In this document: positions 1 through 53,530 of the stretch, in pieces
How the letters are laid out: each line of letters starts with the position of its first letter
Position numbering within the stretch: the stretch's first letter is position 1
Source: Clostridia bacterium
Lineage (GTDB): Bacteria > Bacillota > Clostridia > Oscillospirales > QAMX01
Assembly (NCBI GenBank): GCA_017532825.1
Contig: JAFXIT010000055.1
Span: forward strand, 1-53,530
Length of the DNA stretch: 53,530 nt
Direction: 5' to 3'
Made by a program: the position numbers and the translations under genes
Notes under the pieces: generated by a model
The model's database searches: none
What the model was told of the DNA's origin: nothing
The model's input: the letters and a program-made list of their open reading frames with translations, nothing else

Positions 1-210
1 CTCGGCCGTGTCACCAACGAGCAATTCCGTATCCTCTCTGCCGATTACAACGACGAGCAACGAGAAATAGACGAGGCTCTCCCGCTGAAAGAGGAACGCT
101 TGGAAAAAATGAAATCGTCGTCTGCCAACGTAGACGCTTTCATTGGGAAAGCAAAACGGTATAAAACCATTGACAAAACAATGCGAGATAAACGCAGTAA
201 CGGCGGATGA
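1..210 (+). pseudogene. Truncated C-terminal end of a large serine recombinase
   Basis: The open frame enters from the left edge and stops at TGA 208-210. Its 69 visible residues (LGRVTNEQF, then LSADYNDEQREI, then SSANVDAFIGKAKRYKTID) match the end of Tn4451/TndX-type large serine recombinases, in the coiled-coil and DUF4368-like region. These enzymes cut and rejoin att sites of integrative elements. In the family this segment normally continues past the KxY-T-D-LTPE region for many more residues. Here it changes to TMRDKRSNGG and ends, so the protein appears truncated or fused to foreign sequence. No other element genes follow, and the next gene is the housekeeping pgi on the other strand. 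The N-terminal catalytic domain lies outside the window and cannot be judged. Confidence 0.7.
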
Positions 211-232
211 CTAACCGCCATTCGCCGTTACT
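196..232. repeat. 10-bp inverted repeat at the recombinase end
   Basis: AGTAACGGCG (196-205) is repeated as its reverse complement CGCCGTTACT (223-232), with a 17-nt loop. The left arm lies inside the last codons of the recombinase remnant. No T-tract follows, so a simple intrinsic terminator is unlikely. It may mark the end of the former mobile element or be the junction that truncated the gene. Confidence 0.55.
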
Positions 233-308
233 ACACCTACATACTGTCAGAAAATGTCCCTATGAACACTAACAGAACGGATCCCGTGTCTTTGTTTTAT
301 AGGACGGA

Positions 309-1628
309 TTACAGTCTTTCGAGAAGCGCCTTGCGCATATCCTCGTAGCCGGGCTTGCCGATGAGGGCAAACATATTCTTCTTGTAAGCCTCAACACCGG
401 GCTGGTCGAAGGGATTGACGCCGAGGGTGTAGCCGGAAAGGCCGCAGGCAAACTCAAAGAAGTATACAAGCTCACCAAAGCTGTATGCATCTGCCTTTTC
501 AACGGTAACGGAGAGGTTGGGCACTCCGCCGTCGACGTGGGCAAGGGCGGTGCCCTTGGCGGCCATATCGTTTATCTCGCTGAGAGGTCTGCCGACAAGG
601 AAGTCAAGTCCGTCAAGCTTGTCGCCGTCGGGGACGGTGACGTTGGTGCGGAAGGACTCAAAGCCTACGACGGTCTCAAAGATGTTGCGAAGACCCTGCT
701 GGATATACTGACCCATGGAGTGAAGGTCGGCGGTGAGGTCAACGCTTGCGGGGAAGATACCCTTGAGCTCCTTGCCTTCGCTCTCGCCGTAGAGCTGCTT
801 CCACCATTCGCCCATGTAGCGGAATCTGGGCTCGTAGGCGGCTATGATCTCGGTGGTGTAGCCCTTGCGATAAAGGGCGTTCCTCGCTGCGGCATACTGC
901 CATGCGGGGTTGTCCTCACCGGGGACGTGGAGCTTGCTTGCCATATCGGCTGCACCCTGCATGATGCTGTCGATGTCGATACCTGCAACGGCGATGGGAA
1001 GGAGACCGACGGGGGTGAGTACCGAGAAGCGTCCGCCGACGTTGTCGGGGATAACGAAGCACTCATATCCTGCGGCGTCTGCAAGGGTCTTGAGTGCGCC
1101 TCTGGCGGCGTCGGTAGTGGCAAAGATCCTGTCCTTTGCGGCGGCACCGTAGCGCTGTTCGCAAAGAGCCTTGAAGATTCGGAAGGAGATGGCGGGCTCG
1201 GTGGTAGTTCCCGACTTGGAGATGACATTGACCGAGAAATCCATGCCGGACGTAAGGTCGATTATCTCCTGAGCCTGGTCGGAAGAGATGGAGTTGCCTG
1301 CAAAAACGATCATGGGAGTGCCGTCTTTGCGGAACATATTGTAGTTGGGGGAGGAGATGTACTCGATAGCGGCACGGGCGCCCAGATAGGAGCCGCCGAT
1401 GCCGATAACGATGAGAAGGTCGCTCTGCTCACGGATCTTCTTGGCGGCCGCCTTGACACGCTTGAATTCTTCCTTGTCGTAGTCAAAGGGGAGTCTTACC
1501 CAACCGAGAAAATCGTTGCCACGACCGCTGCCCGAAAGAAGGGTGTCGTGTGCGGCTGCGATCTCGGACATTATTTCCGAGCCGTCAGCAAAGGGAAGTG
1601 CGTTCTTAACAGAAACAGAAAGAGACAT
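309..1628 (-). CDS. pgi: Glucose-6-phosphate isomerase
   Basis: Interconverts glucose-6-phosphate and fructose-6-phosphate in the cytoplasm. The 439-residue protein has the usual length of the short bacterial form. It shows the double SIS fold: [10 protein letters not shown] at about 76-85, the phosphate-binding SKSGTTTEP at about 137-145, and the later segments GRFSVLT and [12 protein letters not shown]. The start is supported by AAGGAG 7 nt upstream of the ATG. It is the last gene of a minus-strand run of five, only 11 bp after the PfkB kinase gene, so it is probably co-transcribed from the promoter near 6009-6032. A Pgi at the end of an operon of sugar kinases and a SIS-HAD protein suggests that the pathway feeds into or draws from hexose phosphate. 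No defect is visible. Confidence 0.96.
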
Positions 1629-1639
1629 GTTTTTTCTCC

Positions 1640-2662
1640 TTACATCAAATAATCTTCGTAGCGCTTAATGACCTGTGCGGGGGTTGCAAAGCCGGTCACG
1701 CCGATCTGCTGGATAGTAATGGAAGCAACGATGTTGCCCATAATGGCGGCATCCTCGGGGGATGCGCCGAGCGAAAGGGCAAGAACTATACCCGACGAAG
1801 CGGAGTCGCCTGCGCCGCAGATGTCGAAGGGTCCAGGGACGTCGACTGCGTCGGCGTGATGTGCACCGGTGCTGTCAAAGACCATTATACCGTGCTTACC
1901 CATGGTTACGTAAACAGGTCTGCCGTTCTTTTCGTAGAGCTTGTGTCCGCACTCCATAACGGTCTTTTGGTCGGGAGTACCCTCAAAGTCGGGCATGACC
2001 GACTTAACGACCTCAAAGTTGTTGCACTTGACCACGACGCCGGAGAAGAGGTGTATAAAGGCACGGGAGTCGGCGTAGATGATAAGCTCGGGGTTTTCCT
2101 TGGACAGCTCGTATATGGCGTTGCGGACGTTGGTGTTTACGACACCGCAGTCGGCCTCGATAAACTGGTCAAGAACCAGCAGAGCCTTGGACTTTGCGAC
2201 GCAGATGCGCATATTCTCGATTATCTTTGCCTCTGCTTCCTTGCTCATGGGCTTGAAGTTCTTGAAGTCAAGACGGTTCAGCTCACTGTAGCTGCCGGGC
2301 TTGCCGCGCATGGGCTTAGTGTAGGTAGAGGTGCAGCGCTCGGTATCGGTGACCATATATTCGGTGTTTGCGCCAATCTTTTTAAGGGCGCTCATAAGCT
2401 CGTAGCCCTCGCCGTCATCACCGACGATACCTACGCAGTATACCTTGGCGGTCAGACCGCGGAGGTTGTTTGTAACGGTGCCTGCGCCGCCGGGATAGAT
2501 TCCCTTGCCGACGACCTGATAGGCGGTAAGACCTGTTTCGAGGGAATCCTCGTCAAGGTCGGGATCGATGTAAAGATACTTGTCCAGGCAGAAGTCGCCA
2601 AGGACGGTGATAGCCGAATCGGGAGCGTGGAGCATCAGCTCTTTGAGGGAGTGGATATTCAT
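1640..2662 (-). CDS. PfkB-family carbohydrate kinase, HldE/RfaE N-domain-like
   Basis: A ribokinase-fold (PfkB) kinase of 340 residues that phosphorylates a sugar or sugar phosphate. Visible marks are the N-terminal strand [10 protein letters not shown], the [10 protein letters not shown] sugar-site loop near residue 58, and the catalytic CGAGD loop (GAGD about 283-286, Asp the base). The stretch SELNRLDF resembles the LLRxDxE segment of HldE/RfaE heptose-7-phosphate kinases rather than fructokinases. Together with the neighbouring GmhA-like SIS domain this hints at a heptulose or heptose phosphate substrate, which is inference. The nucleotidyltransferase half of HldE is absent. The ATG overlaps the stop of the upstream deoxyhypusine-synthase-like gene (ATGA), indicating translational coupling. 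The true substrate is unknown. Confidence 0.85.
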
Positions 2663-3633
2663 ATCTTTGCGTTCCTTTCGAATATTTTATTGGCAAGGTT
2701 TGGAAGCGTCTGATTGTGGGAGCCGCGTACGTAGAAGCTCTTTCCGCCGTCGGCGACGGTGCGGGAAAGGATGGTCTTCCAGGGACGGAAGTAGTAACGG
2801 GGGTCGCTCTTGGGCGGTGTGACGTCGTATCCCTCGTCGGGAATGTCCAAAAGATCAAACACGGCGGTGGTGATATCAAATATCTCCTTGCCCTCTTGCT
2901 TGGCCACGTTTCTGGCCATGGCAAGACACTTGAGGTATACCTCAGGGCCTGCAACTGCCGAACCGAAGTTGAGGAAGACACCGTGATTGAGCTTGGAAAT
3001 GGTGTTTGCGTAGATCAAAAAGTCGGTATAGCTTGCCTCGCCGAGAGCACGTCCGTCGGCGTTGGGATGCTCATGGATTATGTCGTTGCCGATACCGATG
3101 TGTACGGTGGCGGGGACGTGGTTTTTATAGGCGTTTGCAAGAAGACTGCTGTCACGGTAGGGAAGATCGTTCTCCCAGATGTAGCGGCCGATGGCCTCTC
3201 CGGCACCCAGACCGTCCTTGACACCCTCATTGATAATGTCATTGATAAGACCCGATTCGGTCCAAAGTCCGAACTGTCCCTCGCTTATGTACTTTGCGAC
3301 CGATTCGCAGGTGTAGCCCTTGAGAGCAAACTCAAAGTCGTGGATACTGCCTGCGCCGTTGGTGGCAAAATGGGTAACGAGTCCCTGCTCCATCAGCTTT
3401 ATCATAAAGCGTGCGTTGCCGGTGCGTATTACGTGGGCGCCGTACATCATTATGACCTCTGCACCGAGCTTTCTGGCACGGATAACGGCGTCTGCTATCT
3501 CGTCGAGCTTGGGATTTTCAAAGGGGGGAGGGGGAAGTTCGGGGTCCATTACGACGCTGATGTCTATGTCGCTTATGCGCTGGTCAAGGGGGAGTATGTC
3601 CAGCTTGGAACGGTCAAATTTTTCAAAAGGCAT
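2659..3633 (-). CDS. Uncharacterised protein resembling the deoxyhypusine synthase fold
   Basis: A 324-residue soluble protein with no signal peptide or membrane segment. Its middle part (GAHVIRTGNARFMIKLMEQG, then THFATNGAGSIHDFE at about 88-101) resembles the NAD-binding Rossmann-type core of deoxyhypusine synthase, where a TTGAN/GG-HD segment binds the cofactor. I do not see the family's catalytic lysine region, and deoxyhypusine synthesis has no obvious role here, so another NAD-dependent reaction is more likely. GGAGG 7 nt before the ATG supports the start. It sits between the SIS-HAD fusion (17 bp upstream) and the PfkB kinase (4-nt overlap), so it probably acts on the same metabolite. 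This fold assignment by eye is the least certain of the five operon members. Confidence 0.55.
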   Translation of the reverse strand: MPFEKFDRSKLDILPLDQRISDIDISVVMDPELPPPPFENPKLDEIADAVIRARKLGAEVIMMYGAHVIRTGNARFMIKLMEQGLVTHFATNGAGSIHDFEFALKGYTCESVAKYISEGQFGLWTESGLINDIINEGVKDGLGAGEAIGRYIWENDLPYRDSSLLANAYKNHVPATVHIGIGNDIIHEHPNADGRALGEASYTDFLIYANTISKLNHGVFLNFGSAVAGPEVYLKCLAMARNVAKQEGKEIFDITTAVFDLLDIPDEGYDVTPPKSDPRYYFRPWKTILSRTVADGGKSFYVRGSHNQTLPNLANKIFERNAKI

Positions 3634-3650
3634 ATCTATACCTCCGAGAT

Positions 3651-5039
3651 TTATTTTCCGAGAATGAAGTCGATTATGGCTTCTGCGTTTTCAAAGTCGG
3701 GGATGACTGCACCTGCGCCTGCGCCGATGAGTCTGCCACGCTTCCACTCGTCGATACCCATCTTGCGCTTTTCGTCGGTAGCAACGGCGATGGGGTAGCC
3801 GCCGAGCTTGGAGACCAGCTCTATCTCAACGTAACCGTCGCCGAAGGAGAGAAGCTCTGTACCGTCGAGATTGTTTTCGGCGAGAAGTCTCTTGATTACC
3901 AGCTCCTTGGTGCAGGAGGTGGCGTGCTCGTCAAGAGCGCCGTAGATGTTACCGCCGAAGAGCTCGGTAAGTCCAAGCATTTCGGCCTCTTCACGGACTG
4001 CGGGCTGGTCGGTACCGCTGGCGCAGTAGACCTCAATGCCCTCGCGCTTGAGAGCCTTGATAAGCTCGACGGTGCCGCGGACGAGCAGCTCTTCGGGCTT
4101 TATGCTGCCCTCTACGAGACCCTTGCGGCGGTAGTCGATCTTCTCCATGAGACGGCGGAGGTATTCGTTCTTGTAGACCATGGGATCCTCGGGCTTGCCG
4201 CCGCGCTTTTCGATCTCCTCGGCAAGGCGGATGCACTGATAGATGGTCTGCTTACCGGTCAGAAGGTCGACAAAATCGGTAACGCAGGCCTTGATGTCCT
4301 CGGGGGACTCGGTCTTGCCGATAGGAGTAGCGGCGACCTCTTCGCAGAAGTAGGGGATCATTATCTGCTGCCAGCCCTCACGGATAAGGCTCATGGTGCC
4401 GTCAAAATCAAACAGAGCAAACTTGAACTTTCTGCCGGGAACGGGCGGGAAGACCACCTCAAGACCCCACATATCCTCCAGGGTCTTGTGTATAACGGTT
4501 GCGAGGGTGTGCTCGGCGATCATATGGATATCCTCGATCTGCTCCATGCAATCAGTAGGAGCAAGGAGGTACTTGTCGCACAGGGGGAGGGTCTTACCGC
4601 CGTCACGGCCAAGGAAGCCGATGACGGTCATGCCGATGGAACGGGCGTACTCGGCGGCGGCGACGATGTTGGCGGAGTTACCGCTTCCGGTGTAGACGCA
4701 AAGGACGTCGCCCTTCTTTGCAAGGGTCTGAAGCTCGATCTTGTAGATATCCTCATAGCAGAAATCGTTTGCAAGGCAGGTCACGACTGCAGAGGAGTCG
4801 GAAAGGCAGATAGCCTTGAAGCCGGTGCGGTTGTGTGCACGGCAGCCCTTCATAAGGTCGTTGACCATGTGAGAGGCGGTCGCCGAGCTGCCGCCGTTAC
4901 CTGCGGTAAAAACGGTAGCACCGCGGGTCTTGGCGTCGATAAGTATGCTTGCTATGTCCGAAAGAGCCTGTTCGTCGGTACGGGAGAGTATGTCCGAGAC
5001 GGTGTTAAAGTAGTTTCTGATGTCCTTGGTAAGATCCAT
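3651..5039 (-). CDS. GmhA-like SIS isomerase fused to a HAD hydrolase
   Basis: A two-domain protein of 462 residues. Residues 1-190 form a SIS domain of the GmhA/DiaA type: FTAGNGGSSATASHMVNDL at 44-62, then GSGNSANIVAAAEYA and the C-terminal QIEDIHMIAEH. GmhA isomerises sedoheptulose-7-phosphate. Residues 205-462 form a HAD phosphatase: FDFDGT (motif I, nucleophile about D211), CASGT (motif II, 339-343) and FGDGYVEIE (motif IV, about D401), with a helical cap of roughly 110 residues. The cap and size differ from GmhB, so this is not simply a GmhA-GmhB fusion. By eye, the GmhA catalytic glutamate position reads as Asp. AGGAG 9 nt upstream supports the start. An isomerase-phosphatase fusion beside two sugar kinases implies consecutive steps on one sugar phosphate; the substrate is unknown. 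Confidence 0.85.
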   Translation of the reverse strand: MDLTKDIRNYFNTVSDILSRTDEQALSDIASILIDAKTRGATVFTAGNGGSSATASHMVNDLMKGCRAHNRTGFKAICLSDSSAVVTCLANDFCYEDIYKIELQTLAKKGDVLCVYTGSGNSANIVAAAEYARSIGMTVIGFLGRDGGKTLPLCDKYLLAPTDCMEQIEDIHMIAEHTLATVIHKTLEDMWGLEVVFPPVPGRKFKFALFDFDGTMSLIREGWQQIMIPYFCEEVAATPIGKTESPEDIKACVTDFVDLLTGKQTIYQCIRLAEEIEKRGGKPEDPMVYKNEYLRRLMEKIDYRRKGLVEGSIKPEELLVRGTVELIKALKREGIEVYCASGTDQPAVREEAEMLGLTELFGGNIYGALDEHATSCTKELVIKRLLAENNLDGTELLSFGDGYVEIELVSKLGGYPIAVATDEKRKMGIDEWKRGRLIGAGAGAVIPDFENAEAIIDFILGK

Positions 5040-5055
5040 TTTGCAGTCGCTCCTT

Positions 5056-5967
5056 TTATTTGTTGTTTGAATCGTTTGCTTTTTTTATTGCAAGGGTAGC
5101 AGCTCCGAGCAGTGCGGCGTTGTAGCCGAGTCCGGTCTTTACGACCCTTAATTCCTTGTTTGCGTTTTTAAACATATAGAGCTCCAGAGCGCCCTCTATC
5201 GACGGCTGAAGAAGCTCAAAGTCGTTGGAAAGTCCGCCGCCGAAAACGGCAAGCCCGGGGTTTAAGACGTTGACCGCCGAGGCTAACGCCTTTCCTATGA
5301 GGAAGCCGGCACGCTTGTAGACCTCAACTGCGGTGGTGTCACCGTCGTTTGCAAGTTCGGCTATTGCCTTTGCGGTAAGACGCCTTCCGGTGCGAAGCTC
5401 GTATTCCTCGCTTATTGCCGGACCTGCGGCCTCTGCCTCAAGACAGCCGTGCATTCCGCAGCCGCACCTTCTGCCGTCCTCGTCGCAGACGTTTACGTGT
5501 CCTATCTCTCCTGCGTTGCCCGAGGCTCCTCGGTAGAGCGCTCCGTTTATAAAGACCGCACCGCCGATGCCGTTGGAAAGGGTGATCCATACGTAATCGT
5601 CAACGTCCTTGCAGACCCCAAACTGCCTCTCGGCAAGCGCACAGGCGTTGACGTCGTTCTCTATGCCGACGGGAAGTCCGGTGAGCGAGGAAAGGAATGA
5701 GGAGATATCAAGATTTTCAATGCCCGAAAAGGGGGCGTATACCCACATTCCGCTGTCGGGATCGGCAAGACCCGGAACGGTAACTCCGACGGCGGAGCAT
5801 TGGGCGTAGGGAAGGGAGGTAACGGCGGTTTTTATGGTGTCCCGAAGGAAGTCGGCATCGTATCCCGGAGCTAATTCGGTGCGGACAGAGTCCATGACCT
5901 CACCGTTTTCCGCAACGATTCCGGCCATAAGCTTTGAGCCGCCGATGTCGATAGCGAGAAGCTTCAT
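5056..5967 (-). CDS. ROK-family sugar kinase
   Basis: First gene of the minus-strand operon, 303 residues. It has the ROK signature: N-terminal phosphate loop DIGGSKLMAG (7-16), catalytic ENDVNA (D105), and the zinc site with H157 followed by CGCGMHGCLE (168-177). ROK kinases phosphorylate glucose, fructose, N-acetylmannosamine or allose; repressor members carry an N-terminal helix-turn-helix, which is absent here, so this is an enzyme. The window carries a second ROK kinase (16989-17936) that is closer to ordinary glucokinase, which makes a specialised substrate more likely for this copy. GAGGT precedes the ATG. The next gene follows after 16 bp. Confidence 0.88.
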   Translation of the reverse strand: MKLLAIDIGGSKLMAGIVAENGEVMDSVRTELAPGYDADFLRDTIKTAVTSLPYAQCSAVGVTVPGLADPDSGMWVYAPFSGIENLDISSFLSSLTGLPVGIENDVNACALAERQFGVCKDVDDYVWITLSNGIGGAVFINGALYRGASGNAGEIGHVNVCDEDGRRCGCGMHGCLEAEAAGPAISEEYELRTGRRLTAKAIAELANDGDTTAVEVYKRAGFLIGKALASAVNVLNPGLAVFGGGLSNDFELLQPSIEGALELYMFKNANKELRVVKTGLGYNAALLGAATLAIKKANDSNNK

Positions 5968-6003
5968 TTTGTATCGACCTCACTGCATGAATTTTCAACC
6001 TAT

Positions 6004-6032
6004 ATTATATCATACCGCATCGTAATATTCCA
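6004..6032 (-). promoter_or_regulatory. Sigma-A-type promoter of the ROK/SIS-HAD operon
   Basis: On the minus strand a perfect -10 TATAAT (6004-6009) follows TGGAAT (6027-6032) with 17-nt spacing. The -35 box is a poor match. It lies about 35 bp upstream of the ROK gene and is the only good promoter seen for the five-gene operon. Confidence 0.6.
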
Positions 6033-6085
6033 GTCGTGACCTAAAGAATTTTGCATAATCATTTAAATATTTTCCTATTTCGTTA

Positions 6086-6114
6086 TTGCAAAATGACAGC
6101 CGAATAGGTATAAT
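6086..6114 (+). promoter_or_regulatory. Promoter of the isomerase-isomerase-lacZ operon
   Basis: TTGCAA (6086-6091) and TATAAT (6109-6114) are separated by 17 nt. It is arranged divergently from the ROK operon promoter, with about 50 bp between the two -35 boxes. A leader of about 85 nt follows, containing a short hairpin (CTTCGG with CCGAAG) before the AGGAGG of the first gene. Confidence 0.75.
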
Positions 6115-6207
6115 TATATAGGACACTTCGGCAGTGTAAATGAAGCTGTACCGAAGAGAAAAATTTTCCGATGAACTGTCGGAGGATAAGATATCAGGAG
6201 GATAAAA

Positions 6208-7041
6208 ATGGAAAAGTTAAAGGTAGGTATTCAGCTCTATACTCTTCGTGATCAGACCGAGAAGGACCTTGTCGGTACCCTTCAGACCGTAAAGAAGATC
6301 GGCTACGACTACGTAGAGTACGCTGGTTATTTCGGTTATTCTGCTGCAGACCTCAAGAAGCTTACCGAGGATTGCGACCTTATCGGTATCTCCACCCACT
6401 ACGGACTTGATAACTTCAAGAACCCCGATACCTTTGATGCAAACGTTGCTTATCAGAAGGAACTGGGCGTAAAGTACGTTGCCATTCCCTGGATGGACAA
6501 GATGGAAGGTCTCGCCGGCGGCGAAGAGGCCCTTGCAATGACTGCCGAGCTTATGACCAAGACCGCCATTGCCCTTAAGAAAAACGGTATGCAGCTTCTT
6601 TACCACAACCACGACTTCGAGTTTGAGCCGGTCGGGGATAAGCTTCCCATCGACGCCCTCTATGAAGCCGTTCCCGAGCTCATGCCCGAGTTTGATACCT
6701 GCTGGGTCAAGTATGCAGGCTATGATCCCGTCGAATACATAAACAAGTACTCCGGCCGTACCCCCGTTATCCACCTCAAGGATTTCGTAGGTAAGAAGGC
6801 TGCTACCCAGGTATACGCCCTTGTCGATAAGGACGGCAACCCCGTCGGCGGCGACAATTCCGACGTTTCTGCCTTTGCCTTCCGCTCCGTCGGCAGCGGC
6901 ATCCAGAACTTCCCCGCCATCATCCGTGCCGGTATTGCAAGCGGCGCAGAGGCCATTATAGTTGAGCAGGACGACTGCTACGGCGACTCCTTCGGCGCTG
7001 CCGAGGCAAGCCGTGCCTATCTCAAGAGCATAGGCTTCTAA
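6208..7041 (+). CDS. Sugar phosphate isomerase/epimerase, TIM barrel (first of two)
   Basis: A 277-residue AP-endonuclease-2-like TIM barrel protein of the IolE/hydroxypyruvate-isomerase/tagatose-epimerase superfamily. The metal-site segments typical of the family are visible: YHNHDFEFE at about 133-141, HLKDF about 191-195 and VEQDD near 252-256. Such enzymes isomerise or epimerise free or phosphorylated sugars, and some act on 3-keto-sugars. AGGAGG lies 8 nt before the ATG. The gene is first in a plus-strand operon with a second TIM barrel (11 bp later) and lacZ (15 bp after that), suggesting that it processes a sugar released by the galactosidase. The substrate is not determined by the sequence. 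Confidence 0.85.
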   Translation: MEKLKVGIQLYTLRDQTEKDLVGTLQTVKKIGYDYVEYAGYFGYSAADLKKLTEDCDLIGISTHYGLDNFKNPDTFDANVAYQKELGVKYVAIPWMDKMEGLAGGEEALAMTAELMTKTAIALKKNGMQLLYHNHDFEFEPVGDKLPIDALYEAVPELMPEFDTCWVKYAGYDPVEYINKYSGRTPVIHLKDFVGKKAATQVYALVDKDGNPVGGDNSDVSAFAFRSVGSGIQNFPAIIRAGIASGAEAIIVEQDDCYGDSFGAAEASRAYLKSIGF

Positions 7042-7052
7042 AGGAGAGCAAA

Positions 7053-7829
7053 ATGAGCTACTTCAAAGTAGGCGTAATGCTTGATTCACTTCGCAAGCCC
7101 ACCTTTGAAGAGAATGCAAGCTTTGCAGCCGAGATCGGCGCAGACGGCTTTCAGATGTACTACAACGGAGTAAAAGTTTTAACTGCTGAGCAGATAGCTG
7201 CTCAGCAGGCTCATCTTGAAAAATGTAAGCTTACCGCCGCCGCTATATGCGGCGATATCGGCGGATGGGTCGATAAGTCCAAGGTTGAGGAGCGTCTGGA
7301 GCTTACCCGTATAATAATGGACTACACCCGTGACCTTGGAGCAAAGGTCGTAACAAGCCATATAGGCCGCATCCCCGAGGATGTCAACGATCCTATGTAT
7401 CAGCATCTGCTTGGAATCATGGAAAAGGTCGGCAGGCTTGCGCGTGAGCGTGGCCTTACCTACGCTATCGAGACGGGACCCGAGACCACTGCGGTCCTCA
7501 GAGAATTCCTTGACAGACTTGACGGGGGAGTAGGTGTCAACTTTGACCCTGCAAACCTCGTTATGGCCGGTTACTCCAAAAACGGAGCCGACAGCGTTGC
7601 GGTCGTAGCACCCTACATCGTACATACTCACGCCAAGGACGGCACACCCGCAGAGCATGAAACGCCGCTCGGAGAGGGCGGAGTCGATTTCCATGCCTGG
7701 CTTACCGAGCTTAAGCGCAACGGCTATAAGGGATTTTTGACCATTGAGCGTGAGTGCGGTGATGACCCTGCGGCAGATTGCAAGAACGCCATGGCATTTT
7801 TGCGCAAGGTAGATGCCGAGATCGAATAA
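7053..7829 (+). CDS. Sugar phosphate isomerase/epimerase, TIM barrel (second of two)
   Basis: A 258-residue protein of the same barrel superfamily as its upstream neighbour but clearly diverged from it, so the pair is not a recent duplication. Metal-site candidates are AIETGPE (E near 144), NFDPAN (about 172-177), HTHAKD (about 196-201) and LTIERECG (about 238-245). AAGGAG precedes the ATG by 6-7 nt. Two different barrel epimerases before a beta-galactosidase suggest sequential rearrangements of one sugar, or a heteromeric enzyme. Related barrel proteins act with Gfo/Idh oxidoreductases in 3-keto-glycoside chemistry, and such an oxidoreductase gene lies just downstream on the other strand. 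Confidence 0.83.
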   Translation: MSYFKVGVMLDSLRKPTFEENASFAAEIGADGFQMYYNGVKVLTAEQIAAQQAHLEKCKLTAAAICGDIGGWVDKSKVEERLELTRIIMDYTRDLGAKVVTSHIGRIPEDVNDPMYQHLLGIMEKVGRLARERGLTYAIETGPETTAVLREFLDRLDGGVGVNFDPANLVMAGYSKNGADSVAVVAPYIVHTHAKDGTPAEHETPLGEGGVDFHAWLTELKRNGYKGFLTIERECGDDPAADCKNAMAFLRKVDAEIE

Positions 7830-10919
<3,090 letters not shown>

Positions 10920-10931
10920 GATCCCCATAAC

Positions 10932-10962
10932 AAAAGAGAGAAGTCGATGACTTCTCTCTTTT
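10932..10962. terminator. Bidirectional terminator between lacZ and the oxidoreductase
   Basis: A 14-bp stem (10932-10945 with 10949-10962) starts with AAAAGAGAG and ends with CTCTCTTTT around a 3-nt loop. A-runs and T-runs on either side let it work for lacZ on the plus strand and the convergent Gfo/Idh gene on the minus strand. Confidence 0.85.
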
Positions 10963-10965
10963 TTC

Positions 10966-11964
10966 TTATTTTTCAGCGGCTTTCTGAGCAAGCAGAGCAG
11001 CACGTGTGGAGTTGATAGCATCGACCGCCGTGACCAGTGGAATATGTTTCGGATCACGCAGGCAGGCGATCAGGTCGGAGGCAGGGGACAGGTCGGTCTC
11101 GATAAGGGGCAGGTATTGCGGCGGACGGCTGTCGGAGCAAAAGCGGACCCTTGCTTGCAGGTCGGCAGTAGTTGATATGTCTATCTCGCCCTTGGTAGCG
11201 TTGATAAAGAAGCGGGTGTTTCCGTGGCAGGGGTACTGTTCGGGGGTAAGCCAGTTGACGCTGAGGGAAGCACTCGCACCGCTTGCCATTCTAAGCATAG
11301 CCGCACCGTTGTCGCAGAAATCGGGATACTCGGTGTAGCGTGAGTTTGCCGTGTGTGCCGAAAGAACCCTCTCTACCTCGCTTCCGCTGAAGTAACGGGC
11401 AAGATCTATATCGTGTACGCCTATATCGTTTATGATGCCGCCGTACCGACTGCGCTCAAACATCCATCCGGGGCGTCTGGCGGGGTTTAGCCGATGCGGA
11501 CGGACGAAGTACATATTTACCGGCGTTCCGACCTCTCCGCTTTCAATAAGGGATCTGGCGGCGATAACCTCGGGGACGTATCTTTCGGTAAATAAGGGGA
11601 AAAAGCGTGAGGGGGGAAGTCCCTCCAAAGCCTTTTCAAGCTTATCAATGCCGTCAAGATCTACCGCAAAGGGCTTGTCGGCGGCTACTGTAAGTCCTGC
11701 CTTGAGGGCACGGATACAGAGGTCGGGCTTGCGATCGTTTACGGCGGCGGTCAAAAACAGGTCTGCGTTTTGCTCAAAAAGCCCGTCAAGACTGTCAAAT
11801 GCCGTGGCTCCAAACTGCTCCGCCGCAGAAACGGCCGCATCGGGGGCTTCCTCGTCGTAGAAGCCGACGACATCAACGTTTTCAAACTTTAGAAGATCCT
11901 TCAGAAAGCTGATTCCGTGAGGATGTGCAAGTCCTGCCATAACGATCTTTACGGGCTTAAACAT
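10966..11964 (-). CDS. Gfo/Idh/MocA-family oxidoreductase
   Basis: A 332-residue NAD(P)-dependent dehydrogenase. The N-terminal Rossmann segment is VMAGLAHPHG (the variant GLAHxHG in place of GxGxxG). ADKPFA carries the family's catalytic DKP/EKP lysine (about K97), and GGIINDIGVHDIDL holds the substrate-binding His. These enzymes oxidise or reduce hydroxyls on sugars, inositols and glycosides. It converges on the lacZ operon and has its own leader of about 120 bp, so it is not in that operon, but the location suggests related sugar chemistry. The ribosome site (GGCGGTG) is weak. No defect is seen. Confidence 0.88.
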   Translation of the reverse strand: MFKPVKIVMAGLAHPHGISFLKDLLKFENVDVVGFYDEEAPDAAVSAAEQFGATAFDSLDGLFEQNADLFLTAAVNDRKPDLCIRALKAGLTVAADKPFAVDLDGIDKLEKALEGLPPSRFFPLFTERYVPEVIAARSLIESGEVGTPVNMYFVRPHRLNPARRPGWMFERSRYGGIINDIGVHDIDLARYFSGSEVERVLSAHTANSRYTEYPDFCDNGAAMLRMASGASASLSVNWLTPEQYPCHGNTRFFINATKGEIDISTTADLQARVRFCSDSRPPQYLPLIETDLSPASDLIACLRDPKHIPLVTAVDAINSTRAALLAQKAAEK

Positions 11965-12087
11965 ATTAATTCACCGCCGTTGTTTTTATACTGATTCGGC
12001 GGCCTTTTTCAGACCGCCGAGAGGTATTTGTAATGGAATTTGCTTTGACTTGGTATTGGGCTGTCTTGAAATTTTAACAGTTATGGA

Positions 12088-13317
12088 TTATAATAACATC
12101 ATCTTGTGACGGTAGCATTCGCCGAGCTCCGAGAGCTTTTCGAGAATATCCTTTTCGGCAATGTTGCGAACCAAGAAGGCTCCATCGCAAGGACCTACGT
12201 TGTCAGCCTTGATCGTCTCAATGCTTCCGAATATCTTTTCAGCACGTGCAAGCTCCGCTTCAACGTTGTCCGCCTCTATACGGACCAGGTAATCGTGGGA
12301 GACCTGCCTGCAGTCTGCGATCATATTCTCGCTGCTTTCTTCCCAGTCCATCCACTTGCGTGCATAACGGTGCTTTGCGGCGTCAATAACGTCGGCAACG
12401 ACTGCGCTGGCGGTGGGGTACTTACCTGCACCGCGTCCGTAGAACATTACCTCGTCTATGGCGTCACCCTTTACGACGATCCCGTTAAATACGTCGTCAA
12501 TGCAGGCGATGGGGGACTTCTCGGGAATAAAGAAGGGTGAAACGGTGATGTAGAGCTTTCCGCTGTCAAGACGTTTTGCGCATCCGAGCAGCTTGACCTT
12601 GCGGCCGATAGCGGCGCCGAAGGCAATGTCGGGTGCGGAAATGTTTTCAATACCCTCTATGCGGACCATATCGGGGTAGACGTGGAAGCCGTAGGCAAGA
12701 GAAGCAAGGATGCATATCTTGCGGCAGGCGTCGGCGCCGGAAATATCTGCGGTGGGATTTGCTTCGGCATAACCCAAAGCCTGCGCCTCGGCAAGTGCGG
12801 TATCAAAGTCGGCACCCGTGGATACCATACGTGTGAGTATGTAGTTGGTGGTACCGTTGAGTATGCCGTAGATCTCGGAAATGTCGTTTGCGGCAAGACA
12901 CTGGTTGAGGGGACGGATAATGGGGATTCCGCCTCCTACGCTTGCTTCAAAGAGGTAGTTTACGTTCTTTTCAGCGGCGATACGGAAAAACTCCACGGCA
13001 CTGGCCGCAACCAGCTCCTTGTTGGAGGTGACGACGCTTTTGCCGGCGTTCAGCGCACGGCGGGTAAAGTCACCTGCGATCTTGGTGCCGCCGATGGTCT
13101 CAACGACGATGCTTACCTCCGGGTCATTTTCTATGACAGAGAAATCGTGTATAATGAGGTTTTCATAGGGGTCTCCGGGGAAGTCGCGGATATCAAGGAC
13201 GTACTTTACGTACAGCTCCTCGCCGGCCTTCTGCCTGAAGCTCTCCCTGTTTTTCTCTATAACGTCGACAACTCCGCTGCCGACAGTTCCAAAACCGAGT
13301 ACGGCTACACCGATCAT
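12088..13317 (-). CDS. hom: Homoserine dehydrogenase
   Basis: Reduces aspartate-4-semialdehyde to homoserine in threonine and methionine synthesis. The 409-residue protein has the N-terminal NAD(P) loop GFGTVGSG (8-15), the catalytic-domain segments SNKELVA, FEASVGGGIP and LNGTTNYIL, the GYAEANPTAD(I)SGADA motif, and a C-terminal ACT domain (DYLVRIEADN onward, about 325-409) that usually senses threonine. AAAGGAGA precedes the ATG. It stands alone; thrB and thrC are not adjacent. No clear terminator follows; only a short GC hairpin lies in the 123 bp before the Gfo/Idh gene. Confidence 0.96.
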   Translation of the reverse strand: MIGVAVLGFGTVGSGVVDVIEKNRESFRQKAGEELYVKYVLDIRDFPGDPYENLIIHDFSVIENDPEVSIVVETIGGTKIAGDFTRRALNAGKSVVTSNKELVAASAVEFFRIAAEKNVNYLFEASVGGGIPIIRPLNQCLAANDISEIYGILNGTTNYILTRMVSTGADFDTALAEAQALGYAEANPTADISGADACRKICILASLAYGFHVYPDMVRIEGIENISAPDIAFGAAIGRKVKLLGCAKRLDSGKLYITVSPFFIPEKSPIACIDDVFNGIVVKGDAIDEVMFYGRGAGKYPTASAVVADVIDAAKHRYARKWMDWEESSENMIADCRQVSHDYLVRIEADNVEAELARAEKIFGSIETIKADNVGPCDGAFLVRNIAEKDILEKLSELGECYRHKMMLL

Positions 13318-13353
13318 AATCTGAATTCTCCTTTGGAAAAAGTAACTTATATT

Positions 13354-13382
13354 ATTTTACCACAAACTATATTAATTGTAAA
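13354..13382 (-). promoter_or_regulatory. Promoter of hom
   Basis: On the minus strand TTTACA (13377-13382) and TAAAAT (13354-13359) are 17 nt apart, about 37 bp before the hom ATG. No T-box-like or other long leader structure fits into the 83-bp gap. Confidence 0.65.
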
Positions 13383-13400
13383 CCGAAAGGCGGCAAAAAA

Positions 13401-14513
13401 GTGAAAACAAAGATATCAAATGAAAAGCTGGTCCGTCCGCTTATAATTCTTGCCTATATTGTGCTTGGAATTATCGTATTTAGAGTGTTTATGGACCGTA
13501 TATTGGGCTGGATCGCCCCGTTTTTGATCGCCTTTGTGCTGTCTCGATTTGTCATACCCCTTAAAAGGGTGCTCGGTAAGAAGCTTAAAAACAAAGGCTT
13601 TATATCCGTTTTGTCTACGGTACTGGTATTGCTTTGCTTCTTTGCCGTTGTTGGGATAATCTTCTATATTATCTATCAGCAGCTGCTCCCCTTTTTTGAA
13701 CAGATGGGAACGAAATACCGTGAGATCATTGACAAGATAAAGGACGGAAATATAGCCGAGATCGGTATCCTTGCGACCCTTCCCGAAAGCGTGGGTGAGG
13801 CGCTTGAAAAAACGATAAGAGAGCTTCCATCGAAGATAGATTTCGTATCGTTGATAGTCGGTCCCGCTATAGGTATAGTGACATCTCTGCCGCTTGTATT
13901 GCTTACGGTGGTCGCAACAGTTGTATCTACCTTCTTTTTCGTCATATACGATGAAAAAATAAGACTTTTTATCAGAAAACTGATCCCAAACAGCTTCAGA
14001 GAAAAGGTTGAGCGGGTCTATAAGCACCTCTTTTCCAGCCTTATCAAATGGCTCAAGGCACAGTGCATACTCTGCAGTGTCTGCTTCGTTGAGCTGTTTA
14101 TCGGATTTTTGATACTTGGCTTCGACTTTGCATTTACCCTTGCGCTGCTTGTCGCCTTTGTTGACTTCCTGCCGGTGCTTGGCGCAGGTGCGGTGTTGAT
14201 TCCGTGGGCGGTGATAGCCCTTGTTACAGGCCGCCTCAGAATAGCCATAGGCGCAGCGGTAATATATGTCGTTATTCTCATAGTCAGAAATCTCCTTGAG
14301 CCCCACGTGGTCGGCGGACAGCTCGGGCTGCATCCCTTTGTAATGCTCGTGACTATGTATCTTGGTTTCAGAATGTACGGCTTTATAGGAATGTTTATCG
14401 TTCCACTTATAATGATAACCGTGATACGGCTCAACGAGTGGGGGTATATCCACCTCTGGAAGGTCGGAGACGAATCGGATGACGAAGCACCCGCAGAGGG
14501 TGAGGGAAAGTAG
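13401..14513 (+). CDS. AI-2E-family permease
   Basis: A 370-residue polytopic inner-membrane protein of the AI-2E transporter (YtvI/PerM-like) family, with about seven or eight hydrophobic segments. Marks are the N-terminal pair of helices (LIILAYIVLGIIVFRVF, then LGWIAPFLIAFVLSRFV), an amphipathic middle region, and the conserved C-terminal FVDFLPVLGAGAVLIPWA and EPHVVGGQLGLHPF. Members of the family export AI-2 or act as sodium/proton antiporters; the substrate here is unknown. The start is GTG with an AAAGGCGG site. The tail DESDDEAPAEGEGK is acidic. It is divergent from hom and 44 bp upstream of the aminotransferase gene, probably in one transcript with it. Confidence 0.88.
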   Translation: MKTKISNEKLVRPLIILAYIVLGIIVFRVFMDRILGWIAPFLIAFVLSRFVIPLKRVLGKKLKNKGFISVLSTVLVLLCFFAVVGIIFYIIYQQLLPFFEQMGTKYREIIDKIKDGNIAEIGILATLPESVGEALEKTIRELPSKIDFVSLIVGPAIGIVTSLPLVLLTVVATVVSTFFFVIYDEKIRLFIRKLIPNSFREKVERVYKHLFSSLIKWLKAQCILCSVCFVELFIGFLILGFDFAFTLALLVAFVDFLPVLGAGAVLIPWAVIALVTGRLRIAIGAAVIYVVILIVRNLLEPHVVGGQLGLHPFVMLVTMYLGFRMYGFIGMFIVPLIMITVIRLNEWGYIHLWKVGDESDDEAPAEGEGK

Positions 14514-14557
14514 CTTCCGTTTTGTACGGAATCGGTCGGATAGGAGTGCGTGTTTAA

Positions 14558-15775
14558 ATGAAATTTGATTTTGAATCGATCATGGAACGCTCCGGAATGG
14601 ATGCAATAGCGGTAGATGAGCTCGGCAAAGGCTGGGCTCCGGGTGTACCCAAGGAGGGCTTTGATGCCATCCCTATGTGGGTGGCAGATATGAATTTCCC
14701 TACCGTGCCTACCGTCTGCGAGACCGTACGTGAAAGGGTGGAGCATCCTGCGTTTGGATATTTCAGCCCAAGAGATGAATATTTTGATTCTATCATAAGA
14801 TGGCAGAAGCTCCGAAACGGCGTTGAAGGGCTGTGTCCGGAGCACATAGGCTATGAAAACGGGGTGCTCGGAGGGCTGTTGTCTGCTTTGGGAGCTTTTT
14901 GCTCCAAGGGTGGCAGTGTGCTCGTTCATGCGCCGGTGTACCTTGGTTTTTCGGCGGCTTTAAAGAATAACGGATATAACACCGTCCTAAGTCCGCTCCT
15001 GCTTGATGAAAAGGGCGTATGGCGGATGGACTTTGATGATATGGAAAGGAAGCTTGCCGAACACTCTATCCATGCCGCAATTTTTTGTTCTCCCCATAAT
15101 CCTACGGGAAGGGTGTGGGAAAGATGGGAGATAGAGCGTGCGATGGAGCTTTATAAAAAATACGACGTATACGTGGTGTCTGATGAGATATGGTCGGACA
15201 TCATTATGCCGGGATATCGGCATATCCCCACTCAATCGGTAAGCGAGGATGCAAAGCAGCGTACGGTCGCACTCTACGCTCCCTCTAAAACGTTCAACCT
15301 TGCAGGGCTGGTGGGTGCGTATCACATAATATACAGTAAATATCTGCGTGACAGGGTGGAAAAGGAGTCCTCACTGTCCCACTATAACTCGATGAACCTG
15401 CTTTCCATGTACGCATTGATAGGTGCCTATAAGGACGAAGGCTATCAGTGGGTGGACGAGCTCTGCCGTACTCTTTGTAAAAATGTCGATTATGCCTGTG
15501 ATTTTATCAAGCGTCGTTTTGACGGAGTCTCTGCGGCAAGACCGCAGGGTACCTATATGGTGTTTATGGACTGCAGTCAATGGCTTGAAAAGCAGGGTAT
15601 GACCATCGTCGAGCTTCTTAAGGCGGGCTGGGACGTCGGTGTCGCCTGGCAGGACGGCAGACAGCACGGAGGAACGAACCATATCCGTCTTAACCTCGCT
15701 CTGCCCTTTAGCAGGGTAGCAGAGGCGTTTGACCGCATGGACAGATACGTCTTTAACAGAGGAATTGAAAAATGA
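14558..15775 (+). CDS. PLP-dependent aminotransferase / C-S beta-lyase, MalY/PatB family
   Basis: A 405-residue fold-type I PLP enzyme. The PatB/MalY signature is clear: PMWVADMNFP near the N-terminus, FCSPHNPTGRVW, VVSDEIWSDI with the PLP-binding Asp, and APSKTFNLAGL with the Schiff-base lysine. Family members cleave cystathionine or cysteine (giving H2S and pyruvate) or transaminate; some MalY proteins also act on regulators. It overlaps the following GNAT gene by 4 nt (ATGA) and follows the permease after 44 bp. The link to homoserine dehydrogenase nearby (methionine branch) is suggestive only. Full length, no odd features. Confidence 0.9.
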   Translation: MKFDFESIMERSGMDAIAVDELGKGWAPGVPKEGFDAIPMWVADMNFPTVPTVCETVRERVEHPAFGYFSPRDEYFDSIIRWQKLRNGVEGLCPEHIGYENGVLGGLLSALGAFCSKGGSVLVHAPVYLGFSAALKNNGYNTVLSPLLLDEKGVWRMDFDDMERKLAEHSIHAAIFCSPHNPTGRVWERWEIERAMELYKKYDVYVVSDEIWSDIIMPGYRHIPTQSVSEDAKQRTVALYAPSKTFNLAGLVGAYHIIYSKYLRDRVEKESSLSHYNSMNLLSMYALIGAYKDEGYQWVDELCRTLCKNVDYACDFIKRRFDGVSAARPQGTYMVFMDCSQWLEKQGMTIVELLKAGWDVGVAWQDGRQHGGTNHIRLNLALPFSRVAEAFDRMDRYVFNRGIEK

Positions 15776-16251
15776 ACGGCGATACATACAGGTTTGCGAC
15801 TGAAAAGGACGCAGCAACGATACTTGAGTTTATAAAGGCTCTTGCACAGTACGAAAAAATGTCAGACGACGTGGTCGCAACCGAGGAGCTTCTGAGATGT
15901 GAACTGTTTGAAAAGAAGCACGCAGAGGTCTTATTCGCGACCGAAGAGGGAAAGGAAGTCGGATTTGCACTCTTTTTCCACAACTTCTCTACCTTCCTTG
16001 GCAGATCGGGCATATACCTCGAGGATCTCTATGTTCTGCCGGAGTACCGTGGCAAGGGGTACGGCAAGGGACTCATTAAGCATTTGGCACAGCTCGCCAT
16101 TGAGCGAGGCTGCGGACGTCTTGAGTGGAGCTGTCTTGACTGGAATAGGCCAAGCATTGACTTCTATCTCTCCCTCGGTGCCGCACAGATGAACGGCTGG
16201 ACGACCTACCGCCTTACCGGGGATACATTCCGTGACGTGGCAAACAGATGA
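15772..16251 (+). CDS. GNAT-family N-acetyltransferase
   Basis: A 159-residue acetyl-CoA-dependent transferase. The acetyl-CoA motif A is YVLPEYRGKGYGKGLIKHL (about 89-107), followed by the motif B region LEWSCLDWNRPSIDFY. The arrangement is like spermidine/diamine acetyltransferases of the SSAT type (LEDLYVxPxxRGxGxGxxL and DWNxxAI-FY), so a polyamine or small amine substrate is plausible but unproven. It is translationally coupled to the aminotransferase gene and is followed by a strong terminator. Confidence 0.88.
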   Translation: MNGDTYRFATEKDAATILEFIKALAQYEKMSDDVVATEELLRCELFEKKHAEVLFATEEGKEVGFALFFHNFSTFLGRSGIYLEDLYVLPEYRGKGYGKGLIKHLAQLAIERGCGRLEWSCLDWNRPSIDFYLSLGAAQMNGWTTYRLTGDTFRDVANR

Positions 16252-16316
16252 AGAATTATATTTAAAGCGCGGATATACCGTCTGTTTGCAAAATACAAGA
16301 CATAACGTGTGTGTAA

Positions 16317-16353
16317 AAAAAGAAGCCTCGATTTTTCTTCGAGGCTTCTTTTT
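16317..16353. terminator. Terminator after the GNAT gene
   Basis: A 15-bp stem (16317-16331 with 16339-16353, core GAAGCCTCGA) with a 7-nt loop, flanked by A-run and T-run. It ends the permease-aminotransferase-GNAT unit and can also serve the convergent lipoprotein gene. Confidence 0.88.
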
Positions 16354-16405
16354 ACTTTATGTCAGCGCGGAAATTTTATTTTGTATGTCGGTATAGCTTA
16401 TATGA

Positions 16406-16762
16406 TTATTTCTTGGTAAATTCGCCGTTTTCGTTCTCCAGGTGACCGTCGACGTAGTCATACTTGATCCAGCTTTGGTGGTCGGAGGTATTATACAGGT
16501 AGACCTCGCCGTCCTTTAACTCGTAATCTCCGGTTCTGGAAGAGGAGGGCTGGCCGTCCTTTGTGGCATCATAGGTATAGGTTCCGTCTTCGTTCAAAGT
16601 AATTACTATGGAAATTTCAGCACCGTCATAGATGTAATTTCCTGAATAGGAACCTGCGAGCTTTTTGTCGGACTTACTGCCGGATCCGCCGGAGCAGGAT
16701 ACCAAAACTGAGAGCATAAGAACGATGACAATGCAAAGCGAGAGAATTGAGATCTTTTTCAT
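16406..16762 (-). CDS. Small predicted lipoprotein
   Basis: A 118-residue exported protein. It starts MKKIS, has a hydrophobic stretch (ILSLCIVIVLMLSVLV) and a lipobox LVSC with the lipidated cysteine near residue 23, then a Gly/Ser linker. The mature part (KLAGSYSGNYIYDGAEISI onward) is rich in Tyr, Thr, Asp and Gly and reads as a small beta-sheet domain like lipocalin-type copper-resistance or DUF4923-style folds, with the pattern G-Y-NEDGTYTYD. Function unknown. A strong promoter of its own precedes it and the gene is monocistronic. Confidence 0.8.
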   Translation of the reverse strand: MKKISILSLCIVIVLMLSVLVSCSGGSGSKSDKKLAGSYSGNYIYDGAEISIVITLNEDGTYTYDATKDGQPSSSRTGDYELKDGEVYLYNTSDHQSWIKYDYVDGHLENENGEFTKK

Positions 16763-16820
16763 TACAGAGTCCCCTTTTGTTTGCGGTTCTGAAATATAAC
16801 CGCTGATATTTATTAAGAAA

Positions 16821-16849
16821 ATTATATATCATCCGTAGTCCAATGTCAA
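16821..16849 (-). promoter_or_regulatory. Consensus promoter of the lipoprotein gene
   Basis: Minus strand: TTGACA (16844-16849), 17 nt, TATAAT (16821-16826). A perfect match to the sigma-A consensus, so the lipoprotein should be strongly expressed. The 5' leader is about 50 nt. Confidence 0.85.
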
Positions 16850-16939
16850 GAGATAACAGCTCTTCAAGGCGATATATGATGCGGAATGTTGATATTCTGC
16901 TATTTGCATTTTCCGAAACCGCAGAAGGCAGAAGCAAGA

Positions 16940-16973
16940 AAAAAGCCTTTGGCATTACTGCCAAAGGCTTTTT
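16940..16973. terminator. Terminator of the decarboxylase-glk operon
   Basis: A 14-bp stem (16940-16953 with 16960-16973, core GCCTTTGGC) with a 6-nt loop, with A and T runs. It lies just beyond the glk stop on the minus strand. Confidence 0.88.
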
Positions 16974-16988
16974 GGTTTGTTTTTAAGC

Positions 16989-17936
16989 TTACAGTCCAAG
17001 CATTGCTGCACCGACTATACCGGCATCGTTGCCGAGGGTTGCGGCCTTGAGCTGAGTCTGAGCAACACCGCGGGTGTAGATCTCACGGGATACCAGCTCA
17101 CGCAGGGGAGCGACAAGCTTTTCGCCTTCCTTGCTGATGCCGCCGCCGATGACGAAGACCTCAGGCTGGAAGATGTTGATTATGTTTGCAATACCGCAGG
17201 CGAGGTACTCAAAGTAGTCCTTGAGTATCGACTTTGCCAGCTCGTCGCCTTCGTCGGCGGCACGGAATGCGCTCTTGCCGCTGACCTTGTCGATGTCGCC
17301 CTCGACCATCTGCCAAAGAATACTCTTGCGCTCGTGGTCTGCAAGCATCGCCTCTGCGGTCATACGGATAAGACCGGTTGCGGAGGAGTAGGTCTCCCAG
17401 CAGCCTCTGCGGCCGCAGGTGCAGGCCTTGCCGTCACGTACTATTACCATATGTCCGATCTCGCCGCCGGCGCTGTTAAAGCCGGAGTAGATCTTCTTGT
17501 TGATGATAATACCGCCGCCGAGGCCGGTACCGAGGGTGATCATAATGGCGTTGTTGCAACCGTGGGCAGCACCTGCGTGCGCCTCGCCCAGGGCGGCACA
17601 GTCGGCATCGTTGCCAAGATATACCGGAATATCCCAGGTCTTGCGGAAGATCTCGGCAACAGGGGTGTCCTTAAAGCCGATGTTGTTGGCATAGACGATC
17701 CTGCCGTTGGCATTGTCTACGGTGCCGGGGGCGCCAATACCGACGTATTCGATGTCTTCCTTCTTGAGACCGTTTTCGGCGGTGACCTCAAGGGCGAGGT
17801 TGGCCATATCGGCGATTATATCGCTGACGGGACGGGTTGCGGACGTGGGAATGCTCTTTTTGGCGACTACTTTGCCTTCTTTGTCAACGAGACCTACGGC
17901 AATGTTGGTTCCGCCAAGATCGATTCCGATATACAT
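16989..17936 (-). CDS. glk: Glucokinase, ROK family
   Basis: Phosphorylates glucose in the cytoplasm. The 315-residue protein has DLGGTNIAVG (6-15), GAPGTVDN, GNDADCAALGE with the catalytic Asp, and GTGLGGGIIINK. The ROK zinc motif is CTCGRRGCWETYSS preceded by GGEIGHM. This pattern is that of the GlcK glucokinases of Firmicutes. AAAGGAGG precedes the ATG. It lies 39 bp after oadA in the same direction with no terminator between, so it is the last gene of the sodium-pump decarboxylase transcript, an unusual partner that would couple glucose activation with that pump. Confidence 0.93.
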   Translation of the reverse strand: MYIGIDLGGTNIAVGLVDKEGKVVAKKSIPTSATRPVSDIIADMANLALEVTAENGLKKEDIEYVGIGAPGTVDNANGRIVYANNIGFKDTPVAEIFRKTWDIPVYLGNDADCAALGEAHAGAAHGCNNAIMITLGTGLGGGIIINKKIYSGFNSAGGEIGHMVIVRDGKACTCGRRGCWETYSSATGLIRMTAEAMLADHERKSILWQMVEGDIDKVSGKSAFRAADEGDELAKSILKDYFEYLACGIANIINIFQPEVFVIGGGISKEGEKLVAPLRELVSREIYTRGVAQTQLKAATLGNDAGIVGAAMLGL

Positions 17937-17975
17937 GACAGTGTCCTCCTTTTATCCTTTGTGGGTTGGTTTGGA

Positions 17976-19370
17976 TCAAACAGTGTGGATCTTTGCGTCG
18001 AGATCGCCACGGGTGGCGTCAAGCTTGTACTTTTCGGCCTTGCGGTAGTCGAAGTACTTCAGTGCGACCTTGTCAAAGAGTGCATAGGACAGGACGTCTT
18101 CCTCCTGCTCAATGTAATCCTTGATCTCGTCACGGAAGCGGTTAAGCTCGTTGGGGATGTTGTCGGCAGGACGGCAGGTGATGGGGGTGTCGTTGCCGAT
18201 GATCTTCTTGGTGAACTCTTCGGAGATGGGGGCGGGAGTCTTGCCGTATTCGCCCTTGACCAGACCCTTGAATTCCTTGGTGACCTGCTTGTAGCGCTCG
18301 CCGCAGAGGACGTTCATAACGGCCTGGGTGCCGACGATCTGGGAGGTCGGGGTGACAAGGGGAGGATAGCCGGAGTCTTCACGTACGCGCGGGATCTCTT
18401 CGAGAACCTCGTCAAAGCGGTCGTCGGCGTTAGCCTGCTTGAGCTGGGAGATGAGGTTGGAGATCATGCCGCCGGGGACCTGGTAAAGAAGGGTGTTGAC
18501 GTTAACTCCGAGGCTCTTGAAGTCGAGCAGTCCGCTCTTGATGTACCTCTCACGGAGAGGAGCAAAGTAGGCACGGACCTTATCAAGCTTCATCATGTCA
18601 AGACCGCAGTCGTAGGGAGTTCCCTCGAAGGTCTCGACGATGGGCTCGGTGGCGGGCTGGGAGGTACCCAGAGCCATGGGGGAGATGGCACAGTCGACTA
18701 CGTCGACACCGGCCTCGATCGCCTTGGCGTAAGCCATGGAGGCGGTACCGGCAGTGTAGTGCATGTGGAGCTGGATGGGGATCTTGACGGTCTCCTTAAG
18801 AGCCTTGACCATATCGTAGGCGGTGTAGGGCAGGAGCAGACCGGCCATATCCTTAATGCAGATGGAGTTGGCACCCATCTCCTCGAGTTCCTTTGCAAGC
18901 TTGCAGAAGGCCTCGGTGGAGTGGACGGGGCTTATGGTGTAGGAAATACAGGCCTGAACGTGGCCGCCTTCCTTGATGGTGGCGTTGATGGCGGTCTTGA
19001 GGTTGCGGGGGTCGTTAAGGGCGTCGAATATACGAATGATATCGATGCCGTTTGCGATGGACTTCTGAACGAAGTACTCGACGACGTCGTCGCCGTAGTG
19101 GCGGTAGCCAAGAATGTTCTGGCCGCGGAAGAGCATCTGAAGCTTGGTCTTCTTTGCACGGTCGCGGATCTTGCGCAGACGCTCCCAGGGATCCTCGTTG
19201 AGGAAGCGGAGACATGCGTCAAAGGTGGCGCCGCCCCAGCACTCAAGGGAGTTGTAACCTACCTCGTCCATCAGCTCGACGGCGGGGAGAATATCATCGA
19301 GGGTCATACGGGTGGCAATCAGAGACTGATGTGCATCGCGCAGACCGGTTTCGGTAATCTTAAAAGCCAT
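17976..19370 (-). CDS. oadA: Oxaloacetate decarboxylase alpha-type carboxyltransferase (biotinless OadA / 5S-like)
   Basis: The carboxyltransferase that moves CO2 between oxaloacetate (or pyruvate) and biotin. It starts MAFKITETGLRDAHQSL (substrate and metal-site motif) and contains the HMGL-type barrel, the carbamylated-lysine segment ICIKDMAGLL, the metal ligands in QLHMHYTAGT, and the C-terminal conserved helical domain. It ends without a biotinyl domain; the biotin carrier is a separate gene (20710-21114), as in transcarboxylase 5S or PycB-type subunits. I chose ATG 19368-19370, with AAGGAG 8 nt upstream, over a TTG six codons earlier that would place the ribosome site inside the gene. 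Fourth enzyme subunit downstream in the same operon as oadB and mmdA. Confidence 0.92.
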   Translation of the reverse strand: MAFKITETGLRDAHQSLIATRMTLDDILPAVELMDEVGYNSLECWGGATFDACLRFLNEDPWERLRKIRDRAKKTKLQMLFRGQNILGYRHYGDDVVEYFVQKSIANGIDIIRIFDALNDPRNLKTAINATIKEGGHVQACISYTISPVHSTEAFCKLAKELEEMGANSICIKDMAGLLLPYTAYDMVKALKETVKIPIQLHMHYTAGTASMAYAKAIEAGVDVVDCAISPMALGTSQPATEPIVETFEGTPYDCGLDMMKLDKVRAYFAPLRERYIKSGLLDFKSLGVNVNTLLYQVPGGMISNLISQLKQANADDRFDEVLEEIPRVREDSGYPPLVTPTSQIVGTQAVMNVLCGERYKQVTKEFKGLVKGEYGKTPAPISEEFTKKIIGNDTPITCRPADNIPNELNRFRDEIKDYIEQEEDVLSYALFDKVALKYFDYRKAEKYKLDATRGDLDAKIHTV

Positions 19371-19394
19371 GGTAAAACTCCTTTTCAATAAATT

Positions 19395-20600
19395 TTAAAA
19401 CATTGCCAGGAATACGCCTGCGGCAACGGCAGAGCCGATAACACCTGCGACGTTGGGTCCCATAGCGTGCATAAGCAGGAAGTTGGAGGGATCCTCCTTC
19501 TGTCCGACCATCTGCGAAACTCTTGCGGCCATAGGAACGGCCGAAACGCCTGCAGAGCCGATAAGGGGGTTGATCTTGCCGCCCGAGAGCTTGCACATGA
19601 TCTTACCTACGACCAGACCGCCGCAGGTCGAAACACAGAAGGCGCACAGACCAAGGACGATGATGTAGATGGTCTCAAGCTTGAGGAAGTTCTCGGCACT
19701 TGCAGTGGCACCAACCGAAACTCCGAGGAATATCGTTACGATGTTGATAAGCTCGTTTTGAGCGGTCTTGGATATTCTGTCGGTAACGCCGGAGACGTTT
19801 GCAAGGTTACCAAGCATCAAAAAGCCTACCAGCGGAGCGGCGGCGGGGATAAGCAGACAGACAAGCAGGGTAACGGCGATGGGGAAGATGACCTTTTCGA
19901 CCTTGGAGACGGGACGGAGAGCGGTCATCTTTATGCGGCGCTCCTTCTTGGTGGTCAGCAGCTTCATAAAGGGAGGCTGGATGATCGGGATAAGCGCCAT
20001 GTAGGAGTATGCGGCAATTGCGATAGCACCCAGGAGATGAGGTGCCAGCTCCTTGGTAACAAGGATTGCGGTAGGACCGTCGGCGCCGCCGATAATACCG
20101 ATGGCACCGGCTTCCATAAGATCGAAGCCCAGGAAGAGGGCGGAGAAGAAGGCGACGAAAACGCCAAGCTGTGCGCCGGCACCCATGAACAGGGACTTGG
20201 GGTTAGCAATAAGGGGGGTAAAGTCGGTCATTGCGCCAACGCCCATGAATATAAGCGAGGGATATACGCCGAGCTTTACGCCGAGGTAAAGAATGTCGAC
20301 AAGTCCGCCGTTGTTTATGACCTCGGCAATCATCGTGGACATAGGCACGTGCATGCCGGCTTCGATCTGCGCCTCGGTGAGGTAGTAATCGTCAAAGAAC
20401 ATTTCAAGGTGCATCAGCTCCGCACCGGGAAGGTTTGCAAGAAGCATACCAAAGGAGATCGGGAGCAGAAGCAACGGCTCGAATTTCTTGACTATTGCCA
20501 GATAGAACAGCACACCGACGATAAGGTACATTACGATAGTGCGCCAGTCATCAAGCAGATAAAAGCCTGTAGTTTTAAGAAATTCCAGGATCGCATCCAT
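19395..20600 (-). CDS. oadB: Sodium-translocating decarboxylase beta subunit
   Basis: A 401-residue integral membrane protein that decarboxylates carboxybiotin and exports Na+. It has about ten hydrophobic segments and the family's key regions: LLLPISFGMLLANLPG, the GVGAMTDFTPLIANP segment with the ion-binding Asp, FLGFDLMEAGAIGIIGGADGP, LGNLANVSGVTDRI, and the C-terminal GSAGVSAVPMAARVSQ and HAMGPNVAGVIGSA. It is shared by oxaloacetate, methylmalonyl-CoA and glutaconyl-CoA decarboxylases (OadB/MmdB/GcdB), so the symbol is by family only. It sits between the biotin carrier and the alpha subunit. Confidence 0.95.
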   Translation of the reverse strand: MDAILEFLKTTGFYLLDDWRTIVMYLIVGVLFYLAIVKKFEPLLLLPISFGMLLANLPGAELMHLEMFFDDYYLTEAQIEAGMHVPMSTMIAEVINNGGLVDILYLGVKLGVYPSLIFMGVGAMTDFTPLIANPKSLFMGAGAQLGVFVAFFSALFLGFDLMEAGAIGIIGGADGPTAILVTKELAPHLLGAIAIAAYSYMALIPIIQPPFMKLLTTKKERRIKMTALRPVSKVEKVIFPIAVTLLVCLLIPAAAPLVGFLMLGNLANVSGVTDRISKTAQNELINIVTIFLGVSVGATASAENFLKLETIYIIVLGLCAFCVSTCGGLVVGKIMCKLSGGKINPLIGSAGVSAVPMAARVSQMVGQKEDPSNFLLMHAMGPNVAGVIGSAVAAGVFLAMF

Positions 20601-20709
20601 TGTAAATCTTTCCGTTTCTCCGGCGACAAAATTTTACTGCGTAGTCAGCCTCGGATCTTTACCCGTCACCGGTGGGCAGGAGTCTTATGAGGCCGACTTC
20701 GGAAAATTT

Positions 20710-21114
<405 letters not shown>

Positions 21115-21155
21115 TATAAATACATTCCTTTCAATTCGTTTAAATTAGGTGAAGC

Positions 21156-21491
21156 TTATTTGCTTCCGTCCCACTTGGTGGCACGGCGGATGGAGCGGAC
21201 CTTGAGCCTGGAGGGGTTTGCACCGGGCTCTCCGGCACAGTATGCCGCAATAGCGGCGGAGATTACGGCGGCTATCTCGCTGTCATTGCTTGCCGGTGCA
21301 GGAGCGGCGGCTACCGGAACCGGAGCGGCGGCAACTGCGGGAGCAGGAGCGGGCTTTGCCTTCTTGGTAATGGATACGGCAACGAATCCCATTATCTTAA
21401 GAGCGACGAAGATGACAAAGAGTACAGCAAACACCATGCCTATTCCCAGGGCAAAAACAAGCAGCCCAGTCTGAAGTACTTCGGGAGTCAT
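21156..21491 (-). CDS. OadG-family gamma/delta subunit
   Basis: A 111-residue small membrane subunit. One N-terminal transmembrane helix (VFALGIGMVFAVLFVIFVAL) is followed by a basic turn, an Ala/Pro linker and a short C-terminal domain ending in KVRSIRRATKWDGSK. In oxaloacetate and methylmalonyl-CoA decarboxylases this subunit anchors the carboxyltransferase to the beta subunit and stabilises the complex. GGAGG lies 7 nt before the ATG. The position, directly after the carboxyltransferase gene (17 bp), fits MmdD. Confidence 0.88.
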   Translation of the reverse strand: MTPEVLQTGLLVFALGIGMVFAVLFVIFVALKIMGFVAVSITKKAKPAPAPAVAAAPVPVAAAPAPASNDSEIAAVISAAIAAYCAGEPGANPSRLKVRSIRRATKWDGSK

Positions 21492-21508
21492 TTACAGGTC
21501 CTCCCTTA

Positions 21509-22915
21509 TTAAACGTTCTTGGTTGAGAAGAGGCCGAAGGCGTAGACAAGAGCCTGACGGGTCTCGGCGGGATCGATGATCTCGTCGATATATCCGTGCT
21601 TTGCCGCCTCATAGGGTGCGGCCAGGATCTCGGCGTATTTCTCGGTAAGCTCGGCACGCTTGGCGATGGGATCGTCGGATGCCTTGAGCTCCTCGGAACC
21701 GAACATCGCAACGGCGGCGTCGGCAGAGAGAGCACTGATCTCGGCGGTGGGCCATGCAAAGGTCATATCGGCGCCCAGAGCCTTGGGGCAGAGGGTGACG
21801 TAGGCAGAGCCGATGGCCTTGCCGGTGATAAGGGTGACCATTGCGCTGGAGGCGCCTGCGTAACAGCCTGCAAGGGTGGCGGCGGCAGAGATGCCGTTGC
21901 GCTCAAAGGAGGCAGACAGCTCAAAGCCGGAGGCGTTTACTATATTAAGAATGGAGACACCGAAGGCGTCGCAGAAGGAAACGAACTTGGAAGCCTTGGA
22001 AAGAGCGTCGGCAGAGAGCTCGCCGTTTGCTCCGACTACGCCGATGGTCTCGCCGTCAAGACGGATAAATCCGGTGGTAACGGCAGGTGCAAAGGCGGCT
22101 CCGACCTCAAAGAGTGCGGAATTGTCGGCGACGGTAGCGGCAACGATCTTGGGATCGCAGCTTGCAAGAGCGTTGACGTCAAGGGCGCGGTTGATATCGT
22201 CGGAGGTTGCGCTGTAGTTCTTGTCTCCTGCATTGTTGGCAGGGAGGTAGGAAAGAAGTGCACGGACGAGACCTGCAGCCTCTGCATCGTCCTTTGCGGC
22301 GAAATCGGCAATGCCGTTTGCGGCAACGCTTTCAGCGTCGGCCTTGGCAGAGATGCCGTTTGCGGTAAGGACGGTGGGGGAGTGCATGTATATCTCACCG
22401 TTGCCGGCGGAGATGACGAAATCAAAGCAGGATGCGGCGATGGCGGCGGCTCCTCCGCAGATACCGGAGATAACTGCGATGGTGGGGACAACGCCGGAAG
22501 CAGCCTGGGCAGAAGCGATTATCTTGGCATAGCCGTCAAGAGCGTCAACGCCCTCGGCAAGCTTGGCACCCTTGGAATCGAAGATACCGACGACGGGGAT
22601 GCCGACCTTGAGTGCATACTCGTAAAGTGCGGTGATCTTTTTTGCCTGCATCTCGCTGACTGCGCCGCCCATAGCGGAGCTGTCCTGAGCAAAAACACAG
22701 ACGGGAGCTCCGTCGACGGTGCCCCAGCCGGTAACAACGCCTTCGGCAGCTTCTTGGGCTCCGAACTCGGTGTCGCGCGACTTAACGAATGCGCCGACTT
22801 CCATAAAGCTCTCAGAGTCAAGGATCAGGCCGATGCGCTTGCGAGCGGCAGTGGTGGCTGCTTCAACAGCAGACCTTTTACCGAGAAAATCGGTGGTTCT
22901 CTCGCTGAAACTCAT
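21509..22915 (-). CDS. Acyl-CoA carboxyltransferase subunit (MmdA / 12S-like)
   Basis: The first gene of the sodium-pump operon, 468 residues from ATG 22913-22915 (AGGAGG 7-8 nt upstream). A longer frame to 22996 has no ribosome site. It has the crotonase-fold pair of carboxyltransferase domains: DSKGAKLAEGVDALDGY, the oxyanion region ISGICGGAAA, and the C-terminal GKAIGSAYVTLCPKALGAD. Relatives are methylmalonyl-CoA decarboxylase alpha, the propionyl-CoA carboxylase beta subunit and transcarboxylase 12S. The motifs are noticeably diverged from classical MmdA (DSGGAR and PCAGGA become DSKGAK and ICGGAA), so the acyl-CoA substrate is not certain. Methylmalonyl-CoA is the likeliest. Confidence 0.88.
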   Translation of the reverse strand: MSFSERTTDFLGKRSAVEAATTAARKRIGLILDSESFMEVGAFVKSRDTEFGAQEAAEGVVTGWGTVDGAPVCVFAQDSSAMGGAVSEMQAKKITALYEYALKVGIPVVGIFDSKGAKLAEGVDALDGYAKIIASAQAASGVVPTIAVISGICGGAAAIAASCFDFVISAGNGEIYMHSPTVLTANGISAKADAESVAANGIADFAAKDDAEAAGLVRALLSYLPANNAGDKNYSATSDDINRALDVNALASCDPKIVAATVADNSALFEVGAAFAPAVTTGFIRLDGETIGVVGANGELSADALSKASKFVSFCDAFGVSILNIVNASGFELSASFERNGISAAATLAGCYAGASSAMVTLITGKAIGSAYVTLCPKALGADMTFAWPTAEISALSADAAVAMFGSEELKASDDPIAKRAELTEKYAEILAAPYEAAKHGYIDEIIDPAETRQALVYAFGLFSTKNV

Positions 22916-23165
22916 TTTTTTAACCTCCTGAAAAAAATCGGAATTTTTCCCGAATATATTTATACCGTGTTGGAATTTGTAGGATATCCACATCACGCCA
23001 GTATAATTTTATTCAAAGGTAAGTATAACACAAAACGGAAAAAAGCACAATATAATATTTTACATTTTGCCCTCTTATTTTCTTGTCTTTAATGGTAAGA
23101 TTACCGAAAAGACGGACAAAGAAAAAACGGAATAAAAAAGTCTTTAAAAAATAGTCTTTGGAGTA
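22916..23165. other. Intergenic region: leader of the decarboxylase operon
   Basis: About 250 bp between the carboxyltransferase start and the tRNA-Trp promoter. It is AT-rich and holds no convincing gene. On the minus strand TATACT (23022-23027) with TTGTGC (23045-23050) at 17-nt spacing is a candidate promoter for the six-gene operon; the -35 match is weak. The leader would be about 100 nt. Confidence 0.45.
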
Positions 23166-23194
23166 TTGACAGACGGGAAATAAATGTGTATAAT
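23166..23194 (+). promoter_or_regulatory. Consensus promoter of tRNA-Trp
   Basis: TTGACA (23166-23171), 17 nt, TATAAT (23189-23194), perfect in both boxes, 34 bp before the mature tRNA. Confidence 0.9.
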
Positions 23195-23227
23195 ATCATT
23201 CGTTGCGACGATAGTTGCGAAATATAT

Positions 23228-23303
23228 AGGGGTATAGCTCAGCTGGTAGAGCAGCGGTCTCCAAAACCGCGTGCCGAGGGTTCGATCCCTTCTGCCCCTG
23301 CCA
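23228..23303 (+). tRNA. trnW: tRNA-Trp (anticodon CCA)
   Basis: A complete 76-nt cloverleaf with encoded CCA end. The acceptor stem AGGGGTA pairs with TGCCCCT, the anticodon loop is CTCCAAA with anticodon CCA, and the T arm is GAGGGTTCGATCCCT. The discriminator is G, as expected for tRNA-Trp. Its own consensus promoter lies upstream and a hairpin terminator follows. The 3' end is copied again downstream (see the repeats). Confidence 0.97.
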
Positions 23304-23306
23304 AAT

Positions 23307-23335
23307 AAAAACGACTCGCATTGCGGGTCGTTTTT
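23307..23335 (+). terminator. Terminator of tRNA-Trp
   Basis: A 13-bp stem (23307-23319 with 23323-23335, one T-G wobble) starting AAAAACGAC and ending GTCGTTTTT, followed by TATTTTTT. Confidence 0.85.
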
Positions 23336-23387
23336 ATTTTTTCAAAAAAGTGATCGAACCTGAGGCACGCGGAGCGTGTCGGGGCGA

Positions 23388-23428
23388 AGCGGCACACCGC
23401 TGCCGGTGGCAGAATAAGGTGTGCCGCT
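23388..23428. repeat. GC-rich nested palindrome between the tRNA-like copies
   Basis: AGCGGCACACC (23388-23398) pairs with GGTGTGCCGCT (23418-23428), an 11-bp perfect stem. The loop holds a second small stem, CTGCC with GGCAG. The surrounding 150 bp (23340-23500) are GC-rich, unlike the AT-rich intergenic DNA on either side, and encode no protein I can recognise. It looks like part of a dispersed repeat or a small structured mobile remnant. Confidence 0.6.
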
Positions 23429-23524
23429 GAGGTGAGGAAACAAGGAGCAGCGGGAGGGGAGCGAGCGTTGCGACTATGTTTCCGAAGGGGTTACTTGTAA
23501 CTTCGATCCCTTCTGCCCCTGCCA

Positions 23525-23560
23525 AAAATCGACAAGTTTCGACAGAGACTTGTCGATTTT
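23525..23560 (+). terminator. Terminator-like hairpin after the second tRNA 3' copy
   Basis: A 13-bp perfect stem (23525-23537 with 23548-23560, core TCGACAAGT) starting AAAA and ending TTTT. The half-site ACTTGTCGATT recurs at 23606-23616. Confidence 0.6.
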
Positions 23561-23565
23561 ACTTT

Positions 23566-23653
23566 TTCACTATTACCTCTTCACTTTTCACTCTTCTCTT
23601 TCGAAACTTGTCGATTAGGTAATAAGTAATAGTGAATAGTGAAGAAGTAAGGA
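23566..23653. repeat. Imperfect palindromic repeat with AGTGAATAGTGAAG units
   Basis: The left arm CACTATTACCT (23568-23578), followed by CTTCACTTTTCACTCTTC, is mirrored by AGGTAATAAGTAATAGTG (23617-23634) and AATAGTGAAGAAGTAAGG. Short tandem GTGAA-type motifs of this kind are dispersed in many clostridial genomes. No coding potential is seen. With the tRNA fragments it fills the 468 bp between tRNA-Trp and the next gene. Confidence 0.55.
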
Positions 23654-23706
23654 AGCGGTCTATTCCGCAGAACAGTTCGATCCCTTCTGCAGACGTAACA
23701 AATCTG

Positions 23707-23735
23707 TTGCATTTGCCGTTGCGTTATGGTAAAAT
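23707..23735 (+). promoter_or_regulatory. Promoter of the DUF2961 gene
   Basis: TTGCAT (23707-23712), 17 nt, TAAAAT (23730-23735). It lies immediately right of the last tRNA-derived copy, and AAAGGAG precedes the gene. Confidence 0.55.
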
Positions 23736-23771
23736 TTTCATATACGGTATTTTGCAAAGGAGCTTGTTGGT

Positions 23772-24791
23772 ATGTATACATTGAATAAAAGAACTACCTT
23801 CGCCTTTTCCGCTGAAAATCCGACCGGTACCAGAAACGGCGGTACAAAGGGTAAGGACTGCGAGAAGCTTCGTCCCAATATATGCATAAAACCGGGCGAG
23901 ACCGTAACCCTCTGCGACATTGACGGAGAGGGTATGATTACACACATGTGGTTTACAGGCTATATCGGGCATAGCTTTGTAATCCGCATATACTGGGAGA
24001 ATAACGAATTTCCATCGGTCGAAGCACCTATCTCGGCATTTTTTGGCTGTGCGTACGACGAGTGCTTTACCGACTCCGAGGGAAGATACCCTGTACTCAA
24101 TTCTGCGCGTATACTTGTTGCACCCGGCAGGGGATATAACAGCTACTTTGAAATGCCGTTTAAAAAGCACTGCCGCATTACTATGGAAAACCGCGGCGGG
24201 CACGACGAGTGGCTCTACTATATGATAACCGGCTGGCTTGGCGAGCTGCCCGAAAACATCGGTTATTTCCATGCCGTGTATAACCAGGAGCATCCCATCT
24301 GCAAGGGCAGATCTTATACCGTTGTCGACGGCGTGAAAGGACGCGGCCGCTTCCTCGGCGTGACCCTTGCATCGGGTCTTAACGGCCACAATACCTGTTG
24401 GGTGGAGGGCGAAGCGAAGATGTATATCGACGGAGAGGATTATCCATCCCTTAACTATACCGGCACCGAGGATTATTTCTGTGGATCGTATGCCTTTGGA
24501 AACGATATTGCCGTAAGAAAGTACCAGACCTTCAGCGCACCATACGTAGGAATGTATGCGATACTGGGTGATCACGAGTCGCAGTATAATTCTCAGAAGC
24601 GGTTTATGCTTTACCGCTTCCACGAAAAGGACGAGATATACTTCGAAAAGAGCTTTAAAATGGTAATGGATAATCTCGGTTGGACTGGTCCTCGCTACGA
24701 CGATTACACCACCACCGCTTACTATCTGCTGGATACCCCGCAAATGCTCCCCTTCGAGCTTCCAAATGACTGTGAGCTTGTAATGAAATAA
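23772..24791 (+). CDS. DUF2961 / GH172-family glycoside hydrolase
   Basis: A 339-residue protein without a signal peptide. It matches the DUF2961 family, now glycoside hydrolase family 172, whose studied members act on difructose dianhydride I and on alpha-D-arabinofuranosides or alpha-D-fructofuranosides. Visible family marks are GEGMITHMWFTG near 55-66, APISAFFG, the FEMPFKKHCRITMENRG strand pair, and GTEDYFCGSY (about 232-241), which holds a catalytic-type glutamate. The usual double jelly-roll length fits. It is a single gene with its own promoter and terminator, next to the tRNA-linked repeats, so it could have come with the integrated DNA. The true sugar is unknown. Confidence 0.85.
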   Translation: MYTLNKRTTFAFSAENPTGTRNGGTKGKDCEKLRPNICIKPGETVTLCDIDGEGMITHMWFTGYIGHSFVIRIYWENNEFPSVEAPISAFFGCAYDECFTDSEGRYPVLNSARILVAPGRGYNSYFEMPFKKHCRITMENRGGHDEWLYYMITGWLGELPENIGYFHAVYNQEHPICKGRSYTVVDGVKGRGRFLGVTLASGLNGHNTCWVEGEAKMYIDGEDYPSLNYTGTEDYFCGSYAFGNDIAVRKYQTFSAPYVGMYAILGDHESQYNSQKRFMLYRFHEKDEIYFEKSFKMVMDNLGWTGPRYDDYTTTAYYLLDTPQMLPFELPNDCELVMK

Positions 24792-24796
24792 GAAAG

Positions 24797-24820
24797 AAGC
24801 CACCCTAAAAAGGGTGGCTT
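24797..24820. terminator. Terminator between the DUF2961 gene and the kinase gene
   Basis: A 10-bp perfect stem (AAGCCACCCT 24797-24806 with 24811-24820) with loop AAAA and a following T-run. It serves both convergent genes. Confidence 0.85.
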
Positions 24821-24834
24821 TTCTGTAATAATGG

Positions 24835-25902
24835 TCAATCCTCTGCGTTCAGGACAAGATTGCAGCGGCTTTTGACGTTCAATTTTTCGTGATAGACCTG
24901 CTCAAGGGGTATCCACTCGTTAAAGAAACGCTCGGCCATAGCTGGAGAGTTTCTCTTTTGTATCCGCTTTCGCTGAAGCTCTGGAGAAATGTCGAGATAT
25001 ACCGAAAGGTCATAATACCCCGAAAGCTCGGGATGCATGGAGTAGGCACCCTCTATGACCGTGAGCTGTTGGGGCTTTACTGCAACGGGAGGCTGGAGCG
25101 TGAAGGTCGAACAGTCAAACCTTCGGTATAGCACCTCTTTGCCTTGACTCATCGGAATAAGCACTTCTTTGAGAAACCGCTCTCTGTCGACGTTGCCGCC
25201 CGGCTCGGCAAAACGCTCCGGGGTACGCTGCTCGGGACGTAGAAAAAAGTCGTCCATATGAAATACGGTGCAGTCGTATACCCCCTCAAGCAGCTCCCCG
25301 AGGGTAGACTTGCCGCTTGCACTGCCACCCTCCACAGCGAGCTTGACATTTCCCGTTGCAAGAAGGGTATCAATACGCGCAAAAAGGGGAAGAAATGGGA
25401 CAAAACGTCTGCTAATTACGCGGTACGCAGGGCGGTATCCGGCTCGAAATCTGTCCGAATGGTGGAGCGGCGGGTAACGGCGTTCCTTCCACTCCTCGCA
25501 TGCCATGAGAAAATCGTAGCCGTCAAAGGGAAGTATTCCCTCGTCGACCAGCTCTTTGGCCGCAGAGAGCTTTTTCTGAACGTCGAATACACCGGTTTCC
25601 TCCTCCTTGGCAGAGAGGAAAAACAGTCTTCCGAGGGTCTCGGCACTTATACCGCTTTTCAGTATGCCGAGATGCACTCTGCAGTAATCGCCGTCAAGCT
25701 CCTCGATCTTATCCGAAAGCAGTTCTCCGACGTTCTCGGCCTCCCTTTGTATGTACTCTGCAGCGGCGGCGGGTGACGATACAAGGTGCTCACAGCCAAA
25801 TGAACTCTGGTGAATGTACTTAAAGATGTCTGTGATCTCCATATCGGGGTAGCTTTGATAATGCTTTATCAAAAGAGCGCGGGTTCTCCCGTGTCTGTCC
25901 AT
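24835..25902 (-). CDS. Uridine-kinase-like P-loop protein with unknown N-terminal domain
   Basis: A 355-residue protein. The C-terminal half (about 185-355) is a nucleoside-kinase-like P-loop domain: EGGSASGKSTLGELL (Walker A), FHMDDFFL (the substrate-binding DD), GGNVDRERF, VIEGAYSMHP (Walker B) and a lid with RKRIQKRN. This is the uridine kinase/phosphoribulokinase superfamily. The N-terminal 180 residues (TDIFKYIHQSSFGCEH, then GILKSGISAETLGRLFFLSA) match no domain I know. The gene follows an ECF transporter S component by 19 bp, so the pair probably imports and phosphorylates a vitamin-like or nucleoside-like compound. It could equally be a general phosphotransferase. Confidence 0.82.
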   Translation of the reverse strand: MDRHGRTRALLIKHYQSYPDMEITDIFKYIHQSSFGCEHLVSSPAAAAEYIQREAENVGELLSDKIEELDGDYCRVHLGILKSGISAETLGRLFFLSAKEEETGVFDVQKKLSAAKELVDEGILPFDGYDFLMACEEWKERRYPPLHHSDRFRAGYRPAYRVISRRFVPFLPLFARIDTLLATGNVKLAVEGGSASGKSTLGELLEGVYDCTVFHMDDFFLRPEQRTPERFAEPGGNVDRERFLKEVLIPMSQGKEVLYRRFDCSTFTLQPPVAVKPQQLTVIEGAYSMHPELSGYYDLSVYLDISPELQRKRIQKRNSPAMAERFFNEWIPLEQVYHEKLNVKSRCNLVLNAED

Positions 25903-25921
25903 TGACTGTGTCCTCCCAAAC

Positions 25922-26458
25922 TCAGGCCTTGTTTCCCATAGACCTTACTTTTTCCAAAGCGATGACAAGTGCGGGTATCAAAACGATCTGTATTACAATA
26001 CCCGGCAGAGCGTTGGTGACGGCTCCGGCAAGGAATGCCGATATACCGAAGCTTCCACCCTTGATGCCCATGCAGACAAGCATCGCAGCGCCCCACACAA
26101 GGCGTCCTGCAACCATTGCAACAAGCAGAGCACAGTAGATGTATCCCTTTTTCTTGGGGAGGAACTTATACATAAGGCCGCTTATAAGGCCGTAAGTCGC
26201 AAGCTCAAAGGCCATACATACGGCACCCGGGAACATAGGCGGCATACCGAGGATAGAAGAGCGAAGCAGGGGTGCAATGAAGCCGACTGCAAGTCCCCAT
26301 GGCCATCCGCAGATGAACCCACACAGAAGCACCGGAATATGCATGGGGCAGAGCATGGCGCCGATCTGGGGTACCTGACCGGTCAAAAAGGGCATAACGT
26401 ATGCAAGCGCCAGGAATAATCCGGCAAGGACGGTGTTTAATATGTTTTTTCTTTTCAT
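25922..26458 (-). CDS. ECF transporter S component
   Basis: A 178-residue membrane protein with five or six hydrophobic helices: VLAGLFLALAYVMPFLTG, MHIPVLLCGFICGWPWGL, FPGAVCMAFELATYGLISG, and two more. It has the ECF substrate-binding (S) component pattern, including the L-A-x-V N-terminal helix and the PMHIPVLLCGF segment. S components recruit a shared energising module (EcfT/EcfA) and import vitamins, bases or metals. The ligand is not readable from the sequence. Start chosen at 26456-26458, with AAAGGAT upstream; the frame upstream of it is leader RNA. It heads a two-gene operon with the uridine-kinase-like gene. Confidence 0.85.
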   Translation of the reverse strand: MKRKNILNTVLAGLFLALAYVMPFLTGQVPQIGAMLCPMHIPVLLCGFICGWPWGLAVGFIAPLLRSSILGMPPMFPGAVCMAFELATYGLISGLMYKFLPKKKGYIYCALLVAMVAGRLVWGAAMLVCMGIKGGSFGISAFLAGAVTNALPGIVIQIVLIPALVIALEKVRSMGNKA

Positions 26459-26479
26459 TTTTTTGATCCTTTCATGTGA

Positions 26480-26601
26480 GAAAAATATAAAAGGGCCATC
26501 TTCCATTCGTGGAAAATGACACCTTCATAGCATCCCTGTAAAATAAAAATAACGTGGCTGGGTAAGGAAACTTCTGTTTCCGTGCCGCACTTCTGTGCAA
26601 C
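26480..26601 (-). ncRNA. Structured 5' leader with attenuator-like hairpin (riboswitch candidate)
   Basis: From the start point predicted near 26601 the minus-strand RNA can form two small hairpins with AGAA loops, GCAC-GTGC (26587-26598) and GGAAAC-GTTTCC (26566-26581). A 10-bp stem then forms from 26511-26520 with 26495-26504, followed by CCTTTTATATTTTT, which has the shape of an intrinsic terminator placed before the ECF gene. This layout is typical of ligand-controlled attenuation. I compared it by eye with TPP, FMN, cobalamin, preQ1-I/II, THF and ZTP aptamers and found no match. Regulation is inferred, not shown. Confidence 0.5.
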
Positions 26602-26607
26602 GTGGAA

Positions 26608-26636
26608 ATTATATCACAGATGGAAGCCTATGTCAA
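26608..26636 (-). promoter_or_regulatory. Consensus promoter of the ECF/kinase operon
   Basis: Minus strand: TTGACA (26631-26636), 17 nt, TATAAT (26608-26613). A perfect sigma-A promoter about 150 bp before the ECF start codon, leaving a long leader. Confidence 0.88.
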
Positions 26637-26645
26637 CATAAAAGA

Positions 26646-26678
26646 AAGCGGCGGTCTGCAGTAAACAGGCCGCCGCTT
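26646..26678 (-). terminator. Terminator of the esterase gene
   Basis: A 13-bp GC-rich stem (AAGCGGCGGTCTG 26646-26658 with 26666-26678, one wobble). On the minus strand it is followed by CTTTCTTTTA. Confidence 0.8.
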
Positions 26679-26683
26679 GAGGA

Positions 26684-27493
26684 TCAGAAGAAACGTCTGA
26701 TGTAGCTGTAAAGCATTTCCTTGGCGTAATTTGCATGATCGGGGTCCTTGTCAAGTCCGTGGTCGGAATTGGGATAGGGGTTAAAGACGTGCTCGACACC
26801 GCAGTCGGTGAGCTTCTTTGCGAGGATCTCGGCGTTGCGGTAGGAGACGATGGAGTCCTTCTTGCCGTGGTTGATTATCGTCGGCACCGACTCGGGGCAG
26901 ACGTAGGATATAGGCGAGATAGCGAGAAGCTCCTTTTCGTAGCGCTTTCTGCCGTGGTAGTCCATCTCTATTCCTGTGCTCCAGCGCATAAGCTTTGCGA
27001 TCTCACTGTAGCGCTCCTCTGGCTTCATGCAGACAAAATATCCGTCGTCGGTCAGGTCGGTGGGGCCGCAGTCATCAGCAACTGCAACGGGAGGGATGGG
27101 GGCGCTGTCCATGCGGGCATAAGCGTAGAGTAAGGAAAGATGTCCGCCGGCTGAGGCACCCGTAAGGATGGAACCGGTGAGTGTAACACCGTTCTGTGCG
27201 GAAAAATCCTTGATGAAAGCAAGAGCGGCAGTTATATCGTCAAGAAGGTCGTACATGGTTACGTCGGGAGAGATGTAACGGTAGTTCATACATGCCGCTG
27301 CACAGCCAAGGTCGTTGCATACAGTCTTTATATGCGACCTATATCCGTCTTTGTCGCCCAGATACCAGGCGCCGCCGTGTATATAGAGCAGCACGCCGGT
27401 GGTCTTGCCCACTTCGGGAAGGCAGATGTCGAGTATGTGTCTGGGGTGATCTCCGTATGCAAGGGACTCAAAGTAACGTGCGGTATTTTCCAT
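26684..27493 (-). CDS. Alpha/beta hydrolase, esterase/lipase type
   Basis: A 269-residue cytoplasmic hydrolase of the BD-FAE/hormone-sensitive-lipase-like class. The oxyanion-hole motif is YIHGGAWYLGDK (about 38-49). The nucleophile elbow is TGASAGGHLS (Ser near 113). The Asp is in GKKDSIVSY, and the catalytic His is in PNSDHGLD near the end. Substrates are probably short-chain or acetyl esters, for example on carbohydrates. It has its own consensus promoter, arranged divergently from the phosphoesterase gene, and its own terminator. AAAGGA precedes the ATG at a slightly long distance. Confidence 0.88.
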   Translation of the reverse strand: MENTARYFESLAYGDHPRHILDICLPEVGKTTGVLLYIHGGAWYLGDKDGYRSHIKTVCNDLGCAAACMNYRYISPDVTMYDLLDDITAALAFIKDFSAQNGVTLTGSILTGASAGGHLSLLYAYARMDSAPIPPVAVADDCGPTDLTDDGYFVCMKPEERYSEIAKLMRWSTGIEMDYHGRKRYEKELLAISPISYVCPESVPTIINHGKKDSIVSYRNAEILAKKLTDCGVEHVFNPYPNSDHGLDKDPDHANYAKEMLYSYIRRFF

Positions 27494-27557
27494 AACAGAA
27501 CAGTCCTTTCGTTTCGGTATAGCTCACAGAGTAAAGCTTTCCCCATGTGTTTGATAA

Positions 27558-27586
27558 ATTATAGTACAAAGAGAAGGCGTTGTCAA
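27558..27586 (-). promoter_or_regulatory. Consensus promoter of the esterase gene
   Basis: Minus strand: TTGACA (27581-27586), 17 nt, TATAAT (27558-27563). Its -35 box is one half of the palindrome shared with the divergent promoter. Confidence 0.85.
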
Positions 27587-27601
27587 CCAAAAAGTTGACA
27601 A
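27580..27601. promoter_or_regulatory. Palindrome joining two divergent -35 boxes
   Basis: TTGTCAAC (27580-27587) and GTTGACAA (27594-27601) are exact inverted copies with a 6-nt AT-rich centre. Each arm contains the TTGACA of one of the two divergent promoters. This back-to-back layout could be chance symmetry of two consensus boxes, or an operator that controls both genes. Confidence 0.6.
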
Positions 27602-27623
27602 GAAAGGCGTATGGTGATAAACT
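27595..27623 (+). promoter_or_regulatory. Promoter of the phosphoesterase-UPF0340 unit
   Basis: TTGACA (27595-27600), 17 nt, TAAACT (27618-27623). A small hairpin ACTG-TAAA-CAGT lies at the start region, then AAAGGAG. Confidence 0.7.
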
Positions 27624-27654
27624 GTAAACAGTAACTATTCAAAGGAGATCGGGT

Positions 27655-28362
27655 ATGAAGATAGGTGTTTTTTCAGACAGCCACTATTGTTCTGCAGAGC
27701 GTCTCGGAGCTAATCGACGCTGCAGTCTTTCCCTTGATAAGACCAAGCAGGCTCTTGAAGATTTTAAAAAGCAGGGTGTGGACGTCTGCGTCTGCCTTGG
27801 CGACGTGATAGACCATTACCACGAGGGAAAGAGTTCAAAAGAACTTCTCGGAGAGGTCTCGCAGGCTGTCAAAAACTCCGGACTTCCTTTTTTGTACGCC
27901 CCGGGCAACCATGATTACTGCTGTATGTCTCCCGAGGATATTGCAGGAATACTCGGAGTAAGCGTTCCTCCTTATTCTGCCGAGATATGCGGCTGCCGAT
28001 TTATCGTGCTTGACGGTAACTTCGATTCGAATATGGTGCGATTTGGGAGTGTTCCCTTTGACTGGAAGGATTCAAACCTTCCCAAAGATCAGCTTGACTA
28101 TCTGCAGAAGGCCCTTGAGGACTCACGGCTTCCCTGTATAGTTATGGTACATGAGCCGCTGGATCCTTTTACGGATGAGGCTCACTGCATAAACAACGCT
28201 GCCGATGCCAGAAAGATAATAAGCGAAAGCGGAAAGGTAGCCCTTGTGATCCAGGGACACTACCATTGCGGTGCCGATCATATTGTGGACGGAATACGCT
28301 ACTTTACGTCGGATGCGATGTGCAACGGCGAAGAGAATCATTATACCGTCATAGAGGTGTGA
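27655..28362 (+). CDS. Calcineurin-like metallophosphoesterase
   Basis: A 235-residue protein with all five metal-binding blocks of the superfamily: FSDSHYC (D-x-H), CLGDVID (GD), APGNHDY (GNHD), VMVHEP (H) and QGHYHCG (GHxH). It resembles the Icc/CpdA-like and ADP-ribose/CDP-alcohol phosphohydrolase-type members, with PLDPFTDEAHC suggesting small phosphodiester substrates, but the substrate cannot be read. AAAGGAG precedes the ATG. It is 3 bp from the UPF0340 gene, so the two are co-expressed. Confidence 0.88.
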   Translation: MKIGVFSDSHYCSAERLGANRRCSLSLDKTKQALEDFKKQGVDVCVCLGDVIDHYHEGKSSKELLGEVSQAVKNSGLPFLYAPGNHDYCCMSPEDIAGILGVSVPPYSAEICGCRFIVLDGNFDSNMVRFGSVPFDWKDSNLPKDQLDYLQKALEDSRLPCIVMVHEPLDPFTDEAHCINNAADARKIISESGKVALVIQGHYHCGADHIVDGIRYFTSDAMCNGEENHYTVIEV

Positions 28363-28365
28363 AAT

Positions 28366-28914
28366 ATGGACCTGAATGAGATAAAGACACAGGCGGCCGC
28401 TACCACGGAGGAGCTCGTCATCAGAGCGGGGCTTAAAAAAGGACAGACCGTAGTAGTAGGCTGCTCGACAAGTGAGGTGCTCGGAAGCCGTATCGGCTCG
28501 GATTCATCTCCCGAGGCTGCCGCCGCATTGGTGGAGGGTATACTCAGCGTTCTCGAGCCGAGAGGAATATACCTTGCAGCGCAGTGCTGCGAGCACCTCA
28601 ACCGTGCCATCGTCACCGTCCCTGCGGCAGTACCCTTTACCCAAAGGGTTAACGTTGTGCCGCAGCCAAAAGCAGGCGGATCCTTTGCAAGTGAGTATTA
28701 CAAACGTCTTCCCGACCCCGTTGTTGTTGAGGAGATAAAGGCCGATGCGGGTATGGATATCGGTTTTACTCTGATAGGAATGCATCTTCGTGCAGTGGCA
28801 GTTCCGCTGAGGCTTGAAAATGATGCAATAGGCGAGGCTAAGGTCCTTGCCGCAAGGACACGTCCGAAGTTTATTGGCGGTGTGCGTGCGGTGTACGACG
28901 AGAATATGCTATAA
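28366..28914 (+). CDS. UPF0340 (TIGR01440, YwlG-like) protein
   Basis: A 182-residue conserved Firmicutes protein of unknown function. Family marks are VVVGCSTSEVLGSRIGS (about 29-45), the LAAQCCEHLNRAIV block (about 69-82) and GMDIGFTLIGMHL with PKFIGGVRAVYDEN at the end. The conserved Cys-Cys-Glu-His group suggests metal binding or a catalytic thiol. It is the second gene after the metallophosphoesterase and is followed by a strong terminator. Full length for the family. Confidence 0.9.
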   Translation: MDLNEIKTQAAATTEELVIRAGLKKGQTVVVGCSTSEVLGSRIGSDSSPEAAAALVEGILSVLEPRGIYLAAQCCEHLNRAIVTVPAAVPFTQRVNVVPQPKAGGSFASEYYKRLPDPVVVEEIKADAGMDIGFTLIGMHLRAVAVPLRLENDAIGEAKVLAARTRPKFIGGVRAVYDENML

Positions 28915-28915
28915 C

Positions 28916-28949
28916 AAAAAGGTAAGGTGATCTGACACCTTACCTTTTT
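28916..28949. terminator. Terminator between the UPF0340 gene and the DtxR-family gene
   Basis: A 14-bp perfect stem (28916-28929 with 28936-28949, core GGTAAGGTG) with a 6-nt loop and A/T runs on both sides, shared by two convergent genes. Confidence 0.88.
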
Positions 28950-28956
28950 AGCTTCG

Positions 28957-29319
28957 TTATTTGTCTGCAAATTTTTTCATGGCCTCAAAGGATTCATCGC
29001 TTATCACGTGCTCCATCCTGCAGGCATCCTCTGCTGCGGTATTGTGGCTGACACCGAGCTTTATGAGCATCTGCGTGAGGATCGTGTGACGCTGATATAT
29101 CTTTTGGGCGACCTCAAGACCGCTGTCGGTCAGGCTGAGATATCCGTCACGGTCGGAGGTTATATAGCCGCCTGCCTTGAGTATGCCGACCGCTCGGCTG
29201 ACACTCGGCTTGGAAAAGCCCATGTGTTCACTTACATCTATTGAACGTACGGCAGACTGCTGCTTGGAAAGAACGTATATGGCTTCAAGGTACATTTCGC
29301 CCGATTCCTGAAGATGCAT
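28957..29319 (-). CDS. DtxR/MntR-family metal-dependent transcription regulator
   Basis: A 120-residue repressor of the DtxR/IdeR/MntR family without the SH3 domain. The helix-turn-helix is SIDVSEHMGFSKPSVSRAVGIL with the winged YITSDRDGYLSLTD, and the dimerisation/metal part has QKIYQRHTILTQMLIKLGV and EDACRMEHVISDE. The metal-site residues E, C (in place of M/D), E and H are in place. It is transcribed divergently from feoAB. Three palindromes TTAGC-N4-GCTAA lie in and around that promoter, so this protein most probably represses iron uptake with Fe2+ as co-repressor. A manganese role is less likely given the feo genes. Confidence 0.9.
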   Translation of the reverse strand: MHLQESGEMYLEAIYVLSKQQSAVRSIDVSEHMGFSKPSVSRAVGILKAGGYITSDRDGYLSLTDSGLEVAQKIYQRHTILTQMLIKLGVSHNTAAEDACRMEHVISDESFEAMKKFADK

Positions 29320-29347
29320 GACCTAACCTCCTTCGACCTTTATATAA

Positions 29348-29376
29348 AATATACCACAGTTTGAACTGCTTTTCAA
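29348..29376 (-). promoter_or_regulatory. Promoter of the DtxR-family regulator
   Basis: Minus strand: TTGAAA (29371-29376), 17 nt, TATATT (29348-29353), followed by AAGGAGG 8 nt before the ATG. Confidence 0.7.
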
Positions 29377-29445
29377 GCCTTGCGAGCCTTTTTGATAAAA
29401 TTTTGGTAGGGAAGACGGACAAAACAGCATGGTGATTTTGCACAA

Positions 29446-29470
29446 GCTAATAAGTTAGCCAAGGCTAACT
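29446..29470. promoter_or_regulatory. DtxR-type operator box 1
   Basis: TTAGC-CAAG-GCTAA at 29455-29468 inside the longer palindrome AGTTAGCC-AA-GGCTAACT. An extra GCTAA (29446-29450) makes three alternating half-sites. It lies 45 bp upstream of the feoA -35 box. Confidence 0.75.
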
Positions 29471-29514
29471 GTTGGACGATGCGACAAAAGTGCCTGTGGC
29501 GTGGAAATTTTTTA

Positions 29515-29543
29515 TTGACAAAATGCGGGTTTGGTATTATCAT
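29515..29543 (+). promoter_or_regulatory. Promoter of feoA-feoB
   Basis: TTGACA (29515-29520), 17 nt, TATCAT (29538-29543), with the start point next to operator box 2. Confidence 0.82.
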
Positions 29544-29554
29544 ATATAGCGTAA

Positions 29555-29568
29555 TTAGCATATGCTAA
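29555..29568. promoter_or_regulatory. DtxR-type operator box 2
   Basis: TTAGCATATGCTAA, a perfect 14-bp palindrome that covers the region just after the start of feoA transcription. Binding here would block RNA polymerase. Confidence 0.82.
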
Positions 29569-29604
29569 CATGAAACGGTACAGCCTTAAAAGAGAGGTAA
29601 AGCA

Positions 29605-29826
29605 GTGAATACACTCAGACAGACAAAGATTGGCCAAACGGCAAAGGTGGTAAAGCTTCACGGTGAGGGTGCAGTCCGCCGCAGAATAATGGATATGGGC
29701 ATCACCAAGGGCACCGAGATCTACGTTCGTAAGGTCGCTCCGTTGGGGGATCCCATAGAGGTAAACGTCAGAGGCTACGAGCTTTCCCTCAGAAAAGCCG
29801 ATGCAGAAATGATAGAGGTAGAATAA
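29605..29826 (+). CDS. feoA: Ferrous iron transport protein A
   Basis: A 73-residue SH3-like protein of the FeoA family that binds FeoB and supports Fe2+ uptake. Marks are VVKLHGEGAVRRRIMDMGI and GTEIYVRKVAPLGDPIEVNVRGYELSLRKADAE, which is the standard FeoA core. AGAGG/AGGTAAAG precedes the start. It is followed after 72 bp by feoB, with a third operator-like box in the gap. Confidence 0.96.
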   Translation: MNTLRQTKIGQTAKVVKLHGEGAVRRRIMDMGITKGTEIYVRKVAPLGDPIEVNVRGYELSLRKADAEMIEVE

Positions 29827-29865
29827 GGCAGGGGACATACGTCGCTATGATTTTTTATCATTTGG

Positions 29866-29879
29866 TTAGCAGGGGCTAA
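29866..29879. promoter_or_regulatory. DtxR-type operator box 3 between feoA and feoB
   Basis: TTAGC-AGGG-GCTAA, the same outer sequence as boxes 1 and 2 with a different centre, 19 bp before the feoB ATG. No strong promoter is seen here, so it may act by blocking elongation or reflect an internal weak promoter. Confidence 0.6.
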
Positions 29880-29898
29880 TTGTGAAAGGTGAGTTAAA

Positions 29899-32043
29899 AT
29901 GGAACTGAGGATCGCACTTGCAGGCAACCCAAACTCCGGCAAGACCACACTCTTTAACGCTCTTACTGGCTCCAATCAGTTTGTGGGAAACTGGCCGGGA
30001 GTTACGGTCGAAAAAAAGGAAGGCAAGCTTAAAAAGCAGGAGGGAGTGATCGTTACAGATCTTCCCGGAATATATTCGCTTTCGCCCTATACACTTGAGG
30101 AGGTCGTTGCGAGAAATTATCTTCTTGTCGAACGTCCAAACGTGATCCTCAACATAGTAGACGGAACCAATATAGAGAGAAACCTCTATCTTACTACCCA
30201 GCTTATGGAGCTTGGGATACCGGTAGTCGTTGCCATCAATATGATGGACGTCGTACGTAAAAACGGTGACAAGCTCGACACCGAGCTGCTTTCAAAACGG
30301 CTTGGATGCAGAGTGGTCGAGATCTCGGCCCTGAAGGGTACGGGTATCAACGAGGCCGCAGATGCCGCAATCGAAGCCGCAAACGATCCAAAGCACAATC
30401 CAAGGCATATCTTTTCGGGAACGGTCGAGCATGCCATTGCCCATATAGAGGAGGCGGCACTGCACGAAATGCCCCAGGAGCAGCAGCGCTGGTATGCCAT
30501 AAAGATATTTGAACGCGACGACAAGGTCATCGAGACGTCGGGTATCGACAAGAAGATAGTCTCTCACGTCGAAGAGGATATTACCCAGGTCGAGGCCGAG
30601 CTTGACGACGATGCGGAGTCGATAATCACAAACGAGCGTTATCTCTACATAAGTAACATATTAAATGGCTGCTATAAGAAAAAGTCGGCAGGCAGACTCA
30701 GCACCTCCGACAAGATAGACCGCATCGTAACCAACCGCTGGCTGGCGTTTCCCATTTTTGCGGCTATCATGTTCCTTGTCTATTACGTTTCGGTAACGAC
30801 CGTCGGGACTCTTGTTACCGACTGGGCAAACGACGGCGTTTTCGGTGAGGGCTGGCATCTTTTCGGCATAGACAGTATATGGGTGCCGGGCATACCGGGA
30901 CTTGTTGAAAAGGGGCTTGCCGCCGCCAATACACCCGGATGGCTCAACGGCTTGATACTTGACGGTATCGTAGGCGGTGTCGGTGCGGTACTTGGATTCG
31001 TACCCCAGATGCTGGTGCTTTTTGCCTTCCTTGCATTTCTTGAGGCATGCGGATATATGTCACGTATTGCCTTCGTTATGGACCGTATATTCAGAAAATT
31101 CGGTCTTTCGGGCAAATCCTTTATACCGATGCTTATCGGCGTAGGCTGCGGTGTGCCGGGAATAATGGCCTCCCGCACCATCGAGAACCAGCGTGACCGC
31201 CGTATGACCATAATGACTACGACCTTTATTCCCTGCGGAGCAAAGCTTCCCGTTATCGCACTTATCGCTTCGGCGCTTTTTGACGGAGCGTGGTGGGTGG
31301 CACCATCGGCATATTTCGTCGGTATTGCCGCCATACTTATCTCGGGAATAATGCTTAAGAAGACCAAGTTATTTGCAGGTGATCCCGCAACCTTCGTTAT
31401 GGAGCTTCCTGCCTACCATTGGCCCACACCCATAAATATCCTTCGCTCCATGTGGGAGCGGGGCTGGTCCTTTATCAAGAAGGCAGGCACCATCATTCTG
31501 CTGGCATCGATCATTATCTGGGCGGGATCGGTATTCGGCGTGGTCGACGGCAGAGCGGCCTTTGATCCCGAGATGGAGCTCGAAAACAGCTTCTTGGGCA
31601 TCATCGGCGGTGCTCTGTGTTGGATATTCAAGCCTCTGGGCTTCGGAAACATAAAGGCTGCGGTGGCTACCCTTATGGGCCTCGTTGCCAAGGAGGAGAT
31701 CGTCGGAGTGTTCGGCGTGCTTGACTTTGCCGAGCTTACCAAGCTTTCTGCCTACTCCTTCCTGGTATTCAACCTCCTCTGCGCTCCCTGCTTTGCGGCA
31801 ATGGGTGCTATCAGACGTGAGATGAACTCGGGAAAATGGACCGCTTTTGCAATCGGGTACCAGTGTGTATTCGCCTACGGTACGTCGCTGTGCATATACC
31901 AGATCGGCTCGGCCGTCTCCGGAAATATAAACGTTATCGGTCTTATTGCCGCCCTTGCGGTAGTTGGATTTGTAACGTATATGCTGTTGAGACCCTATGA
32001 GGAGTCCACAAGGTTGACAAAAAACGTAAACGTAACAAAATAA
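29899..32043 (+). CDS. feoB: Ferrous iron transport protein B
   Basis: The 714-residue Fe2+ transporter of the inner membrane. The N-terminal G domain has GNPNSGKTT (G1, about 9-17), TDLPGIYSLSPY (G3 with switch) and NMMD (G4), followed by the helical GDI-like domain (about 180-275). The membrane part carries the two gate motifs, GVGCGVPGIMASRT and later FNLLCAPCFAAMGAIRRE, the conserved FIPCGAKLPV, and around eight to ten helices. No truncation is seen. It ends close to the small Cys-rich gene (25 bp). Confidence 0.97.
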   Translation: MELRIALAGNPNSGKTTLFNALTGSNQFVGNWPGVTVEKKEGKLKKQEGVIVTDLPGIYSLSPYTLEEVVARNYLLVERPNVILNIVDGTNIERNLYLTTQLMELGIPVVVAINMMDVVRKNGDKLDTELLSKRLGCRVVEISALKGTGINEAADAAIEAANDPKHNPRHIFSGTVEHAIAHIEEAALHEMPQEQQRWYAIKIFERDDKVIETSGIDKKIVSHVEEDITQVEAELDDDAESIITNERYLYISNILNGCYKKKSAGRLSTSDKIDRIVTNRWLAFPIFAAIMFLVYYVSVTTVGTLVTDWANDGVFGEGWHLFGIDSIWVPGIPGLVEKGLAAANTPGWLNGLILDGIVGGVGAVLGFVPQMLVLFAFLAFLEACGYMSRIAFVMDRIFRKFGLSGKSFIPMLIGVGCGVPGIMASRTIENQRDRRMTIMTTTFIPCGAKLPVIALIASALFDGAWWVAPSAYFVGIAAILISGIMLKKTKLFAGDPATFVMELPAYHWPTPINILRSMWERGWSFIKKAGTIILLASIIIWAGSVFGVVDGRAAFDPEMELENSFLGIIGGALCWIFKPLGFGNIKAAVATLMGLVAKEEIVGVFGVLDFAELTKLSAYSFLVFNLLCAPCFAAMGAIRREMNSGKWTAFAIGYQCVFAYGTSLCIYQIGSAVSGNINVIGLIAALAVVGFVTYMLLRPYEESTRLTKNVNVTK

Positions 32044-32068
32044 TATCCTTTTGAAAGGAGAATGACAA

Positions 32069-32257
32069 ATGCTTCAATGGCTGTCAAACAACCTTGCCAC
32101 CGTTATAATCTGTGCCCTTCTTGCGGCAGTGGTTGTGGGTATAATCGTCGGTATGGTCCGAAAAAAGAAAAACGGCGGCTCGGTAGGCTGCGGTTGCGGT
32201 TGCTCGGGCTGTGCCATGAACGGAAGCTGCCATTCCCACAGTGAAAACGAAGATTGA
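32069..32257 (+). CDS. FeoB-associated Cys-rich membrane protein
   Basis: A 62-residue protein with one N-terminal transmembrane helix (TVIICALLAAVVVGIIVGMV), a basic stop-transfer patch RKKKNGG, and a cytoplasmic tail with CGCGCSGCAMNGSC and HSHSEN. This is the FeoB-associated Cys-rich family (PF12669-like), taken as a functional substitute for FeoC in Firmicutes. Cysteines and histidines may bind iron. AAAGGAG precedes the ATG. Last gene of the feo unit. Confidence 0.92.
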   Translation: MLQWLSNNLATVIICALLAAVVVGIIVGMVRKKKNGGSVGCGCGCSGCAMNGSCHSHSENED

Positions 32258-32285
32258 TTCCTTCTTACTCCTTTAATAACTGCAG

Positions 32286-32311
32286 GAGCCTCCGACTTTG
32301 GTCGGAGGTTC
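32286..32311 (+). terminator. Terminator of the feo operon
   Basis: An 11-bp stem (GAGCCTCCGAC 32286-32296 with 32301-32311, one wobble), loop TTTG, followed by TTGCTTTTATTG. Confidence 0.78.
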
Positions 32312-32394
32312 TTGCTTTTATTGCAGTTTTGTGTCATAATATTAGATGCATAGCAATATCGACACAGGCATATCCGTATAACGGAGGGATGTCT

Positions 32395-33105
32395 GTGAAA
32401 AAGCTGCCTGCCAACACAAGAAAACGTATGATAATGGTACTGCTTGCGGGGGCGTTGCTTTTGATGCTCGTCCGCCTTTTGCCCGATAACGGGGGAGCGT
32501 TTGCCGCAGCCGCATCAAAAAGCGGAGTCTGCTTCGTCATTGATGCGGGACACGGCGGTCCCGACGGTGGAACTGTCGGTAGGGCAGGTACCGTTGAAAA
32601 GGATATAAACCTTGCCCTTACGCTTAAGCTTCGATCCTGGTGCGATCTCTTCGGAATACCCTACGTGCTGACGCGTGACAGCGATAGGTCGCTCCATTCG
32701 GAAAATGCGGATACGTTACACAAGAAAAAGGCAGAGGATCTTCACCGACGCCTTGAGATAGCAAATACGACCGAAAAGGGCGTCTATATCGGCATTCATC
32801 AGAATTTTTACAATGACACCGTGTCGCACGGTGCGCAGGTGTTCTGGTCGGAGAATATGCCCCAAAGCAGAGACCTTGCCCTGACGGTTCAGCAGAGCCT
32901 TGCCAAAAGTCTCGGAAAATACGGTCTTCGCTCTGCCGCATCGGCACCGCAGACGGTGTATATTCTGAAAAACGCTCTCTGTCCGGCGGTCATTGTAGAA
33001 TGCGGATTTCTCTCAAATCCGGAGGAGGAGATGCTCCTCAATACCGATATGTGGCAGTCGAAGATCGCAATGTGCATAGCCTACGTAATGCTCGGCCTGG
33101 CCTAG
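32395..33105 (+). CDS. cwlD: N-acetylmuramoyl-L-alanine amidase, CwlD-like
   Basis: A 236-residue amidase_3 enzyme. From GTG 32395-32397 it has a short basic N-terminus and one membrane anchor (IMVLLAGALLLMLVRLL), then the zinc amidase domain: VIDAGHGGPDGG (His ligand), EKDINLALTLKL (Glu ligand), IGIHQN (His ligand) and the catalytic-type Glu in VIVECGFLSN. Size and layout fit CwlD, which removes peptides from muramic acid to make muramic-delta-lactam in the spore cortex. GGAGGG directly touches an ATG at 32389, so the GTG 6 nt downstream is the better start. CATAATA at 32335-32341 resembles a sporulation sigma -10 box, weakly. Confidence 0.82.
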   Translation: MKKLPANTRKRMIMVLLAGALLLMLVRLLPDNGGAFAAAASKSGVCFVIDAGHGGPDGGTVGRAGTVEKDINLALTLKLRSWCDLFGIPYVLTRDSDRSLHSENADTLHKKKAEDLHRRLEIANTTEKGVYIGIHQNFYNDTVSHGAQVFWSENMPQSRDLALTVQQSLAKSLGKYGLRSAASAPQTVYILKNALCPAVIVECGFLSNPEEEMLLNTDMWQSKIAMCIAYVMLGLA

Positions 33106-33133
33106 ATAGATATCACAAAGGAAGGTGCAGTAT

Positions 33134-34519
33134 ATGGCAGTTCAGAAAACAAAGAAAATATTTATCTGCTCAAGCTGCGGAAATGAGTCGGTAAAATGGT
33201 ACGGACAGTGTCCTGCCTGCAAGGAATGGAATACCTTTGTCGAATACGAACCTGAAGCGGAGACCAAGAATGCAAAGGGCTGGTCTGCAGGCAAGATATC
33301 ACCCGAGGTCCCGCCTGAGAGGCTTGATATGATAAGCACGGATGACGAGATACGCTTTGCGACCGGTTTTTCCGAGCTTGACAGGGTACTTGGCGGCGGT
33401 GCGGTCAAGGGCTCGTTGGTGCTTATAGGCGGCGAACCGGGTGTGGGTAAGTCGACACTTATGCTTCAGATATGCCGCAGTCTTTCACAGTGCGCAGGCA
33501 AGGTGCTCTATGCCTCGGGAGAGGAATCGAAGCGGCAGTTAAAGCTCCGTGCCGACAGACTTGAGGTAAGCTCGGGAAATATTCTCATCCTCGCCGAGAC
33601 AAGGCTTGAGGCGATATTTGATACCGTTGAAAAGGAGCAGCCCGACGTTCTGGTCGTCGATTCTATACAGACTGTATATAAATCTAGTCTGTCAGCCGCT
33701 CCGGGCAACGTTACCCAGATACGTGATTGTACCATGTCGCTGCTTCAGCTTGCGAAATCGAGTGGCATAGTGGTATTTATCGTAGGCCACGTCAATAAGG
33801 ACGGTGAGCTTGCTGGTCCCAAGATAATGGAGCATATGGTAGATTGTGTGCTCTATTTCGAGGGAGAACGCCAAAACGCCTACCGTGTGCTTAGGGCCGC
33901 AAAGAACCGTTTCGGCTCGACAAACGAGGTGGGCATCTTCGAAATGGGGCAGAAGGGACTTTCGGAGGTGGTAAATCCCTCCGAGGCAATGCTCTCGGGA
34001 AGACCCGAGGGTGCTCCCGGAAGCTGTGTGACCTGCACCATGGAGGGAACACGTCCTATCCTTGCCGAGATACAGAGCCTTGTTGCAAAGAGCGTCTACG
34101 GCAATCCGCGGCGTATGGCGTCGGGCGTAGACTATAACCGAGCGATGCTGTTACTTGCCGTGCTTGAAAAACGGGCAGGACTACCCATCGGAGCGGCAGA
34201 TGCCTATATAAACGTCATCGGCGGTCTGCGGATAGACGAGCCTGCGTCGGATCTTGCCATAGCCGTATCCATTGCCTCAAGCTGCCGTGATAAGGCTGTC
34301 AGAAGCGACACGGCGGTGTTTGGCGAGGTCGGTCTTACGGGTGAGCTCCGTCGGGTCAACGCCCTTGAACAGAGGCTGAACGAGGTAGCGCGGCTCAATA
34401 TAAGGAGGGTCGTGTGCCCCGAGGCCGGCGGTCTGCCGCTAAAGACTCCCGAAGGTCTTGAGATAATCACCGTTAGAAACCTCCGTGAAGCCATCGGAGC
34501 CTGTCTTGAACAGGAATAA
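33134..34519 (+). CDS. radA: DNA repair protein RadA (Sms)
   Basis: A RecA-like ATPase for branch migration in recombination and repair, 461 residues from ATG 33134 (AAGGAAGG upstream). It has the N-terminal zinc finger CSSCGNESVKWYGQCPAC, Walker A GGEPGVGKST, the RadA-specific KNRFGSTNEVG, and a C-terminal Lon-protease-like domain (PRRMASGVDYNRAMLLLAVL, then AVFGEVGLTGELR). Standard length and complete. It is 28 bp after cwlD and 22 bp before the pyruvyl transferase gene, so it may be read through into the surface-polymer genes. Confidence 0.97.
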   Translation: MAVQKTKKIFICSSCGNESVKWYGQCPACKEWNTFVEYEPEAETKNAKGWSAGKISPEVPPERLDMISTDDEIRFATGFSELDRVLGGGAVKGSLVLIGGEPGVGKSTLMLQICRSLSQCAGKVLYASGEESKRQLKLRADRLEVSSGNILILAETRLEAIFDTVEKEQPDVLVVDSIQTVYKSSLSAAPGNVTQIRDCTMSLLQLAKSSGIVVFIVGHVNKDGELAGPKIMEHMVDCVLYFEGERQNAYRVLRAAKNRFGSTNEVGIFEMGQKGLSEVVNPSEAMLSGRPEGAPGSCVTCTMEGTRPILAEIQSLVAKSVYGNPRRMASGVDYNRAMLLLAVLEKRAGLPIGAADAYINVIGGLRIDEPASDLAIAVSIASSCRDKAVRSDTAVFGEVGLTGELRRVNALEQRLNEVARLNIRRVVCPEAGGLPLKTPEGLEIITVRNLREAIGACLEQE

Positions 34520-34541
34520 ATACGCAGAGAGAAGTGGGATA

Positions 34542-35732
34542 ATGGACCTCTCAAATGAAAAAAAGAGGATCGCTATCATTTCAATTTATTATAAAAGCTG
34601 TAATTTCGGCGGAAACCTGCAGGCATACGCCCTTGCTGCTTACCTAAATAAGCAGGGCTATTCGGCGGAGCAGATATGTCATTACGAGCTTAAGCGAGCA
34701 AAGCTCGTTGATATGCTCCTGCACAGACCTCATAAGTTTGTAGCCAAGGCGGTACGCCGTGTCGTGAGAAAGCCCTACGAGCTTATAAAGTCACGTAAGA
34801 TCCGTGCCCTTGATGAGAGATACCGCATAAGTCAGCGCAGGGTAGAGGCCTTTGAGGACTTCAATCAAAACGTTATACCACATAGCAAGGGCGTCTACAA
34901 CATCGAAAACATCTCGTCGATAGTTGACGAGTACGACGCATTTATAACCGGAAGTGATCAGGTCTGGAATCTCAACTGGTATAATCCCGTATTTTTCCTC
35001 GATTTTGTTCCGTCGGAAAAGACCAAGCTCTCCTATGCGGCAAGTCTTGCAATGGACAAGCTTACTCCCTCACAGCGGGAGACGGTCAAAAAAAGCCTCA
35101 AGGATTTCAAGGCGGTATCTGTCAGAGAGGAAAACGCCGTGGGACTGCTTGAGGGTCTTTCTCCCCTGCCTGCAGAGTTCGTTGTCGATCCGACGTTACT
35201 GCTTACAAGCGAGCAGTGGGACGAGATATGCAGTGAGCGCAGGGTAGAGCAGGAGTACGTTTTGTGCTATTTTCTCGGCGAAAACAGCCGCTCAAGGGCG
35301 CTTGCAAGGGAGTTTGCCGACAAGAACGGTCTCAAGCTTGTAAGCATTCCGCACGCAGGAGGAGAGATCAAGCTCTGTGACGAGTGCTTTGGCGACGAGC
35401 AGATATACGATGCTTCGCCAAAGGATTTTCTTTCCCTTGTAAAGTATGCTTCATACGTCTTTACCGACAGCTTCCATGCGGTGGTCTTCTCTAACATTTA
35501 TCAAAGACAGTATTTTGTTTTCAACCGAAACGCCAAAAGTGAGCTCAGCTCGAGGATCTACAGCATCACCTCCCTTTTTGGCTCGGAGGAGAGGTTCTGT
35601 CACGGATCAGAACGGGAAAGCATGTCCTACGTTGAAGGACTTGCCCCGATAGATTATACCAAACGTAATACCTCATTTGAAAAGCTCAAGGCACATTCGG
35701 AGAATTTTCTCAAAAACAACCTGGAGCAGTAG
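34542..35732 (+). CDS. Polysaccharide pyruvyl transferase family protein
   Basis: A 396-residue transferase of the CsaB/WcaK family that adds ketal-pyruvate to a sugar, usually in surface glycans. Marks are the N-terminal SCNFGGNLQAYALAAYL, AFITGSDQVWNLNW, LSYAASLAMD, VREENAVGLLEG, VVDPTLLLTSEQW and the C-terminal VFTDSFHAVVFSNIY. Start chosen at ATG 34542 (MDLSNEKKRIA) with GAAGTGGG upstream; an in-frame extension overlapping radA is unlikely. A flippase and an Fe-S F420-hydrogenase-beta-like protein follow with 6-bp and overlapping spacing, an arrangement seen in exopolysaccharide clusters. Confidence 0.88.
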   Translation: MDLSNEKKRIAIISIYYKSCNFGGNLQAYALAAYLNKQGYSAEQICHYELKRAKLVDMLLHRPHKFVAKAVRRVVRKPYELIKSRKIRALDERYRISQRRVEAFEDFNQNVIPHSKGVYNIENISSIVDEYDAFITGSDQVWNLNWYNPVFFLDFVPSEKTKLSYAASLAMDKLTPSQRETVKKSLKDFKAVSVREENAVGLLEGLSPLPAEFVVDPTLLLTSEQWDEICSERRVEQEYVLCYFLGENSRSRALAREFADKNGLKLVSIPHAGGEIKLCDECFGDEQIYDASPKDFLSLVKYASYVFTDSFHAVVFSNIYQRQYFVFNRNAKSELSSRIYSITSLFGSEERFCHGSERESMSYVEGLAPIDYTKRNTSFEKLKAHSENFLKNNLEQ

Positions 35733-35738
35733 GGAATT

Positions 35739-37286
35739 ATGAGCAGAAAAGTCGATCAATTGAAGAGCGGGGCGCTGCTTTCCTACCTGCAGATGGCCCT
35801 GAACATAGGCATCAGCCTTGTTTATACACCGCTGATGATCCGCCTGCTTGGTAAAAGTGAATACGGTCTGTATAATACCGTCGCCTCCACGATATCGGCC
35901 CTGTCGATACTGAGCCTCGGCTTTAACAGCAGCTATATCCGCTATTTTGCCAAATATAAGGCATCCGGCGACCGTGAGTCTATCTCGAAGCTTAACGGTC
36001 TTTTTCTGATAATATTCGTTATTATCGGTCTGGTGGCACTTGCCTGCGGAGGCTTCCTCTCGGGCAATCTTGACATCGTTTTTGACGATGGGCTTACCGC
36101 TTCGGAGTATTCCGTTGCCCGAATTCTCATGCTGTTGCTTACGGTAAATCTTGCTATATCCTTCCCGATGAGCGTGTTTTCCAACATAATTTCGGCAAAT
36201 GAACGCTTTGTTGTACTGAAATTGCTTGGAATGGTGAGAACGGTGGTAGGACCGATGGTGTCGATCCCCGTACTGTTGCTGGGATTCAGATCGGTTGCGT
36301 TGGTCGTTATCACCCTTGCGGTATCGCTTCTGACCGACGTGCTCTATGTTGCGTACGTTTTCGGTCCGCTTAAAAACCGTTTCGTTTTTCACGGCTTTGA
36401 AAGGGGACTTTTTGCAAGTCTTTTTACCTACACGGGATTTATTGCCGTAAACCTCATTGTCGACCAGATAAACTGGAATCTCGGAAAGCTGCTGCTTGGA
36501 CGCTTCAGAGGTACCGAGAGCGTGGCGGTGTACTCGGTCGGATATATGATATACCATTACTATATGACCTTTTCGACGTCGGTCTCGGGTGTGTTTACTC
36601 CCCGTATACACAACATCGTCAATACCTGCCGTGACGACAGACAACGGCGTGACAGAGAGCTTACCGAGCTTTTTGTAAAGGTCGGAAGGATACAGTTTTT
36701 ACTGCTTGGTCTTATTGCAAGCGGCCTTGTGTTCTTCGGAAGACAGTTTATAGCCTTCTGGGCAGGAGAGGGCTACGGACAGGCCTACCCGGTCATGCTC
36801 CTGCTAGTGCTTCCTGCATCCATAGCCTTGATACAGAATCTTGGCATAGAGGTCCAGCGCGCCGAAAACAACCATCGCTTCCGCAGTATCGTTTATATTG
36901 TGATGGCTATAATAAACCTCGTACTTTCGGTGTTTCTTATCAAGGCCTACGGTGAGGTCGGTGCAGCTATCGGTACGGCCGTGTCGCTGGTGGTCGCAAA
37001 CGGACTTATAATGAATATCTATTACCATAAAAAATGCGGACTTGACATTTTGCTTTTCTGGAAAAACATCGTCAGGGCCTCTTTGGGCCTTGCGGCTCCT
37101 ATCGCAGCGGGTATCGTATTACCCATGTTTTTTGACTATACTGCGCCGCTGCAGTATGTCTGTGCAATTGCTCTTTATACGGTGGTATACGCCCTGTCGA
37201 TGTGGCTTGTGGGTATGAACCGATATGAAAAGGAGCTTTGTCTTAAACCGATCGGAAGACTGCTTAAAAGGGGGAGACGGGCATGA
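35739..37286 (+). CDS. Oligosaccharide flippase (Wzx-like, MATE/MVF superfamily)
   Basis: A 515-residue inner-membrane protein with about 14 hydrophobic segments. It starts SRKVDQLKSGALLSYLQMAL, followed by PLMIRLLGKSEYGLYNTV, the typical N-terminus of Wzx flippases (LGxxEYGLYN), and has the C-terminal half repeat LVVANGLIMNIYYHKKCGLD. It should move a lipid-linked oligosaccharide across the membrane. No glycosyltransferase or polymerase gene is nearby, so the substrate must be made elsewhere. It overlaps the next gene by 4 nt. Confidence 0.92.
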   Translation: MSRKVDQLKSGALLSYLQMALNIGISLVYTPLMIRLLGKSEYGLYNTVASTISALSILSLGFNSSYIRYFAKYKASGDRESISKLNGLFLIIFVIIGLVALACGGFLSGNLDIVFDDGLTASEYSVARILMLLLTVNLAISFPMSVFSNIISANERFVVLKLLGMVRTVVGPMVSIPVLLLGFRSVALVVITLAVSLLTDVLYVAYVFGPLKNRFVFHGFERGLFASLFTYTGFIAVNLIVDQINWNLGKLLLGRFRGTESVAVYSVGYMIYHYYMTFSTSVSGVFTPRIHNIVNTCRDDRQRRDRELTELFVKVGRIQFLLLGLIASGLVFFGRQFIAFWAGEGYGQAYPVMLLLVLPASIALIQNLGIEVQRAENNHRFRSIVYIVMAIINLVLSVFLIKAYGEVGAAIGTAVSLVVANGLIMNIYYHKKCGLDILLFWKNIVRASLGLAAPIAAGIVLPMFFDYTAPLQYVCAIALYTVVYALSMWLVGMNRYEKELCLKPIGRLLKRGRRA

Positions 37287-38452
37287 TAAACGTAAGCGAC
37301 AAAACCAAATGCTGCGGCTGTCATGCCTGCGCCTCGGTCTGCCCGAAGGGCTGCATAGAGATGGTCGCCGATGGGGAAGGCTTCCTTTATCCGAATGTCG
37401 ATACAGATGCCTGCATCGGATGCGGAAAGTGTGAAAGGGTATGCCCGCTGACAAATGAAAATAAGAGGGATGAGGGGCAAGCCGAGGCTTATGCCGCCGT
37501 CAGCAACGACAGCAGCATCCGTGCAGAGTCTTCCTCCGGAGGAGTATTCACGCTGGTCGCCGAGGCGGTCATCGACAGAGGCGGTGCGGTGTTCGGTGCC
37601 GCATTCAACGAAGATCTTGAGCTTGAGAATATTGCCGTGGAATCCAAAGATGAGCTTTCCCGCCTTCGCGGCTCAAAGTATCTTCAAAGCAGAATAGGCG
37701 ACAGCTACCGCCTTGCAAAGGATATGCTCGAGGGCGGAAGACCCGTCCTGTTTAGCGGTACGCCCTGCCAGGTAGCGGGCTTAAAAAGCTATCTTGGAAG
37801 GGACTATGATGCTCTTATCTGCATTGACGTTGCCTGCCACGGCGTTCCATCACCCAAGGTGTGGGAAAAATATCTGCGCTTTCGTGAACAAAAGGCAGAT
37901 TCTAATGTTAAAATCGTAAGATTCAGGGATAAGTCGGACAGTTGGAAGAGCTATTGCGTCAGATTTGAATTTGAAAACGGATCGGTATACCGTGAAAGGG
38001 CGGACAAAGACCCGTATATGCGTGCCTTTATTGGCGACGTATGTCTCAGACCGTCCTGCCATACCTGCAAATTTAAAGCGGGGGCTGTACGCTCGGATAT
38101 TACCCTTGCCGATTTCTGGGGGGTCAACCGCATCATGCCGGAGATGGATGACGATAAGGGTACCTCGCTTGTGATAGCAAACAGCCAAAAGGGCAGGGCG
38201 TTATTGCAGTCGATAGGTGGACGGATGAGGATTGCGAAAACCGATGCCGATGCCGCGTTTTCCTACAACCCCGCCATCATACGTCCGTCTGCGCAATCGC
38301 CAAACAGAGACGCCTTCCTTGCGGACTTGGACAGGATGAGCTTTGATCTTGCGGTAAAGAAGTATTGCACACCGCCGCTTTCGGTAAGAATAAAGAGGGC
38401 AATACGTAAAGCACTGTCAAAGGCAAAGAGGGTTATTATAAAAAACAGATAA
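37283..38452 (+). CDS. Coenzyme F420 hydrogenase/dehydrogenase beta-subunit-like Fe-S protein
   Basis: A 389-residue protein. The N-terminus carries two ferredoxin-type 4Fe-4S clusters: CCGCHACASVCPKGCIEM and CIGCGKCERVCPL (about 11-53). The rest is the F420-hydrogenase beta-subunit domain: SSSGGVFTLVAEAV, LFSGTPCQVAGLKSYLG, CIDVACHGVPSPKVWEKYL, and CHTCKFKAGAVRSDITLADFWG with further cysteines. In Firmicutes such proteins occur beside pyruvyl transferases in polysaccharide clusters, where the electron-transfer role is not established. The C-terminus is strongly basic (RIKRAIRKALSKAKRVIIKNR). It ends the three-gene set. Confidence 0.88.
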   Translation: MINVSDKTKCCGCHACASVCPKGCIEMVADGEGFLYPNVDTDACIGCGKCERVCPLTNENKRDEGQAEAYAAVSNDSSIRAESSSGGVFTLVAEAVIDRGGAVFGAAFNEDLELENIAVESKDELSRLRGSKYLQSRIGDSYRLAKDMLEGGRPVLFSGTPCQVAGLKSYLGRDYDALICIDVACHGVPSPKVWEKYLRFREQKADSNVKIVRFRDKSDSWKSYCVRFEFENGSVYRERADKDPYMRAFIGDVCLRPSCHTCKFKAGAVRSDITLADFWGVNRIMPEMDDDKGTSLVIANSQKGRALLQSIGGRMRIAKTDADAAFSYNPAIIRPSAQSPNRDAFLADLDRMSFDLAVKKYCTPPLSVRIKRAIRKALSKAKRVIIKNR

Positions 38453-38483
38453 GAAGAGCGTATATTTGCTCCAAAAATTACCT

Positions 38484-38514
38484 TGAATTAAAAAAGTACG
38501 GCAGGATACAATAA
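38484..38514 (+). promoter_or_regulatory. Candidate forespore (sigma-G-like) promoter of the SASP gene
   Basis: TGAATTA (38484-38490) resembles the sigma-G/F -35 box and GATACAATA (38505-38513) is a plausible -10 region at 14-18-nt spacing. Neither box is exact. No sigma-A consensus is seen, which fits a sporulation gene. Confidence 0.35.
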
Positions 38515-38556
38515 ATGTGCAGCCCAAAAACAGAAATTCAAGGAGAAAAAATCAGT

Positions 38557-38745
38557 ATGGCAAGCAAGAATTCGTCCACTAAGGCCGCTCTTCAGCAGTT
38601 CAAGATGGAAGCCGCCAACGAAGTCGGCGTCAACCTCAAGGACGGCTACAACGGTGATCTTACTTCTCGCCAGGCCGGTTCTGTTGGCGGTCAGATGGTC
38701 AAGAAGATGATCGACGCCTACGAGACCGAAAAGGGCCTTAAGTAA
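38557..38745 (+). CDS. Alpha/beta-type small acid-soluble spore protein
   Basis: A 62-residue DNA-binding spore protein. Start at ATG 38557 with AAGGAG upstream; codons before it are not translated. The two signature blocks are ALQQFKMEAANEVGVNL, with the germination-protease-type site near MEAANEVG, and YNGDLTSRQAGSVGGQMVKKMI, the helix that binds A-form DNA. The protein ends TEKGLK. SASPs coat spore DNA and give UV resistance. It is a single gene with its own promoter and a strong terminator, and is direct evidence that the host lineage sporulates. Confidence 0.95.
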   Translation: MASKNSSTKAALQQFKMEAANEVGVNLKDGYNGDLTSRQAGSVGGQMVKKMIDAYETEKGLK

Positions 38746-38783
38746 TCACGGCTGAATCAGTTAGCTGAAGTCTAATACTTCTT

Positions 38784-38826
38784 TATACAAAGGGCGCTCT
38801 GCAGTCAGCGGAGCGCCCTTTGTATA
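38784..38826 (+). terminator. Terminator of the SASP gene
   Basis: A 16-bp perfect stem (38784-38799 with 38811-38826, core AAAGGGCGCTC), extended by three more pairs with a wobble. There is no long T-run after it, but the stem is unusually stable and the loop is short. Confidence 0.78.
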
Positions 38827-38832
38827 TAAAAA

Positions 38833-38860
38833 CTCCCTGCCGGAACAGCTTGGCAGGGAG
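38833..38860 (-). terminator. Terminator of the CopZ-like gene
   Basis: A 9-bp perfect stem (CTCCCTGCC 38833-38841 with 38852-38860). On the minus strand it is followed by TTTTTATATA. Confidence 0.78.
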
Positions 38861-38880
38861 AAAACATATTTGTGAGCAAC

Positions 38881-39138
38881 TTATTTCTTGAGAAAAGAAA
38901 GAAGACCTTTTTTCTCGCAGGGCTCGGATGTGACGTCGGTAAGCTTAAAGCCAAGCCCGGATATAACGGTGCCGAGGGCGGAAGCGTCAATATCCTCCTT
39001 GGTGATTATGACAGTCTTTTTCTCGGTGCGGGAGGATGTAACGCTTTTTACCTTAAAGCTTTTGCGAATGGCATTATTGACGTGCTCTTCGCACTTTCCG
39101 CAGGACATTCCCTCAACTGACAGAGTGATCTTATACAT
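38881..39138 (-). CDS. Heavy-metal-associated (CopZ-like) protein
   Basis: An 85-residue protein with one HMA domain. The metal site is GMSCGKC (about 11-17), followed by the usual beta-alpha-beta pattern (EEHVNNAIRKSF, VIITKEDIDASALGTVISGLGFKL). A C-terminal tail EPCEKKGLLSFLKK adds one more Cys. Start chosen at ATG 39136-39138 (MYKITLSVEG) with AAGGACGG upstream. It is probably a copper or other soft-metal chaperone. No copper ATPase gene is in the window. It is expressed from its own perfect promoter. Confidence 0.88.
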   Translation of the reverse strand: MYKITLSVEGMSCGKCEEHVNNAIRKSFKVKSVTSSRTEKKTVIITKEDIDASALGTVISGLGFKLTDVTSEPCEKKGLLSFLKK

Positions 39139-39194
39139 AAAAATACCGTCCTTTTCTGAAGACAAAATAAACAGAAGTTATTCTTACAGTAAAT

Positions 39195-39223
39195 ATTATA
39201 ATATATCGAATTTATATTGTCAA
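39195..39223 (-). promoter_or_regulatory. Consensus promoter of the CopZ-like gene
   Basis: Minus strand: TTGACA (39218-39223), 17 nt, TATAAT (39195-39200). Confidence 0.85.
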
Positions 39224-39310
39224 GATAAGCAACAGAACCGATAAAAAATCAAACAAATGGGAAAACGGGGCAAAATGCTGTATAAAGCAAAACTTTTTTT
39301 GAATTACCTA

Positions 39311-39339
39311 TGGAAATTCACCAAAGCATATGGTATAAT
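39311..39339 (+). promoter_or_regulatory. Promoter of hpf
   Basis: TGGAAA (39311-39316), 17 nt, TATAAT (39334-39339), about 110 bp before the hpf ATG. Confidence 0.6.
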
Positions 39340-39345
39340 AGAACT

Positions 39346-39440
39346 ACGGAAGCTACGGGGTAGATACATTGTCAAACAGGACGGTTTCATCGCCCGACCC
39401 CGCACCCCGTTGCTGACGGCCGTCCTGGAAGGAAAGGAAG
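39346..39440 (+). ncRNA. Structured 5' leader of hpf, possible pseudoknot
   Basis: The leader holds two crossing complementary pairs: ACGGGGT (39355-39361) with ACCCCGT (39404-39410), and CAGGACGG (39377-39384) with CCGTCCTG (39420-39427). Because they interleave, they could form an H-type pseudoknot just before the ribosome site. A competing local palindrome GACGGCCGTC is at 39415-39424. This suggests translational or transcriptional control of the hibernation factor; it is inference from base pairing only. Confidence 0.4.
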
Positions 39441-39447
39441 GTACGTT

Positions 39448-39969
39448 ATGAAGGTAAACATCGACAAACGCAGATGCGAAGTTGACGATCAGGTGATCGC
39501 CGCCGCAACGAAAAAGCTCAACAAGCTTGACGCCTTCTTTTACGACGATGCCGTTGCAGATGTTAAATTCAGCGAGCTGCGCGGCATCAAGACCGCCGAG
39601 GTTACTGTTCGGAGCGGGTCTATGACCTACCGTGCGGAATCGAAAAAGGGCGATATGTATGCAGCGATGGACGATTCCGTCGACGCCATCGTTCGCCAGA
39701 TCCGCAAGAACAAGACCAGGCTGGAGCGTAAATTGAAGGAAGGCGCTTTTGAGAGGAGCGTGGCTGCCGATCCCGTACCTGAGCAGGACGACGTTGTCGT
39801 CCGTCGTAAACGCTTTGCAATGAAGCCGATGTCAGAGGAGGAAGCCGCACTTAAGATGGAGCTCCTCAACCACAATTTTTATATGTTCCGCAATACCGAT
39901 GCGGATGACCGTGTCTGCGTCGTGTACAAAAGAGAAGCGGGCGGATACGGAGTTATCGAATCCGAATGA
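39448..39969 (+). CDS. hpf: Ribosome hibernation promoting factor, long form
   Basis: A 173-residue HPF. Residues 1-100 form the S30AE domain that binds the 30S decoding site (MKVNIDKRRCEVDDQVIAAA, and the MYAAMDDSVDAIVRQIRKNK helix). A linker (about 100-120) leads to the C-terminal dimerisation domain (RRKRFAMKPMSEEEAALKM, then HNFYMFRNTDADDRVCVVYKR) that pairs ribosomes into 100S dimers. The N-terminus is slightly short compared with other HPFs. AAGGAAGG precedes the ATG. It is followed by a YhcH gene after 70 bp. Confidence 0.95.
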   Translation: MKVNIDKRRCEVDDQVIAAATKKLNKLDAFFYDDAVADVKFSELRGIKTAEVTVRSGSMTYRAESKKGDMYAAMDDSVDAIVRQIRKNKTRLERKLKEGAFERSVAADPVPEQDDVVVRRKRFAMKPMSEEEAALKMELLNHNFYMFRNTDADDRVCVVYKREAGGYGVIESE

Positions 39970-40039
39970 TTTGTTATTGATCGGCGGAGCCGTCTTGATA
40001 GCGCTGCCGTCGGGGATATAAGCAAGGAGCTGGAGCAAA

Positions 40040-40492
40040 ATGGTAAAGGATAATATTTCCAATGCAAAACTGTACTACGGTCTCAGCGAGCGTTTTGAAA
40101 AGGCGCTTAAGGCACTTCAACAGCTGACCGCAGAGAACTATCCCAAGGACAGAGTTTACGTCGACGGAGATGACGTGTTCTTCTGGGTATCTCCCGTTGA
40201 CACTAATCCGCCCGATGACGAGATGTACGAGGCTCATATCAAGTACGCCGATATACAGTACGTTATATCCGGTGAGGAGTACATGGGGTGGGAACTTAAG
40301 CAGAATCTTGAATGCCGCGAGGCCTGCAAGCCCGGTGAAGACATTGAGTGGTACCGCGGAAACGGCACTATGCTCCGCTTCGGAGAGGGCGACTTTGCCA
40401 TATTCTTCCCCGACGATGCACACATGCCCTGCCGCAACAACGGAAAAGACCCCTGCAAGTCCATCAAGGCCGTTGCCAAGGTAAGGATCTGA
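40040..40492 (+). CDS. YhcH/YjgK/YiaL family protein
   Basis: A 150-residue cupin-like protein of the DUF386 (YhcH/EbgC) family. Conserved parts are VDGDDVFFWVSP, EAHIKYADIQYVISGEE with the metal-binding His/Glu residues, LRFGEGDFAIFFPDDAHMPC and KAVAKV. Relatives act as anomerases or isomerases linked to sialic acid catabolism or as beta-galactosidase beta subunit (EbgC). No nan gene is adjacent, so the sugar is unknown. AAGGAG precedes the ATG and a strong terminator follows. It may share the hpf transcript. Confidence 0.9.
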   Translation: MVKDNISNAKLYYGLSERFEKALKALQQLTAENYPKDRVYVDGDDVFFWVSPVDTNPPDDEMYEAHIKYADIQYVISGEEYMGWELKQNLECREACKPGEDIEWYRGNGTMLRFGEGDFAIFFPDDAHMPCRNNGKDPCKSIKAVAKVRI

Positions 40493-40553
40493 CCCCCTGT
40501 GGGTAAACGCGAGGGTGGGTCGGCGTCGGAACGTCGGATGCCCCGCTGAATAT

Positions 40554-40593
40554 AAAAACACCCTCTGCGGCAGCAGCTGCGGAGGGTGTTTTT
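40554..40593 (+). terminator. Terminator after the YhcH gene
   Basis: A 15-bp stem (40554-40568 with 40579-40593, core ACACCCTC, one wobble) with a 10-nt loop and T-run. Confidence 0.85.
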
Positions 40594-40607
40594 AATGTGC
40601 TTTAAGG

Positions 40608-40636
40608 TTTACAGACCAAATATATTTTGGTATAAT
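40608..40636 (+). promoter_or_regulatory. Promoter of the Nif3 pair with palindromic spacer
   Basis: TTTACA (40608-40613), 17 nt, TATAAT (40631-40636). The spacer is a palindrome, ACCAAA-TATAT-TTTGGT (40615-40631), so a dimeric regulator could bind between the boxes. Confidence 0.75.
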
Positions 40637-40672
40637 ATAATATAAAAAAGCAGATGAGAAAGGGGCAGACAA

Positions 40673-41461
40673 ATGAAGGCATTTGAAATTATGGAGGATC
40701 TTTTTTCCTTGACCTCTCCGCATGATTATACCAATACATGCGACACCTGCAAGTCGGGCGACCCCGAGCGTGAGGTGACAAAGGTTGCTACCTGTATGTT
40801 TGCTACACCTGCCGTTGTACGTGCTGCGGCGGAGTGGGGGGCAGATCTGCTGATAACCCATGAGCCCACATTTTATAACCATATGGACCAGAAGGTAGAC
40901 GAGGAACAGTCAAACCAAAAGCGTAAGCTCATTGCTGATACGGGCATAGTTTTGTGGAGGTACCACGATCATCCCCACTTTACAAAGCCGGACGTAATAG
41001 TGGAGGGCATTTTAAATAAGATGCAGCTTCCTGCGGACGTCGAGTGGAGGGGAGAACTTACGGTTACCCGCCTCCGTCTTCATACTCCCATGACCCCGGT
41101 TGAGGTCGTGCGTCACATTGAGGAGCATCTTGGCATAAAGCACGTCCGCATCTGCGGCGTGAGAGACGTTCCCTGTGAGAAGGTAACGGTCACCGTCGGC
41201 GCTATAGGCAGCCTTGTTGAGCAGGAGCTGTACCGTGAGGACAGCGAGATAGTTCTTGCAGGTGAGGTGTGCGAGTGGTCCTTTTGCGAGTACACCCGCG
41301 ATGCGGCGCAGTTTGACAGAAAGAAATCGTTGCTGATCCTGGGACACGTCGGAAGCGAGCGTGACGGTATGATCTATACTGCTGAGCTTGTTAAAAAACG
41401 TCATCCCGAGCTGGAATGCAGGTATTTTGAGTGCGGTGAGGTCTACACCTATACCGACTAA
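40673..41461 (+). CDS. Nif3-like dinuclear metal centre protein, copy 1
   Basis: A 262-residue member of the Nif3/DUF34 family. Metal-site residues are in LLITHEPTFYNHMD (the H of THEP), RYHDHPH and the C-terminal ILGHVGSERDG with H and E of the second site. A cysteine-rich motif CDTCKSGDPE near the N-terminus is characteristic of this subgroup. Nif3 proteins are ring-shaped hexamers with a di-metal site; some act as GTP cyclohydrolase-like or metal-insertion proteins but the function is unsettled. The neighbouring gene is a close paralogue, 29 bp downstream. Both are read from the promoter at 40608. Confidence 0.88.
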   Translation: MKAFEIMEDLFSLTSPHDYTNTCDTCKSGDPEREVTKVATCMFATPAVVRAAAEWGADLLITHEPTFYNHMDQKVDEEQSNQKRKLIADTGIVLWRYHDHPHFTKPDVIVEGILNKMQLPADVEWRGELTVTRLRLHTPMTPVEVVRHIEEHLGIKHVRICGVRDVPCEKVTVTVGAIGSLVEQELYREDSEIVLAGEVCEWSFCEYTRDAAQFDRKKSLLILGHVGSERDGMIYTAELVKKRHPELECRYFECGEVYTYTD

Positions 41462-41490
41462 GGACAGATAAGCGCGAAAGGAGCAGATAT

Positions 41491-42279
41491 ATGAAAGCCA
41501 TCGAACTTATGGAAGATCTTTTTTCTCTGACATCTCCCCACGATTACTCCAAGACCTGTGATACCTGTAAGTGCGGCGATCCCGAACGCGAGGTCACACG
41601 CGTGGCCACCTGTATGTTTGCAACACCGGACGTCATCCGTGCTGCCTCAGAGTGGGGTGCAGAGCTCATAATCACCCACGAGCGCACCTTTTACAACCAC
41701 CACGATCAGGAGACTGATGAGGTCCAGGCCATTATGAAGCGAAAGCTTGCCGAAGATACCGGTGTAGTGATTTGGAGATACCACGATCATCCTCACTACA
41801 CAAAGCCTGACGTTATAGTAGAGGGACTGCTTGATAAAATGCAGCTGCCTGCCGATATTGAGTTCAGGGGCGAGAAATCTTTGAATCGCCTCAGACTGCA
41901 TTCCCCGATGACACCGGTAGAGGTAGCGCGTCACATCGAGGAGCGTCTGGGTATAAAGCACGTCCGTATCTGCGGTGCAAGAGATATTCCCTGCGAGCGT
42001 TTGTCCACCACCGTCGGAGCGATCGGAAACCTCGTTATTCAGGAACTTTGCGAAAAGGAAAGCGAGATAGTCCTTGCAGGGGAGACCTGCGAATGGTATA
42101 TCTGCGAGTACGCCCGTGATGCCGCTGAGCTTGGAAAGAAAAAGGCTCTGCTTATTCTCGGACACGTTGGAAGCGAACGCGACGGCATGTGCCGTACCGC
42201 TGAAATAATACGAGAACGCCATCCCGAGATAGAAAGCAGATACTTTGACTGCGGCGAGGTCTATACCTATACCGACTGA
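41491..42279 (+). CDS. Nif3-like dinuclear metal centre protein, copy 2
   Basis: Also 262 residues, closely similar to copy 1 across the whole length, including the same start (MKAIELMEDLFSLTSPHDY) and end (FDCGEVYTYTD). Differences are spread evenly, for example THERTFYNHHD for THEPTFYNHMD in the metal loop. The equal length with no gaps marks a tandem duplication kept under selection. The two might form a mixed hexamer. AAAGGAG precedes the ATG, and a terminator follows. Confidence 0.88.
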   Translation: MKAIELMEDLFSLTSPHDYSKTCDTCKCGDPEREVTRVATCMFATPDVIRAASEWGAELIITHERTFYNHHDQETDEVQAIMKRKLAEDTGVVIWRYHDHPHYTKPDVIVEGLLDKMQLPADIEFRGEKSLNRLRLHSPMTPVEVARHIEERLGIKHVRICGARDIPCERLSTTVGAIGNLVIQELCEKESEIVLAGETCEWYICEYARDAAELGKKKALLILGHVGSERDGMCRTAEIIRERHPEIESRYFDCGEVYTYTD

Positions 42280-42284
42280 TAAAT

Positions 42285-42313
42285 AAACACCCCCGTATAT
42301 CACGGGGGTGTTT
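42285..42313. terminator. Terminator after the Nif3 pair
   Basis: A 12-bp stem (AAACACCCCCGT 42285-42296 with 42302-42313) followed by TTTCTG; also placed to stop the convergent membrane protein gene. Confidence 0.82.
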
Positions 42314-42325
42314 TTCTGTTTGCGG

Positions 42326-42631
42326 TTACTTTTTTAGGGACAGCAGGGTGTTGAGCGTCGTACCCGCGAGTACCAGCAGAGGACAGGCAAACAAAACGAT
42401 CGCGGAGAAAAGGAAATTGTCGACAAATATTGCCGCAACTCCCGCTCCAACGCAGATAAGCCCTCCGATGAACTCGATAAGTCCCATACGTGCGGCGTAG
42501 TGCTCGGTGTATCTTTCATAGATCTTGGCAAAGTTCTGAATAAAATCGTGACGCTTCATAAAGAAGATGAAGAAACCATACCACGTCAGAACAACGCCGA
42601 TGATTATAAGCGGAATATCAAAAATCAGCAT
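42326..42631 (-). CDS. Small integral membrane protein of unknown function
   Basis: A 101-residue protein with three hydrophobic helices: LIFDIPLIIIGVVLTWYGFFIFF, LIEFIGGLICVGAGVAAIFV and FLFSAIVLFACPLLVLAGTTL, with a basic loop (KRHDFIQNFAKIYERYTEHYAARM) between the first two. The size and pattern recall DUF3784-like proteins of Firmicutes. It lies 15 bp after the GntR regulator gene and reads in the same direction, so it may be the last member of the citrate synthase unit. No specific function can be given. Confidence 0.7.
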   Translation of the reverse strand: MLIFDIPLIIIGVVLTWYGFFIFFMKRHDFIQNFAKIYERYTEHYAARMGLIEFIGGLICVGAGVAAIFVDNFLFSAIVLFACPLLVLAGTTLNTLLSLKK

Positions 42632-42646
42632 AGGATAATCCTCCCG

Positions 42647-43312
42647 CTATTTCTGTTCGCGAAGCGAACGGATAAGGTTTGCTTTTGCGTTTACAATGTG
42701 CTCGGCAGTCAGCTTTTCGGCAAGCTCACCGTCGTGGGCGCGGATGGCATTGAGGATCTGTTCGTGCTCGTCGGTTGCGATGCGAGCACGGTCAAAGGCC
42801 TTAAAGGAACTTTCTCTGGCCTTTCTTACGTAGTTGTGGAAGGTCTTAAGGGTGTTGCTTAAGGGATTTGATCGGCAGGCATCGTACAGAAGGGAGTGGA
42901 AGGTAGAGTCCAGATTCCAGCCTTGAACGGTGTCGCCGCGCTCGACGTAGAACCTCTGCAGATCTATTATCTCGGTAAGCTTGTCAAGCTCCTCGGGGGT
43001 GATACGTTCTGCCGCCCAGCGTGAAGCAAGACCTTCGATCATAACACGTATAGTGTATATATCGTCGATATCCTTCTCGCTTATACCTACGACGACGGCC
43101 CCCTTGTTCGGGATAAGCCGAACAAGCCCCTCCTGCTCAAGCTGAAAAAGAGCCTCTCTTACTGGGGTGCGGCTTACACCTACCTCTTGAGATATGCGGT
43201 GCTCGGTCAGTGCGCTCCCCGAGGGGTATTCACCCTCAAGGATACACCGCTCTATGTGGCGAAATACCCGCCCCGTGAGGCTTACGGATTCTTCACCGAA
43301 TGTAACAGCCAT
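42647..43312 (-). CDS. GntR-family (FadR/FCD) transcription regulator
   Basis: A 221-residue repressor. The N-terminal winged helix is GEYPSGSALTEHRISQEVGVSRTPVREALFQLEQEGLV-type (seen as LTEHRISQEVGVSRTPVREA, about 36-55). The C-terminal FCD ligand domain is all-helical, with the metal/ligand residues in D-x(n)-FHSLLYDACRSN and EHEQILNAI near the end. It begins 1 bp after the stop of the citrate-synthase-like gene. The strong palindrome with TTGTATACAA in that gene's promoter is the type bound by FadR-family proteins, so it is probably the operon's own repressor. Confidence 0.92.
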   Translation of the reverse strand: MAVTFGEESVSLTGRVFRHIERCILEGEYPSGSALTEHRISQEVGVSRTPVREALFQLEQEGLVRLIPNKGAVVVGISEKDIDDIYTIRVMIEGLASRWAAERITPEELDKLTEIIDLQRFYVERGDTVQGWNLDSTFHSLLYDACRSNPLSNTLKTFHNYVRKARESSFKAFDRARIATDEHEQILNAIRAHDGELAEKLTAEHIVNAKANLIRSLREQK

Positions 43313-43313
43313 T

Positions 43314-44696
43314 TTATCTGTCCCCCTGTGCTGCGACCTCGGGTGCGTGTATCCTTACCAGGTCGAGCATTTCCTCGTCACTTATGACCGTCTGACGCCC
43401 CGAAGCATACTGTGCATCCACCCATTCCTTTATGGCAACGACGGCAGAGGAGTGCTTGTCGAGAGCCTTGTCACCGGTAAGCGAGAAGACCTGGTTTATC
43501 CAGAATGCGATTCCGGCAAGACCGGATGTAGCACTTACGGATACTGCGGCGGCTCTGCCGAGGATGGTCTCGGTGTCGAATATGTTGTATATCTCCTGGT
43601 CCTTCATCAGTCCGTCGGCGTGGATGCCTGCACGAGTGACGTTGAAGCTGCGTCCGACAAAGGGGGTCATAGGCGGGATCTCGTAGCCCATATTCTTTTC
43701 AAAGTAGCGGGCTATGTCGGTAATGGCGGTGGTGTCCATACCGTTTGTGGTGCCGCGGAGGGCGGCGTATTCAAAGACCATAGCCTCAAGCGGTACGTTT
43801 CCGGTGCGCTCACCGATGCCTAAGAGCGAGCAGTTTACGGCGCTTGCACCGTAGAGCCATGCAGTGGTGGCGTTGGTGACGGCCTTGTAGAAGTCGTTGT
43901 GTCCGTGCCACTCGAGCATTTCGTGAGGGACTCCCGAGTAGTGGATAAGTCCGTTTATTATGCCGGGGACGCTTCGGGGAAGGGCAACGCCGGGGAAGGG
44001 GATGCCATAGCCGAGAGTATCGCAGGCACGGATCTTTACGGGGATGCCCGCATCACGGGACATATCCATAAGTGCATTTACAAAGGGAACGACAAAGCCG
44101 TAGAAGTCGGCACGTGTGATGTCCTCAAAGTGACAACGGGGGCGAAGCCCTGCATCCAGTGCGTCGGCGACGATGGAAAGGTAATGGCCCATCGCCTCCT
44201 TGCGGCTCATGCGAAGCTTTTTGAAGATGTGGTAGTCCGAGCAGCTTACGAGTATACCCGTTTCCTTTATGCCGATAGACTTTACTATCTCAAAGTCCTT
44301 CTTGGTGGCACGTATCCAGGTAGTGATCTCGGGAAATTCATAGCCCCGTTCCATACATTTTTCTATAGCCTTGCGGTCTTTTTCGCTGTAGACAAAGAAT
44401 TCAGACTGCCTTATGATACCGTTGGGGCCGCTCAAGCGGTGAAGCAGGTCGAAAAGGTCGACCATCTGCTCTACGCTGTAGGGGGCCATGGACTGCTGGC
44501 CGTCACGGAAGCTGGTGTCGGTTATCCATATATCTGCAGGCATATTAAGGTCGACTCGACGGTGGTTGAAGGCGATCTTGGGGACCTCGGTGTAGGGATA
44601 TATCTCTCTGAAAAGCTCCGGATTGTCAACGTCCTGAAGCGTATATCTGTAGGGGTCTCTTTCAAGCAGGTTCGAGTTTTTATTGAGATCAAGCAT
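43314..44696 (-). CDS. HMGL-family acyl-CoA carboxylate synthase, probably Re-citrate synthase
   Basis: A 460-residue alpha/beta barrel enzyme of the isopropylmalate/homocitrate synthase superfamily. The barrel signature WITDTSFRDGQQSM opens the catalytic part, RCHFEDITRADFYGF holds the general acid/base region and HGHNDFYKAVTNA the metal-binding histidines, followed by GERTGNVPLEA. The C-terminal regulatory LeuA dimer domain is missing. This pattern resembles the Re-citrate synthase of Clostridium kluyveri, which makes citrate without the usual enzyme; 2-isopropylmalate or citramalate synthase remain possible. Start at ATG 44694-44696, with GAGGTG upstream. It heads a unit with a GntR regulator. 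Confidence 0.78.
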   Translation of the reverse strand: MLDLNKNSNLLERDPYRYTLQDVDNPELFREIYPYTEVPKIAFNHRRVDLNMPADIWITDTSFRDGQQSMAPYSVEQMVDLFDLLHRLSGPNGIIRQSEFFVYSEKDRKAIEKCMERGYEFPEITTWIRATKKDFEIVKSIGIKETGILVSCSDYHIFKKLRMSRKEAMGHYLSIVADALDAGLRPRCHFEDITRADFYGFVVPFVNALMDMSRDAGIPVKIRACDTLGYGIPFPGVALPRSVPGIINGLIHYSGVPHEMLEWHGHNDFYKAVTNATTAWLYGASAVNCSLLGIGERTGNVPLEAMVFEYAALRGTTNGMDTTAITDIARYFEKNMGYEIPPMTPFVGRSFNVTRAGIHADGLMKDQEIYNIFDTETILGRAAAVSVSATSGLAGIAFWINQVFSLTGDKALDKHSSAVVAIKEWVDAQYASGRQTVISDEEMLDLVRIHAPEVAAQGDR

Positions 44697-44714
44697 GGCG
44701 AACACCTCGTAAAT

Positions 44715-44750
44715 TTTGTATGGTTGTATGATTGTATACAACCATACAAA
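44715..44750. promoter_or_regulatory. GntR-type operator before the citrate-synthase-like gene
   Basis: A perfect 13-bp inverted repeat, TTTGTATGGTTGT (44715-44727) and ACAACCATACAAA (44738-44750), overlapping TTGTATACAA (44732-44741). TTGTAT repeats three times at exactly 8-bp steps (44716, 44724, 44732). It lies directly downstream of the -10 box, so bound repressor would block transcription. Confidence 0.8.
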
Positions 44751-44778
44751 TTATAAGCGCATTACATACATTTGTCAA
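44750..44778 (-). promoter_or_regulatory. Consensus promoter of the citrate-synthase-like operon
   Basis: Minus strand: TTGACA (44773-44778), 17 nt, TATAAT (44750-44755). The operator begins at the edge of the -10 box. Confidence 0.88.
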
Positions 44779-44822
44779 TAGCAGGCAGAGAAAAAATTTT
44801 TTGGAAAAATGAAAAATAGGTG

Positions 44823-44851
44823 TTGACATTTTTCTTATAGGGTGTTATAAT
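44823..44851 (+). promoter_or_regulatory. Consensus promoter of tRNA-Ala
   Basis: TTGACA (44823-44828), 17 nt, TATAAT (44846-44851), 18 bp before the tRNA. Confidence 0.88.
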
Positions 44852-44869
44852 ATCACACGTCGCCGGTTT

Positions 44870-44945
<76 letters not shown>

Positions 44946-44951
44946 AACAAG

Positions 44952-44981
44952 AAAAAAGCTCCGAAAAATCGGAGCTTTTTT
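44952..44981 (+). terminator. First terminator of tRNA-Ala
   Basis: A 13-bp stem (44952-44964 with 44969-44981, core GCTCCGA) with loop AAAA and a T-run. Confidence 0.85.
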
Positions 44982-45000
44982 CTTTGTGTGCAAGAATTTT

Positions 45001-45038
45001 GCAAGAGGGCCCATGCGGGACCTCTTGCATCTTTTTTT
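45001..45038 (+). terminator. Second, tandem terminator
   Basis: GCAAGAGG (45001-45008) pairs with CCTCTTGC (45021-45028), the stem continuing with CCC-GGG after one mismatch, and is followed by a run of eight Ts. It backs up the first terminator before the flavin reductase gene. Confidence 0.78.
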
Positions 45039-45058
45039 TCGTACCGTACTTTTTGCTA

Positions 45059-45088
45059 TTGCTTTTTAGTCGGGTTTGCATATATAAT
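45059..45088 (+). promoter_or_regulatory. Promoter of the flavin reductase gene
   Basis: TTGCTT (45059-45064), 18 nt, TATAAT (45083-45088), about 30 bp before the start codon. Confidence 0.5.
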
Positions 45089-45119
45089 AATATAGTTGAT
45101 TAAATGGGGAGGAATTATC

Positions 45120-45635
45120 TTGAACAGCTTCCGTGAGGTAACACCCGATAATTTTATCTGCAGTCCGTTTAAGTCCATCGGCAGCGACTGGATGCTCATC
45201 GCCGCTTCTGACGGAGAGCGTGTCAACGCCATGACGGCGTCCTGGGGAGGAATGGGCGTGCTGTGGGGCAAAAATTGCGTTTTTATTTTTGTCAGAGAGA
45301 GCCGCTTTACAAAGGAGCTTATCGACTCCTCGAATGGTTTTTCGGTGACCTTCTTCGACAGAGAAAAGTATGCAGGCATGCTTGGATATATGGGTAAGGC
45401 GTCGGGGCGCAATGAGGATAAGATCGCCTCTGCCGGACTTACCGTACTTGGTGGAGACGTACCTTATTTTGAACAGGCGCAAACCGCTATTCTCTGCGAC
45501 AAGCTTTGCCGCCTGAACGTTCCAAAGGAATGTATCTTATCCGATGAGGCGCTTTCCAGATACTATCCCAACGGCGATTACCACGATATGTACGTCGGTG
45601 AGATTAAAAAGATTTTGGTAAAAGACTCCGAATAA
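45120..45635 (+). CDS. Flavin reductase-like domain protein
   Basis: A 171-residue FMN-binding split-barrel protein of the flavin reductase/flavoredoxin family. Seen are SIGSDWMLIAASDGERVNAMTASWGGMGVLW-type FMN contacts (the segment RVNAMTASWGGMGVLW), FVRESRFTKELIDSSNGFSV and FDREKYAGMLGYMG. Such proteins carry electrons from NAD(P)H or ferredoxin to partner oxidases. The start is TTG at 45120 with GGGGAGG 7 nt upstream; an earlier in-frame TTG would read through the ribosome site. The gene precedes the KDG-type kinase by 33 bp and may be co-transcribed. Confidence 0.87.
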   Translation: MNSFREVTPDNFICSPFKSIGSDWMLIAASDGERVNAMTASWGGMGVLWGKNCVFIFVRESRFTKELIDSSNGFSVTFFDREKYAGMLGYMGKASGRNEDKIASAGLTVLGGDVPYFEQAQTAILCDKLCRLNVPKECILSDEALSRYYPNGDYHDMYVGEIKKILVKDSE

Positions 45636-45668
45636 TATTTAGTTTTTATACAAAGGAGATGGCATTGT

Positions 45669-46745
45669 ATGAAGCTTCAGCTTAAAGAGAATTGTGCGAT
45701 TTCCCTGCTTACTGCGACCAGCATGGGAGTAAGGATCACCCCAACCGTGCGCCAACCTGTCGGAATGGGTGACGATCTTGTTCTACAGGCTACCAGCGCC
45801 GAGAGCAACGTCCTTTCAATATCCGCAGGCCTCGGCCTTAGGACCAAGGTCCTTACCGCATTTGTCAAGGGCAGTCCCATTGCGGCTTATATCAAAAGCG
45901 ACCTCCGTCGCCGTGGGATAGCTTACGAGGGTGTAGAACACGAGCAGGGCGGTCCCTGGGGGTACCGTCATCAGTTCAACATTGCCGACAGCGGCTACGG
46001 GGTCAGAGGCCCGCGTGTTTGGAACGACAGAGCGGGCGAGGTAGGTAGAGAGATCTCTGCCGAAGACTTTGATCTTGAGCGTATATTTGACGTCGAGGGT
46101 GTGCAGATACTCCACATCTCCGGACTTTTTGCAGCGCTTTCCGAAAAGAGCGGAGACTGCTGCCTCCGCCTTGCAAAGAAGGCTCACCAAAGCGGCACCC
46201 TTGTTTCCTTTGACCTTAACTACCGTGCGTCCTTCTGGAAGGGCAGAGAGACCGAGCTTCGGGAGATATTCTCATCCATCACATCGGTATCGGATATCCT
46301 TATCGGAAATGAGGAGGATTTCCAGCTTGCGCTTGGCATAAAGGGTCCCGAGGCCGGCGGTAAGGACGTTGGAAATACGGACGCCTTCAAAGAAATGATC
46401 ATGAACGTCCGTGCCCAATACCCCAACGTTCGTGTTTACGCAAACACCCTTCGTGAGGTAATAAGCTCCAACTGCCACCTCTGGGGAGCTACGATGCTCT
46501 GCGGTGACGAATGGCAGAGCGTCGAGCCCCGTGAGATAGCCGTGCTCGACCGTATCGGCGGCGGCGACGGCTTTGTCGGAGGAATGCTCTATGCGATCCT
46601 TCGCGGCTGGGACAGCGAAAAATGGATACAGTTTGCCTGGGCTACGGGTGCTTTGGTGACCACACTTGTAACCGACTATGCACTTCCTGCGGACGAAGCG
46701 CAGGTGTGGAGCATCTGGCATGGAAATGCAAGGGTTCAAAGATAG
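45669..46745 (+). CDS. PfkB-family sugar kinase, 2-dehydro-3-deoxygluconokinase-like
   Basis: A 358-residue ribokinase-fold enzyme. It has the N-terminal GGDDLVLQ-like region with ISAGLGLRTKVLTAF, the strand VSFDLNYRASFW (common to KdgK proteins), NEEDFQLALG, and the catalytic DRIGGGDGFVGGML (about 300-313, Asp the base). This set fits 2-keto-3-deoxygluconate kinase; KDPG aldolase would be its partner but is not in the window. AAAGGAG lies 10 nt before the ATG. It is followed after 16 bp by 6-phosphogluconate dehydrogenase, linking sugar-acid entry with the pentose phosphate route. Confidence 0.85.
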   Translation: MKLQLKENCAISLLTATSMGVRITPTVRQPVGMGDDLVLQATSAESNVLSISAGLGLRTKVLTAFVKGSPIAAYIKSDLRRRGIAYEGVEHEQGGPWGYRHQFNIADSGYGVRGPRVWNDRAGEVGREISAEDFDLERIFDVEGVQILHISGLFAALSEKSGDCCLRLAKKAHQSGTLVSFDLNYRASFWKGRETELREIFSSITSVSDILIGNEEDFQLALGIKGPEAGGKDVGNTDAFKEMIMNVRAQYPNVRVYANTLREVISSNCHLWGATMLCGDEWQSVEPREIAVLDRIGGGDGFVGGMLYAILRGWDSEKWIQFAWATGALVTTLVTDYALPADEAQVWSIWHGNARVQR

Positions 46746-46761
46746 CTGTTTGGAGGAACGA

Positions 46762-48216
<1,455 letters not shown>

Positions 48217-48308
48217 CCGACGGTTAACAGTTTTTTCATAAGTGGAGCAATATTAATTGATTTTTACACTATAAAATACAAGGTATATCATTTAAGGGGG
48301 ATGTCCTC

Positions 48309-49298
48309 TTGATCGAAGTAAAGAATCTCAGCAAGAATTACGGCTCGCACACAGCCGTCAAGGATCTGTCCTTCACCGTCGAAAGCGGACAGGTATACGG
48401 CTTTCTCGGTCCCAACGGAGCGGGGAAGTCGACCACGATGAATATCATCACGGGTTGCCTTGCGGCTACGCAGGGACAGGTGCTGATAGACGGATACGAC
48501 ATTTTCGATAACCCGAAGGAGGCCAAGAAAAAGATCGGCTACCTTCCCGAGCTGCCGCCGGTTTATCCGGATATGAGCGTGTATGAGTATCTTCTCTTTG
48601 TTGCCCGAGCAAAGGGTGTTGCCAAGGCAGATATAAAAGCGCAGGTAGATGCCGTTATGGCAAAAACGGGTATATCCGACGTCAGCCGACGCATCATAAA
48701 GGTGCTTTCCAAGGGCTACCGCCAGCGTGTAGGCATTGCCCAGGCCCTGCTTGGCGATCCCGAGACCATCATTCTTGACGAGCCGATGGTCGGCCTTGAC
48801 CCCAAGCAGATAATCGAGATGCGTGAGCTCATACGTCAGCTCGGTACGGATCATACGGTCATCCTTTCAAGCCATATCCTTTCGGAGATCAGCGCCATAT
48901 GCGACCGCGTTATGATAATCTCAAAGGGTCGGCTCGTTGCGGTGGATACCCCCGAAAATCTTGCACGTGTGGGTGAGGAAAAGAGGATACTTCGCCTTAC
49001 GGTCAAGGGTGATGCAGACGCAGTCAAGGAAGCTGTTTGCTCTGTTGACGGAGTATCCGAGGCAGAGCTTACCTCGTCTGAGGACGGATGCGTGTCGCTT
49101 GAAATCGGTATGTCGGGTGACACCGACTGTCGAGAGGCGATCTTTTACAGACTTGCCGATGCCAAAATGCCGATCCTTGCCATGCAGATAAATAAGGTCT
49201 CTCTTGAGGATATATTCCTTGACCTCACGTCGGACAAGGCGGAGGATGAGACGGAAGTTCAGGAGGTGGAAGCCGATGAGGGCGATATACAGGCGTGA
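48309..49298 (+). CDS. ABC transporter ATP-binding protein, GldA-like
   Basis: A 329-residue ATPase. Walker A is GPNGAGKSTT (about 36-45), the signature is LSKGYRQRVGIAQALLG (its LSKGYRQR in place of LSGGQxQR, as in GldA/CcmA-type subfamilies), Walker B is IILDEPMVGLDP and the H-loop SSHILSEI. A C-terminal extension (about 215-329) with acidic tail TEVQEVEADEGD follows, typical of ABC-2 type drug or gliding-motility-like exporters. The start is TTG, 8 nt after AAGGGGG. It forms an operon with an ABC-2 permease, a GldG-like subunit and a DUF4340 protein. Confidence 0.92.
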   Translation: MIEVKNLSKNYGSHTAVKDLSFTVESGQVYGFLGPNGAGKSTTMNIITGCLAATQGQVLIDGYDIFDNPKEAKKKIGYLPELPPVYPDMSVYEYLLFVARAKGVAKADIKAQVDAVMAKTGISDVSRRIIKVLSKGYRQRVGIAQALLGDPETIILDEPMVGLDPKQIIEMRELIRQLGTDHTVILSSHILSEISAICDRVMIISKGRLVAVDTPENLARVGEEKRILRLTVKGDADAVKEAVCSVDGVSEAELTSSEDGCVSLEIGMSGDTDCREAIFYRLADAKMPILAMQINKVSLEDIFLDLTSDKAEDETEVQEVEADEGDIQA

Positions 49299-50139
49299 GC
49301 TTAAAAGCTATTTCAACGGTATAGCGGCGTATATATTTATCGCGTTTATACTGCTCTTTGTCGGGATATACACCTGGTCGTACAATTTAAACGGCAAGCT
49401 TCCGTTTTTTGAATACGTCCTTGCAAACGTCGGCTTTGTATTTATGCTTATCGTGCCGATACTGACGATGCGAGTAATATCCGAGGAGAAAAAACAGCGT
49501 ACCGACAAGCTCTTGTACTCTCTTCCGCTGAGCACAACACAGATCGTTATGGGAAAGTACCTTGCTATGCTGACGGTGTTTGCCATACCCATCGGTGTAA
49601 TGTGCTTCTACCCGCTGATACTTTCGAGGTTTGGCTATATCGAATTTGTCACGACCTACGGCTCGATATTTGCCTTTTTCCTGCAGGGTGCCGCACTTAT
49701 TGCGATAGGAATGTTTCTTTCCTCGCTGACCGAGAATCAGATAGTTGCGGCGGTGCTTACCTTCGCAGTGGTGCTTGTGAGCTATTTTATGTACTCTCTG
49801 GCCTCTTTGATATCGGCCTCTGCCACGATGTCCCTCATAGCATTTTCGGTCCTGATCGCGGCCATTGGGGGCGGCGCATGGCTTGCGACCAAGAAGCCGA
49901 TGTTCGGACTTTGCATATTCGGTCTGCTTGAAATACCGCTTCTTGCGATATTTGTCATTAAGCCGGCCCTCCTTGAAGGCTCGTTCCAGACCCTTATAAA
50001 GAATATTTCGGTCTTTAACCGCCTTTACAGCTTCATTGACGGTGTGTTTGACCTCGTGGGAATAGTGTTCTTCCTTTCGGTCATATTCCTTTTTGTGTTC
50101 CTCACCGTCCAGTCCCTTGAAAAAAGGAGGTGGAGCTGA
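49276..50139 (+). CDS. ABC-2 type permease, GldF-like
   Basis: A 287-residue membrane protein with six hydrophobic helices, starting MRAIYRRELKSYFNGIAAYIF, the typical GldF/NosY-like start. The segment RVISEEKKQRTDKLLYSLPLS is the cytoplasmic coupling loop found in this family. The start overlaps the end of the ATPase gene by 23 bp and has AGGAGGTGG ahead of it. Its stop overlaps the next start (TGATG). It forms the membrane channel for the ATPase; the substrate is unknown. Confidence 0.9.
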   Translation: MRAIYRRELKSYFNGIAAYIFIAFILLFVGIYTWSYNLNGKLPFFEYVLANVGFVFMLIVPILTMRVISEEKKQRTDKLLYSLPLSTTQIVMGKYLAMLTVFAIPIGVMCFYPLILSRFGYIEFVTTYGSIFAFFLQGAALIAIGMFLSSLTENQIVAAVLTFAVVLVSYFMYSLASLISASATMSLIAFSVLIAAIGGGAWLATKKPMFGLCIFGLLEIPLLAIFVIKPALLEGSFQTLIKNISVFNRLYSFIDGVFDLVGIVFFLSVIFLFVFLTVQSLEKRRWS

Positions 50140-51632
50140 TGTCCAAGGTCAATGCATATATTTCGGATGCGTCGGAAAAGCCGATAAAGCCTAAAAAGGA
50201 AGGGCTCACCCCCCAACAAAAAAAGCTTAAAAACCGCAACTTCCGTGCAGGCGGGTACAGTGTTATCCTGACCCTGCTTGCCTTGGCAGCCGTAATTGCG
50301 GTAAACGTATTTGCGGCAATGCTTCCCTCTGATCTTACCAAGTTTGACACTACCTCCGACGCACTCTTTACCCTTTCTGACCAGAGCAAGCAGATAGTAT
50401 CCTCGCTTGAAAGCGACGTTACGGTCTACTTGGTGGCACAGACGGGAAACGAAAACACGAATATAGTCTCCCTGCTTGAAAAATACGAGGCAGCAGGGAG
50501 CCGTCTTGACGTGGTGTATAAGGACCCCGTGCTTTATCCCAAGTTTGTTTCGGAATATACCGACGAGGAGCTTGAGGAAAACAGCATAATCGTCGTTTCC
50601 GATAAAAGAAGCAGGGTGATACCCTACGGTGATATCATCGTATCCACCGTGACTGGTATCGACTATACCACCTACGCCTACAACTATTCATACTCCTTTA
50701 ACGGGGAATCGGAGATAACCTCGGCTATCGACTACGTCACTACCGACGTTCTGCCGGTGCTCTACTCCCTTACGGGTCACGGTGAGACCGCTCTGCCCGA
50801 GAGCATCCTTAAGAGCATAGCTCATGAAAATATCAATCTCAAGGATCTCTCTATTATCGCATCCGGCATACCGGATGACTGCTCCTGCCTGCTTATATCA
50901 AGCCCCGTAAACGATATTTCGGATTACGAGCTTGAAGAGATACTTGACTATCTCGATCTGGGCGGAAGACTGATATTGCTCAGCGATTTTACCGACAAAG
51001 CCCGTCCCAATCTCGATGCGCTGATGGCCGATTACGGTATTACGGTAAATTCGGGGTACGTCGTGGAGCAGTCGGCACAGAATTATTACAGCCTGCCGTA
51101 CTACCTGCTTCCCGACATAGGAAGGCATGAAATAACCGCTCCGCTGATAGATGGAAAGTATTACGTTCTTTTCCCCATTGCCCAGGGCTTTGAGTCGGCC
51201 GAGGCTGTCAGAAGCACCGTCAACCTGACACCCCTGCTTCTGACCTCCGACAAGGCCTATATCGAGACCGACACCGAGTCCCAGGAGAAAAACGACGGCG
51301 AAAAGGAAGGCAGGTTTATGCTCGCGGTTGCTATCACCGAGACCGTCGACAACGGCCAGACCCGCATTGTCTGCTTCTCTTCGAGCTTCTTCCTTGAACA
51401 ACAGATCGACAACCTCGTAAGCGGTGCAAACAGCGATCTTCTTTTAAACTCGGTCGGTTGGATCTGCGAGAGGGAAAACAGCATTTCCATCCGTGCCAAG
51501 TCTCTTGATATAACACAGCTCGTTATCGACCAGGGAAGCGTAGACCTTATCAGAACGGTCATCATCTTTGTCATACCGCTTGCCGTTGTGGCGATAGGCG
51601 TGATTGTTGTAGTAAGAAGGAGACAGCGCTGA
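50139..51632 (+). CDS. GldG-like ABC auxiliary protein
   Basis: A 497-residue protein with one N-terminal transmembrane helix (SVILTLLALAAVIAVNVFAAML), a large extracytoplasmic domain and a C-terminal helix (TVIIFVIPLAVVAIGVIVVV) with a basic end. The start of the outer domain, FDTTSDALFTLSDQSKQIV, and the LYSLTGHGE and LLISSPVNDISDYELEEILDYLDLGG stretches match the GldG/ABC_transp_aux family. AGGAGGTGG lies before ATG 50139. In flavobacteria GldG works with GldF and GldA in gliding or secretion; here it must serve some envelope task of a Gram-positive cell. Confidence 0.9.
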   Translation: MSKVNAYISDASEKPIKPKKEGLTPQQKKLKNRNFRAGGYSVILTLLALAAVIAVNVFAAMLPSDLTKFDTTSDALFTLSDQSKQIVSSLESDVTVYLVAQTGNENTNIVSLLEKYEAAGSRLDVVYKDPVLYPKFVSEYTDEELEENSIIVVSDKRSRVIPYGDIIVSTVTGIDYTTYAYNYSYSFNGESEITSAIDYVTTDVLPVLYSLTGHGETALPESILKSIAHENINLKDLSIIASGIPDDCSCLLISSPVNDISDYELEEILDYLDLGGRLILLSDFTDKARPNLDALMADYGITVNSGYVVEQSAQNYYSLPYYLLPDIGRHEITAPLIDGKYYVLFPIAQGFESAEAVRSTVNLTPLLLTSDKAYIETDTESQEKNDGEKEGRFMLAVAITETVDNGQTRIVCFSSSFFLEQQIDNLVSGANSDLLLNSVGWICERENSISIRAKSLDITQLVIDQGSVDLIRTVIIFVIPLAVVAIGVIVVVRRRQR

Positions 51633-53047
51633 TGAGCAAAAAGGCTGTTATTATCCTTGCTGCCGCAGTAGTCTTGCTTTTTGGCGGTATAGCCGCCGTA
51701 GCCTTGGGTGTGTTTGTAAGCCCTTCTGATGCTGATCCGCTTCAAACGGAAGGGGAGCCCGACGGATTGGTGCTCTATTCGGTAGGCAACGGAACGGTGT
51801 CCGCCGTAGAAATAACTGCCTCGGACGGAGAGAGATTTTCTCTCGTTCTTTCCGGAGGGGTATGGAGCTGTCCCGAAAAGCCGTTTGTCGAGCTTGACAA
51901 AGAAAAGCTTTCCGATCTTTTATCGGTGTTTTCGTCTGTCAATGCCGAGCGTGTGGTCACGGAGAATGCAGACGATCTGTCAGAGTTCGGCTTTGACGAG
52001 CCTTCTTGTACCGTTTCCGTCACCGATGCGGCAGACAGAAGGGTGACCTTCGTCGCTGGAATGAAAAATCCAGTCCTCGGAAGCTACTATTTTATGCTTC
52101 AAGGGGAAAGTAAGGTCTATCTGGTTTCCTCGGATATCGTAGAGAGGCTTTCGCCCTCTCTGTCCGAGCTTGCCGCCTACAGCGCACTTCCGATGTTTGA
52201 CTACTCCGAGGTCACCGACCTGTGCATCAAGAACAGCGGGGGAATGCTCGACTTCGCTTTGTGGTCCGAGCCAAACGAAAAGAGTTATACCGACGCCTAC
52301 AAATGGTTCACTTCGGACGGCGAAACGGCTCTCTCGGAGGATGCCGTAAGAGCACTGGTGTCGGATATAATGGAGATTTACATCGATTCGGTAGCCGATG
52401 CAAGCCCCGAGGATATATCTATTTACGGGTTTGACGGGGATGAGGTTTATATCAACGTCAACTACACCTCGGGTGGCGACGCAGGATGTCTGAGCCTCAG
52501 ACTCGGAGATATGACCGAGGACGGAAGCATGTGCTACGCTATGACAGACGGCTCGGAGAGCGTTTTTCTGATCGAAGCCGACCTGGTTGATTTTGCCGAC
52601 GTTATAAGGCTTGAAGACTTTGTATCACGTGACGTCTGCCTTATAAAGCTTGGAGAGGTCGAAAGTGTAAGCATTTATTGCGGCGGTGCTGATTTCAAGC
52701 TTGAGGTTGAGAGGGAATACGTAACGCAGGGCGGGAGCGGAGAGCCGGTCCTTGTGGGTACGTCGTATACCGTAGACGGCAAAAAAATCGCTAAAGAAAA
52801 GGTAGAGGCATTTTTTACTGCGCTCAACGAATTGAGCTGTGACGGATATGCCGACAGCCGTGAGGGCGAGAGGGTCGCAGAGCTGACGTTTGTGCGTAAT
52901 ACCGACCGCTTTACCGAGATGACTTTATCACTGTATTCCTACGATACGAGCTTCTGCCGTGCGTCGTTAGACGGAAACGACGGAATGCTTGTCAACCGAA
53001 AGGCCGTGGAGAGTCTTATTGCGGCGATCGGTGCTCTTGCTGAGTAA
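51632..53047 (+). CDS. DUF4340 domain-containing protein
   Basis: A 471-residue exported protein. It has an N-terminal membrane anchor (AVIILAAAVVLLFGGIAAVAL) and a long extracytoplasmic part with two or three DUF4340-like modules: the VEITASDGERFSLVLSGGVW pattern, ENADDLSEFGFDEPSCTVSV (the LxxFGLDxP motif) and YFMLQGESKVYLVSSDI. The family is found beside GldG-type ABC auxiliary proteins in many phyla but has no known function. It overlaps the GldG-like gene by 1 nt. The last gene of the four-gene ABC operon, closed by a terminator. Confidence 0.9.
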   Translation: MSKKAVIILAAAVVLLFGGIAAVALGVFVSPSDADPLQTEGEPDGLVLYSVGNGTVSAVEITASDGERFSLVLSGGVWSCPEKPFVELDKEKLSDLLSVFSSVNAERVVTENADDLSEFGFDEPSCTVSVTDAADRRVTFVAGMKNPVLGSYYFMLQGESKVYLVSSDIVERLSPSLSELAAYSALPMFDYSEVTDLCIKNSGGMLDFALWSEPNEKSYTDAYKWFTSDGETALSEDAVRALVSDIMEIYIDSVADASPEDISIYGFDGDEVYINVNYTSGGDAGCLSLRLGDMTEDGSMCYAMTDGSESVFLIEADLVDFADVIRLEDFVSRDVCLIKLGEVESVSIYCGGADFKLEVEREYVTQGGSGEPVLVGTSYTVDGKKIAKEKVEAFFTALNELSCDGYADSREGERVAELTFVRNTDRFTEMTLSLYSYDTSFCRASLDGNDGMLVNRKAVESLIAAIGALAE

Positions 53048-53051
53048 AAGA

Positions 53052-53083
53052 AAAACATCCCGAACCGAGGTTCGGGATGTTTT
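53052..53083. terminator. Terminator between the ABC operon and nhaC
   Basis: A 15-bp stem (AAAACATCCCGAACC 53052-53066 with 53069-53083, real loop about 4 nt), A-rich on the left and T-rich on the right, able to serve both convergent genes. Confidence 0.87.
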
Positions 53084-53095
53084 ATTATATGCGGA

Positions 53096-53530
53096 TCAGA
53101 CGTTTTTCTTCCTTGCGTAGTAGCCCTTGATAACAAACAGCACTGCAATGAGCAATACTATGCAGATAGGAAGCAGGATAACGGCACTGCGGATAAATGC
53201 CGAGAGCAGGTATCCTACAAAGGATACTCCGGCGACGAGCATGGCATAGGGTATCTGGGTGGAAACGTGGTTGATGTGGTTACACTGTGCACCGGTGGAT
53301 GCCATGATGGTGGTGTCGGAAATGGGGGAGATGTGGTCACCGCAGACCGCACCTGCAAGGCAGGCGGATATCGAAATAATGCCAAGCTGGGTGAGGTCGG
53401 GGGTCTCGGGGGTAATGAAGATGCCGAGGATGATGGGAACGAGGATGCCGAAGGTGCCCCAGGAGGTACCGGTCGAGAAGGCGAGACCGACAGCAACCAA
53501 GAACATGATGGCGGGGATGAGGCCCTGTGC
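53096..53530 (-). CDS. nhaC: Na+/H+ antiporter, NhaC family (3' part)
   Basis: The C-terminal 144 residues of a membrane antiporter whose start lies beyond the right edge; the frame is open through to 53530. It contains ATP-independent NhaC-family marks: FSTGTSWGTFGILVPI, AGAVCGDHISPISDTTIM (the conserved GDHxSPISDTT motif of the ion path), GAQCNHINHVSTQIPYA, and two C-terminal helices with a basic tail YYARKKNV. It exchanges Na+ for protons, so it could work with the sodium-pump decarboxylase encoded earlier, though some members exchange malate/lactate or amino acids. Confidence 0.88.
   Translation of the reverse strand, partial: AQGLIPAIMFLVAVGLAFSTGTSWGTFGILVPIILGIFITPETPDLTQLGIISISACLAGAVCGDHISPISDTTIMASTGAQCNHINHVSTQIPYAMLVAGVSFVGYLLSAFIRSAVILLPICIVLLIAVLFVIKGYYARKKNV

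Follow-up and report, generated by a model that had tools for sequence, protein, structure and literature searches.

Which pathway, if any, joins the ROK-family kinase, the SIS-HAD fusion, the protein resembling deoxyhypusine synthase (DHS) and the PfkB-family kinase that are encoded side by side in this genome? The window, i.e. the whole analysed stretch of 53,530 nucleotides of Clostridia bacterium contig JAFXIT010000055.1, had been given a preliminary description in which these genes look like a modified heptose route. In our reading, to which we give a probability of roughly 0.55, the operon would encode a heptose-1-phosphate-type sugar-phosphate pathway consisting of two half-modules, with an NAD-using DHS-fold enzyme acting beside the isomerase. 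The features concerned are:

309-1628, minus strand: pgi, glucose-6-phosphate isomerase (PF00342; NF010697, 626.5 bits)
1640-2662, minus strand: PfkB-family kinase (PF00294; best NCBIfam model TIGR02198, 131.6 bits)
2659-3633, minus strand: DHS-fold protein of the GSU2086 family, type I, 324 aa (NF052581, 383.4 bits)
3651-5039, minus strand: SIS-HAD fusion gene (SIS_2 PF13580 and HAD PF00702)
3651-4445, minus strand: HAD phosphatase/phosphomutase-like domain of the fusion (PF00702; motifs DFDGT and SFGDGYVE)
4450-5039, minus strand: SIS (GmhA-like) domain of the fusion (TIGR00441, about 115 bits)
5056-5967, minus strand: ROK-family sugar kinase, 303 aa (PF00480, 231.6 bits)
6113-6140, minus strand: promoter-like site 5' of the operon (TTTACA-16-TATAAT, consensus scan, 11/12 match)
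6208-7829, plus strand, divergent from the operon: two AP_endonuc_2 genes, sugar isomerase/epimerase-like (PF01261)

The tight packing of the four genes and their junction to pgi were confirmed in all coordinates. The gaps measure 16 nt (ROK/SIS-HAD), 17 nt (SIS-HAD/DHS-like) and 11 nt (PfkB/pgi), the DHS-like and PfkB genes overlap by 4 nt, and RBS-like sequences precede the four downstream genes of the operon. Of the single promoter proposed earlier, a strong candidate site is present upstream, but the consensus scan returned about as many sites in the real sequence as in shuffles, and the site is therefore consistent with one transcript without being proof of it. A second promoter-like site, divergent from the first, is located at 6086-6114. 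A LacZ gene accompanies the two AP_endonuc_2 genes divergent from the operon, and a LacZ-like gene together with one or both AP_endonuc_2 genes is also found beside SIS-HAD/PfkB in three relatives (L155, L156, L165). The search for a phage origin gave no match. Although pgi follows directly on the same strand, it is probably a local neighbour outside the conserved module and not a pathway member: no PGI was found in the homologous loci scanned, several contigs of close relatives ending near that point, and its conservation as a member is not supported, the adjacency having been seen, among the loci examined, only in this genome. The ROK kinase is an optional component: of the 80 homologous loci, 11 have a same-strand ROK gene at a distance of up to 5 kb. 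It has the characteristics of a ROK sugar kinase (PF00480 over residues 4-295 of 303, the zinc motif CGCGMHGC, a GEIGH motif, and no helix-turn-helix) and scores below the cut-off of the glucokinase-type subfamily.

The gene arrangement is not due to chance, as the co-occurrence tests indicate. The full-length DHS-like protein is present in 19 of the 245 genomes of the class (12 genera, 9 families), and exactly the same 19 carry strong HAD matches. Among 40 relatives, HAD and DHS-fold co-occur in 13 of 13, including one truncated DHS-fold match and also G149, in which the two are on separate large contigs. The gene order is conserved, with same-strand partners in 80 named loci being PfkB (69/80), HAD (67/80), and SIS (53/80). 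Neighbourhoods of SIS, HAD, DHS-like and PfkB genes were identified in at least seven phyla (Bacillota, Planctomycetota, Spirochaetota, Synergistota, Armatimonadota, Bacteroidota, and Zipacnadia), and further occurrences on Chloroflexota and Desulfobacterota plasmids. Operons can spread jointly by horizontal transfer and the distribution is patchy; nevertheless, a chance or hitch-hiking cluster lacking a common pathway is hardly credible and already disfavoured, given that the co-occurrence is perfect even with the halves on different contigs and that a second type of DHS-fold protein substitutes for the first.

The four functions separate into two halves, DHS-like plus SIS and PfkB plus HAD. 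In two relatives (G149 and G162) HAD and PfkB are kept while the SIS domain has decayed and the type I DHS-fold protein is lost, and three others (G154, G161, G166) have HAD and PfkB alone. All five encode a type II DHS-fold protein and a canonical GmhA, and this pair appears able to replace the DHS-like/SIS half in these relatives. The window's own genome also encodes a type II paralogue, to which the type I protein is 43% identical. The strict pairing with SIS/GmhA, and the fact that G149 and G162 have lost the DHS-fold protein along with a functional SIS domain, could be explained if this protein were a non-enzymatic partner, scaffold or regulator of the isomerase. This is very unlikely, however, as an alignment of 50 diverse sequences has 38 invariant columns clustered in motif-like stretches, which suggest catalysis.

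The DHS-like protein scores above the curated cut-off of NF052581 (383.4 versus 250 bits) and is therefore a member of the GSU2086 family, to which no function is assigned; the HMM searches revealed no well-known unrelated enzyme. Together with the co-occurrence this upholds the idea of a single conserved pathway and the statement that the protein belongs to no characterised one. The view that it had merely been added to the operon needs correction, because it is a conserved partner with two subtypes that accompanies heptose-type genes in many phyla. The proposed resemblance to DHS was borne out by an AF2 model (pLDDT 93; top folds 3c2q, AgrE, and DHS) and by Foldseek (E 6e-7 to the DHS structure 7cmc, with a whole-protein TM of only ~0.5), which place the protein in the DHS/OCD fold. 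According to the model it is a member of the DHS superfamily and of a family different from DHS, with which it shares the overall fold and a Rossmann NAD-type domain. It differs in that PF01916 (deoxyhypusine synthase) has no match in the protein or its genome, His288 has no evident counterpart, the counterpart of Lys329 is uncertain, and its partners are sugar enzymes. The nearest relatives by sequence profile and Foldseek are the archaeal and cyanobacterial ornithine cyclodeaminases (OCD; TIGR00300, ArgZ/AgrE C-terminal domain), with a hhalign probability of 95%. This likeness extends over only ~100 residues, the DHS-like protein lacks the N-terminal domains and has another gene context, and TIGR00300 gives 18.1 bits over 64 residues at a cut-off of 410.8. 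Searching the PDB with the sequence directly gave no match, and with the profile only weak ArgZ/AgrE matches of ~70 residues. K235, D99 and E101 are invariant, K286 is nearly so, and H98 is also conserved; D99 and E101 belong to an HDxE motif common to OCD. Binding of NAD is likely. In a low-confidence, non-significant hhalign alignment to DHS, RPWK falls on VSWG and K286 precedes the DHS lysine by one column, and because of this offset and the lack of significance we do not claim that K286 is the catalytic Lys329 of the SWGK motif. The "nickel-pincer ornithine cyclodeaminase" was dropped as a mechanistic lead as no paper was found for it, and in the open-access literature no paper was found that treats deoxyhypusine synthase together with heptose or phosphoheptose isomerase, or that ties this protein to sugar metabolism.

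The GmhA-like isomerase step of the preliminary description has to be revised. The SIS domain is below the TIGR00441 (GmhA) cut-off (115.3 versus 209 bits), and in an alignment to solved GmhA its signature is T54-H57-D61-E169-H177 compared to D-H-E-Q-H. The zinc/catalytic residues of GmhA (His, Glu, Gln, His) and its channel Asp61 are thus not all retained. Both positions align in 55 type I SIS domains, and every one of these has Asp and Glu in place of Glu and Gln, whereas both type II GmhA copies of the set have the canonical residues. The type I SIS domain differs from a standard GmhA, and its zinc site is remodelled in every intact copy examined. Since the Q175E variant of Burkholderia pseudomallei GmhA is inactive (PMC5705639), the type I domain may not isomerise sedoheptulose-7-phosphate, and its annotation as GmhA is unsafe because of the changed metal site. 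Characterised members of the DHS/OCD superfamily, such as DHS, homospermidine synthase and OCD, carry out reactions of amines by way of NAD and imines (PMC10042821, PMC10981699), and the SIS family includes GlmS and NagB-II. It could therefore be imagined that the DHS-fold protein performs amine chemistry, the remodelled SIS domain aminating or deaminating, and that the product is an amino sugar or an amine-conjugated sugar phosphate. This is rather improbable, as the conserved set contains no aminotransferase, glutaminase or amine source, and the type II protein is paired with a GmhA of canonical residues that is expected to isomerise sedoheptulose-7-phosphate.

In the known route, the HldE kinase adds the anomeric phosphate and GmhB removes the terminal one. 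The PfkB protein (catalytic motif GAGD) is closest to the kinase domain of HldE, which acts on heptose-7-phosphate; TIGR02198 is the best of all PfkB equivalog models, yet its 131.6 bits are below the cut-off of 345, and heptose 7-phosphate kinase 4e84 aligns over its length. The HAD domain, which is a stand-alone gene in many relatives and whose alignment has a mean column identity of 49%, belongs to the beta-phosphoglucomutase/AlnB-like C1-cap group. A place in the GmhB group was rejected, as TIGR00213/NF006506 has no match in the fusion and the nearest folds to the AF2 model (pLDDT 92.5) are AlnB (alnumycin P phosphatase) and beta-phosphoglucomutase, although at 15-22% identity. The heptose route therefore stands as to its heptose-like parts but not as to a standard GmhA and a GmhB-type phosphatase. 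Like the ADP-/GDP-heptose pathway (GmhA, HldA/HldE kinase, GmhB, HldC/HddC), the operon combines SIS, an RfaE-domain-I-like PfkB and a HAD phosphatase; it differs in the extra DHS-fold protein, the changed SIS zinc site, the other HAD subfamily, and the presence of ROK.

In the first half of the pathway, the DHS-fold protein and SIS would produce an aldose-(7-)phosphate, or change its stereochemistry, starting from a ketose phosphate, for example sedoheptulose-7-phosphate. In the second half, PfkB would add the anomeric phosphate and HAD cleave off the terminal one, so that an aldose-1-phosphate results; the C7 substrate, the direction and the product are what we infer. ROK probably feeds free sugar into the pathway. 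Most likely, because the DHS/OCD superfamily works that way, a tightly bound NAD of the DHS-fold protein would take a hydride, the oxidised intermediate would be converted, possibly with a lysine as the site, and the hydride would be handed back, inverting a stereocentre of the sugar phosphate or rearranging a group. An epimerase is our single best guess for this reaction, a tentative one with odds well short of even.

About a dozen clostridial loci have a catabolic look, as they encode an ABC importer of the allose/xylose/ribose type together with a Gfo/Idh dehydrogenase and an IolE-like protein. In six (L047, L050, L054, L057, L058, L063) the four genes lead directly into the importer genes (substrate-binding protein, AlsA/XylG/RbsA-like ATPase and, on contigs that extend far enough, RbsC-like permease), and several of these also have the Gfo/Idh and IolE-like genes. 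Together with a Chloroflexota plasmid carrying ABC, Gfo/Idh and DeoC genes and the divergent LacZ and AP_endonuc_2 genes of the window, they might point to catabolism, in which an imported rare sugar or cyclitol is phosphorylated by ROK, isomerised by SIS, converted to a bisphosphate by PfkB and cleaved by an aldolase, the DHS-fold protein epimerising an intermediate. We consider this unlikely. Fewer than half of the 80 loci have the importer, and many loci adjoin housekeeping genes and have no transporter (e.g. L070, L073, L074); the set contains no aldolase while HAD is a constant member; versions with fused nucleotidyltransferase or GmhB are biosynthetic; and the Geobacter context is LPS/sugar biosynthesis. 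Because most loci are without an importer, the importer-linked loci were rejected as proof of catabolism. Counting against the heptose reading are the scores of PfkB and SIS below the heptose-7-phosphate kinase and GmhA cut-offs, the Q to E change of the type I SIS domain, the TM of ~0.5 to DHS, the possible polar effects in the Geobacter data, the missing product sink, and the catabolic-looking importer loci.

In the heptose-type pathway, GSU2086, so far a named family without function, would gain a specific position next to the isomerase in bacteria of many phyla, gut clostridia among them. The chances are about even that the family represents the first DHS/OCD superfamily branch acting on sugar phosphates, with an NAD hydride shuttle coupled to a heptose-type isomerase and an unrecognised heptose (or amino-heptose) phosphate as product; if so, the superfamily would extend from amines to sugar phosphates. 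Heptose phosphates of Gram-negative bacteria are known immune agonists (PMC6662969, PMC10221265), and a route in Gram-positive gut bacteria, which might lead to such a product, would therefore be worth checking.

In Geobacter the gene order is GSU2085 hldE, GSU2086, GSU2087 gmhA, so that the window's protein, which is in the same family above the cut-off, shares its partners (kinase, SIS) with GSU2086. Transposon mutants of hldE, GSU2086 and gmhA have one common defect on electrodes (-3.1, -3.2, and -3.7; PMC5585712), although polar effects may contribute to these values, as the insertions are in a single operon. Some recurring neighbourhoods retain GmhB and an HldE-like nucleotidyltransferase-kinase. 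Fusions of nucleotidyltransferase and PfkB exist in Lachnospiraceae and Solidesulfovibrio, and in the Lachnospiraceae loci L064, L067 and L077 the DHS-fold gene is beside SIS, GmhB and such a fusion, the HAD type of this operon being absent. CTP_transf-like/NTP_transferase motifs near the core were found only in L064, L066, L067 and L077 among the named loci, and also in L103. The nucleotidyltransferase described as missing is indeed absent as an HldE type (TIGR02199) from the 91%-complete genome, but its presence in some relatives means that the absence is lineage-specific. As heptosyltransferases (PF01075) are also lacking in this genome, the product has no known sink. An NTP_transferase protein of the same genome (L170), which is unlinked to the operon and adjoins a fructokinase-like gene, is a possible nucleotidyltransferase.

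The five minus-strand genes stand where the preliminary description had placed them, which is borne out by their coordinates and by junctions of 16, 17, -4, and 11 nt in order, and Pfam assigns ROK, SIS_2 plus HAD, PfkB, and PGI to the operon.

1640-5967, minus strand: genes of ROK kinase, SIS-HAD fusion, DHS-like protein, and PfkB kinase, followed by pgi
6208-10919, plus strand: two genes for sugar isomerase-like AP_endonuc_2 proteins and one LacZ-like gene, divergent from the operon
537-1652, plus strand: open frame opposite pgi
1856-2713, plus strand: open frame opposite the PfkB gene
2716-3798, plus strand: open frame opposite the DHS-like gene
3924-5099, plus strand: open frame opposite the SIS-HAD gene

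The minus strand has a strong promoter-like site 5' of the ROK gene, and another, facing the other way, serves the divergent genes. One or both isomerase genes plus a LacZ-like gene also adjoin SIS-HAD/PfkB at three other loci (L155, L156, L165), and this neighbour is therefore conserved within the window's family. The long antisense open frames are probably an effect of codon bias and not genes.

The HAD, which is a separate gene in many relatives, and the DHS-fold protein are found in the same genomes. Of 40 relatives, 13 have a strong HAD match (E < 1e-60), and a strong DHS-fold match occurs in these same genomes, counting one whose DHS-fold copy is truncated by a contig end (G163); the pattern is broken only by a DHS-fold fragment from a genome that is 72% complete. 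In a set of 245 genomes of the class, 19 encode a DHS-fold protein that scores above the cut-off; these 19 and no others have a strong HAD match (E < 1e-40), and these matches are set apart from all other HADs by a wide score gap. A random draw would give this agreement with a probability of 1e-28; when genomes are collapsed to genera (12 of 158), the value is 3e-18, both values being uncorrected for kinship. The co-occurring genomes span nine families, and a 73%-complete genome (G188) has a truncated DHS-fold copy without the HAD. Across the 80 named loci, which represent seven or more phyla, PfkB (69/80), HAD (67/80), and SIS (53/80) are encoded within 5 kb on the same strand, many of the loci without such a neighbour being interrupted by contig ends. 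Because of this co-occurrence and the shared neighbourhoods, the earlier idea of a single pathway has withstood the comparison.

Pfam gives no match above cut-off for the DHS-like protein, and none to PF01916 (deoxyhypusine synthase), but the protein scores 383 bits against NCBIfam NF052581, the GSU2086 family (cut-off 250). An AlphaFold2 model from a 50-sequence alignment (pLDDT 93) is closest among solved folds to 3c2q, an archaeal LOR/SDH protein, to the ornithine-cyclodeaminase half of AgrE/ArgZ, and to deoxyhypusine synthases. In profile comparison it resembles the TIGR00300 proteins (95% probability over about 100 residues), with which it has an HDxE motif in common. Thus, the DHS-like fold was recognised correctly, but the protein belongs to a family distinct from deoxyhypusine synthase. 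Its K286 is nearly invariant; an alignment that is not significant puts it close to the lysine of DHS, and equivalence is not claimed. The GSU2086 family comprises two subtypes, type I (the window) and type II, which are 43% identical; a type II copy adjoining a canonical GmhA-like gene is encoded elsewhere in the same genome (G000:C65). At L020 (8500-14117) the type II gene and that of a canonical GmhA share 4 nt, and downstream, in the same orientation, lies a gene for an 822-aa protein resembling GH38 alpha-mannosidase by eye. L080 (124-5067) has both types side by side in one run, which consists of HAD, DHS-fold, and PfkB genes, then another HAD gene and a type II-like DHS-fold gene. Tandem type I-like genes are found at L092 (6996-8963) and L095 (7015-8960), and in the second L092 copy RPWK is replaced by RPWR and a loop is shorter; they perhaps form a heteromeric pair like trypanosome DHS.

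Within the window's family, two genomes (G149, G162) have retained SIS-HAD and PfkB but lost the type I DHS-fold gene, and their SIS domain is without the GNGGS phosphate loop. Three others (G154, G161, G166) have HAD and PfkB alone. All five encode a type II DHS-fold protein and a canonical GmhA elsewhere, and G182 has a type II gene, HAD, a ROK-like gene, and PfkB in a single cluster. These genomes are drafts, so that single absences need care, although the G149 contigs are long. The simplest reading is that DHS-fold protein and SIS make an intermediate that PfkB and HAD use, and that the type I and type II DHS-fold/SIS pairs are interchangeable. The SIS-HAD fusions at L155 (7410-8738) and L156 (6735-8069) have an intact HAD and a decayed SIS half, in which AGSAHT or AGSERT replaces the GNGGS loop and the metal ligands are gone; this SIS would be a domain turned pseudoenzyme following loss of the DHS-fold gene.

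The zinc ligands of GmhA are His, Glu, His, and a Gln contributed by the neighbour (PMC5387315), and in Burkholderia pseudomallei Q175E is inactive and D61A has 6% activity left (PMC5705639). The preliminary description had called the SIS GmhA-like; GmhA is indeed nearest, below the equivalog cut-off, but the zinc and catalytic residues differ. Glu is replaced by Asp and Gln by Glu in all 55 type I copies with both positions aligned, and the Asp61 position is Thr in 48, while both type II copies in the same set are canonical. The metal site is thus conserved but re-tuned. Either the same isomerisation is run differently or another substrate is used; that the type II pair can apparently take the place of type I speaks for an equivalent reaction.

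For the PfkB kinase, the closest match is the kinase domain of HldE, below the equivalog cut-off. Three Lachnospiraceae loci (L064, L067, L077) combine the DHS-fold gene with SIS, GmhB, and a nucleotidyltransferase-PfkB fusion, which has the HldE domains in reversed order. The window-type HAD is absent exactly there, which suggests that it does GmhB's job. On a Solidesulfovibrio plasmid, such a fusion, DHS-fold, and SIS genes adjoin nonulosonate genes. In Geobacter sulfurreducens grown on electrodes, transposon insertions in hldE (GSU2085, -3.1), GSU2086 (-3.2), and gmhA (GSU2087, -3.7) share a fitness loss, for which polar effects are possible (PMC5585712). Neither an HldE-type nucleotidyltransferase nor heptosyltransferases were found in the host genome, which encodes one NTP_transferase-containing protein elsewhere. 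The gene set most likely encodes a heptose-type sugar-phosphate pathway.

In DHS, NAD oxidises spermidine, the fragment is held as an imine on Lys329, and the hydride is then returned (PMC10042821); likewise chemistry has been proposed for CdmS, a bacterial DHS relative (PMC10981699). The DHS-fold enzyme could apply the same hydride loan to a sugar-phosphate alcohol, and would most simply epimerise the sugar phosphate beside the isomerase step. The family name is already in NCBIfam. Among the mainly open-access papers covered, just one names GSU2086, and none was found that connects deoxyhypusine synthase to heptose or to phosphoheptose isomerase. There is a fair chance that the enzyme represents new chemistry.

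Several clostridial operons run on into genes for a ribose/allose-type ABC importer, Gfo/Idh, and IolE-like proteins, and a catabolic role is therefore possible in some lineages. L058, L063, and L047 are among the loci where the four genes lead into an AlsA/XylG/RbsA-like ABC importer, a Gfo/Idh dehydrogenase and/or an IolE-like gene, which hints that the substrate is a sugar or a cyclitol. At L079, L086, and L089, and also at L070 and L073, PfkB is followed on its own strand by a cluster of the nitrilase family (carbon-nitrogen hydrolase) and by a GHL10-like gene.
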